Part shown: positions 1 to 41,685 of the stretch, in pieces
Position numbering within the stretch: position 1 is the stretch's first letter
Layout: every line of letters starts with the position of its first letter
NCBI GenBank assembly: GCA_902571235.1
Contig: CACGBI010000010.1
Coordinates: forward strand, 1 to 41,685
From: an uncultured Pelagibacteraceae bacterium
GTDB lineage: Bacteria > Pseudomonadota > Alphaproteobacteria > Pelagibacterales > Pelagibacteraceae
Length of the DNA stretch: 41,685 nucleotides
Direction of reading: 5' to 3'
Made by a program: the position numbers and the translations under genes
Notes under the pieces: generated by a model
What the model was told of the DNA's origin: nothing
The model's input: only the letters and a program-made list of their open reading frames with translations
Database searches by the model: none

Positions 1-2
1 TA

Positions 3-62
3 TCTAAAAGATTGTTTTATTTTACAAATAAAAACTTTAATTTAAAGAATTATAAGTCTTAA
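3..62 (+). CDS. 3' end of an unidentified upstream gene (partial)
   Basis: Of the three forward frames entering the window, only this one stays open; it reaches a TAA whose last base is the A of the valS ATG (TAATG). The same start-stop overlap is used at the next two junctions (valS/ilvD and ilvD/manC), which suggests a translationally coupled upstream gene. Only 19 residues are visible, rich in Lys, Asn and Phe, with no recognisable motif. In many alphaproteobacteria the gene before valS encodes a PopZ/DUF2497-type protein, but nothing seen here supports that identity. The frame may also be open by chance. Confidence 0.3.
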   Translation, partial: SKRLFYFTNKNFNLKNYKS

Positions 63-2692
63 TGAGTGAGAATAGTAAATATAATCATTTAAAGTCTGAG
101 GATAAAATTTATGATTACTGGGAAAAAAATGAACTATTCAAACCTAAAAAAAATACAAAAAAATTCTCAATAGTAATCCCACCTCCTAATGTAACAGGAA
201 GTCTTCATATGGGTCATGCTCTAAATAATTCAATTCAAGATCTATTGGTACGTTATTATCGAATGAATAATTATGAAACTTTATGGCAACCTGGAACAGA
301 CCACGCTGGTATTGCCACTCAAGCTTTAGTGGAAAAAAAACTAGAGAAAGAAAATTTAAATAAAAATAATTTAGGTAGAGAACAATTTATTAAAAAAGTA
401 TGGGAATGGAAAAATCAATACGGAAATATAATAATCAATCAACTAAAAAAACTAGGTTGCTCATGTGATTGGTCTAGAAATGCTTTTACTATGGATGAAA
501 ATCTATCCAAATCTGTAATTAAAGTTTTTGTTGAATTACATAAAAATAAACTAATTTATAAAGCAGAAAAATTAGTTAATTGGGACACTGTTTTAAAAAC
601 AGCCATATCTGATTTAGAAGTTGATCAAAGAGAGATGAATTCTAAAATTTACTATATTAGATACCCAATAGATAAATCTAATGAATTTATAACTATAGCG
701 ACGACTAGACCTGAAACTATGCTTGGTGATACTGCAATTGCAGTAAATCCAAAGGATAAAAGATTTAAGAAATATGTCGGTATGACAGTTACTATCCCTA
801 TCGTCGGTAGAAAGATTAAAATTATAAAAGATAATTATGCTGACCCAGAACAAGGAACAGGTGCTTTAAAAATAACTCCTGCGCATGATTTTAATGACTA
901 TGATGTGGGACAAAGAAATAAATTAGATATTATAAATGTTTTTACCGAAGATGGAAAGATTAACAAAAATGCTCCAGAAAATTATATCGGTTTAGATAGA
1001 TTTGAAGCTCGTAAAAAAATATTAGATGAATTAAAAGAAAAAGATTTTTTTGTTAAAGAGGAAAATATAAAAAATAAAGTACCATATGGTGATAGATCAA
1101 ATTCAATAATTGAACCATTCTTAACAGAGCAATGGTTCGTTAATGCAAAAAAATTATCTGTTAAAGCAAAAAAAATTGTAAAATCTAAAAAAACAAATTT
1201 CTTTCCAGCTAATTGGTCAAAAACTTATTTTCAATGGATGAATAATATTGAGCCTTGGTGTATTTCAAGACAACTTTGGTGGGGCCATCAAATACCAGCT
1301 TGGTATGGTCCCGATAAAAAAATATTTGTTGCCACAAACGAAATCGATGCAAAAAAACAAGCTAAAAAGTTCTATAAAAAAGATGTTAATTTAATTAGAG
1401 ATCCTGACGTATTAGATACATGGTTTTCATCAGGTCTATGGCCTTTTGCAACATTAGGTTGGCCTGATAAAACAGATTTTATAAAAAAATTTTATCCCAC
1501 AACAGTGCTGGTTACAGGTTTTGATATTATCTTTTTTTGGGTAGCAAGAATGATGATGTTTGGAATGGAATTTTTGAATAAAGAGCCATTCAAAGATATT
1601 TATGTTCATGCTTTAGTTAGAGATGAAAAAGGACAAAAGATGTCTAAGTCAAAAGGAAATGTTATCGATCCTCTAGATTTAATAGAAAAATATAGTGCTG
1701 ATGCATTAAGATTTACTCTTCTTTCAATGGCATCACCAGGTACAGATGTTAAACTTTCAGAAGATAGAGTTAAGGGATATAGGAATTTTTTAAATAAATT
1801 ATGGAATGCTAATAATTTTTTAATTACCAATAAATGTGATTTTAATAAAACAGATAAAGTTCCTAAAACTACAGTAAACATAAATAAATGGATTTATTCA
1901 GAATTAATTCAAACAAAAAATAGAATAGAGAAAAGTCTTAAAGATTATCGATTTGATGAAGCAGCTAAAAATGCCTACCAGTTTGCCTGGCATTCTTATT
2001 GCGACTGGTACATTGAACTTTCAAAAACTATTCTGTTTTCAGATGATGAAAAATCAAAAAAAGAAGTAAAAGAGGTATCGGCATATATATTTAAACAAAT
2101 ACTAATTATTCTTCATCCATTTATTCCATTTGTTACCGAAGAAATATGGTTAAAAAATAAGTTTGATAAATCAGATAAAAATTTTCTCATGTATGCTAAT
2201 TGGCCATCAGGAAAAGCTAAGAAAGATCAATCTATGAAAGATGTAGAAAGTATTATCAATGTTATTTCTGAACTTAGATCTTTTAAAAATGAACTAAATG
2301 TGAGCCCAGGTTCATTTATTGATATTTCAATTAATAAGATTGCTAAAAAAAATAAAACATTAATGACTAATAATGAAATCATTCTCAAAAAGCTTGGTCG
2401 TATCAATAATTTCTATGATAAAGACCAAGAAAAGCCATCAGCTACACTAGTTATCTCTGGCGATATATTTAAGATCTATTTTGATGAGAATGTTGATTTA
2501 GATCTAATAAAGGAAAATTTACTTAAAAGGCAGAACAAATATCAAGAGGAAATGGACAAGATATCTCAGAGACTATCTAATAAAGGATTTACAGATAGAG
2601 CTCCAAAAAATATTGTTGAACAAGAAAAAACTAACTATAGTAATTTAAAAGATGATATCAAAAAAATATCATTAACTATTGAAAGTTTATAA
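62..2692 (+). CDS. valS: Valine--tRNA ligase
   Basis: Class I aminoacyl-tRNA synthetase that charges tRNA-Val with valine in the cytoplasm. Length (876 aa) is normal for ValS. The HIGH signature appears as HMGH (residues 49-52) after PPPNVTGSL, and KMSKS lies at 526-530 followed by GNVIDP. The CP1 editing domain contains the [12 protein letters not shown] stretch, and the region after KMSKS has the ValS-like [21 protein letters not shown] run leading into the anticodon-binding domain (written here only as landmarks). The last 60 or so residues are Lys/Glu-rich and look like the C-terminal coiled coil typical of ValS. The ATG overlaps the stop of the preceding frame and the TAA overlaps the ilvD ATG, so valS is probably part of a cotranscribed string with ilvD and manC. 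Nothing unusual was seen. Confidence 0.97.
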
Positions 2693-4410
2693 TGCGGAAA
2701 TTCAATAAGAAAAAATTGCCAAGTCGACATACATCTTTAGGAGCTGATAGAGCCCCACATAGATCATTTTATTATGCAATGGGTGAAACTGAAAAAGATG
2801 TCTCCAAACCATTTGTAGGTGTTGTATCCACATGGAATGAAGCAGCTCCGTGTAATATTGCATTAATGAGACAAGCTCAATCTGTTAAAAAAGGTGTTAG
2901 AGCTTCAGGCGGTACTCCAAGAGAATTTTGTACAATTACAGTTACTGACGGTATTGCAATGGGTCATGAAGGAATGAAGTCTTCATTGATTTCTAGAGAG
3001 GTAATTGCAGATTCAGCAGAACTTACGGTAAGAGGACATTGTTATGATGCATTAGTAGGCATTGCAGGTTGTGATAAATCTTTACCAGGTTTGATGATGT
3101 CGATGGTTCGACTAAATGTTCCAAGTGTTTTTATTTATGGAGGATCAATACTACCAGGAAGATATAAAGGTAAAGATGTAACTGTTGTAGATGTTTTTGA
3201 AGCTGTTGGAAAACATTCTTCGGGACAAATGTCTGCAAAAGAATTAAGAAAATTAGAATTAGTTGCATGTCCTAGTGCAGGTGCTTGTGGTGGTCAGTTT
3301 ACAGCAAATACTATGGCGTGCGTATCTGAAGCGATTGGATTAGCATTACCTTATTCAGCAGGAACTCCAGCCCCTTATGAAGAAAGAGATAAGTACGCAA
3401 AGTTAAGTGGTAAAATGGTAATGGAATTACTTGCCAAAAGAATTAAACCAAGAGATATCGTTACAAGAAAAGCATTAGAAAATGCTGCAACAATAGTTGC
3501 TGCAACAGGTGGTTCAACTAATGCAGCATTACATTTACCAGCTATTGCAAATGAAGCAGGAATTAAATTTGACTTAATGGATGTTGCAAAAATATTTAAA
3601 AAAACACCTTACCTAGCTGATTTAAAACCAGGTGGAAAATATGTTGCAAAAGATATGTGGTTAGCTGGTGGTGTGCCAATGCTATTGAAAACTCTTTATG
3701 ATGGTGGCTATATCCATGGTGATTGTATGACAGTTACAGGCAAAACAATGAAAGAAAATTTAAGAGGAATTAAATTTAATCCTAAACAAAAAGTGTTAAG
3801 AGCTTATAATAGGCCATTATCACCTGATGGAGGTGTTGTTGGATTAAAAGGTAATTTAGCTCCCGAAGGTGGAATTGTTAAAATTGCAGGTTTAAAAAAA
3901 TTACAATTTACTGGAAAAGCGAGATGTTTTGATAATGAAGAAAGTGCGATGAAAGCAGTTCAAAGCAGAAAATACAAAGATGGTGATGTGATAATTATAA
4001 GATATGAAGGACCAGTAGGTGGACCGGGTATGAGAGAAATGCTTTCAACAACAGGTGCTATTTATGGTCAAGGTAAAGGAGAAAAGGTTGCTCTAATTAC
4101 TGACGGTAGGTTTTCAGGAGCAACTAGAGGCTTTTGTGTAGGTCATGTAGGACCAGAGGCAGCTTTAGGTGGACCTATAGCTCTATTACGTAATGGTGAT
4201 ATTATTGATATTGATGCCAAGAAAGGAACAATTAACGTTCGATTATCAAAAGCACAATTAGCTTCAAGAAGAAGAAAATGGAAAGCTAGAAAATCTGATT
4301 TTGGATCAGGTACTCTTTGGAAATACGCTCAAACTGTTGGACCAGCATATTTAGGAGCTCCAACTCATCCAGGAAAGAAAAAAGAAGTTAAGGATTACTC
4401 GAAAATTTAA
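2692..4410 (+). CDS. ilvD: Dihydroxy-acid dehydratase
   Basis: Fe-S dehydratase of the IlvD/Edd family; it converts 2,3-dihydroxy-isovalerate or -methylvalerate to the keto acids of valine, leucine and isoleucine synthesis. The 572 aa length is normal. Three cysteines at 54 (AAPCNIAL), 127 (AGCDKSLPG) and 199 (GACGGQF) match the ligand spacing of the [2Fe-2S] subgroup. [10 protein letters not shown] and [11 protein letters not shown] are family landmarks; the active-site serine region is in the second. The ATG overlaps the valS stop. The gene is visibly less A/T-biased and more Gly/Ala-rich than its downstream neighbours, as expected for a conserved core enzyme. The same family includes sugar-acid dehydratases; the residues seen fit IlvD best, but substrate cannot be proven from sequence alone. 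Confidence 0.92.
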
Positions 4411-5597
4411 TGAAAATTCGCCCAGTTATCTTATGTGGTGGAGCAGGAACTAGACTTTGGCCCAATGATAAAAAACATCAAGCTAAGCAGTTTATCGATT
4501 TTGGTAATTGGACTTTATTTGGTAAAACTTTAGAAAGAGTAAAAACGTCTATATTTGACTCGCCAATAATAAGTACGAATACAAAATATTTAAAACAAGT
4601 TAAAAAACATTTAAAAAAACATAAAATTAGAAAGTTTAAAATAGTTTTAGAGCCAGCTAAAAGAAATACAGCACCAGCTATCTTAAGTACGGCACTAATA
4701 AAGGATATTCCAAACGAACAACCTATAATATTTTTAGCAGCTGATCATTTGATAGAGAAGGTTAGTTTATTTAATAAAGCTATAAAAAAAAATCAAAAGA
4801 GATTAACTCAGAATAATATCTTTATCTTTGGAATTAAACCTACTAAACCATCTAATGAATTTGGTTATTTTTTAACAAGAAATAACAAAGTAACTAGATT
4901 TGTAGAAAAACCAAAAGAGGCTAAAGCTAAACAAATAATTAGTAAAAAAGGTTATTGGAATTCTGGAATGTTTTATTTGAGAAAAGACTCAATAATTAAT
5001 AATTTCATGAATTATCAACCAAATATTTACCGAAATTGTAAAAAAGCTGTAACAAAAGCAAAATATAAAAGTAATGTATATTATTTAAACAAACAAGCAT
5101 TTACCAAAGTAACTTCCAAATCTTTTGATTATGCAATATTAGAAAAAACAAAAGATATAAGCGCTATTAAATTAGATATTCCTTGGTCTGATTTAGGTTC
5201 TTGGAAAGAAATCTGTAAGATGTATGGAAAAAATAAAAGACAATATTTTAAAAAGCAAAATATATTTCATAGACCTTGGGGTAATTATGTAAATTTATTT
5301 AAAGGTAAAAAATTCTTGATCAAAGAACTATATGTAAAACCTAAAGGTATTCTAAGTCTTCAAAAACATCACCATAGAGCAGAACATTGGGTAGTTACCC
5401 AAGGAAAACCTAGGATTACTTTAAATAAAAAATATTTTACTATGAAGCCTGATGAAACTATTTTTATTCCTTTAGGTTCAGTTCATAGAATTGAAAATCC
5501 TTACAAAAAACCAGTTAAGATTATTGAAGCTCAGATTGGATCTATATTAAAGGAAACGGACATCGTGAGGTATCAAGATATTTATGGAAGAAATTAA
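4410..5597 (+). CDS. manC: Mannose-1-phosphate guanylyltransferase (ManC/AlgA-like, short form)
   Basis: Makes GDP-mannose from mannose-1-phosphate and GTP for surface polysaccharide. The N-terminus carries the nucleotidyltransferase signature GGAGTRLWP (residues 10-18) and a conserved Lys in the following HQAKQF; FVEKPKEA and WNSGMFYL are typical sugar-nucleotidyltransferase motifs. From about residue 290 there is a cupin (RPWGNY ... QKHHHRAEHWVVTQG ... IFIPLGSVHRIENP) like the phosphomannose-isomerase half of bifunctional ManC/AlgA. At 395 aa it is shorter than the usual 460-480 aa bifunctional enzymes, so the inter-domain region is condensed; whether isomerase activity is retained is unclear. 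It overlaps the ilvD stop (TAATG) and its own 3' end overlaps the LicD-like gene by 14 bases, which ties it to the surface-modification block downstream. Confidence 0.87.
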   Translation: MKIRPVILCGGAGTRLWPNDKKHQAKQFIDFGNWTLFGKTLERVKTSIFDSPIISTNTKYLKQVKKHLKKHKIRKFKIVLEPAKRNTAPAILSTALIKDIPNEQPIIFLAADHLIEKVSLFNKAIKKNQKRLTQNNIFIFGIKPTKPSNEFGYFLTRNNKVTRFVEKPKEAKAKQIISKKGYWNSGMFYLRKDSIINNFMNYQPNIYRNCKKAVTKAKYKSNVYYLNKQAFTKVTSKSFDYAILEKTKDISAIKLDIPWSDLGSWKEICKMYGKNKRQYFKKQNIFHRPWGNYVNLFKGKKFLIKELYVKPKGILSLQKHHHRAEHWVVTQGKPRITLNKKYFTMKPDETIFIPLGSVHRIENPYKKPVKIIEAQIGSILKETDIVRYQDIYGRN

Positions 5598-6279
5598 GAT
5601 GATTAGATTTTATCCAAATATTGTTAATAAAATATTAAGAAAAATTGAAATTGTATTTACGAGAGAAAGTCCTGATAAAATAAGAATGAGAACAACTCAT
5701 GAATTAGAAATAAGAAAAAGTGAGTTTTTAAAAATATGTAATTTATTAGACAAACTTCAAATTAGATATTTCTTAGCAGCTGGGACTTTACTTGGAGCAA
5801 TTAGACATAAAGGATTCATACCATGGGATTGGGATGTAGAATTAAGTGTTTATTCTAATGAAGTAGAACAAAAAATGGATCAGTTATTATCTGAAATAAA
5901 AAACTCAGGATTTATTATTGAAAAATATTCAAAAGATTTATCTAAATTGAAAATAGATTTTATTGGTAAATTACCAAAAGAAACAACATCATATACAATT
6001 CAAGGATGGAGTCATAATAAAAAAAAAAAAGTTTATTGGAGAAATAAATTTCAAATACCTGAAAACTTAATTGATAATATGAATAAAATAAGATTATTTG
6101 ATAAAGATCATTTAGCTCCCTATCCACCAGAGAATTACTTAGAATATCAATATGGTAATTGGCAAAAACCAATTAAAACAAGTGATAAAAGTTTATATTT
6201 AACTAGAAGATTTTCCGGAATTTCTATTATTGAAGTTTTGATTAAAAAAATTATCAGATTGATTAAATCAGATAACTAA
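5584..6279 (+). CDS. LicD/fukutin-family phosphotransferase
   Basis: LicD proteins transfer a phospho-group such as phosphocholine from a CDP-activated donor onto a glycan. The family core is clear: FLAAGTLLGAIRHKGFIPWD (residues 63-82) followed by WDVELSVY. The usual metal-site pattern WDDDIDI reads WDWDVEL here: Asp82 and Asp84 remain, the middle Asp is Trp83 and the last acidic position is Glu86. A C-terminal YPPENYLEYQYGNW segment is also LicD-like. No membrane segment is evident. The ATG overlaps the manC 3' end; a second ATG at 5599, just after the manC stop, is an alternative start. Because a putative CDP-phosphoramidate pathway lies just downstream, this is the best candidate in the window for the transferase that uses that donor, but this is inference; phosphocholine or another phospho-group is possible. 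Confidence 0.8.
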   Translation: MEEIKMIRFYPNIVNKILRKIEIVFTRESPDKIRMRTTHELEIRKSEFLKICNLLDKLQIRYFLAAGTLLGAIRHKGFIPWDWDVELSVYSNEVEQKMDQLLSEIKNSGFIIEKYSKDLSKLKIDFIGKLPKETTSYTIQGWSHNKKKKVYWRNKFQIPENLIDNMNKIRLFDKDHLAPYPPENYLEYQYGNWQKPIKTSDKSLYLTRRFSGISIIEVLIKKIIRLIKSDN

Positions 6280-6352
6280 ATATTAATATATTATTCAATC
6301 CAAATATGTAATTTATAATATAAATTGAAATTTATTTAAGTATATTTAAGAA

Positions 6353-7525
6353 GTGCTGATCATATCATACATAATTATATTAATTGTACTTATAGAATTT
6401 TTTTTATTACTTAATATTAAATTTTTACAATCAAAGATTCCATGGATTATCACAGAAAAAGATGAATACCCATCATTTAAAAAAGATAAAATAAAAAATT
6501 TTTTGAAGAAGACTCATGATCCCTTATTAGGATGGAATTGGAAACCCAATACAAAACATGAAGAAAAAGTAAATAATAAAAGTAATAATATTTTTTTTGG
6601 TAAATTAGGAGAAAGAAAAACAACCTTGCTTAAAAATAAAAGTTTTAAATTTGCATCATTTGGAGACTCTTTTGTATTTTGTAGATATGTTAAGAATAAT
6701 CAAACTTGGCAAAATTATTTATCTAAATCATCAAAATCTAATGGACTTAACTTTGGTGTTGGCAATTATGGTTTAGATCAAATATATTTAAAATATTCAT
6801 CTACCAATATTCCTAAAAATATAAAAACTGTCTATATTGGATTTGTGCCAGAAACATTATCTAGATGTCTATCATCATGGAAACATTATCAGGAATTTAA
6901 TAATATATATGCATTTAAACCAAAATTTAATTTAAAAAACAAAAAATTAATTTTAAGAAATAATCCAATTCAATCTATGAAAGATTTTGATAGAATTGAA
7001 AAGTTAATCAATGAATTGAAAAAAAGTGAATTTTTTTATGAAGAAAAATTTCTAAAATATAAGTTAAGTTTTCCATATTTAATTTCGTTTATGAAAAATA
7101 TTAAGCATAACTATAATTTAATATTTTTCTCATTTTTGAAAATATTAAACATAAATCAAAATAAGATTTATGACTTTATAATTAATACAAATTGTAAAAA
7201 AAATGATTATTATTTTACAAAAAAAAATAATACAGATTTAATATATAAACTGTTGCTGAGTATTGATAGAATATCTAAGAAAAAAAATCATAAATTAGTT
7301 TTTTTAATTTTTCCTCAAAAATACGACTTATCAATTAAAAACAAAGCTTATCAAAAGTTTTTTCTGAGAATTAAGAATAAATTTAATGTTATCGATTTTA
7401 CTGAAATTTTTCAGAAAGATGACGTTAAAAAACTATATTTAGAAGGTAAGTATGGGGGCCATTTAACATCTTATGGAAATAAAGTTGTAGCTCAAACAAT
7501 ATTAAAAAAAAGATTAATTAATTAA
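6353..7525 (+). CDS. Membrane-anchored SGNH/GDSL-like protein
   Basis: Residues 1-21 form one hydrophobic segment (signal anchor), so the rest is probably periplasmic. DPLLGWNWKPN (56-66) followed by FASFGDSFVF (100-109, putative nucleophile Ser106) is the arrangement seen in SGNH-fold proteins of polysaccharide loci. NFGVGNYGLDQ (133-143) resembles block II, and GGHLTSYGNKVVA (368-380) resembles the C-terminal His block with His370. The Asp normally found just before that His is not obvious (Tyr367 is at the usual DxxH position), so the catalytic set may be incomplete or rearranged. The start is GTG with a weak purine-rich site; no better in-frame start was seen. Such proteins often add or remove acyl groups on glycans; the substrate here is unknown. 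It occupies the place held by methyltransferase genes in the Campylobacter phosphoramidate locus. Confidence 0.6.
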   Translation: MLIISYIIILIVLIEFFLLLNIKFLQSKIPWIITEKDEYPSFKKDKIKNFLKKTHDPLLGWNWKPNTKHEEKVNNKSNNIFFGKLGERKTTLLKNKSFKFASFGDSFVFCRYVKNNQTWQNYLSKSSKSNGLNFGVGNYGLDQIYLKYSSTNIPKNIKTVYIGFVPETLSRCLSSWKHYQEFNNIYAFKPKFNLKNKKLILRNNPIQSMKDFDRIEKLINELKKSEFFYEEKFLKYKLSFPYLISFMKNIKHNYNLIFFSFLKILNINQNKIYDFIINTNCKKNDYYFTKKNNTDLIYKLLLSIDRISKKKNHKLVFLIFPQKYDLSIKNKAYQKFFLRIKNKFNVIDFTEIFQKDDVKKLYLEGKYGGHLTSYGNKVVAQTILKKRLIN

Positions 7526-7561
7526 TTAAATATAATATAGATTTATTTATAATTCTTAAAT

Positions 7562-9874
7562 ATGAACATAAGTACTAAAGCAAACACATTAGAAATAATT
7601 AAAAAATATAATAATAAGATTGTACCTAAATTTTTATTTTTTAAGAAAAAGTATTTTTTAAAAAAAAAAAATGATTGTATTAATAATATTAAGAAACAAT
7701 TTAATTGCGATATTATAATAAGATCTTCTGCTTTAAATGAAGATAGTAAAAAAAATAGCAGGGCTGGTTATTATGATTCTCACATTGTTAAGAAAAAAAA
7801 TTTCAGTGTAATTGAAGAAAAGATACATCATATAATTCGAAAATTTAAGAATGATAATGATCAAATCTTAATACAAAAATTTATTAGTAAACCAGATATT
7901 GCTGGTGTTGTTTTTACTAAGGATAAAACAACAAATTCTCATTATTATGACATTAATTATGATAAATCTGGTAAATCAGATTTGATTACCTCTGGTAAAT
8001 TTAACCCTACTTTAAAATCAACTACTATATTCAAAGACTGTAATTATATTCCTGATAAGTTTAAACAATTAATTAAAGTTATTAAAGTATTAGAAAAAAC
8101 TTTCAATAATGACAGACTTGATATTGAATTTTGCATTAAAAAAAATAATTTAAGTATACTTCAATGTCGACCTTTACTTGGTCATAAAAAAAAAGTTAAT
8201 AAACAAAAACTTAATTTAGTTTTAGCTAATCTTGCAGCAAAATTTGATAAAACAAATCAAAAAAACGAAACTTTATTTGGTAACAAAACTGTGCTCTCAA
8301 ATATGTCTGATTGGAATCCGGCTGAAATGATTGGAAGAAAACCTTCTCAATTAGCTTCATCTTTATATTCTGAGTTAATTACTAATTCTATTTGGTCTCA
8401 ACAACGATCTGACTATGGTTACAAAGATGTTTATCCAAATAAATTGATGCTTAACTTTGCAGGCACACCTTACATTGATTTAAGAGTTGACCTTAATTCT
8501 TTTTTACCAAGAAATTTGAATGAAAATATTTCAACAAAATTAATTAATTTTTATATTAATAGAATTACAAAAAATCCAGAAATACATGATAAAATTGAAT
8601 TTGAGCTAATTAACACTTGTTTTGACTTTTCATTGTTGAATAATAAATCTTTACCCCTAAAAAAATCAGAGAAAAAAGTTTTCATATCTTGTTTAAAAGA
8701 ATTAACAAACAAAATTATCAATCCAAAATATAATGTTCTGAATAAGGAAATTAAAAGAATTGATATTTTGAAACAAAAAATTTCATCTATAAAAAGATCA
8801 AAGCTAAGCCATATTCAAAAAATATACTATTTAATCAGTGATTGTAAACGTTTTGGTACATTATCATTTGCTGGTATAGCAAGGTGTGCTTTCATTAGTA
8901 AAAGTATTTTAGATAGCTTATTAAAAACAAAATTAATCAGTAATAAAGATTTGGAAAATTTTTATTTATCTTTAAATACAATTTCAAAAAAAATTAATCA
9001 TGACTATTATATATCCAAAAAAAAGAATTCATTTAAAAATTTTTTATCAAATTATGGTCATTTAAGACCTTCAACTTATTCTATATTAACTAAAAATTAT
9101 GAAAAAAATTTTAGAAATTATTTCTCAAATGAATCAAAAGAACCATTTTTAAAGAATAAAAATAAATTTAAATTTGATAAGAAAAAAATTAATAAGATTA
9201 ATAAGATATTTAAAAAAAATTCGTTAGAATTTAATTTTGAACAATTTATTAATTTTGCAAAAAAATCAATTGAACAAAGAGAGTACTCAAAATTAATTTT
9301 TACAAAATCAATAAATGAAATTTTTATTAATCTTGAAAATTTAGCAAATGAAACGGATATAGATGTTAAAAAATTCCAACATTTAGATATAGATATTATA
9401 CTCAAATCTTTTAATAACTTAGAGCAAGAAAGATTGAGAAAAATTATCTCAAGAAATATAAGTATTAATGAAAAATCTTATAAGTTTTCGCAATTTATTT
9501 TGTCGCCAGATGTAATAACTGATAAAAAAGACTTTTATATTTTCCAAAATATTAGTTCAAAGGAAAACTATATTTCTAAAGAAACTCAGATAGGTGAAAT
9601 AATAGAATTAAATAAGATTAGCAATTTTAAACTTGTCTCTAACAAATTCGTATTAATTGAAAATGCTGATCCAGGGTTTGATTTTTTATTTTCATATAAT
9701 ATTAAAGGATTAGTGACTAAATACGGTGGTTCCAACTCTCATATGGCTATAAGATGCATGGAACTAGGTTTACCGGCTATAATTGGAGTTGGTGATAGAG
9801 TTTATAAAGATTTTGCAAGATCTAAAAAAGTTTATATAGATTGTAATAACAAAAAATACTCAATAATTCATTAA
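7562..9874 (+). CDS. PEP-synthase-like kinase, probable L-glutamine kinase (Cj1418-like)
   Basis: The N-terminal third is an ATP-grasp domain of the PPDK/PEP-synthase type: IIRSSALNEDS then SRAGYYDS (about 51-74), with a downstream LDIEFCIKKNNLSILQCRP segment. The C-terminus is a mobile phosphohistidine domain, KYGGSNSHMAIRCMELGLP, with His727 as the expected phosphorylated residue. It ends soon after (770 aa), so the PEP/pyruvate TIM barrel of true PEP synthase or PPDK is absent; the middle 400 residues are Lys/Asn-rich and not recognisable. This architecture and length fit the L-glutamine kinase Cj1418 of Campylobacter jejuni, which phosphorylates the amide nitrogen of glutamine with release of AMP and Pi, and also the related rifampin phosphotransferases. 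The three downstream genes, in Campylobacter order, decide in favour of glutamine kinase. Its TAA overlaps the next ATG (TAATG). Confidence 0.8.
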   Translation: MNISTKANTLEIIKKYNNKIVPKFLFFKKKYFLKKKNDCINNIKKQFNCDIIIRSSALNEDSKKNSRAGYYDSHIVKKKNFSVIEEKIHHIIRKFKNDNDQILIQKFISKPDIAGVVFTKDKTTNSHYYDINYDKSGKSDLITSGKFNPTLKSTTIFKDCNYIPDKFKQLIKVIKVLEKTFNNDRLDIEFCIKKNNLSILQCRPLLGHKKKVNKQKLNLVLANLAAKFDKTNQKNETLFGNKTVLSNMSDWNPAEMIGRKPSQLASSLYSELITNSIWSQQRSDYGYKDVYPNKLMLNFAGTPYIDLRVDLNSFLPRNLNENISTKLINFYINRITKNPEIHDKIEFELINTCFDFSLLNNKSLPLKKSEKKVFISCLKELTNKIINPKYNVLNKEIKRIDILKQKISSIKRSKLSHIQKIYYLISDCKRFGTLSFAGIARCAFISKSILDSLLKTKLISNKDLENFYLSLNTISKKINHDYYISKKKNSFKNFLSNYGHLRPSTYSILTKNYEKNFRNYFSNESKEPFLKNKNKFKFDKKKINKINKIFKKNSLEFNFEQFINFAKKSIEQREYSKLIFTKSINEIFINLENLANETDIDVKKFQHLDIDIILKSFNNLEQERLRKIISRNISINEKSYKFSQFILSPDVITDKKDFYIFQNISSKENYISKETQIGEIIELNKISNFKLVSNKFVLIENADPGFDFLFSYNIKGLVTKYGGSNSHMAIRCMELGLPAIIGVGDRVYKDFARSKKVYIDCNNKKYSIIH

Positions 9875-10491
9875 TGAAATCAATAGTCTTATCTCCTAAA
9901 ATTAAAATTGATCAATTTAAAAAAATTAATTTTATTATTGATGAAGATTTATCTGATTTTATAAAAGATTTAGAACTAAGTATTCAACCAATTTCATTTA
10001 AAAAAAAATATAAAATTAACTTTCAAAATATAAGATCTGCTTGTGGGCTTATCTTAGCAGGTGGTGGTGATTTATACGAATATAAGAAAACAAATGAAAA
10101 TAAAATTAGAGATGATTATGAACGATATTTATTTAATTATTTTTTAAAAAAAAAGAAGCCAATCTTATTAATTTGTAGAGGTTTTCAATTATTAGCTAAA
10201 TTAAATAATATTAAGTTATTAAAAATTAAAAAACACGTTAGAAAATTTCATCTTTTAAAATTAAAAAAAAGCAGATTTATAAAAAACAAATCATTACATG
10301 TAAACTCATATCATAATTATTATATTAAACATTTACCAAAAGACTATGTTAGTGTTTCTTCAACAAAAGACGGTTCCATAGAAATAGCAGAACACAAATA
10401 TAAAAAGATTTTATGTTTAATGTTTCATCCTGAGAGACCTATGGGATCAAAAAAGTTGATTTTAAAAAGTTTAAAAAAGTTTTTTTCATGA
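9874..10491 (+). CDS. Class I glutamine amidotransferase-fold hydrolase, probable gamma-glutamyl-CDP-amidate hydrolase (Cj1417-like)
   Basis: The fold signature is PILLICRGFQLLAKL with nucleophile Cys101, and MFHPERP with His185 and Glu187 completing a Cys-His-Glu triad. AGGGDLYEY and HVNSYHNYYIK are the substrate-side landmarks of the gamma-glutamyl hydrolase (PuuD/Peptidase C26) branch. At 205 aa it is a stand-alone domain with no synthase part. In the Campylobacter phosphoramidate pathway the homologue Cj1417 cleaves CDP-L-glutamine to CDP-amidate and glutamate. Overlaps at both ends (TAATG with the kinase, 4 bases with the nucleotidyltransferase) show tight coupling. Taken alone it could be any gamma-glutamyl amide hydrolase; the pathway role comes from context. 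Confidence 0.8.
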   Translation: MKSIVLSPKIKIDQFKKINFIIDEDLSDFIKDLELSIQPISFKKKYKINFQNIRSACGLILAGGGDLYEYKKTNENKIRDDYERYLFNYFLKKKKPILLICRGFQLLAKLNNIKLLKIKKHVRKFHLLKLKKSRFIKNKSLHVNSYHNYYIKHLPKDYVSVSSTKDGSIEIAEHKYKKILCLMFHPERPMGSKKLILKSLKKFFS

Positions 10492-11234
10492 ATTTGATAT
10501 TATTAGCAGCAGGAAAAAGCTCACGTATTTTTAAGAAAATTAAAAAAAATAAATGTTTAATAAAAATAAATCAAATTTCATTGATTAGACATATAATAAA
10601 TAGTGCAAAATTTTATTTAATTAAAAATATTATGGTTATAACTGGTTTTAAACCTAATAATATTAAATCTGAATTAAAAGATTTAAATGAAATTAATTTT
10701 ATTAACAATAATAAATATCAGTCTACAGATATGGTATATTCTTCTATTTTAGGACTTAAAAAATCAAAATTAGATACATTAATTTCATATACCGATATAA
10801 TTTTTTCAAAAAAAATATTTAAAATTTTTTATAAAACAAAAAATAAATACATCACAATCCCTTATATAAAAAATTGGAAATATGTATGGAATAAAAGAAA
10901 TAAAGACATTTTTGATGATGCGGAAACTTTTATCGTAGACTCAAATTCAAACTTAAAAGAAATTGGAAATGTAATAGATGAAAATAATTTGAAAACAATC
11001 AATGGTCAATTTCTTGGTGTTATATTCATTCCAAAAAATTGTATAAAAATTATCATAAAAAAATATAAATCTTTTAATAATAAAAATTTACAATTCACTC
11101 AATTTATTAATAGATTAATTAAAGATAAAATTAAGATTAAATGTGTTGAATACAAAGATTTTTGGTATGAGTTTGATGATTACGAGGATTTAACTAATTT
11201 TAAAAAAATAAAGAATATTAATTTAAAAAAGTAA
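10488..11234 (+). CDS. Nucleotidyltransferase, probable CTP:phosphoglutamine cytidylyltransferase (Cj1416-like)
   Basis: The GT-A-type nucleotidyltransferase start is plain: LILLAAGKSSRI (residues 3-14) with Lys22-Cys-Leu-Ile-Lys following, then MVITGFK, the metal-binding ISYTDIIF Asp, DDAETFIVD, GQFLGVIFI and a C-terminal WYEFDDYEDL. The ending resembles small cytidylyltransferases such as LicC, which activate a phospho-compound with CTP. In Campylobacter the corresponding Cj1416 joins CTP to L-glutamine phosphate to give CDP-L-glutamine. The 248 aa length fits a single-domain enzyme. It overlaps the hydrolase gene by 4 bases (ATGA) and is followed, after 59 A/T-rich bases, by the APS-kinase-like gene. 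The choice of CTP over other nucleotides is inferred from the cluster. Confidence 0.8.
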   Translation: MNLILLAAGKSSRIFKKIKKNKCLIKINQISLIRHIINSAKFYLIKNIMVITGFKPNNIKSELKDLNEINFINNNKYQSTDMVYSSILGLKKSKLDTLISYTDIIFSKKIFKIFYKTKNKYITIPYIKNWKYVWNKRNKDIFDDAETFIVDSNSNLKEIGNVIDENNLKTINGQFLGVIFIPKNCIKIIIKKYKSFNNKNLQFTQFINRLIKDKIKIKCVEYKDFWYEFDDYEDLTNFKKIKNINLKK

Positions 11235-11293
11235 TATAAAAGAATTAATTATTAAAATTATATTGAATTAAAATTTTATATTATTGAGGTTTT

Positions 11294-11815
11294 ATGAAGA
11301 AGTTTAATAAAAAAAGTGGAATTTTTTTTTGGATCACTGGTTTACCTGGCTCTGGAAAAACAACAATAGCTAAAAATATTCATAATAAAATTACTAGATT
11401 ATATGGACCAACAATCTTACTTAGTGGTGATGATATAAGAAAATCCTTCAATCTTAAAAGTTATGATTATAAAGAAAGAATTAAATTATCCATAAGATAT
11501 AGTAAATTTGCAAAAAGAATTACAAAACAAAAAATAAATGTAATTTATGCTGTAGTTGCTTTATTTGAAAAAACAAGAAAATGGAACCGCAAAAATTTTG
11601 ATAATTATTTAGAAATTTATATTAAGTCAGATATTAAAAAAATAATTAAACAGAAAAAAAAGAAAATTTATCACAAGAAAAATATTAAGAATATTTGGGG
11701 AAAAGATTTAAAACCTGAATTTCCTAAAAACCCTAATATTATTATAAATAATAATTTTAAACTAACTACAAAACAGTTATCTAATAAATTATTTAAAAAA
11801 ATCTCTAATTATTAA
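11294..11815 (+). CDS. APS-kinase-like kinase, probable CDP-amidate 3'-kinase (Cj1415-like)
   Basis: P-loop kinase of the adenylylsulfate-kinase family: WITGLPGSGKTTIAK with the Walker A motif at residues 16-23, LLSGDDIRKSF (the DGD-like substrate segment) and YAVVALFEKTRKWNR, matching the region where APS kinases carry their lid. 173 aa is near the usual size. No sulfate-activation genes (cysN, cysD, cysH) are near, so sulfate assimilation is an unlikely role. The Campylobacter homologue Cj1415 phosphorylates the 3'-hydroxyl of cytidine diphosphoramidate, making a PAPS-like donor, and this gene has the same last place in the gene order. A GAGG ribosome site lies 4 bases before the ATG. A hairpin terminator follows within 15 bases of the stop, closing the block. 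Confidence 0.8.
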   Translation: MKKFNKKSGIFFWITGLPGSGKTTIAKNIHNKITRLYGPTILLSGDDIRKSFNLKSYDYKERIKLSIRYSKFAKRITKQKINVIYAVVALFEKTRKWNRKNFDNYLEIYIKSDIKKIIKQKKKKIYHKKNIKNIWGKDLKPEFPKNPNIIINNNFKLTTKQLSNKLFKKISNY

Positions 11816-11828
11816 AAATAATGAGATA

Positions 11829-11862
11829 AAGTAGCCGTGCTAAATTAATAACACGACTACTT
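11829..11862. terminator. Hairpin terminator shared by convergent genes
   Basis: An 11-base arm AAGTAGCCGTG (11829-11839) pairs with CACGACTACTT (11852-11862) with one C-A mismatch, around a 12-base A/T loop. It lies between the stop of the kinase gene (11815) and the stop of the minus-strand PiT-like gene (11871), and A/T-rich flanks on both sides could supply U-runs in either direction. It is by far the most GC-rich short stretch nearby, in keeping with a bidirectional terminator. Confidence 0.65.
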
Positions 11863-11870
11863 AAATAAAT

Positions 11871-12836
11871 TTAAAACCAATTATTTGGAATGATTATGTA
11901 GTGAATTGCTAAAACAATTCCAACGGATACACTTAGTCCAAAGATCATTTTAAGAAAGTCTTTACCAATTAATGGGAAGACATACTTAAACTTATAATCT
12001 TTGTTCATTGTTGAAATTGCAAGTTCTCTACCACATAATAATCCAACGAAAACCCATGTGGTTGACATAGGCAAATCATTAAGTTCTTTAAAGTAGTATA
12101 AAACACCTGCATAAATTACATTGATAATTGTAGCTGATCTTGCATATCTAGTTCCAGTTTTTTCTAAAACTACAGTTTGTATTCGTCCACCCTGAATGTA
12201 GAAGATGTAAAATAATAAAACCGTAAAATATGCCATTACAGTAAGCAGAATTGTTATATCCAGTTGTCTTGGAAGATATACAGCGATGTTTGCTACATCG
12301 TGAGATAACCAAACCCACCATAGCCAACCCGAAGTAACCCATACTGAGTTTCTCCAAAAGCCTATATATTTTTCATCAACTTCATCTAATTTTTCATTGA
12401 TAAATTTTGATACAACAATCCAAGCAATATAAGCGACCATTGCTGCTAAACCATAACCAACTACACTTTTTAACAACATTTTTTCAAGCACAACTGTTGA
12501 AGCAAATGCTGAAAGAACTAAAAAGGTTGTTGATACAGGTATTCCAATTCTTGTTAATAATAGTAATATTGCAGGCGCTACTGCATGATACCACTGAATT
12601 TCTTGATAAGGTATTCTAGTTAATCTTCCATAAGAAATATCACCATCATATGAATACCATCCCCAAGCTAACGCAAAAATCATTACAGCTGATGCAGATC
12701 CTGCAAGTGTATACCATTTAAACCACTTCTTTTTTGAAGCTATAAATGTACCAAGTGTTTGAATTGAGTCGTTAGCGATTACGCTATAACCGGCAAGGGC
12801 AAACCCTATAACCGTGTAAATTAAAGTCATTTCCAT
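11871..12836 (-). CDS. PiT-superfamily permease (divergent)
   Basis: 321 aa integral membrane protein with about eight or more hydrophobic segments. It shows the internal duplication of PiT inorganic phosphate transporters: half 1 has IANDSIQTLGTF (AND at 21-23) and PVSTT (100-104); half 2 has SHDVAN (178-183) and PMSTT (256-260). Canonical PiT proteins carry GANDxxN in both halves, so the first Asn/Asp pair is kept, the second GAND is altered to LSHD, and the loops are short. The general role is probably ion-coupled uptake of phosphate or a similar oxyanion; the substrate is uncertain. A good ribosome site (AGGAG, seven bases before the ATG) supports the start. It is convergent with the putative phosphoramidate block and has a 165-base leader with a hairpin. 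Confidence 0.65.
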   Translation of the reverse strand: MEMTLIYTVIGFALAGYSVIANDSIQTLGTFIASKKKWFKWYTLAGSASAVMIFALAWGWYSYDGDISYGRLTRIPYQEIQWYHAVAPAILLLLTRIGIPVSTTFLVLSAFASTVVLEKMLLKSVVGYGLAAMVAYIAWIVVSKFINEKLDEVDEKYIGFWRNSVWVTSGWLWWVWLSHDVANIAVYLPRQLDITILLTVMAYFTVLLFYIFYIQGGRIQTVVLEKTGTRYARSATIINVIYAGVLYYFKELNDLPMSTTWVFVGLLCGRELAISTMNKDYKFKYVFPLIGKDFLKMIFGLSVSVGIVLAIHYIIIPNNWF

Positions 12837-12942
12837 TCTTTTTCTCCTTTATATTATTGTTTTCGGTTCCTATCGATTCATGACTTAAGAAGTATGTAAT
12901 TCTAGATTGAAAAAAATTCTATAAATAAATTAATTAATATGG

Positions 12943-12960
12943 GAATCAGAAGGTTGATTC
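12943..12960 (-). other. Small hairpin in the leader of the PiT-like gene
   Basis: A perfect 6-base stem GAATCA/TGATTC around a 6-base loop lies in the 165-base gap between the small membrane protein gene (stop at 13002) and the PiT-like gene start (12836). No T-run follows on the minus strand, so it is a poor intrinsic terminator; it might be an RNA-stability or regulatory element. No known riboswitch pattern was recognised in the rest of the leader. Confidence 0.3.
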
Positions 12961-13001
12961 GTCAATATCTAAACTAATTAAAACCAAAGTCTACTTCAAA
13001 A

Positions 13002-13223
13002 TTAAAATACAACCTTATAAATACCAACGATAAATAATGGTATCTGTAATCCAAAATTAGTTAGTATCGCTTTATCTTTGCTAATAAATCCAGCGATAGT
13101 CCAACCAACAACTCCTAATCCATGAAAGTATATATTTAAAGGATATATATTTAGGTTTGTTAATAGAATACCAACTAAAACTAGAAATGTGCTTATCCAT
13201 TTAAGATACTTCTTAATAAACAT
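13002..13223 (-). CDS. Small membrane protein (unknown function)
   Basis: 73 aa with two or three hydrophobic segments (about residues 8-24, 33-46 and 55-72), a Lys-rich N-terminus and almost no charged residues inside. It resembles the short bacterial membrane proteins grouped as DUF6552, but this is recalled by pattern only. A clear ribosome site GAAAGGAAAA precedes the ATG and codon use matches neighbours, so it is likely a real gene. It lies between zur and the PiT-like gene on the same strand, 44 bases downstream of zur, and might be cotranscribed with the zinc operon; no function follows from that. Confidence 0.6.
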   Translation of the reverse strand: MFIKKYLKWISTFLVLVGILLTNLNIYPLNIYFHGLGVVGWTIAGFISKDKAILTNFGLQIPLFIVGIYKVVF

Positions 13224-13267
13224 ACGTTTTCCTTTCAGCTTGTTTTATTTTGATTTTAGATAATAAC

Positions 13268-13675
13268 TTATCTACATTTTTTGCATAATCCAAAAAACTC
13301 AAGATTGTATTTACTATATTTCATACCATCTTTGTCTTTGAAATTAGCTAAGTATTTAGAAAGACCTGCGCTACTTATTTCTGTTACTTTTTCACAAATC
13401 TCACAGATTGAAAATGCAGTAGCTTTAGCTACCTGACAACTTGAATTATGACAGGCAATAAAGGCATTTCGACTTTCAATTTTGTGAATTTTTCCTATTT
13501 CAACTAATTTATCTAATGCTCGATAAACTTGCAAGGGAGCTTTAATGCCTTTTTTTTGAACATTAAAAAGTATTGTGTATGCTTTTAATGGTTCAGGTGA
13601 TTTATCAATTAAGTCAAATATAATTTGCTGATTTTTAGAAAGGCTGTGCATTTTATCTATTTTACTGATTCCCAT
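13268..13675 (-). CDS. zur: Fur-family zinc uptake regulator
   Basis: 135 aa Fur-superfamily repressor: N-terminal winged helix (ILFNVQKKGIKAPLQVYRALDKLVEIGKIHKIES, a long landmark at residues 35-68 that includes the recognition helix) and a C-terminal metal/dimerisation domain. Two CxxC pairs, Cys91/Cys94 and Cys131/Cys134, form the structural zinc site; His76 and Cys80 are near the regulatory site. It is the last gene of znuC-znuB-zur, with its ATG directly after the znuB TAA, so Zur is probably autoregulated through the operators in the znuC-znuA gap. The neighbourhood makes zinc the likely metal rather than iron. Confidence 0.9.
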   Translation of the reverse strand: MGISKIDKMHSLSKNQQIIFDLIDKSPEPLKAYTILFNVQKKGIKAPLQVYRALDKLVEIGKIHKIESRNAFIACHNSSCQVAKATAFSICEICEKVTEISSAGLSKYLANFKDKDGMKYSKYNLEFFGLCKKCR

Positions 13676-14479
13676 TTAATTTTTCAATTTAATTGATTGT
13701 TTTATATTTAATAAAGAAAGTATGAATAAGAATAAAGCAGCTGCTATAATTGAAGGTCCAGATGATGTATTAAATTCTAAAGAAGAGAACAATCCTAATA
13801 TTACTGACAACACACCTCCAATAATTGAGTAGACAACCATTTTCTGTGGACTATCAGAAATGTTTCGAGCCATCGCTGCTGGTATAATTAACATTCCTGT
13901 AATTAATAGTAAGCCAACCATTTTAATTGATATTGCAATAATCCCAGCCATTAAGATTGTAAAAATTGCTTTAGCTCTATCAGGGTTTAAACCCTCTGCT
14001 TCTGCTAACTCATAATTTACAGTTGATGCAAATAAAGGTTTCCAAATTAATTTTAAAACTAAAAGTATTAATGGTCCACCTATCCATATGATTAATAAAT
14101 CATCTACTGTAACAGCTAATATATCACCAAATAATAATCCCATGATATCGAACCTGATGAATGTTAAAAAGCCTATTACAACAAGTCCAACCGCTAAAGA
14201 AGAGTGTGCTAAAAGACCTAGCAAAGCATCTCCTGGAAGATTAGTTCTTTTTTGAAGTTGTATTAGAATTAATGCGATTAAGGATGAAATTATGAATACT
14301 GAAAAAGCAATATTAAATTCCATAGTATAAGCTAAAGTAACTCCAAGTAATGCAGAGTGGGCAAGCGTATCACCAAAATATGATAATCTTCTCCATATTA
14401 CAAAACATCCAAGAGGTCCTGTTACAATTGCAACACCAAGTCCAGCTAACAAAGCCCTTATAAAAAAGTCATCTAACAT
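13676..14479 (-). CDS. znuB: Zinc ABC transporter permease
   Basis: 267 aa ABC-3-family permease with about eight membrane segments; it carries zinc across the inner membrane with ZnuC and ZnuA. Family landmarks include ALLAGLGVAIVTGPLGCFVIW near the N-terminus (residues 9-29), FGDTLAHSALLGV, and the DALLGLLAHSSLAVG loop that contacts the ATPase. Its ATG abuts the znuC TAG and its TAA abuts the zur ATG, without a gap. Length and topology are ordinary for the family, and the Zn assignment (versus Mn) rests on the Zur, the operator sites and the His-rich ZnuA. Confidence 0.92.
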   Translation of the reverse strand: MLDDFFIRALLAGLGVAIVTGPLGCFVIWRRLSYFGDTLAHSALLGVTLAYTMEFNIAFSVFIISSLIALILIQLQKRTNLPGDALLGLLAHSSLAVGLVVIGFLTFIRFDIMGLLFGDILAVTVDDLLIIWIGGPLILLVLKLIWKPLFASTVNYELAEAEGLNPDRAKAIFTILMAGIIAISIKMVGLLLITGMLIIPAAMARNISDSPQKMVVYSIIGGVLSVILGLFSSLEFNTSSGPSIIAAALFLFILSLLNIKQSIKLKN

Positions 14480-15226
14480 CTAATTTTTTTTTATTTCACC
14501 TTCACTTGTATGAATATGATCATGTCTATGCTCATATCTTGTCAATATTTGAGAAGCTTGTTCACCAAATAAAGCTTTATATTCATTATTTTTAGCAACA
14601 TCTATTGGAGTTCCTGAACAACAAACATGACCATTCAAACAAACAACATGGTCAGTTGCGCTCATAACCGTGTGTAAGTCATGAGAAATTAATAAAATTC
14701 CACAATTCAATTCATCAGAAATCTTTTTTATAAGTTCGTATAAAGCAATCTCCCCTGTAAAATCTACACCTTGTACCGGCTCATCAAGTACTAATAATTC
14801 TGGTTTTTTTGAAATAGCTCTTGCAAGCAATACTCTTTGGAATTCTCCACCTGAAAGATCACCTAAATTTTTATCTTTAAGATGAATTACACCTGTTAAT
14901 GATAAAGCTTCATTAATAGCTTCTGCTTTAAGATTTTCAGTTAGCGTCATGAAATCATTAACTCTAAGAGGCAATGTCCAATCAATTGAAATTTTTTGAG
15001 GAACGTATCCAACTTTATTTGTATATTTTTCAACTTCTCCGTCTATTTTTTTATAAATACCTAATGCAATTTTAGCAGTGGTGCTTTTTCCAGAACCATT
15101 TGGGCCAATTAGAGTAACTATTTTGCCTTTTTCAATTTGTAAAGTTACACCTTTAACTAGCCATTTGTCGTTTATACGAAAACCAGCTTCTTTTAATTTA
15201 ACTAGTATATTTTGATTTGTGCTCAT
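14480..15226 (-). CDS. znuC: Zinc ABC transporter ATP-binding protein
   Basis: 248 aa ABC ATPase. Walker A GPNGSGKST (residues 41-49), Q-loop YVPQKISID, signature LSGGEFQRVLLARA, Walker B LLVLDEPVQGVD and switch HDLHTV are all present. The C-terminus is His-rich (RYEHRHDHIHTSEGE), as is common in ZnuC. It is the first gene of znuC-znuB-zur and diverges from znuA over a 72-base gap that holds two Zur-type palindromes. A stretch of weak ribosome-site sequence precedes the ATG, which is the only plausible start. Confidence 0.93.
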   Translation of the reverse strand: MSTNQNILVKLKEAGFRINDKWLVKGVTLQIEKGKIVTLIGPNGSGKSTTAKIALGIYKKIDGEVEKYTNKVGYVPQKISIDWTLPLRVNDFMTLTENLKAEAINEALSLTGVIHLKDKNLGDLSGGEFQRVLLARAISKKPELLVLDEPVQGVDFTGEIALYELIKKISDELNCGILLISHDLHTVMSATDHVVCLNGHVCCSGTPIDVAKNNEYKALFGEQASQILTRYEHRHDHIHTSEGEIKKN

Positions 15227-15246
15227 TTAATTGCTTGACTTATAAA

Positions 15247-15261
15247 TGTTATATTATTACA
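15247..15261. promoter_or_regulatory. Zur operator, imperfect copy
   Basis: TGTTATA-T-TATTACA is a 7-1-7 inverted repeat with one mismatch from perfect symmetry. It is 20 bases upstream of the znuC ATG and is centred 18 bases from a second, perfect copy. The core agrees with the well-known proteobacterial Zur box (TGTTATANTATAACA). Zinc-loaded Zur bound here would block the znuC-znuB-zur promoter. Confidence 0.75.
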
Positions 15262-15264
15262 TAG

Positions 15265-15279
15265 TGTTATATTATAACA
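15265..15279. promoter_or_regulatory. Zur operator, perfect palindrome
   Basis: TGTTATA-T-TATAACA is a perfect 7-1-7 palindrome and matches the proteobacterial Zur box. It ends 19 bases before the znuA ATG. Together with the imperfect copy at 15247-15261 it covers most of the short divergent promoter region, so one protein can silence both znuA and znuC-znuB-zur when zinc is plentiful. Confidence 0.85.
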
Positions 15280-15298
15280 ACCTTTAAATATTACTATT

Positions 15299-16375
15299 AT
15301 GAAAAACATTAAAAAGTTACCATTTATACTATCAATATTATCTTTATTAACTATTTTTGCACCAGCAAATGCTGATGTAAAAGTTGTTACATCAATAAAA
15401 CCTATACATTCATTAGCAAGTTATTTGATGGATGGGGTAGGTAAACCAGATTTAATAGTAGATGGTTATGCTTCACCGCATGGATTTGCATTGAAGCCAT
15501 CGCATGCAAAGATGCTACAAAATGCTGACTTAATTTTTTGGGTTGGAGAAGACTTAGAAAGCTTTTTAGAAAAACCATTAAAATCTATAGCCAAAAAAGC
15601 TGAAAAAATAGAATTAATGGAAATTAAAGGATTAAATAAATTAAAATTTAGAGAAAGAAACATATTTGATGAACATGATGATCATGGACACGACGATCAT
15701 GCTAAAAAAGAAGATGATCACGATGACCATGGACATGATGAAGATGGCCACAAAGAAGATGATCACGATAAAGAAGGTCATAAAGAAGATGATCACGATG
15801 ACCACGGGCATGATGAAGATGGTCACAAAGAGGATGATCACGACGACCACGGTCATGAAGGTCACGCTCACGGAGAACATGATCCACACATTTGGTTAGA
15901 TCCAATGAATGCTAAAGTAATATTAGAAGAAATGACTGAACATTTAATCGAAAATGATCAAGCAAATGCTTCTAAATATAAAGCTAATTTAAAGAAAGCA
16001 CACAAAGATTTAGATAAACTTACTAAAAAAGTAAAATCTGAATTAAATAAAGATTTTAAATCGATCGTTTTTCATGATGCATATCAATATTTTGAAAAGA
16101 GATTTGATGTAAATGTATTAGGTGCCTTCACTGTAAATACAGATGTAATGCCTGGAGCAGAACAATTAGCAGAAATTAGAGAAATAATTGAACATGACAA
16201 AGTAAGTTGTGTGTTTTCTGAACCTCAATTTAATCCTGATATAATCAATGCAGTTGCAAAAGATATGAATATTAGCACAGGTGTTTTAGATCCTTTGGGA
16301 GCAACTCTTAACCCAGGTAAAGATTTATATTTTGATTTAATCAGCAACATGTCAAAATCTTTCAAAGGCTGTTAA
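15299..16375 (+). CDS. znuA: Zinc ABC transporter substrate-binding protein
   Basis: 358 aa periplasmic zinc-binding protein. Residues 1-25 are a Sec signal peptide (Lys-rich start, hydrophobic core, ANA cleavage site). The mature part begins VKVVTSIKPIHSLASYLM; conserved His61 (ASPHGFAL), the HDPHIWLDP block (194-202) and a FHDAYQYF His are the metal ligands expected for cluster A-I binding proteins. Between residues 126 and 197 there are 21 histidines in an acidic, repetitive loop that is the ZnuA zinc-sensing or chaperone loop. Two cysteines, one in VSCVFSEPQF and one at the very C-terminus (FKGC), could form the disulfide known in E. coli ZnuA. It diverges from znuC and is controlled by the shared Zur sites. 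Confidence 0.95.
   Translation: MKNIKKLPFILSILSLLTIFAPANADVKVVTSIKPIHSLASYLMDGVGKPDLIVDGYASPHGFALKPSHAKMLQNADLIFWVGEDLESFLEKPLKSIAKKAEKIELMEIKGLNKLKFRERNIFDEHDDHGHDDHAKKEDDHDDHGHDEDGHKEDDHDKEGHKEDDHDDHGHDEDGHKEDDHDDHGHEGHAHGEHDPHIWLDPMNAKVILEEMTEHLIENDQANASKYKANLKKAHKDLDKLTKKVKSELNKDFKSIVFHDAYQYFEKRFDVNVLGAFTVNTDVMPGAEQLAEIREIIEHDKVSCVFSEPQFNPDIINAVAKDMNISTGVLDPLGATLNPGKDLYFDLISNMSKSFKGC
15707..15856 (+). repeat. In-frame repeats coding the ZnuA His/Asp loop
   Basis: Four units beginning KEDDHD start at ZnuA residues 137, 152, 162 and 177 (steps of 15, 10 and 15 residues). The units at 137 and 162 share a 16-residue block KEDDHDDHGHDEDGHK exactly in protein, with some third-position differences in DNA; the one at 177 matches for ten residues. 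This points to expansion by in-frame duplication with later drift. Confidence 0.85.
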
Positions 16376-16417
16376 TTTAAAATTGATCTTTGATCATAAA
16401 TAATATCTAATAAAGGG

Positions 16418-17416
16418 ATGAGTACAGTATCCCTTTCATTAGATGAAATTTTTGACTTAGCTAAAAAAACATTATTAGCTAATGGCTGTGATGATGAAAC
16501 AGCTTCTATATTATCCAATTTAATTAAAAATGCTGAACGTGATGGTTCATTATCTCATGGTTTATTTAGATTACCAGCTTATATAAGTGGTTTAAAAAGT
16601 GGAAAAATTAATGGTAAAGGAAAACCAGAAGTAAAAAAGATTTCAGCATCAGTAATTAAAGTTCAAGGGAATAATTGTTTGGCACCTGTTGTTTTAAATA
16701 AAGGGTTGCCTGAATTAGCAAAAGCAGCAAAAGAAAATGGAGTTGCAGTACTTGCTATAAATAATTCTCATCATATGGCTGCGATGTGGCCTGAGACAGA
16801 AAAATTAGCAGAAGAAGGTTTAGTTGCTTTTGCCTGCACATCATACAAGCCAGCAGTAGCACCTGCTGGAGCAATTAAGCCATTATTTGGAACAAATCCA
16901 ATTTCATTTGCTTGGCCAAGACCTGGAAAAACTCCAGTGGTTTATGATATGGCAACGGCATCAATGGCAATGGGTGAGGTTCAAGTTGCTAAAAGAGAAG
17001 GGCATAAAGTTCCATTAGGAACTGGTTTAACTAAAGAGGGTAAAGATACTACTGATCCAGGTGCAATTGCAGACGGAGGTGTATTACTTCCTTTTGGTGG
17101 TTATAAAGGTTCTGCAATAGCAATGATGGTTGAATTAATGGCTGGTGCTTTAGTTGGTGATAATTTTAGTTATGAAACTGCTGCTAAAGATAATAATGAT
17201 GGTGGTCCACCTAGTGGAGGTGAATTTATTCTTGCCATCTCTCCTGACAAAACTGCAGGAGCTAATTGGCAAAAACATGCAGATGAATTTTTTGATAAAA
17301 TGAAATCAATGGGGGAAGTAAGATTACCTGGTGAAAGAAGACATAAGAACAGACAAGACAAAGGTCCTCGTAATATAAACGAAGAATTAGTTAATAAAAT
17401 AAAATCGTTAAGCTAA
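16418..17416 (+). CDS. Ldh-family NAD(P)H-dependent reductase (DpkA-like)
   Basis: 332 aa member of the malate/L-lactate/ureidoglycolate dehydrogenase (Ldh_2) family, a fold distinct from Rossmann dehydrogenases. Landmarks: RDGSLSHGLFRLPAY (residues 45-59), NNSHHMAAMWP with the conserved His pair, FGTNPISFAWPR, VYDMATASMAMGEVQ, and LPFGGYKGSAIAMMVE. The SHGLFRLP block is characteristic of the branch with delta1-piperideine-2-carboxylate/pyrroline-2-carboxylate reductase (DpkA), which acts in D-lysine, D-proline or hydroxyproline catabolism. Exact substrate is not certain. The gene stands alone between znuA and a convergent xthA, whose coding region it overlaps by nine bases at the stop codons. 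Confidence 0.82.
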   Translation: MSTVSLSLDEIFDLAKKTLLANGCDDETASILSNLIKNAERDGSLSHGLFRLPAYISGLKSGKINGKGKPEVKKISASVIKVQGNNCLAPVVLNKGLPELAKAAKENGVAVLAINNSHHMAAMWPETEKLAEEGLVAFACTSYKPAVAPAGAIKPLFGTNPISFAWPRPGKTPVVYDMATASMAMGEVQVAKREGHKVPLGTGLTKEGKDTTDPGAIADGGVLLPFGGYKGSAIAMMVELMAGALVGDNFSYETAAKDNNDGGPPSGGEFILAISPDKTAGANWQKHADEFFDKMKSMGEVRLPGERRHKNRQDKGPRNINEELVNKIKSLS

Positions 17417-18184
17417 TTTAATTTCAATTGGAGTGTGATCAGAGGGTTTTTCTCTTCCTCTTGGATCTTTATTTATATTTATTGATTTAATTTGATCAAT
17501 TAAAGAATTCGATACTAAGAAATGGTCTATTCTCATACCATTATTCTTTTGCCAAGCTCCTCTCATATAATCCCAAAAAGTATAACCCTCTTTTGTTTCA
17601 TTAAAATGTCTGTAAACATCATTTAAACCTAAATTAAGCATTTCTCTAAATTTTTTTCTTATCTCTAATCTATATAAAGCGTCATCTTCAAAACTTTTTA
17701 CATTATAAACATCTTCTGCTGCTGGAATAACATTGAAATCACCTGCAAGAATTATATTAGAATTTTTTTTTGATAAAGTTTTTAGTTGTTTTATTAATTG
17801 ATCCATCCAATTTTTTTTATAATCATATTTTTCAGTATCGACTGGGTTTCCATTAGGTGTATAAATATTTATTAATTGAATTACTTTTTTTTTATACTCA
17901 ACTTCAGCAGAAATAATTCTTGATTGTTTTAATTTGTCCTTAATTAGATCTAACCTAATATTTTTTAATTTGCCTTTGGAAATTATCGCAACACCATTGT
18001 AACTTTTTTGACCAAAAACATGACTTTCATAATCCATTGAAGAAAAATCATCATAAGGAAAATTAATATCTTCAGTCTTAATTTCCTGCATCATTAATAT
18101 ATCGGGTTTATATTTAAGAAGATAACTTTTGATGTTTTCAATTCGTGCACGAACGGAATTTACATTCCAAGATGAAATTAACAT
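17408..18184 (-). CDS. xthA: Exodeoxyribonuclease III
   Basis: 258 aa AP-endonuclease/3'-5' exonuclease of base-excision repair. Motifs in order: MLISSWNVNSVRAR at the start, MQEIKTED (metal Glu), INIYTPNGNP, GDFNVIPAAEDV (catalytic Asp/Asn), DYMRGAWQKNNGMRIDHFLVS and a final SDHTPIEI (catalytic His). A longer open frame extends ten residues upstream, but those residues (hydrophobic, MWLWSFLLNL) are not family-like and overlap the upstream gene; the ATG at 18184 shares one base with that gene's TAA (TAATG), a junction typical here, so I take it as the start. Cotranscribed with the ErpA-like gene. Confidence 0.92.
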   Translation of the reverse strand: MLISSWNVNSVRARIENIKSYLLKYKPDILMMQEIKTEDINFPYDDFSSMDYESHVFGQKSYNGVAIISKGKLKNIRLDLIKDKLKQSRIISAEVEYKKKVIQLINIYTPNGNPVDTEKYDYKKNWMDQLIKQLKTLSKKNSNIILAGDFNVIPAAEDVYNVKSFEDDALYRLEIRKKFREMLNLGLNDVYRHFNETKEGYTFWDYMRGAWQKNNGMRIDHFLVSNSLIDQIKSININKDPRGREKPSDHTPIEIKLA

Positions 18185-18501
18185 TAAATTGAGAAGGAAA
18201 CTCCACAACCACATGAAGATTTGGTTTGTGGATTAGATATTTTAAATTGTTCACCAATCAATTCAGAAACATAATCAACTTCTGATCCTTTTAACAAATC
18301 TGCTGAAGTTTTATCTATTAAAATATTTTGATAATTTAAATCATCTTCCTGTTTTAGTTTGTCAAAAGTGAATTCATATTGAAAACCAGAACATCCACCA
18401 CCTTTGATAGCGATTCTAAAGAAAGAACCTTTGTCTTTTTTTGCTAACAAATTATCTATTTGTTTTAAAGCTTTATCTGTAAATTTAATTTCTTTAATCA
18501 T
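18184..18501 (-). CDS. erpA: Iron-sulfur cluster insertion protein (ErpA/IscA family)
   Basis: 105 aa A-type Fe-S carrier (HesB/IscA/ErpA family). The three conserved cysteines are visible: one in GGGCSGFQYEF (residues 31-41) and two in the C-terminal SSCGCGVSFSI. KEIKFTDKALKQI at the start is typical. It receives Fe-S clusters from the scaffold and passes them to apo-proteins such as IlvD. ErpA and IscA cannot be separated with confidence by eye; ErpA is favoured because no isc/suf genes are adjacent. It diverges from dgt over about 50 bases. Confidence 0.85.
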   Translation of the reverse strand: MIKEIKFTDKALKQIDNLLAKKDKGSFFRIAIKGGGCSGFQYEFTFDKLKQEDDLNYQNILIDKTSADLLKGSEVDYVSELIGEQFKISNPQTKSSCGCGVSFSI

Positions 18502-18551
18502 GTCTGAACACTGATATTACTAATATAATACTTAATTATTTAAATTAAAGG

Positions 18552-19670
18552 ATGAAAAAAGACACTTTGTTAGGCGTATTTAAAAGTAAAGGTAGACTTA
18601 ATAAAGAGGCTAATTCGAAATATCGATCTCCTTTTCAAAGAGATAGAGATCGAATAATACACAGCGCATCATTTAGAAGATTAAAGCATAAAACCCAAGT
18701 ATTCGTTAACACTGAAGGGGATCACTTTAGAACTAGAATAACCCATTCAATTGAAGTTGCTCAAATTGCAAGATCAATAACTAAATATTTAAATTTTAAT
18801 GAAGATTTAGCTGAAACTTTGAGTCTTGCTCATGATTTGGGACATACACCATTCGGTCACGCGGGAGAAGATGCTCTAGATGAATGTATGCTAAATTATG
18901 GTGGTTTTGACCACAATATTCAGACACTAAGAATTGTAATGTTTTTAGAAAATAAATATTTTAAGTTTGCTGGATTAAATTTAACTCTTGAAACTTTAGA
19001 GGGCCTTGTAAAACACAATGGACCAGTAAATGATCTAAGTATGATCAATAGTCTAATTGGTTTAAAATTTTTCAAGAAAAAAATTGATTTTAATACATAT
19101 CCTTCATTAGAAGCTCAAATTTCTGCTATATCGGATGATATTGCATATAATAATCATGACATTCAAGATGGAATTAAAGCAAACTTATTTAAACTTGAAG
19201 AATTAATTGAATTAGATTTTTTTAAAAAAATTCATAAAAAATATAAAAATAAAATTAATAAAAAAAATTATAAGATTGCAATTTACCAAATAATAAGGGA
19301 CTCAATAGATTCTATGATTAGAGATTTATTAACTAATACAAAAAAAAATATTAGAAAATTAAATATCAGGTCATTTAAGGATGTTTTAACATCAAATCAG
19401 CCAATAGTTGGTTTTTCAGATAAAATGAAAAAATCAGAAAAAGAAATCAGATTATTTTTAAGAAATAAAATGTATGATAATAAATTAGTGCTTCACAAGA
19501 ATCAAAGAGGTAAAATCATAATTAAGAGATTATTTAAAATAATTAAATCAAACCCTAGAAAATTTCTTACTAAAGATCAATTGACTAAAGATAAATATAG
19601 AGCTATTTCAGATTTTATATCAGGTATGACTGATAGATATGCAATTAACCTTTATAATGATAACAAATGA
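18552..19670 (+). CDS. dgt: dGTP triphosphohydrolase-like HD phosphohydrolase
   Basis: 372 aa HD-domain dNTPase. SPFQRDRDRIIHSASFRRL and KHKTQVF open the domain, then RITHSIEVAQIARSI and LAHDLGHTPFGHAGED supply the HD metal ligands (His/His-Asp), and ISDDIAYNNHDIQDG contains the last Asp. This is the type-2 dGTPase/deoxyguanosinetriphosphate triphosphohydrolase-like protein, which lowers dNTP pools by releasing tripolyphosphate. The TGA overlaps the argS ATG by four bases (ATGA). Gene pair dgt-argS is common in alphaproteobacteria. Confidence 0.93.
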   Translation: MKKDTLLGVFKSKGRLNKEANSKYRSPFQRDRDRIIHSASFRRLKHKTQVFVNTEGDHFRTRITHSIEVAQIARSITKYLNFNEDLAETLSLAHDLGHTPFGHAGEDALDECMLNYGGFDHNIQTLRIVMFLENKYFKFAGLNLTLETLEGLVKHNGPVNDLSMINSLIGLKFFKKKIDFNTYPSLEAQISAISDDIAYNNHDIQDGIKANLFKLEELIELDFFKKIHKKYKNKINKKNYKIAIYQIIRDSIDSMIRDLLTNTKKNIRKLNIRSFKDVLTSNQPIVGFSDKMKKSEKEIRLFLRNKMYDNKLVLHKNQRGKIIIKRLFKIIKSNPRKFLTKDQLTKDKYRAISDFISGMTDRYAINLYNDNK

Positions 19671-21400
19671 ATATTTTTGAATTATATTTAGATAAAGTTA
19701 AATCAATCATTGTTGATTTAAGTAAAAAAAATCAACTCAAAGTTCCAGAAACATTTAATGGTATTAATGCAGAAATACCCCCACCAAAATTTAATTGCGA
19801 TATTTCTACTAATGTAGCAATGGTTTTATCTAAACTTAATGAAACATCCCCAATAAAACTTGCAGAGAAACTTACACTTGAAATTAAAAATTGTGATGAC
19901 CAAATCGAAACTATATCTGTTGTAAAGCCTGGTTTTATAAACATTAAATTTAAAGCATCTTTTTGGTCAAATTTTATAAAAGAAATTATCGATAACGACA
20001 AAATATTTGGAATTAATAACAATGAAAAAAAAAATAATTATTTAGTTGAATTCGTGTCTGCAAATCCTACAGGCCCTTTACATGTTGGTCACAGTCGAGG
20101 AGCTATTCTAGGTGATGTAATATCTAATCTTTTAATTTTTAATAAACACAAGGTTACAAAAGAATATTATGTAAATGATTATGGTAATCAAATTATAAAT
20201 TTCACAAAATCTGTATACTTTAGAGGCAGAGAGATAAAATTTAATGAGACATTCCCAAATGATAATCCTGATTTATATCCAGGTGATTATATAATTGATT
20301 TTGCAAAAAATATAATTTCGGCAAAATCAGACCTAAATTTTAATAACTATGACAAAATAAATGATAAGTTAACAGTATTATCAATAGAACAAGCACTACT
20401 TTTAATTAAAAAAAACCTCAAAAGCCTAGGTATTAAACATGATAATTTTGTTAGTGAAAAAAATATTGTTTTAAAAAAAGAAGTAGAAAGCGTAGTAAAA
20501 ATTTTAGAAAAAAATAAATTTGTCTACAAAGGAAAAATTAAAGCTCCAGCTGGAGATGATGATAAAAACTGGGAGGAAAGAGAACAATTATTATTTAAAT
20601 CGACCGATTTTGGTGATGACAAAGATAGGGCATTACAGAAGTCGGATGGAACTTGGACTTATTTTGCTAGTGACGTTGCTTATCATAAAAACAAAGTTGA
20701 CCGTAAATTTGATTATTTAATCAATATCCTTGGTGCAGATCATGCTGGATATATTAAAAGGATTTCATCTTCAGTCGAAGCTCTATCAGGAAAAAAAGAT
20801 AAATTAATTTGTAAAATTAGCCAACTAGTAAAACTTATTAAAGATAAAAAACCATTTAAGATGTCTAAGAGAAAAGGTGACTATATTACAGTTGACGATT
20901 TAATTAAAGAAGTTGGAAAAGATGCAACCAGATTTATAATGCTCAATAGAAGTAGTGATGTAGAGTTAGATTTTGATTTTGATGCTGTAAAAGAAAAATC
21001 AAAAGATAATCCATTATATTATGTCCAATATTGTTATGCTAGAATTTCATCTGTTTTTAGACATATTGGCAAAGATCTAAATTCAAAGATTGAATTGAGT
21101 GATTTTAATTTTGAATACTCTAATGATGAGATTAAAATTTTAAAAAAAATTTCTGAATGGCCAAAATGTATTGATACAGCTTGCTCAAAACTTGAACCAC
21201 ACAGAATACCTGTCTATTTATATGAACTTTCATCTGAATTTCATTCTTACTGGAATCTCGGTAAACATAATTTAGAAAAAAGATTTATTAATAAAGATAA
21301 CAAAGTTTCCTCAGATAAATTGATACTTTTGAAAGCTATTTCAAATGTCATCAAATCTGGCATGGATATCGTTGGTGTTGATACACCAGATAAAATGTAA
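19667..21400 (+). CDS. argS: Arginine--tRNA ligase
   Basis: 577 aa class I synthetase. The N-terminal Add1 domain precedes VSANPTGPLHVGHSRGAILG, with HVGH as HIGH motif; the equivalent of KMSKS is KMSKRKGDYITVDDL, and the C-terminal DALR anticodon domain includes YVQYCYARISS and LYELSSEFHSYW. The gene starts inside the dgt stop and its TAA shares a base with the next ATG (TAATG), so dgt-argS-small membrane protein-nagZ-scpAB probably form one transcript. Confidence 0.96.
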   Translation: MNIFELYLDKVKSIIVDLSKKNQLKVPETFNGINAEIPPPKFNCDISTNVAMVLSKLNETSPIKLAEKLTLEIKNCDDQIETISVVKPGFINIKFKASFWSNFIKEIIDNDKIFGINNNEKKNNYLVEFVSANPTGPLHVGHSRGAILGDVISNLLIFNKHKVTKEYYVNDYGNQIINFTKSVYFRGREIKFNETFPNDNPDLYPGDYIIDFAKNIISAKSDLNFNNYDKINDKLTVLSIEQALLLIKKNLKSLGIKHDNFVSEKNIVLKKEVESVVKILEKNKFVYKGKIKAPAGDDDKNWEEREQLLFKSTDFGDDKDRALQKSDGTWTYFASDVAYHKNKVDRKFDYLINILGADHAGYIKRISSSVEALSGKKDKLICKISQLVKLIKDKKPFKMSKRKGDYITVDDLIKEVGKDATRFIMLNRSSDVELDFDFDAVKEKSKDNPLYYVQYCYARISSVFRHIGKDLNSKIELSDFNFEYSNDEIKILKKISEWPKCIDTACSKLEPHRIPVYLYELSSEFHSYWNLGKHNLEKRFINKDNKVSSDKLILLKAISNVIKSGMDIVGVDTPDKM

Positions 21401-21663
21401 TGATAAAAGAAATTAGATATTTGATTTTTTTATTAATTATTATGATTTTTATTTTTTTTACCTTAAATTATTATTTTTCGGACTCACACAAAAAAAAATC
21501 TTATAGATCACTTAGTAATTTGAATAAAAAAATTCAATCATATTCTCAAAAACTTCCAATTTTAGAAGATGATACTCAAAATATTATTGAATACGTTAAA
21601 AATACTAAAACAAAAAAAAAGAAAAAATATCTTTTTTGGGAATTACTCAATAAAAATGATTAA
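21400..21663 (+). CDS. Small single-pass membrane protein (unknown)
   Basis: 87 aa. One long hydrophobic segment (residues 7-26) near the N-terminus is followed by a short Lys/Ser/Asn-rich tail, giving a type II or signal-anchor layout with the tail outside. It starts in the argS stop (TAATG) and overlaps the nagZ start by eight bases, so the frame is bracketed by real genes. In related genomes this place between argS and nagZ is often held by a longer SPOR-domain cell-division protein; no SPOR repeat is visible here, so this may be a shrunken relic or an unrelated protein. Confidence 0.6.
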   Translation: MIKEIRYLIFLLIIMIFIFFTLNYYFSDSHKKKSYRSLSNLNKKIQSYSQKLPILEDDTQNIIEYVKNTKTKKKKKYLFWELLNKND

Positions 21664-22603
21664 TAAAAGGTGTTTTATTGTTGGAATTAAGGGAATAAAA
21701 TTAAATAAACAAGAAATTCTTTTTTTAAAAAAATATAAACCTTGGGGAATAATATTATTTTCTAGAAATTTAAAAAATATAAAACAAATTATCAAACTTA
21801 CTTCACATATAAAAGAAATATTTAAAGACAAAAATTATCCCATTATGATTGATCAAGAGGGTGGCCGAGTAAATAGATTGAATAAAATTATATCACTAGA
21901 TCATTTTACCTCTGAATATTTTGGGAACATTTTCGTTAATAATAAAAAAGAATTTAATCTCATTTATAAATTATTTATAGATAAAATTAGTCATCTTCTA
22001 AAATTTTTAGGTATAAATATTAATACTGTTCCGGTATTAGATCTCAGGTATAAAAACAGTTCTAATATAATTGGAGATCGATCTTTTTCAAAAAATACTC
22101 AGATTGTCTCTGAAATTGGTGATTTATGTATTAAATATTTTAACGCTAATTCAATTGGAACTGTTATAAAACATATACCAGGTCATGGTTTGGCAAAAGT
22201 CGACAGTCATAATTTTACTCCAATTATAAGTAAGAATTTTAATTTTCTAAAAATGAATGACTTTAAAGCTTTTAAATCAAAAAAATCTTTTTTTGCTATG
22301 ACTGCGCATATTGTTTTTAAAAAAATTGACCCAATTAATACGGTTACACATTCAAAGAAAATGATAAATGTTATTAGAAATCATATTAGATTTAAAAATT
22401 TGATAATTTCAGATGATCTATCAATGAAAAGTTTAAAGGGTTCTATGGTTGAAAATACCAGAAAAGCATTTGACGCTGGTTGTAATCTTGCCCTCCATTG
22501 CAATGCAAATCTAAAAGAAATGACAATAGTTGCCAAGAATTCACCTAAAGTTAATTCTTTTGTTTTAAAAAAAACATCAGAATTTTATAAGATTTTAAGT
22601 TAG
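21656..22603 (+). CDS. nagZ: Beta-N-acetylhexosaminidase
   Basis: 315 aa glycoside hydrolase family 3 enzyme that removes GlcNAc from anhydro-muropeptides in peptidoglycan recycling. PWGIILFSRNL, IMIDQEGGRVNRL and KHIPGHGLAKVDSH (the His/Asp loop that acts as general acid/base in NagZ) are all clear; SDDLSMKSL carries the nucleophile Asp. An open frame runs 29 residues further upstream, but that part lies inside the preceding gene and is Lys-rich and not conserved in type; the ATG at 21656 leads directly into the family start INKRCFIVGIKG. Nine bases separate its stop from scpA. Confidence 0.92.
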   Translation: MINKRCFIVGIKGIKLNKQEILFLKKYKPWGIILFSRNLKNIKQIIKLTSHIKEIFKDKNYPIMIDQEGGRVNRLNKIISLDHFTSEYFGNIFVNNKKEFNLIYKLFIDKISHLLKFLGININTVPVLDLRYKNSSNIIGDRSFSKNTQIVSEIGDLCIKYFNANSIGTVIKHIPGHGLAKVDSHNFTPIISKNFNFLKMNDFKAFKSKKSFFAMTAHIVFKKIDPINTVTHSKKMINVIRNHIRFKNLIISDDLSMKSLKGSMVENTRKAFDAGCNLALHCNANLKEMTIVAKNSPKVNSFVLKKTSEFYKILS

Positions 22604-22612
22604 TATTACAGA

Positions 22613-23353
22613 ATGATCGAATCTGATAATTCTTTATTTAAAGTTGATATTGAGAATTATAATGGACCTCTTGATGTTCTCTTAGATTTGGCAAAAGCAC
22701 AAAAAGTTGATCTTGAAGAAATTTCAATAACTAAATTAGCAGACCAATTTCACAATTACATATCAAATAAAAAAAATTTAAATTTAGAAATTGCATCGGA
22801 ATATCTTTTAATGGCAACTTGGTTAGCATATCTTAAATCTAAATTATTATTACCTGGTACTCCTGAAGAAGAATTTAAGATACAGGAGGTTGCAGACAAA
22901 TTGAAACTTCAACTTAAGAAATTAGAGCTTATTCGTTTATTATCAGATCAAATGTTAAAAAGAAAAAGATTAGGTCGAGAAATAAGGACTAGAGGCATGA
23001 AAGGAAATATAAGATCTATATATAGTTCAGAATATAAATTAGATTTATTTGAACTTTTAAAAACATATTCTTATATATTATCAACTAAGGATTTTCAAAG
23101 AATGAATATTCCTAAATTGCCGGTGTTCAGCACAGAAGAAGGAATTAAAACCATAAAAGATTTTTTTGGTAAATTAGTTGATTGGAAAAACTTAGATGAT
23201 TTAATACCTAATAATTTTAAATTAGGAAAAAAATTTAAGAAAACTGGTAAAGCAGGAATATTTGCTGGATCTTTAGAACTTGTTAAAGAGGGAAATTTAA
23301 AAATAAAACAGGATAAATTATTTGATGATATTTATATTAAGGAAAATACATGA
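22613..23353 (+). CDS. scpA: Segregation and condensation protein A
   Basis: 246 aa kleisin of the Smc-ScpAB condensin that organises the chromosome. The typical start is FKVDIENYNGPLDVLLDLAKAQKVDLEEISI, a stretch of the kleisin N-terminal helix domain (residues 9-39), followed by YLLMATWLAYLKSKLLLP. The C-terminal winged helix is in the last 80 residues. The TGA overlaps the scpB ATG (ATGA). Order nagZ-scpA-scpB-tatA is usual in alphaproteobacteria. Confidence 0.93.
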   Translation: MIESDNSLFKVDIENYNGPLDVLLDLAKAQKVDLEEISITKLADQFHNYISNKKNLNLEIASEYLLMATWLAYLKSKLLLPGTPEEEFKIQEVADKLKLQLKKLELIRLLSDQMLKRKRLGREIRTRGMKGNIRSIYSSEYKLDLFELLKTYSYILSTKDFQRMNIPKLPVFSTEEGIKTIKDFFGKLVDWKNLDDLIPNNFKLGKKFKKTGKAGIFAGSLELVKEGNLKIKQDKLFDDIYIKENT

Positions 23354-24051
23354 ATAAAAAAAAAATAGAAAAAAAAAATAATATTGTAAATTTTCCTTCT
23401 AAACTTTCCCCTATTGAAAAAGAAATTGAGGCAATAATATTTGCTGCTGCAGAACCTTTGGAGATAGAAACTATTGAAAGTAAACTTTCTAAAAAAACAA
23501 ATATAGAAAAGTTATTAAATAAACTTCAATTAGAATATTCTAATCGAGGAATTAATTTGGTTTGTATATCAAAAAAATGGTCATTTAGAACATCTCCAAA
23601 TTTATCTAATTTAATGAGACAAGAAAAAACTGTTGAAAAAAAATTATCTAAAGCAGCAGTAGAAACACTTGCAATTATAGTTTACCATCAGCCAGTCACA
23701 AGAGCTGAAATTGAAGAAATTCGAGGTGTAGCATTTGGAACTAACACACTTGAAATTTTAATGGAATTAAATTGGGTTAAGCCTGGTGGACGTAAAGATA
23801 TTCCAGGTAAACCCATAGTTTATGTGACTACAGAAAATTTTCTAAGTCATTTTAACTTACAAAAACTCTCCGATTTACCAACTATAGACGAATTAGGTGC
23901 TGCCGGGCTGATTGATACATCTAATGTAGATAATGCGATATTTGGTACAGGAAAATTCTACAAAGAAAAACAAAATGAAAAAAAAGAGGATATTTATTCA
24001 AATATTGATGAAATGTTAAATAGTACTTTGAATGAGGGTGATAATAAATAA
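23350..24051 (+). CDS. scpB: Segregation and condensation protein B
   Basis: 233 aa with two winged-helix domains; partner of ScpA in the condensin complex. LSPIEKEIEAIIFAAAEPL, KLSKAAVETLAIIVYHQPVTRAEIEEIRG and GRKDIPGKPIVYVTTENFLSHF are family landmarks at about residues 19-37, 96-124 and 154-175. The N-terminal 16 residues are a Lys/Asn tail, and the C-terminus after about 200 is acidic and probably disordered. Four-base overlap with scpA. Confidence 0.93.
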   Translation: MNKKKIEKKNNIVNFPSKLSPIEKEIEAIIFAAAEPLEIETIESKLSKKTNIEKLLNKLQLEYSNRGINLVCISKKWSFRTSPNLSNLMRQEKTVEKKLSKAAVETLAIIVYHQPVTRAEIEEIRGVAFGTNTLEILMELNWVKPGGRKDIPGKPIVYVTTENFLSHFNLQKLSDLPTIDELGAAGLIDTSNVDNAIFGTGKFYKEKQNEKKEDIYSNIDEMLNSTLNEGDNK

Positions 24052-24093
24052 AAAGCTACTTTTAAAATTTTATAAACAGGCTATAATTAATTT

Positions 24094-24294
24094 ATGAGTA
24101 TAGGTATTTGGCAAATAGCGATTGTTGTTATCTTAGTTGTTTTGCTTTTTGGAAGAGGTAAAATATCAAGTTTGATGGGTGATGTTGCTAAAGGAATTAA
24201 AAGTTTCAAAAAAGGGATGGCTTCTGATGTGACAGAAGATTCAGAGCCTAAAAATATTTCCGAAGACAATCAAGATAGTAAAAATAAAGATTAA
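24094..24294 (+). CDS. tatA: Sec-independent translocase TatA
   Basis: 66 aa. One N-terminal membrane helix ([17 protein letters not shown]) then the FGRGKIS hinge and an amphipathic helix ([17 protein letters not shown]), ending in an acidic tail: the plain TatA layout. TatA oligomers form the pore for folded proteins with twin-arginine signals. First of tatA-tatB-tatC, five bases before tatB. Confidence 0.94.
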
Positions 24295-24299
24295 ATCAC

Positions 24300-24521
24300 A
24301 TGCCTACTATTGGTTGGTTTGAGATTTTAATAGTTGTTGCATTAGCTATAGTTATACTAGGTCCAAAAGATTTCCCTATTATGTTAAAAAAAGTTGGTTC
24401 ATGGATCGGCTCTGCAAAAAAATACGTAAATAATATTCAAAATGAAATTTCAAATATTGATTTGGAAGATAATAACATTCAAAAAAAAAAAGATAAGAAA
24501 GATAAAAAAAATGATGCATAA
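24300..24521 (+). CDS. tatB: Sec-independent translocase TatB
   Basis: 73 aa, short for TatB. One membrane helix (WFEILIVVALAIVILG) then GPKDFPIMLKKVGSWIG, where the Pro and the ILGPKDFP sequence separate TatB from TatA, and a Lys/Asp tail. With TatC it forms the receptor for twin-arginine signals. Its 3' end overlaps the tatC start. Confidence 0.92.
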   Translation: MPTIGWFEILIVVALAIVILGPKDFPIMLKKVGSWIGSAKKYVNNIQNEISNIDLEDNNIQKKKDKKDKKNDA

Positions 24522-25284
24522 TGAAGATCAAGAAGTTGGTTTTGTTAGTCATTTAGCTGAACTAAGAAAAAGATTAATTCATAGTTTCATTTTTCTAATT
24601 ATTTTTTTTATTGGCTGCTACGTTTTTGCAGAACACCTTTATGGTTTTTTGGTTGAACCTTATGCACAAGCTGTAAAAAATGATGGTTCTGACAGAAGAC
24701 TTATTTTTACAGCATTACAAGAAACTTTTCTGACATATTTAAAAGTATCATTTTTTACAGCTTTTTTTGTAACTTGTCCTTTTATATTGATGCAAATTTG
24801 GAAGTTTATAGCACCTGGTCTTTATAAACATGAAAAATTAGCTATCCTTCCATATTTGATTTTAACTCCAATATTATTTTTTTTAGGAGGTATGTTAGTC
24901 TATTATTTGATAATGCCACTTGCGATAAAATTTTTTTTATCATTCGAAAGTTCTGGTTTATCTACTAATTTACCTATTCAATTAGAAGCAAAAGTTAATG
25001 AGTATTTATCCTTAGTGATGAAATTGATATTTGCTTTTGGTATAAGCTTTCAATTACCGGTAGTTTTAAGCTTATTAGCAAGAGTTGGCATAGTTGACTC
25101 TAACTTTTTAAAAAAAAGAAGAAAATATGTAGTGATAATTATTTTTGCTGCTGCTGCTTTATTAACACCTCCAGATCCAATTACTCAAATAGGTTTAGCT
25201 ATACCGCTATTAATTCTATATGAATTGTCTATTTTTTCTGTAAAATTTATTGAAAAAAAAGAATTAGAAAAAGAAGATGCATAA
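24511..25284 (+). CDS. tatC: Sec-independent translocase TatC
   Basis: 257 aa with six membrane helices. The canonical start VSHLAELRKRLIHS, the FTALQETFLTYLKVSFF stretch with the conserved Glu, and the AALLTPPDPITQ loop are present. An open frame extends 23 residues upstream into tatB but is only Lys-rich; the adjacent ATGs at 24511 and 24514 are the natural starts. Ends eight bases inside serS. Confidence 0.94.
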   Translation: MMHNEDQEVGFVSHLAELRKRLIHSFIFLIIFFIGCYVFAEHLYGFLVEPYAQAVKNDGSDRRLIFTALQETFLTYLKVSFFTAFFVTCPFILMQIWKFIAPGLYKHEKLAILPYLILTPILFFLGGMLVYYLIMPLAIKFFLSFESSGLSTNLPIQLEAKVNEYLSLVMKLIFAFGISFQLPVVLSLLARVGIVDSNFLKKRRKYVVIIIFAAAALLTPPDPITQIGLAIPLLILYELSIFSVKFIEKKELEKEDA

Positions 25285-26536
25285 TATTAAAGAAATTCGT
25301 AATGACTTTGGCCATTTTAAAGATCAATTAAAGAGTCGAAATATTGAATTTGATATTGATAATTTAAAAGATTTAGATGAAAAAAATAGAAATCTTATTC
25401 AAAAAAAAGAAATTCTAGAAAGTGAAAAAAAAAGTATTTCAAAATCAAAAGACGAAAAATTGTTTAAAAGATCTAAAGAAATTTCAATAGAGTTAGAAAA
25501 TGTTTTAAATGCACAAAAAAAAATGAAAATTGATCTAGATAAAATTTTATCTAACATTCCTAATATACCTCATAAAGATGTTCCAAGTGGGGTAAATGAA
25601 AATGATAACGTTGAAATTTCTAAATCAGGCAAGATTCCTAATTTTGATTTTAAACCTAGAACTCATTATGAAATAGGTGAAAAACTACAAATGCTCGATT
25701 TTGATCTTGCAACAAAAACTACTGGATCACGATTTGTTTTTGTAAAAGATAAATTGGCATTATTGGAACGAGCTTTATCAAATTACATGTTAGATAAACA
25801 TATAGTTCAAAATGGTTATAGTGAAATTTCACCACCATTAATAGCATCAGAAAATACTATGTACGGTACAGGCCAATTACCAAAATTTGAAAATGATCAG
25901 TTTGAAATAAAATTTGATGAGGCATCAGAAAGAAAATTTTTGATACCTACAGCTGAAGTTATTTTGACAAATATGGTAAAAGATAAAATTGTTGATTTAA
26001 AAGAATTACCAATGAGATTTGTTGCTTCCACTCCTTGTTTTAGAAAAGAAGCAGGTAGTTATGGAAAAGATACAAAAGGTATGATCCGACAACATCAATT
26101 TTATAAAGTTGAAATGGTAAGTGTTGTTGAAAAAGATAAGTGTTTAGAGGAACTTGAAAGAATGACTAAATGTGCAACGGGAATTTTAGATGATTTAAAT
26201 TTACCTTATAGAAAAATGATTTTGTGTAGTGGTGACATGGGCTTTAGTGCTGAAAAAACTTATGATATTGAAGTTTGGCTACCTTCTGAAAATAAATACA
26301 GAGAAATTTCTTCATGTTCATCATGTTCTACATTTCAGGCTGTAAGGATGAAAACTAGATATAAAAATCAAAATAGAGAGATACATCATGTTGGAACTTT
26401 AAATGGTAGTGGATTAGCTGTAGGTAGAACTTTAATTGCTGTAATGGAAAATTATCAACAAAATGATGGATCAATACTTATTCCAGAAAAATTAAGACCA
26501 TACATGAATAATTTAGAAAAGATTTCTTTGAAATAA
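25277..26536 (+). CDS. serS: Serine--tRNA ligase
   Basis: 419 aa class II synthetase. Residues 1-100 make the long helical arm that grips tRNA-Ser; the catalytic domain has TAEVILTNMV, motif 2 FRKEAGSYGKDTKGMIRQHQF (residues about 255-275) and motif 3 LNGSGLAVGRTLIAVMEN. The ATG lies within the tatC stop region (eight-base overlap), as in many alphaproteobacteria where serS follows tatC. Confidence 0.96.
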   Translation: MHNIKEIRNDFGHFKDQLKSRNIEFDIDNLKDLDEKNRNLIQKKEILESEKKSISKSKDEKLFKRSKEISIELENVLNAQKKMKIDLDKILSNIPNIPHKDVPSGVNENDNVEISKSGKIPNFDFKPRTHYEIGEKLQMLDFDLATKTTGSRFVFVKDKLALLERALSNYMLDKHIVQNGYSEISPPLIASENTMYGTGQLPKFENDQFEIKFDEASERKFLIPTAEVILTNMVKDKIVDLKELPMRFVASTPCFRKEAGSYGKDTKGMIRQHQFYKVEMVSVVEKDKCLEELERMTKCATGILDDLNLPYRKMILCSGDMGFSAEKTYDIEVWLPSENKYREISSCSSCSTFQAVRMKTRYKNQNREIHHVGTLNGSGLAVGRTLIAVMENYQQNDGSILIPEKLRPYMNNLEKISLK

Positions 26537-26589
26537 AGTTGTTTTAATTTCTCAAGTAGTATAAATAATCAGCTATATAAAGGAGTTTT

Positions 26590-26877
26590 ATGGAAGGTTC
26601 AGGAATAGGTCAGTTTATCCCACTAATTTTAATATTTGTAATTTTTTATTTTTTTCTAATTAGACCTCAGCAAAAAAAAGTTAAAGAACACAAAGCTATG
26701 GTTGAGAGTTTAAAAAGAGGAGATAAAGTAATTACCTCTGGTGGTATTACGGGTACAGTTGAAAGAATAATTGACAACGATAAAGTTGAAGTAGAAATAG
26801 CTGAAAATGTTAAAGTTGAAATTGTTAAAGCGACTGGAATTCAAGGTTTATTAAATTCTACAGAAATAAAAAAATAG
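26590..26877 (+). CDS. yajC: Preprotein translocase subunit YajC
   Basis: 95 aa with one membrane helix (FIPLILIFVIFYFFLIRPQQKK) and the family sequence GDKVITSGGITGTVERI. It joins SecDF at the Sec translocon. A strong ribosome site AAAGGAG lies four bases before the ATG. Seventeen bases separate it from secD. Confidence 0.94.
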   Translation: MEGSGIGQFIPLILIFVIFYFFLIRPQQKKVKEHKAMVESLKRGDKVITSGGITGTVERIIDNDKVEVEIAENVKVEIVKATGIQGLLNSTEIKK

Positions 26878-26894
26878 TCTGAAAAATTGAAGGA

Positions 26895-28448
26895 ATGTTA
26901 TATTTTTCTAAGTTAAGAATAATATTCGTTTCAATAATTAGTTTATTTTTTATTCTTATTGCATCAAATAATTTATTAGATCCAAATAATAGGTTTCTTG
27001 ATAAGAAGATCAATCTTGGACTAGATTTACAAGGTGGGTCTTATCTTTTATTAGAAATAGATAATTCTCCAGTAATTATTCAAAAATTACAAAATACCTC
27101 AACTTTAATTAGAACCTACTTTAAGGAAAAAGGTATTCGTATAGGAAATTTAGATTTATCAAATACAAAAATAAATTTTAATGTTGAGGAAAAATTTAAA
27201 CAAAGTGTCATAAATGAATTTCTTGATGAGAATAGTAATATTAATCCTTATTATCCAAGATTTAAGTCTCATCAGCTAGATATAATTGATAAAGGAAATA
27301 CATTAGAATTAAGTTTCTCCAAACAAGGACTTGTTGAATTAAAAAATTCTTCTCAAGATCAAGCTCTTGAAATTGTTAGAAGAAGAATTGACGAAATAGG
27401 AACAAATGAACCAAATATTCTTAAGAGAGGTAATGATCGTATTTTAGTTGAATTACCTGGTTTAGATGATCCTATGAGAATTAAATCATTATTAGGCAAA
27501 ACTGCAAATTTAACATTTCGTTTTGTGTCTAATGATAATAAAGATTCTTTTGGTGTTGAAAAACTTCAATATGAAGATGGATCAAATGAAGATTTTGTTA
27601 GTAAAAGAATTATTTTAAGTGGAGATAATTTATTAGATGCGCAACCTAGAATGAACAATCAAACAAATGAAACTATTGTTTCATTTACTTTGGATAGAGT
27701 GGGTGCAAAAAGATTTGGTAAAGCAACTTCATCAAATATTGGGAGACAATTAGCAATTGTGTTAGATGGAAAAATAATTAGTGCTCCAGTTGTTAGAGAC
27801 ACTATAGCAAGTGGAAGTGGTCAAATAAGTGGAGGTTTTACATTTCAATCTGCTACAGATTTAGCTTTATTATTAAGATCTGGTGCATTGCCAGCACCTT
27901 TAAATATAATTGAAGAAAGAACTGTTGGACCTGATCTTGGTCAAGATTCTATAAATGCAGGTATGATTGCTCTAATTATTGGTTTTATTCTTGTAATTAT
28001 CTTCATGTTTTTTAAATATAAAACTTTTGGATTAATTACGAATATTACACTTGTTACTAATTTAATAATTCTTTTAGGTATTTTAACTTTATTTGAAGCT
28101 ACATTAACATTACCAGGCATTGCTGGCATTATTTTAACTGTTGGCATGGCAGTAGATGCTAATGTTTTGATATTTGAAAGAATTAAAGAAGAACTTAAAA
28201 ATGAAAAAAACAATATCATTGCTTTTGATAGTGGTTATACAAAATCTAGATCAGCGATATTAGATGCAAATATCACAACATTATTAGCGGCAATAATTTT
28301 GTTTTTTATGGGGTCTGGTCCTATTAAAGGTTTTTCTGTTACTTTAGGGGTTGGAATATTTACAACACTATTTTCAGTGTATTTTATAGCACGTTTATTT
28401 ACTGCATTATACGTATCAAAAAATAAAGATAAAGAGGCTTTGATATAA
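26895..28448 (+). CDS. secD: Protein translocase subunit SecD
   Basis: 517 aa RND-type export subunit using the proton gradient to pull secreted proteins. Landmarks: one N-terminal helix, LGLDLQGGSYLLLEID (residues 43-58), EIVRRRIDEIGTNEP, SGSGQISGGFTFQSATDLALLLRSGALPAPL (P1/base region), and a bundle of five helices with GMAVDANVLIFERIKEEL. The TAA overlaps the secF ATG (TAATG). SecD and SecF are separate proteins, not fused. Confidence 0.95.
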   Translation: MLYFSKLRIIFVSIISLFFILIASNNLLDPNNRFLDKKINLGLDLQGGSYLLLEIDNSPVIIQKLQNTSTLIRTYFKEKGIRIGNLDLSNTKINFNVEEKFKQSVINEFLDENSNINPYYPRFKSHQLDIIDKGNTLELSFSKQGLVELKNSSQDQALEIVRRRIDEIGTNEPNILKRGNDRILVELPGLDDPMRIKSLLGKTANLTFRFVSNDNKDSFGVEKLQYEDGSNEDFVSKRIILSGDNLLDAQPRMNNQTNETIVSFTLDRVGAKRFGKATSSNIGRQLAIVLDGKIISAPVVRDTIASGSGQISGGFTFQSATDLALLLRSGALPAPLNIIEERTVGPDLGQDSINAGMIALIIGFILVIIFMFFKYKTFGLITNITLVTNLIILLGILTLFEATLTLPGIAGIILTVGMAVDANVLIFERIKEELKNEKNNIIAFDSGYTKSRSAILDANITTLLAAIILFFMGSGPIKGFSVTLGVGIFTTLFSVYFIARLFTALYVSKNKDKEALI

Positions 28449-29338
28449 TGATTAAATTCAATAAATTTTATAAACAATTTAATATAATTTCACTAGTTTT
28501 GGTGATTATATCTTTGAGTTTTCTTATATTTAAAGGATTGAATTTTGGAATAGATTTTAAGGGTGGTACATTAATAGAACTAAGATCATCAGATAAAAAA
28601 ATTAATGTTACTAGTTTAAGAGATAATTTGAATCAAATGGATCTGGGCGATGTATCAGTTAAGAAATTTGGTAATGATCAAGATTATTTAGTTAAATTTG
28701 AAAATAGAGATAATAAAAAAGATATTATCGAGGAAATAAAAACTAATTTAGATAATTCATTTGGAAATAATTTTGATTTTAGAAGAGTAGAGAATGTAGG
28801 ACCAAAAGTTAGTGCAGAATTATTGAAATCTGGAATTATTGCAATTAGCGTTTCCTTAGCTATTATGCTAATCTATATCTGGATTAGATTTGAATGGCAA
28901 TTTAGTTTAGGAGCAATAATAGCTTTATTTCATGATGTTATAATAACATTAGGTTTATTTTCTCTTTTAAGTTTAGAAATAAATTTATCAATCATTGCAG
29001 CTGTTCTTACCATCGTTGGTTATTCAATGAATGATACAGTTGTAATTTTTGATAGAGTAAGAGAAAATTTAAGAAAATATTCTGATATTAAAATATTTGA
29101 GCTTACTAATATTTCAATTAATGAAACTTTATCAAGAACATTAATTACTTCTGTAACAACTCTTTTAGCATTGTTCTCTATTTTCTTTTTTGGTGGTGAA
29201 GTGCTTAAAGGTTTTTCCCTAGCAATGATTTTTGGTGTTATATTTGGAACTTACTCGTCGATTTATATTGCTAATACAATTTTAGTAAGATTGAATGTAT
29301 CACAAAAAACTATACTTAAAGAAGACGAAAAAATTTAA
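28448..29338 (+). CDS. secF: Protein translocase subunit SecF
   Basis: 296 aa partner of SecD with six membrane helices. FGIDFKGGTLIELR (residues 31-44), VGPKVSAELL, and VGYSMNDTVVIFDRVREN are the family motifs. Starts in the secD stop. Its TAA overlaps the stop of the convergent PuuD-like gene (29335) by four bases, with no room for a terminator hairpin between them. Confidence 0.95.
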   Translation: MIKFNKFYKQFNIISLVLVIISLSFLIFKGLNFGIDFKGGTLIELRSSDKKINVTSLRDNLNQMDLGDVSVKKFGNDQDYLVKFENRDNKKDIIEEIKTNLDNSFGNNFDFRRVENVGPKVSAELLKSGIIAISVSLAIMLIYIWIRFEWQFSLGAIIALFHDVIITLGLFSLLSLEINLSIIAAVLTIVGYSMNDTVVIFDRVRENLRKYSDIKIFELTNISINETLSRTLITSVTTLLALFSIFFFGGEVLKGFSLAMIFGVIFGTYSSIYIANTILVRLNVSQKTILKEDEKI

Positions 29339-29937
29339 TAAAGATTTTGAGCCGCAACCATTGTTAATAACATAGGAAGTGATAATAATGTGTTTGTTCT
29401 AGAAAACAGCATTGCGGTTTTAGCAGATTTTGCTTTTAAATCAGGTTCACATTCAACAATTCCAAGTGCTCTTTTTTGATTTGGCCAAATTACAAACCAA
29501 ACATTGAACGCCATTATTATTGCTAACCACATTCCAATACCTATAGCTGTGTGTTTTGGAATGCCCGAACCAACGCTCAAAGTCATGGCATCATGTAAGT
29601 ATCCATTTAGATATGCTAAAATTAAACCAGATAATACTGTTAAAGCAGCACCCCATCTAAAATAAAATAATGCAGCTGGAGCAATAACTTTTCCTATAGC
29701 TGGTTTTTGTTCATCAGGAATTTTAGCCATATTAGGGATTTGGACAAAATTAAAATACCAAAGTAAACCTATCCACATAACGCCGACAACAACATGAGTG
29801 TATCTTGCTAACCAACTCCAAAATAAGGTATCAAAGGCAAATCCATCATTTTGATAAAATAATCCTAAAAATAATAGAATAGCTAATATTACTGATGCGT
29901 GAACTGTTTTAGATAAAGATGCAAGTAAATTACTCAT
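29335..29937 (-). CDS. PuuD-like urate oxidase membrane domain protein
   Basis: 200 aa integral membrane protein with about five or six helices. It resembles the N-terminal membrane part of the urate hydroxylase PuuD family: WLARYTHVVVGVMWIGLLWYFNFVQ with conserved His and Trp (residues 42-66), FYFRWGAALTVLSG, and IGIGMWLAIIMAFNVWFVIWPNQKRALG. Classical PuuD proteins carry a C-terminal cytochrome c domain; none is present here (no CxxCH). It may form a complex with a separate cytochrome, or have a different role. Convergent with secF and followed by uvrA on the same strand after 36 bases. Confidence 0.65.
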   Translation of the reverse strand: MSNLLASLSKTVHASVILAILLFLGLFYQNDGFAFDTLFWSWLARYTHVVVGVMWIGLLWYFNFVQIPNMAKIPDEQKPAIGKVIAPAALFYFRWGAALTVLSGLILAYLNGYLHDAMTLSVGSGIPKHTAIGIGMWLAIIMAFNVWFVIWPNQKRALGIVECEPDLKAKSAKTAMLFSRTNTLLSLPMLLTMVAAQNLY

Positions 29938-29973
29938 AATTACTAGTATATCATAATTAAATAAATTATTAAA

Positions 29974-32829
29974 TCAATTTAAAAGAGGCTTTAAAAATTG
30001 GCCAGTAAAACTATTTTTTGCTTTACAAATTTCTTCTGGTTTACCTTCAGCTATAATTTTACCACCATTAACGCCACCCTCAGGACCCATATCAACAATA
30101 TAATCAGCTGTTTTTATTACATCTAGATTATGCTCAATAACAACAACTGTGTTACCTAATGCGACAAATGTGTGGAGAATTTCTAAAAGTTTCTTTATAT
30201 CATGTTGATGAAGTCCTGTTGTTGGTTCGTCTAATATATACATAGTTCGTCCTGTTGATCTTTTAGATAATTCTTTCGCTAATTTAATTCTTTGAGCCTC
30301 ACCTCCAGACAGTGTGGTAGCTTGTTGACCAATCTTAATATATCCTAATCCAACTTTTTTAAGTGTTAACAATTTGGATTTGATATTTGAAATATTTTCG
30401 AAGTATTCGCAACCTTCATCTACTGTCATATTAAGAACATCAGCAATACTTTTATCTTTAAATTTTATTTCGAGGGTCTCACGATTATATCGTGTCCCTT
30501 TACATTCATCACATTGAATATATACGTCAGGAAGAAAGTGCATTTCATAAGTAATCACACCATCTCCCTCGCAAGCTTCACATCTACCTCCTCTAACATT
30601 AAATGAAAATCTTCCTGGTTTATATCCTCTTGTTTTTGATTCTGGTAACCCAGTGAACCAATCTCTAATAGGACCGAAAGCTCCAGTGTAAGTGGCTGGA
30701 TTTGATCTTGGAGTTCTTCCAATCGGTGATTGATCTATGTCAATAATTTTATCAATTAACTCGGTTCCCTTGAAACCTTTAAAAGGTTTTGGTATTTTTC
30801 TAGATTTATTATTATTTAAAGTTAAATTAAGAGCGTTATACAAAGTTTGTAATACAAGAGTAGATTTACCACTACCTGATACACCTGTAACACAAGTTAG
30901 ACTACCTAAAGGTATTTTTAAATTTACATTATCTAGATTGTTTCCTGTAGCTCCTGTAATTTCTAAAAATCTACCATTTTTTGCTAAACGTCTTTTTTGA
31001 GGAACATTAATCTTTAGTTTATTTGAGAGATACTTTCCAGTAATGCTATCTTTATTTTGACTTATATCTTTAAAAGAACCTTGTGCTACAATTTCACCAC
31101 CGTTATTTCCAGCTTCCGGACCAAGATCAATTATATGGTCCGCATTTTCCATAGTTTCAGTATCATGTTCAACCACAATTACAGTATTACCTAAATCTCT
31201 TAACCTCTTTAAAGCATTGATCAGTTTTACATTATCTTTCTGATGCAAACCTATAGAAGGTTCATCAAGAACATATAATACACCAGTTAAGCCTGAACCA
31301 ATTTGTGATGCTAATCTAATTCTTTGAGCTTCACCTCCTGACAATGTTCCGGACTCTCTTGAAAGAGTTAAATAATCTAAACCTACATTCAACAAAAATG
31401 TTAATCTCTCATTTATCTCTTTTAAAATGTGTTCAGCTATTTTTATTTGTCTTTTATCTAAACTATTTTTAAGATTTTCAAACCATTTAGCTGCATCTGA
31501 AATAGATTTTTCAGTAACCTCACTTATATGTAAACCATCTATTTTTACACAAAGAGCCTCATCTTTAAGTCTATAACCACTACATCTCTCACATTTTGTG
31601 TCTGATTGGTATTGAGCAATTTCTTCTCGTTTCCAATCACTATCAGTCTCAAGATATCTTCTTTCTAAATTATTAATTACCCCTTCAAATGTTTTTTTAT
31701 GAGAATATTTTTCATAACCATCGTCATATGAAAATTTTATTTCCTCATCATCTGAACCATAAAGAATTATATCCTTAATCTTTTTTGAAAGTTTTGACCA
31801 CTTGTCATCCATTGAAAAACCGTAGTGTTTTGATAAAGATGTTAGTGTTTGAGCGTAATACAAAGTTGTAGTTTTTGCCCATGGTTCTATAGCTCCATCA
31901 GCAATACTTTTTTTCTCATTTGGAATTACTAAATTAGGGTCAACATTTAGTTTAATACCTATTCCCTCACATTCTTCACACGCACCAAAAGGACTATTAA
32001 ATGAGAATAATCTTGGTTCTATTTCTTCAATTGTAAAACCACTTTCAGGACAAGCAAACTTTGTAGAAAATATTAGTTTTTCTAATTTTCTAAAATTTTT
32101 AGGCAGCGTTTCATCTTCGTATTCAACAAATAGTAGGCCATTAGCTAAATTTATAGATGTTTCAATACCTTCTGCCAATCTATTTCCTAAAGATGAATTT
32201 AATACAATTCTATCAACAAGAATAGATATATCATGTTTAACTTTTTTATTTAGTTCAGGAACTTTTTCTATATCGTATAAAATGTTATCAATCTTTATTT
32301 TTCTAAATCCTCTTTTTTTAAAACTTAAAATTTCTTTTTTGTATTCACCTTTACGACCTCTAACTACAGGAGCATAAAGATAAATAGTTGATTTTTTTGG
32401 TAAGCTTTTAATTTTATCTACTATTTGAGTAACAGTTTGAGATTCTATTGGTTTGCCCGTAAATGGCGAGTAGGGTATTCCTGCTCTAGCATATAAAACT
32501 CTCATGTAATCGTAAATCTCAGTTACAGTAGCAACTGTAGATCTTGGGTTTTTTGATGTATTTTTTTGTTCGATTGATATAGCTGGACTTAATCCTTCAA
32601 TTAAATCAACATTAGGTTTCTTCATTTTATCTAAAAATTGTCTGGCATATGCCGACAGACTTTCAACATATCTTCTTTGACCTTCTGCATAAACCGTATC
32701 AAAAGCAAGAGAAGATTTTCCGGAACCAGACAGGCCAGTTATTACAACAAATTTATCCTTAGGTATTTCCAAAGAGATATTTTTTAAATTATGCTCTTTA
32801 GCTCCCTTAATAACTATCTTTTTAATCAT
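29974..32829 (-). CDS. uvrA: Excinuclease ABC subunit A
   Basis: 951 aa damage-recognition ATPase of nucleotide-excision repair. Two ABC modules: Walker [13 protein letters not shown] near residue 32 and [10 protein letters not shown] near 644, each with an LSGGEAQRI signature (two copies) and LDEPSIGLH / LDEPTTGLH. The second zinc finger (CEACEGDG ... CDECKGTRY) is intact. In the first, the usual CPxCG reads CPESGF, so one Cys is Ser, while CEECEG remains; I recall this as usual in alphaproteobacteria. It diverges from ssb over 90 bases. No LexA-type box was recognised. Confidence 0.96.
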
Positions 32830-32856
32830 AATTTTTGTTGCTTTGACTTAATAAAA

Positions 32857-32885
32857 TTAATATTCAGAGTAAATTGTGATATAAT
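32857..32885 (+). promoter_or_regulatory. Probable sigma-70-type promoter for ssb
   Basis: A perfect TATAAT (32880-32885) preceded by TG one base upstream (extended -10) lies 35 bases before the ssb ATG. TTAATA, 17 bases upstream of it, is a weak match for the -35 box. It is the best promoter-like pattern in the uvrA/ssb gap; chance matches are common in such A/T-rich DNA. Confidence 0.45.
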
Positions 32886-32919
32886 TCTTATTAATAAAAA
32901 TAACAAATATTAAAATATT

Positions 32920-33378
32920 ATGGCTGGAAGTTTAAATAAAGTACTTTTAATTGGTCGTTTGGGCGCAGACCCAGAAATTAAACAGATGGTGAACGGAAAA
33001 AGTGTTGCTAGGTTAAGTTTAGCTACAAGTCAATCATGGAAGGATAAAAATACAGGTGAGAAAAAAGAAAAAACCGAATGGCACCGTATAGTTGTATTTA
33101 ATGAGGGCCTAGTAAATGTTGTACAACAATATTTAAAAAAAGGAGCTCAGATTTATGTGGAAGGTCAACTGACTACTAGAAAATGGAAAGACGAGCAGTC
33201 TGGTCAGGACAAATTTTCTACTGAAATAGTTATTCAAGGTTATAATTCATCATTGACAATGTTAGGTGGTGGAAATTCAAGTGGTGGTATTCAAAATGAT
33301 AATAACCAGTCTTCATCAAATTCTCCTGATGAAGGTTCTCAGATTTCAAATGACATGGATGACGAAATTCCTTTTTAA
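32920..33378 (+). CDS. ssb: Single-stranded DNA-binding protein
   Basis: 152 aa with the OB fold ([39 protein letters not shown]) in residues 5-110, a Gly/Ser/Asn-rich linker, and the acidic C-terminal tip DMDDEIPF that binds partner proteins. Diverges from uvrA, a common arrangement, and is followed by gyrA after five bases. Confidence 0.96.
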
Positions 33379-33383
33379 TATTC

Positions 33384-35963
33384 ATGGAAAAAACTGAAGT
33401 TTCAAAAGATAAAAATATAAAACTTATCTCAATGCATGATGAGATGAGCTCATCATATCTATCATATGCAATGAGTGTAATTGTAAGTAGAGCTCTTCCT
33501 GATATAAGGGATGGTCTTAAACCAGTTCATAGAAGAATACTTTATGCTATGTATAAAGGTGGTTATGATTGGTCTAAACAATTTAGAAAATCAGCGAGAA
33601 TAGTTGGAGATGTAATTGGTAAATATCATCCACATGGAGATCAATCAGTTTATGATGCTTTGGTAAGGATGGTTCAAGATTTTTCAATGAGTCTACCATT
33701 AGTTGATGGTCAAGGTAACTTTGGATCCATTGATGGTGATCCTGCTGCAGCAATGAGATATACTGAAACTCGTCTTTCAAAAGTTTCACAATATTTAATA
33801 GATGATATAGAAAAAAATACTGTTGATTTTAAAAGTAATTATGATGAAACAGAAAAAGAACCAACTGTTTTACCATCTCAATATCCAAATTTACTTGTTA
33901 ATGGAGCAGGTGGTATAGCTGTTGGAATGGCCACTAGTATTCCACCACACAATTTAGGTGAAATTATTGACGGTACTTTAGCTCTCATAAAAAATAAAGA
34001 TATTAAGATTAAAGAATTAATGAAACATATACCTGGTCCAGATTTTCCAACTGGTGGTGTTATTATTGGTAAAGATATAATAAAGCAAGGTTACAACAAA
34101 GGTAGAGGATCATTCAAAATTAGAGGTGAAATTTTAAATGAAACACAAAAAAATGGAAGAGACAGACTTGTAATAAGCTCAATACCATATCAAGTAAATA
34201 AATCTGTATTAAATGAGAGAATTGCACAGTTAGTAAGAGAAAAAAAAATTGAAGGAATAAAAGATATTAGAGATGAGTCTAATAGAGAAGGAATAAGAGT
34301 TTCTATTGATTTAAGAAACGGTATAGAACCCGAAACCGTTAAGAGACAACTTTATAAGAATACTCAAATTGAAAGTTCTTTTGGCTTCAATACTTTAGCT
34401 ATAGTAGAAGGTAAGCCAAAGACTTGTAATCTTAAAGAATTTTTAGAAAATTTTATAATTTTTAGAGAAGATGTTGTCCTTAAAAAGACTAAATTTGATT
34501 TAAAAAAAGCAGAAGAGAGAGCGCATATATTAATTGGTTTGTCAGTTTCTGTAGAAAATTTGGATAAAGTAATAAAAATAATTAGAAGTTCAAAAACACC
34601 AGAGGATGCAAAGAAGTCAATTTTAAATACAAAATGGAAAATTAATAAATCTCAAAAAATGATTTCCCTTGTAGAAGGTAAAAAACATAAAAATACTTAT
34701 AATCTATCTGACAATCAAGTAGTGGCAATTCTAGAATTAAGATTACAAAAATTAACTGCATTAGGAATTAACGAAATAGAAGTAGAGATAAAAAAATTGG
34801 CTGATCTTATTTCTAATTATAAGAAAATAATTTCATCTAAAAAAGAATTATTAAAAGTTATTAGTGATGAATTAATAAAAATAAAAGAAAAATTTGCCAT
34901 ACCTAGAAGAACTAAGATTATAGATGCAGTTTTAAATTATGATATAGAAGAAACTATTCAAAAACATGCTGTTTTGATTACTGTAACACTTCAAGGTTAT
35001 ATAAAACGTGGCTCTTTAGATAATGTTAAAACGCAAAAAAGAGGCGGTAAAGGAAAGACAGGCATAACAACTAGAAATGAAGATTCTGTGGTGCAAACTT
35101 TATCTGTTGATACTCATACATCTGTTTTATTTTTTTCAACAGAAGGTCTTGTCTATAGAATTAAAGCTTGGAAAATTCCTGAAGGATCATCTTCATCTAA
35201 AGGAAAGTCTTTATTTAATATTTTACCCTTAAAAAATCATCAATCTATAAGTTCAATAATGCCTTTTCCTGATAATGATGAAAATTTAGATCAATATCAA
35301 ATAATTTTTGCAACAGCTAAAGGAAAGGTTAGAAAAAATAGTTTAGAGGACTTTTCCTCAATTAATGCATCAGGTAAAATAGCAATGAAACTAGATAATA
35401 ATGATAAAATTGTTGGGGTAAAAATTTGCAAAAATAACCAAGATGTTATTTTAAGCACTAAATTTGGAAAATGTATTAGATTTGAATCCAATAAACTGAG
35501 AATATTTAAAGGCAGGTCGTCTAAAGGAATTAAAGGTATAGAACTTGCTCCTAATGATGAAATAGTTTCTTTGTCAATAATTGATAATGACAAAAAGGTA
35601 AAAAATGGCAAAAATTCAGAGGATAAAAAATCTGAAATTAAAGCAGGAGAAAAATTTATTCTTTCAATAACTGAAAATGGTTATGGTAAAAAAACCTCTC
35701 ATTATGATTATCGTGTAACTAATAGAGGTGGTAAAGGTATTATTGGAATAATAAATTCTCCAAGAAATGGAAATATTTCATCCTCATTCCCTGTTTTTGA
35801 AGGTGATGAAATAATGATTTCTACTAACAAAGGAAGAGTAATAAGAATAGCTGTAAAAGAAATTAGAACTGCAGGAAGAAATACACAAGGGGTAAGAATT
35901 ATAAAATTATCTGGTGATGAAAAAGTTGTTTCTGCTATAAAAATTGAAGATAATTTAATTTAA
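33384..35963 (+). CDS. gyrA: DNA gyrase subunit A
   Basis: 859 aa. Catalytic Tyr is in [11 protein letters not shown]; the winged-helix start [27 protein letters not shown] is typical. The C-terminal beta-pinwheel has the GyrA box ([10 protein letters not shown]), which identifies gyrase rather than topoisomerase IV. In the quinolone-resistance region [15 protein letters not shown], the residue at the E. coli Ser83 position is Gln, while the Asp87 equivalent is kept. The TAA overlaps the coaD ATG (TAATG). Confidence 0.96.
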
Positions 35964-36457
35964 TGTCTAAAATAGCAATATACCCAGGCACATTTGATCC
36001 AATTACATTTGGACACATAGACGTAATAAAAAAATCACTGCAATTATTTGAAAAAATTATTGTTGCTGTATCCGATGGTGAAAATAAAAACTATTTATTT
36101 GATGTTAATGAAAGAATAGAAATTGTTAAAAAGGCTTTATTTTTAGATTTAAAATTAAATAAAAAAAAAATTATGGTCATTCCTTTTACTTCTTTAACTA
36201 CAGATCTATGTAAAAGATATAAATCTAATATAATATTAAGAGGTTTAAGAGCTGTATCAGATTTTGAATATGAATTTCAATTGGCTGGAATGAATAGAAA
36301 ACTCAATAACAAAATAGAAACTCTTTTTTTAATGTCTGATGTGGAAAACCAAATCATTTCATCAAAATTTGTTAAAGAAATAATTAAATTAGGTGGCGAT
36401 ATTAAAAAATTTACTACAAAAAGTACAATTAAATCTTTAAAACAAAAATATGAATAA
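35963..36457 (+). CDS. coaD: Phosphopantetheine adenylyltransferase
   Basis: 164 aa enzyme of coenzyme A synthesis. GTFDPITFGHIDVI (residues 9-22, with the T/HxGH nucleotidyl motif), RGLRAVSDFEYEFQLAGMN and ISSKFVKEI are the family signatures. Starts at the gyrA stop and overlaps the following cyclophilin gene by eight bases. Confidence 0.95.
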   Translation: MSKIAIYPGTFDPITFGHIDVIKKSLQLFEKIIVAVSDGENKNYLFDVNERIEIVKKALFLDLKLNKKKIMVIPFTSLTTDLCKRYKSNIILRGLRAVSDFEYEFQLAGMNRKLNNKIETLFLMSDVENQIISSKFVKEIIKLGGDIKKFTTKSTIKSLKQKYE

Positions 36458-37010
36458 ATTTTTTGTAAAAGTTTTATTATTTTTATTAATTATAACCAAT
36501 CAATCAATCTCGGAGGATAACCTAATGATTTTAAAATTAAAAGATGGAGATATAAAAATTGAATTATTTCCAGATGTTGCACCTAATCACGTAAAGAGAA
36601 TTAAAGAATTAGCTGATAGTGGTAAATACGATAATGTAGTTTTTCATAGAGTCATAGATGGTTTTATGGCACAAACAGGTGATGTTAAATTTGGAAATTC
36701 AAATTCTCCAGATTTTGATTTAAGACGTGCAGGAATGGGAGGATCAGAATTACCAGATCTAAATCAAGAATTTAACAGTCTTCCACATGACAGAGGAACG
36801 TTGTCTATGGCCAGGTCCTCTGATCCAAATAGTGCAAATAGTCAATTTTTTATATGTTTTAAACCAGCTCCATTTTTAGATAGACAATATACTGTTTTTG
36901 GAAAAGTGATTGAAGGTATGGAATTTGTAGATAAGATAAAAAGAGGTGATGAAAGTAATAATGGCTCTGTGTCAGATCCTGATAAGATTATAAGTTTTAA
37001 ATCTTTGTAG
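36450..37010 (+). CDS. Cyclophilin-type peptidyl-prolyl isomerase (exported)
   Basis: 186 aa. The first 21 residues form a signal peptide (Lys start, LLFLLIITNQ core), so it probably works in the periplasm. The cyclophilin core has NVVFHRVIDGFMAQTGD, RGTLSMARSSDPNSANSQFFIC and a YTVFGKVIEGMEFVDKI end. The spacing RSSDPNSANSQFF contains the catalytic-site Gln/Phe. Order coaD-ppi-tgt is common in alphaproteobacteria. Confidence 0.92.
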   Translation: MNKFFVKVLLFLLIITNQSISEDNLMILKLKDGDIKIELFPDVAPNHVKRIKELADSGKYDNVVFHRVIDGFMAQTGDVKFGNSNSPDFDLRRAGMGGSELPDLNQEFNSLPHDRGTLSMARSSDPNSANSQFFICFKPAPFLDRQYTVFGKVIEGMEFVDKIKRGDESNNGSVSDPDKIISFKSL

Positions 37011-37016
37011 TTTTTA

Positions 37017-38129
37017 ATGGCATTAAAAAATTTTGCCTTTAAAGTTTTAAGTAAAGACAATTTTGCAAGATATGGGTTGATTGAAACTCATAGAGGCAAT
37101 ATTCATACACCAGCATTTATGCCTGTAGGAACACAGGCTACAATTAAAGCCTGCAGAATTGAAGATATTAAAAAAACAGGCTCAGAGATAATTTTATCTA
37201 ATACCTATCATTTAATGATAAGACCAGGTGTTGAGCGCGTCCAGAGTGCGGGTGGTTTACATGAATTTATGAATTGTGATTTACCAATTTTGACAGACTC
37301 AGGTGGTTTTCAAGTGATGTCACTATCAAAATTAAACAAAATTGATAGAGAAAAAGGAGCAATATTCAATTCACATATTGATGGAAAAAAATTTCTTCTA
37401 AGTCCAGAGGAAAGTATTCGTATACAATTAGGTCTAAATTCAGATATTTTAATGATTATGGATGAATGCCCTAAAAACTCATCTAATTATGAAATAATTA
37501 AAAAGTCCATGGAGCTATCACTATATTGGGCAGAAAGATCCAAAAAAGCTTTTGGAAATAAACCTCATAAAGCATTGTTTGGAATAGTGCAGGGTGGTTT
37601 ATTTAAAGATCTAAGATTAAGATCCTTAAATAAACTTATGAAAATAGATTTTGATGGTTATGCTTTAGGTGGATTAGCTGTAGGTGAGAGTCAAAATGAA
37701 ATGTTTAAAGTTTTAGATGATATAAAATCTGACTTACCACAAAAAAAACCTCACTATCTTATGGGTGTTGGGACTCCTTCTGATATATTGGGTGCCGTTA
37801 AAAGAGGGATTGATATGTTTGATTGTGTTTTGCCGACAAGATCTGGTAGAACAGGTTTGGCTTTTACATGGAGAGGAAGATTAAATATAAAAAATAATAA
37901 ATATAAAACTGATAATTCACCTCTTGATCCAGAATGTGACAATTTAAACTTAAACAAATATTCTAAAAATTACTTGAATCATTTATTTAATACAAATGAG
38001 ATATTGGCATCAATGCTGTTAACCCTTCATAATATCAATTTTTATCAAGAATTGATGAGTGCAATAAGGAAAAATATTAAAGATGGTACTTTTGATGAAT
38101 TTCACAATAAATACATAAATAAGTTGTAA
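37017..38129 (+). CDS. tgt: Queuine tRNA-ribosyltransferase with a degraded zinc site
   Basis: 370 aa TIM-barrel enzyme that exchanges guanine at tRNA position 34 for preQ1. Key motifs are DSGGFQVMSLSKL (proton-acceptor Asp), GIVQGGLFKDLR, YALGGLAVGE and DMFDCVLPTRSGRTG (nucleophile Asp). The zinc site is usually C-x-C-x2-C ... H; here the first Cys (307) and the His (338) remain, but the second and third ligands are Asn309 and Leu312. The spacing to His338 is unchanged, so this is substitution, not misalignment. The enzyme may fold without zinc. No queuosine-synthesis genes are in this window. Confidence 0.95.
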   Translation: MALKNFAFKVLSKDNFARYGLIETHRGNIHTPAFMPVGTQATIKACRIEDIKKTGSEIILSNTYHLMIRPGVERVQSAGGLHEFMNCDLPILTDSGGFQVMSLSKLNKIDREKGAIFNSHIDGKKFLLSPEESIRIQLGLNSDILMIMDECPKNSSNYEIIKKSMELSLYWAERSKKAFGNKPHKALFGIVQGGLFKDLRLRSLNKLMKIDFDGYALGGLAVGESQNEMFKVLDDIKSDLPQKKPHYLMGVGTPSDILGAVKRGIDMFDCVLPTRSGRTGLAFTWRGRLNIKNNKYKTDNSPLDPECDNLNLNKYSKNYLNHLFNTNEILASMLLTLHNINFYQELMSAIRKNIKDGTFDEFHNKYINKL

Positions 38130-38206
38130 ATTTTAGAATTTTCAAAATTTCGGGTTTGAATTATTAAAATAATTCTATATACACAATTTTTATTAATGAA
38201 TGATGT

Positions 38207-38282
<76 letters not shown>

Positions 38283-38290
38283 CTTAAAGA

Positions 38291-39115
38291 TTAAGCTTTA
38301 ATTGGTGGATAATCTAAAATAATCTCGTTACTCCAATCTGTAATTTTCTTAATTCTATTGTCTGTAGATGGATGAGTACTCATAAATTCAGGTGGTTCTT
38401 TACCTTTGTTAAACTCTTTCATTCTTTGCCAAATTTTAACAGTTTCTCTGATATCATATCCAGATAATGATGAAAAAATCATTCCTAAATAATCTGCCTC
38501 ACTTTCTTGTTTTCTATTAAATGGATTCATAATACCTAATTGAGATAATAACCCAACTGTATTCATGCCTGTAACCCTGTTTACTTGTGATAATTTACCA
38601 CCACTAAAAATATCAATTAATTGAGTGCTTGTATTTAACAACACTCCTCTGCTTGCTCTTTCCACAGAATGTTTTGCAACTGCGTGTGCTATTTCATGTC
38701 CCATTACAGCTGCTAGTCCATTTGTATTTTTTGTTACATCGAGTATTCCAGTGTAGACAGCAATTTTACCTCCTGGCATACACCAAGCATTTCTAATTTT
38801 TTTATTATCAATTAAAATATACTCCCAATCAAAATTTACAGTCGGGTCATCTAATTTTTTTTTATAGAAATATTCACTAATTGAATTTTCCATTTTTTTT
38901 CCAATTTCTATGATTTCATTTAATTTATTTGTGTCATTGCTTAATTTCTCTTTTTCCTTGACTTTTTCATATATTTTAGCGGCCTGTGCATTTAGTTTGG
39001 CCTCAGGAATTATATTTAACTGACGTCTTTCCGTTATAGGTGCCGTTGAACATGAATTTAAAACAAATCCACAACATCCACACCCCACATAAGATAAAAA
39101 TTTTCTTCTATTCAT
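38291..39115 (-). CDS. M48-family metallopeptidase, Tat-type lipoprotein
   Basis: 274 aa. The start carries NRRKFLSYVG, a twin-arginine motif at residues 3-4, followed by a hydrophobic part and a lipobox ending in Cys22 (LNSC), so it should be exported folded through the Tat system and lipid-anchored. The protease domain has HEIAH (140-144) in VMGHEIAHAVAKHS and a downstream ESEADYLG with the third zinc ligand: an M48 (LoiP/BepA/YcaL-like) peptidase of the cell envelope. An ATG four codons further up (39127) is possible but does not improve the signal. Convergent with the tRNA; divergent from the DUF502 gene. Confidence 0.87.
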   Translation of the reverse strand: MNRRKFLSYVGCGCCGFVLNSCSTAPITERRQLNIIPEAKLNAQAAKIYEKVKEKEKLSNDTNKLNEIIEIGKKMENSISEYFYKKKLDDPTVNFDWEYILIDNKKIRNAWCMPGGKIAVYTGILDVTKNTNGLAAVMGHEIAHAVAKHSVERASRGVLLNTSTQLIDIFSGGKLSQVNRVTGMNTVGLLSQLGIMNPFNRKQESEADYLGMIFSSLSGYDIRETVKIWQRMKEFNKGKEPPEFMSTHPSTDNRIKKITDWSNEIILDYPPIKA

Positions 39116-39147
39116 TTCTAATAACATTGATAATATACATATTATTC

Positions 39148-39225
39148 ATGAATCTTAATAATAAAATCTTAATTGTTCTATTTATAATAGCAATTTCATT
39201 TGTAATATATTCAAGTTTTAATTAG
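39148..39225 (+). CDS. Possible 25-residue hydrophobic peptide
   Basis: ATG at 39148 opens a frame of 25 codons, nearly all hydrophobic (NKILIVLFIIAISFVIYSSF), ending in TAG directly before the DUF502 ATG. The layout (stop abutting the next start) matches junctions of real genes here, but the length and A/T-rich bias mean it could be chance. It extends upstream as an open frame over the start of the M48 gene on the other strand, which is not likely coding. Confidence 0.2.
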   Translation: MNLNNKILIVLFIIAISFVIYSSFN

Positions 39226-39843
39226 ATGACAAAAAAAACAAAAAAAAAATCGATAGCTTTAATTCTTCGAAATTATTTCATCACAGGTGTTGTTGTTCTT
39301 ATTCCAATTGGATTTACACTTTATTTAAGCAAAATATTGATTGGATTATCGTCAAAAATCCTGCCAGAAAATATAAATCCTAACAACTATCTTCCTTTTG
39401 CCATTCCTGGTATTGAAATAATTATTTCCTTAGTTTTTATTACAATTGTTGGTGGTTTATCATTATCTTTTTTGGGTAAAAAAATACTTAAACTTATTGA
39501 TGATCTATTTAAACGAATTCCATTATTAAGAACAATTTATTCAGCTATCTCTCAAATGACTGAAACTTTTTCAAATAAAGATAATGATAGAAAAAGTGTT
39601 GTTTTAGTAGAATACCCAAGAAAAGGTGTTTGGGCCGTCGGGTTTGCAACAAGAGAAAACACTACTGAAATGGCAAAAAAGACTAATCAAAAACTAATTA
39701 ATGTTTTTATACCAACAACTCCAAATCCAACGAGTGGATTTTTACTTATGTTTCCCGTTGATGAAGTTATATATTTGGATATGACTTTTGAAGAAGCTTC
39801 TAAATTTATTGTTTCTGCAGGAACATCATCAGGTAATAATTAA
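39226..39843 (+). CDS. DUF502-family membrane protein
   Basis: 205 aa. Two membrane helices near the N-terminus (residues 13-35 and 56-80) with IALILRNYFITGVVVLIPIGFTLYL and GLSLSFLGKKI, then a soluble domain with FKRIPLLRTIYSAISQM, VVLVEYPRKGVWAVGFAT and FIPTTPNPTSGFLLMFP, the DUF502 hallmark. Function unknown; widespread in bacteria. In alphaproteobacteria it often sits next to recG, as here: recG is convergent with four bases between stops. Confidence 0.9.
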   Translation: MTKKTKKKSIALILRNYFITGVVVLIPIGFTLYLSKILIGLSSKILPENINPNNYLPFAIPGIEIIISLVFITIVGGLSLSFLGKKILKLIDDLFKRIPLLRTIYSAISQMTETFSNKDNDRKSVVLVEYPRKGVWAVGFATRENTTEMAKKTNQKLINVFIPTTPNPTSGFLLMFPVDEVIYLDMTFEEASKFIVSAGTSSGNN

Positions 39844-39847
39844 ATTA

Positions 39848-41685
39848 TTAAACAATATCATTAATCACATCTGCTTGATCGTAGAGCTTCATTAATGTTT
39901 TATATTTATTGAGCTGAATATTTTCTTTTTCCATTCGTCTTATCTCCTTTTCAGCGAGTTGAAATAGATCACTATTATGAACTGGGTCAGCTAATTTAAA
40001 AATCTTTGCACCACTTTGTTTAAATCCAAGAATATCACCAAAACCTCTTAATTTCATATCTTCCTCAGAAATAGTAAAACCATCAGTTGAAGATTTTAAT
40101 ATATTAAGTCTCTTCTTAGCATTTTCAGTTAATGTAGATTTAAACATCAAAATGCAAGAGGACTGTTTTTCTCCTCTTCCAACTCTTCCTCTAAGTTGAT
40201 GAAGTTGTGATAAGCCAAATTTATTTGCATTTTCAATAATAATTACATTTGCATTTGGAAAATCAATACCAACTTCAATGATTGTTGTTGAAACTAATAT
40301 TTTTGTTTTTTGTTTTAAAAAATTATTTAATATTACTTCTTTTTGGTCAAGATCAGTTTTTCCATGGAGTAAATCAACTTTATTTGGAAATTTTTTTTTT
40401 AAAAACTCATATTTTTGAATTGCTGAAGTATTATCAATTTTTTTAGATTCTTCAATTAAAGGGCATACCCAAAATATTTGATTGCCAGCATTAATTTCTT
40501 TTTTAATAAATTTTAAAACATCATCAATTTTACTTTCTAATTTACTATATGTTTTAACTTCTTTTCGTGATTTAGGTTTTTCTTTAATAATTGACAAATC
40601 CATATCACCATAAATAGTCATTGTTAAAGTCCTTGGAATTGGTGTAGCTGACATTAATAATACATCACAATTATCACCACCTTTGTCTGACAATTTTTTT
40701 CTTTGATTAACACCAAATTTGTGTTGTTCATCAATTATTATTAACCCAAGTTTATTGAAGAGTATTTTTTTTTGAAAAATTGCATGAGTACCAAAAATTA
40801 TGTCAATTTTTTTTTCTTTTAATTTATTTATTATATTTTTTTTTTCTGTATATTGAGATTTACTAGATAGTATTTCTTGATTGATATCTTGATCAAAAAT
40901 TTTTTTTGCAAGATTGTAATGTTGTCTTGCTAATATTTCAGTAGGGGCCATTATAGCTACTTGAAAACCTGATTTTACAACATTTGCAGCAGCACATAGT
41001 GCAACAATTGTTTTACCACTACCAACATCACCTTGTAATAACCTAAACATTTTTTGATTAGATTTTAAATCAAAATTTATTTCATTAAGTGATCGATTTT
41101 GATCTTTAGTAAGGTCAAATTTAAGTCTAGATAAAATATTTTTTTGATAAGTTTCATCAAATTTTTTATTTTGTTTTTTAATTTTTTTAATATTTTTTCT
41201 TATTTCAGAATGTACAAGAAATGTTGATAAAATTTCATCATAGGCCAGTCTTTTATAAAAATTCGTATTATATTTTCCAACATTTTCTGGTTTATGTATT
41301 TCAACAATTGATTTATTCCAAGAAACATTATCGAAATTTTTAAGTACTTTATTATCATGCCACTCATCTAGTACAGGAAGATTTGTTAAAATTTGGCTTA
41401 TTATTTTATTATATACTTTTTCTGAAATTCCTTCAGTCAAAGAATATTTGTTATGTTTATCTTTAATCAAAGAAGCATCCTCAGATACATATTTAGGATT
41501 TGTTATCTGATAAGTATTTTTAAATTGTCCAACTTTACCACTAACTGTAACTTCTTTATTTAATGGTAATATTTTTTTTATATATCCTTCATAACTATTA
41601 AAGAAAATACAATTCAAATTTCCAGTATCATCTTTACAAAAAACTTTATTAGGCAGATTCCTTATTCTTGGGAAATTATATTTAT
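39848..41685 (-). CDS. recG: ATP-dependent DNA helicase RecG (5' end outside the window)
   Basis: Helicase that remodels stalled replication forks. Seen in order: OB/wedge domain (CKDDTGNLNCIFFNSYEGYI), Walker A LLQGDVGSGKTIVAL, IIIDEQHKFG box, MSATPIPRTL, LLHGKTDL, and the motif VI region QLRGRVGRGEKQSSC, ending in the RecG C-terminal helical part. A TTG at 41617 is the first start-like codon in the frame, but the frame stays open to the right edge and its extra 22 residues continue the wedge domain (FPRIRNLPNKVFCKDDTG), so the real start is beyond 41685. About 612 residues are visible out of roughly 690 usual. Confidence 0.93.
   Translation of the reverse strand, partial: KYNFPRIRNLPNKVFCKDDTGNLNCIFFNSYEGYIKKILPLNKEVTVSGKVGQFKNTYQITNPKYVSEDASLIKDKHNKYSLTEGISEKVYNKIISQILTNLPVLDEWHDNKVLKNFDNVSWNKSIVEIHKPENVGKYNTNFYKRLAYDEILSTFLVHSEIRKNIKKIKKQNKKFDETYQKNILSRLKFDLTKDQNRSLNEINFDLKSNQKMFRLLQGDVGSGKTIVALCAAANVVKSGFQVAIMAPTEILARQHYNLAKKIFDQDINQEILSSKSQYTEKKNIINKLKEKKIDIIFGTHAIFQKKILFNKLGLIIIDEQHKFGVNQRKKLSDKGGDNCDVLLMSATPIPRTLTMTIYGDMDLSIIKEKPKSRKEVKTYSKLESKIDDVLKFIKKEINAGNQIFWVCPLIEESKKIDNTSAIQKYEFLKKKFPNKVDLLHGKTDLDQKEVILNNFLKQKTKILVSTTIIEVGIDFPNANVIIIENANKFGLSQLHQLRGRVGRGEKQSSCILMFKSTLTENAKKRLNILKSSTDGFTISEEDMKLRGFGDILGFKQSGAKIFKLADPVHNSDLFQLAEKEIRRMEKENIQLNKYKTLMKLYDQADVINDIV

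Follow-up and report, generated by a model that had tools for sequence, protein, structure and literature searches.

A six-gene insertion next to manC

The analysed stretch of DNA, referred to as the window, consists of 41,685 nucleotides from an uncultured Pelagibacteraceae bacterium (contig CACGBI010000010.1, assembly GCA_902571235.1). Six genes encoded on the same strand (5584-11815) represent a low-GC insertion between manC and the right flank, in which the GC content falls to about 0.19-0.23. The annotated features are:

4410..5597, plus strand: manC-type GDP-mannose gene; left flank, syntenic in relatives, outside the insertion
5584..6279, plus strand: LicD-family protein, 231 aa (Pfam PF04991, E 3.5e-12); first cassette gene, overlapping the end of manC; candidate phospho-group transferase
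6353..7525, plus strand: U390, 390 aa, GTG start; N-terminal membrane helix and SGNH-fold domain; candidate phosphoramidate transferase or donor-linked enzyme
7562..9874, plus strand: GlnK, 770 aa, predicted L-glutamine kinase; ATP-grasp/phosphohistidine protein of the NF004508 family, with His727
9874..10491, plus strand: class-I GATase-fold hydrolase, 205 aa, predicted gamma-glutamyl-CDP-amidate hydrolase; best NCBIfam model NF045546; Cys101/His185/Glu187
10488..11234, plus strand: CytT, 248 aa, predicted CTP:phosphoglutamine cytidylyltransferase, LicC-type by profile
11294..11815, plus strand: APS-kinase-like P-loop kinase, 173 aa (PF01583, NF004041), predicted CDP-amidate 3'-kinase or APS-type kinase
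11830..11863, no strand assigned: hairpin-like stretch 3' of the last gene, read by eye
11871..12836, minus strand: 321 aa membrane protein; right flank

The initial annotation had described the last four of these genes as a unit on one strand, in this order and with overlaps among the first three. The four ORFs were confirmed, with an overlap of 1 base between GlnK and the hydrolase, an overlap of 4 bases between the hydrolase and CytT, and a gap of 59 bases before the kinase gene. The extent of the unit had to be revised, as it starts at 5584 and comprises six genes.

The cassette is horizontally variable. An empty site is found in the relative G072, where manC is directly adjoined by the gene for the right-flank membrane protein. 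A similar hairpin, also read by eye, follows manC in the empty site (L154), at the same place as the hairpin-like stretch of the window. A search for repeats at the insertion ends gave nothing convincing. This was also the case for a search with defence models, where VakA, mad8 and dCTPase matched the kinase weakly and through its generic P-loop. No methyltransferase was detected in the cassette by Pfam.

Three enzymes of a predicted CDP-amidate pathway

GlnK matches NF004508 with 768 bits (cut-off 501). This model is labelled only as hypothetical protein, and we take it to be the family of Cj1418 from Campylobacter jejuni. Pfam analysis (E <= 0.01) reveals PPDK_N and PEP-utilizers domains while the PEP barrel is absent, the protein ending after the phosphohistidine domain. 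His727 is invariant in all 37 aligned relatives that have this column, so that the domain architecture and the phosphohistidine proposed initially are borne out. Between the window and its closest relative, G028, the pN/pS ratio of GlnK is 0.26. An identity as PEP synthase or PPDK is rejected in view of the missing C-terminal PEP/pyruvate barrel, and an identity as rifampin phosphotransferase is rejected on score and architecture, the rifamycin phosphotransferase model NF041857 giving 31.8 bits (cut-off 999). Placement within either group had been named in advance as evidence against a glutamine kinase, and it did not occur. In terms of fold, rifampin phosphotransferase is nevertheless the nearest solved structure (5fbt: Z 19.0, rmsd 9.7 A, 594 aligned; 5hv1: Foldseek E 2.8e-20) and the only near full-length one among the matches listed.

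The hydrolase has NF045546, the model for gamma-glutamyl-CDP-amidate hydrolase, as its best NCBIfam match, with a score of 114.2 bits that is below the curated cut-off of 250; all 13 aligned members, the window protein included, match this model at E <= 1e-5. It belongs to Peptidase_C26/GATase by Pfam (E <= 0.01), and the triad which had been read from the window protein is invariant in 36 of 36 aligned relatives. CytT has an NTP_transf_3 domain (E <= 0.01), and the best match of its family profile is LicC (1jyk, E 9.8e-27), followed by 6pd1. Judged by these matches CytT is a LicC-type cytidylyltransferase, with CTP as its predicted substrate. In the CytT tree, it is placed in a clade of 7 proteins, every one of which is linked to GlnK.

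GlnK was found in at least 32 of the 397 genomes of the order, usually with the hydrolase and CytT following it. This is a lower bound because two genomes counted as GlnK-negative (G167, G378) have CytT at a contig end, where GlnK may have been lost to the break. Nine of 199 further genomes sampled from the phylum also contain GlnK. The order GlnK-GATase-CytT is present in 25 of 34 SAR11 loci, including the window, and the GATase gene is located directly 3' of GlnK in 30 of them; some of these loci are cut by contig ends, and L081 was left out of the count since its GlnK is outside the counting cluster. This recurrence indicates that the gene order is more than chance. Outside SAR11, where ORF picking was crude in high-GC loci (L147 gave no GlnK at all), G534 carries GlnK, GATase, CytT, APS-kinase-like kinase and U390 in one order. 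Genes for NeuB, formyltransferase, Glyphos_transf and methyltransferases are found around GlnK relatives, which is a surface-polysaccharide context. A scan of viral contigs with two short patterns yielded 22 matches, none of them a relative; one GlnK relative is encoded on an unverified faecal scaffold in a phage collection. Campylobacter was encountered neither among the genome-contig relatives of a single window protein, a search that reaches close relatives only, nor in plasmid and phage collections.

Two other functions can be envisaged for these proteins. GlnK might inactivate a drug or another small molecule by phosphotransfer, in the manner of rifampin phosphotransferase, as its structural neighbours would suggest. 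The difference between 768 and 31.8 bits, together with the conserved operon with hydrolase and cytidylyltransferase, makes this very improbable. The likeness of CytT to LicC and the LicD gene at 5584 would fit a phosphocholine-like decoration, with CytT activating phosphocholine or aminoethylphosphonate, LicD transferring it, and GlnK and the hydrolase serving otherwise. We consider this unlikely, as CytT accompanies GlnK and the hydrolase in the 25 loci mentioned, mostly without LicD, and as we know of no role in phosphocholine transfer for a gamma-glutamyl-type hydrolase or an ATP-grasp/His kinase. The assignment of GlnK, hydrolase and CytT to a glutamine-kinase/CDP-amidate pathway, already claimed in the initial annotation, is well supported by family matches, conserved residues and the recurrent trio.

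Kinase and candidate transferases

The fourth enzyme of the initially described set is APS-kinase-like (PF01583, E 8.3e-22; NF004041, 143.7 bits, above the cut-off of 127). It is a candidate CDP-amidate kinase, and by sequence the substrate is ambiguous between CDP-amidate and an APS-type compound. The kinase tree speaks against any clean assignment. The clade of the window kinase (12 rows) is mixed, with 3 members from Sat-bearing genomes, 2 from GlnK loci and 7 from genomes that gave no hit to GlnK or ATP sulfurylase, and the window kinase groups apart from most kinases found beside GlnK. The kinase of G210, where Sat is matched, shares 59% identity with it, and those of G135 and G270 fall into the same group; the one from G135 adjoins ATP sulfurylase and has a sulfotransferase nearby. 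A motif test did not discriminate APS kinases from CDP-amidate kinases, the NVVG-type motif occurring also in most Sat-linked kinases.

These relationships would be explained if the trio makes CDP-phosphoramidate while the kinase is an APS-type sulfation kinase that is in the cassette by chance, the donor having no 3'-phosphate. Six SAR11 loci, in which the trio is accompanied by a Glyphos_transf-type gene and a kinase is lacking, agree with this and indicate that the kinase is not always needed. However, the kinase gene is inside the insertion, and CysD (TIGR02039) and Sat (TIGR00339) were not found in the window genome, a draft of 72.55% completeness. ATP sulfurylase was detected in none of the 34 GlnK genomes searched; seven further genomes with the kinase, from a different family of the order, lay outside this search. 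In addition, kinases of this type occur in 20 of 32 GlnK genomes compared to 50 of 365 others; the p-values for these counts do not correct for the genomes being related and incomplete. We regard a sulfation kinase as possible but somewhat improbable. No kinase was found in G028 when it was looked for. Glyphos_transf is present in 7 of 34 GlnK genomes and in 2 of 34 GlnK-negative ones, a weak difference for which no significance is claimed. A mutual exclusion of Glyphos_transf and kinase holds for one cluster only, as G334 and G351 have both near GlnK.

U390 has no Pfam family above cut-off. Its AlphaFold2 model (pLDDT 87) has CgnD as best solved match (Z 18.4) and is also near lipases, TesA and PatB. 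Ser106, Gly135, Asn138 and His370 are invariant in 12 of 12 aligned members; together with the fold, these residues place U390 in the SGNH hydrolase superfamily. The position three before the His is occupied by Tyr, His or Glu, replacing the usual catalytic Asp. Positive charges follow the membrane helix, and the anchored domain would therefore probably face the cytoplasm.

U390 was found in 10 of the 397 genomes of the order, and 9 of these 10 also have GlnK. The chances seem to us about even that this protein simply modifies the same polysaccharide as a common SGNH esterase or acyltransferase, its only link to the cassette being that both decorate one glycan. This would be in accord with its structural neighbours, with G028 and G385, where U390 is present and the kinase was not found, and with a relative on a haloarchaeal plasmid for which the annotation shows neither GlnK nor a kinase within 8 kb. 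It is less easily reconciled with the fusion of U390 to an APS-kinase-like domain in G274, with the adjacency of U390 and such a kinase in the unrelated lineages L022 and L151, and with the predicted cytoplasmic location. LicD is near GlnK only in the window genome and G028 among the 68 genomes searched. Its occurrence in 3 of 34 GlnK genomes and in 1 of 34 hand-picked GlnK-negative genomes rules it out as a general partner of GlnK.

Proposed pathway and related systems

We consider it likely that the cassette directs the synthesis, and probably also the use, of a nucleotide-activated phosphoramidate, and that it represents a CDP-phosphoramidate surface-decoration cassette which is a variant of the Campylobacter pathway. 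On the model of C. jejuni, GlnK would act as L-glutamine kinase and supply the first product, which CytT would join to CMP taken from CTP. The hydrolase would then cut off glutamate, leaving CDP-phosphoramidate, to which the APS-kinase-like enzyme may add a 3'-phosphate. LicD and/or U390 may finally place the group on a precursor of a cell-surface glycan at the inner membrane face. That the product decorates the surface is a reasonable inference from the gene context.

Points counted against the pathway are the hydrolase score below the NF045546 cut-off, the mixed kinase clade, the lack of a detected kinase in G028 and the restricted occurrence of LicD.

A more specific model, which we put forward tentatively and regard as rather unlikely, is that SAR11 shows P-N surface groups and that U390 is a cytoplasm-facing, membrane-anchored SGNH-fold transferase. 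It would move phosphoramidate from (3'-phospho-)CDP-phosphoramidate via a serine adduct to lipid-linked glycans, and a Glyphos_transf-type enzyme would replace it in some kinase-free loci. For the transfer, U390, the Glyphos_transf-type protein and LicD are concrete candidate enzymes.

P-N bonds are rare in known biology, with an enzymatic route characterised for the Campylobacter capsule, and SAR11 cells rank among the most numerous in the ocean. If SAR11 makes the same donor, marine organic phosphorus could plausibly have a hidden component of P-N compounds, and these nutrient-starved cells spend nitrogen and phosphorus on surface variation. A search of open PMC papers for SAR11 or Pelagibacter together with phosphoramidate found nothing relevant. 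As the phosphoramidate group is a phage receptor in Campylobacter, according to PMC5808241, the variable SAR11 cassettes may have a role in phage interaction and are a testable candidate for phage-host specificity.

Several known systems resemble parts of the cassette. U390 shares the fold of the SGNH hydrolases CgnD, TesA and PatB, with Ser106, Asn138 and His370 invariant in its 12 aligned members, but differs from them in the replaced Asp, the membrane anchor, the probable cytoplasmic location and the link to P-N donor genes. Rifampin phosphotransferase has the ATP-grasp, helical middle and phosphohistidine domain of GlnK and likewise no PEP barrel, while the family model and the operon partners are different. 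LicC/LicD phosphocholine decoration is similar with respect to CytT and LicD, but the window adds glutamine-kinase and gamma-glutamyl hydrolase partners, and its LicD is not conserved. The kinase resembles that of PAPS sulfation modules, and some members of its clade are encoded next to ATP sulfurylase; in contrast to such modules, the window draft has no detected ATP sulfurylase, and the kinase was inserted together with GlnK.

The closest parallel is the O-methyl phosphoramidate pathway of C. jejuni (Cj1418-Cj1415). In Campylobacter, Cj1421 and Cj1422 are the known transferases. The window differs in its transferase candidates, LicD and U390, in a cassette without methyltransferase, in the six-gene insertion and in the uncertain kinase substrate. 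The known part of the C. jejuni donor pathway is covered in PMC11800397 and PMC3907429. It has the same four enzyme types as the window, an indirect likeness drawn from family models, and the gene order given for it in the initial annotation is that of the window. The likeness extends to the best NCBI model of the hydrolase, which is named for the hydrolase reaction of this pathway, and to the polysaccharide genes around relatives.

Layout and insertion site of the cassette

According to the initial annotation, this DNA carries a Campylobacter-like CDP-phosphoramidate pathway of four genes at 7562-11815. The ORF listing bears out all four, on the plus strand; the first three overlap by 1 and 4 bases, and a 59-base gap precedes the fourth. 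However, the real unit is larger and comprises six genes (5584-11815):

5584-6279, LicD
6353-7525, U390, a 390 aa protein
7562-9874, plus strand, GlnK (gene 1), 770 aa
9874-10491, plus strand, GATase-fold hydrolase (gene 2)
10488-11234, plus strand, CytT (gene 3)
11294-11815, plus strand, APS-kinase-like kinase (gene 4)

The draft genome, of which the window is contig 10, measures 0.9 Mb in 41 contigs and is 72.55% complete. In a relative with an empty site (G072), valS-ilvD-manC is followed within about 30 bases by a convergent gene for a 321 aa protein, and the same flanks surround the six genes in the window. The GC content drops to about 0.19-0.23 in 5584-11815 versus 0.27-0.35 on the right, with manC on the left already at about 0.25. 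The genes after manC differ in other relatives.

Genome G028 (locus L053) shares the order manC-LicD-U390-GlnK-GATase-CytT with the window. Because its CytT is just 35% identical to that of the window and falls into another clade of the tree, and no kinase was found when the G028 genome was searched, the right part of the cassette has probably been exchanged. Between window and G028, pN/pS is 0.26 for GlnK, 0.41 for the hydrolase, 0.41 for U390 and 0.30 for LicD, as would be expected under purifying selection; it is 0.65 for CytT, where the two proteins are not close counterparts.

The 321 aa membrane protein (11871-12836) has no Pfam match at E 0.01, resembles on visual inspection a permease for phosphate or sulfate, and occurs in 3 of 11 genomes searched, including the window's own. 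A znuA-type zinc-binding protein (15299-16375) carries a long His/Asp/Glu-rich repeat, across which its tblastn match to locus L154 is interrupted; this may be due to the low-complexity filter alone.

Enzymes of the predicted donor pathway

Comparison of the cassette with the Campylobacter pathway relied on matches to family models, on architecture and on gene order. GlnK has PPDK_N and PEP-utilizers domains without the barrel (Pfam). It scores 768 bits with NCBIfam model NF004508 (cut-off 501), which is labelled only as hypothetical protein and which we take to be the family of Cj1418; the remaining models listed reach at most 45 bits, the rifamycin phosphotransferase model 31.8 bits. The AlphaFold2 model of GlnK (14 sequences, pLDDT 88.7, pTM 0.86) is matched over most of its length by rifampin phosphotransferase 5fbt (Z 19.0, rmsd 9.7 A, 594 aligned). 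GlnK is thus built like rifampin phosphotransferase in the predicted structure, yet belongs to another sequence family, and the large rmsd suggests that its domains are arranged differently. His727 is conserved without exception in 37 sequences. GlnKs from loci L051, L056, L085 and L086 are extended at the N-terminus by a domain of about 260 aa resembling a degenerate nucleotidyltransferase (weak matches); these loci also encode a separate CytT.

Gene 2 scores highest with NCBIfam model NF045546 (gamma-glutamyl-CDP-amidate hydrolase), at 114 bits, below the curated cut-off of 250; the runner-up reaches 38.8. All 13 aligned members, the window's included, match this model (best 6e-55), and 36 of 36 sequences keep the triad. 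A CytT profile (17 members) has LicC (1jyk) as its best match among solved structures (E 9.8e-27), followed by 6pd1, presumably PntC, and CytT is therefore likely to use CTP. In the tree, the window CytT lies in a clade of seven, all GlnK-linked.

Gene 4 is APS-kinase-like in both Pfam and NCBIfam. The proposal that it is a CDP-amidate kinase is favoured by the frequency of such kinases in GlnK genomes (20 of 32, versus 50 of 365) and by ATP sulfurylase, of either kind, being found in none of 34 GlnK genomes versus 12 of 43 kinase-bearing GlnK-free genomes (Sat matches under the curated cut-off). However, a tree of 45 kinases places the window kinase in a mixed clade of 12: seven from genomes that yielded neither GlnK nor ATP sulfurylase, three from genomes with Sat and two from GlnK loci. 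One of the seven (G167) has a GlnK-type CytT as its neighbour at a contig end and may in fact be GlnK-associated. In G135, a Sat genome, ATP sulfurylase adjoins the kinase and a sulfotransferase is close by. Since the clade is mixed and the G135 kinase has this neighbour, we do not assign a substrate to gene 4. The three G135 genes, the sulfotransferase weakly matched, lie within 3.3 kb (L189, 2631-5945) and constitute a possible sulfation module in a SAR11-order genome; the SAR11 group is reportedly without complete sulfate assimilation.

U390 and other candidates for the transfer step

U390 has a membrane helix at its N-terminus and a domain with the SGNH fold (AlphaFold2 model, 7 sequences, pLDDT 87, pTM 0.88), and its best match among solved structures is 8a2n CgnD (Z 18.4, rmsd 3.4 A, 230 aligned). 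Of 397 genomes, 10 encode U390, and nine of these also have GlnK (p 4e-10, kinship ignored). The kinase gene is the direct neighbour of U390 in five genomes of SAR11 (G067, G175, G179, G189, G118), and in G274 the two are naturally fused (L130:6240-8078, 612 aa; residues 4-431 U390, 440-604 APS-kinase-like). In the window they are separated by the trio GlnK-GATase-CytT, and in G112 each sits at a contig end. Searches of the U390 genomes G028 and G385 yielded no kinase; in G385 a Glyphos_transf gene adjoins U390. Outside SAR11, U390 directly follows the kinase in GlnK loci of two lineages (L022, L151).

Activated donors are used in the cytoplasm. The U390 domain should face this compartment, because the kinase needs ATP and because the helix is followed by Lys and Arg while the protein's first residues rarely carry a charge (Lys occurs there in L053 and the fusion, Glu in L022). 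All 12 aligned members share Ser106, Asn138 and His370, but three positions before the His they have Tyr, His or Glu instead of the Asp usual in SGNH proteins. We consider U390 the best candidate for the transfer-step enzyme. For a haloarchaeal relative (L153:7890-9149, Natrinema thermotolerans plasmid), the annotation within 8 kb shows neither GlnK nor a kinase.

A gene of one Glyphos_transf-type cluster occurs in six SAR11 loci, in four right after CytT. Three members match PF04464 at E 2e-4 or better (two over the cut-off) and three do not. None of the six loci has a kinase, nor was one found in the five of these genomes that were searched whole, which suggests two pathway forms, with and without a 3'-phosphate. 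In G334 and G351, however, a Glyphos_transf gene of more typical kind and a kinase occur together near GlnK.

Distribution and comparison with the Campylobacter pathway

Within the order, 397 genomes sampled evenly from a larger group were searched, and GlnK (E <= 1e-60) was found in 32, of which 27 exceed the cut-off. It was also found in 9 of 199 other genomes drawn from the phylum and, over the cut-off, in 5 of 61 near relatives, a set overlapping the 397. Among 34 SAR11 loci, 30 have GATase immediately after GlnK, and 25 keep the whole trio in order. The GlnK of L021, from an uncultured Pelagibacteraceae bacterium, is 44% identical to that of the window. In a tree of 41 GlnKs the majority of SAR11 sequences group together; the SAR11 label needs three changes, at least two across well-supported branches, which suggests that GlnK was transferred more than once. 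Relatives occur on 14 plasmid records. No relative turned up in a pattern scan of viral contigs; one (29% identity) is on an unverified faecal phage-collection scaffold filed as bacteriophage (L087, MT837632.1), which is perhaps bacterial DNA. On Vibrio alfacsensis plasmid pVa1 (L085), GlnK-GATase-CytT lies beside cysD/cysN and a CDP-glycerol glycerophosphotransferase-like gene.

In summary, the CDP-phosphoramidate reading is mostly right for three genes, the substrate of gene 4 not being settled. In the comparisons made, genes 1 and 3 fit the Campylobacter pathway, while gene 2 scores below its model's cut-off and gene 4 lies in the mixed clade. The cassette very probably works like the Campylobacter donor pathway. 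Our literature searches found no report of the SGNH partner. Since the unit spans six genes and includes this partner, it is a new version of a pathway already known, here in a striking organism.
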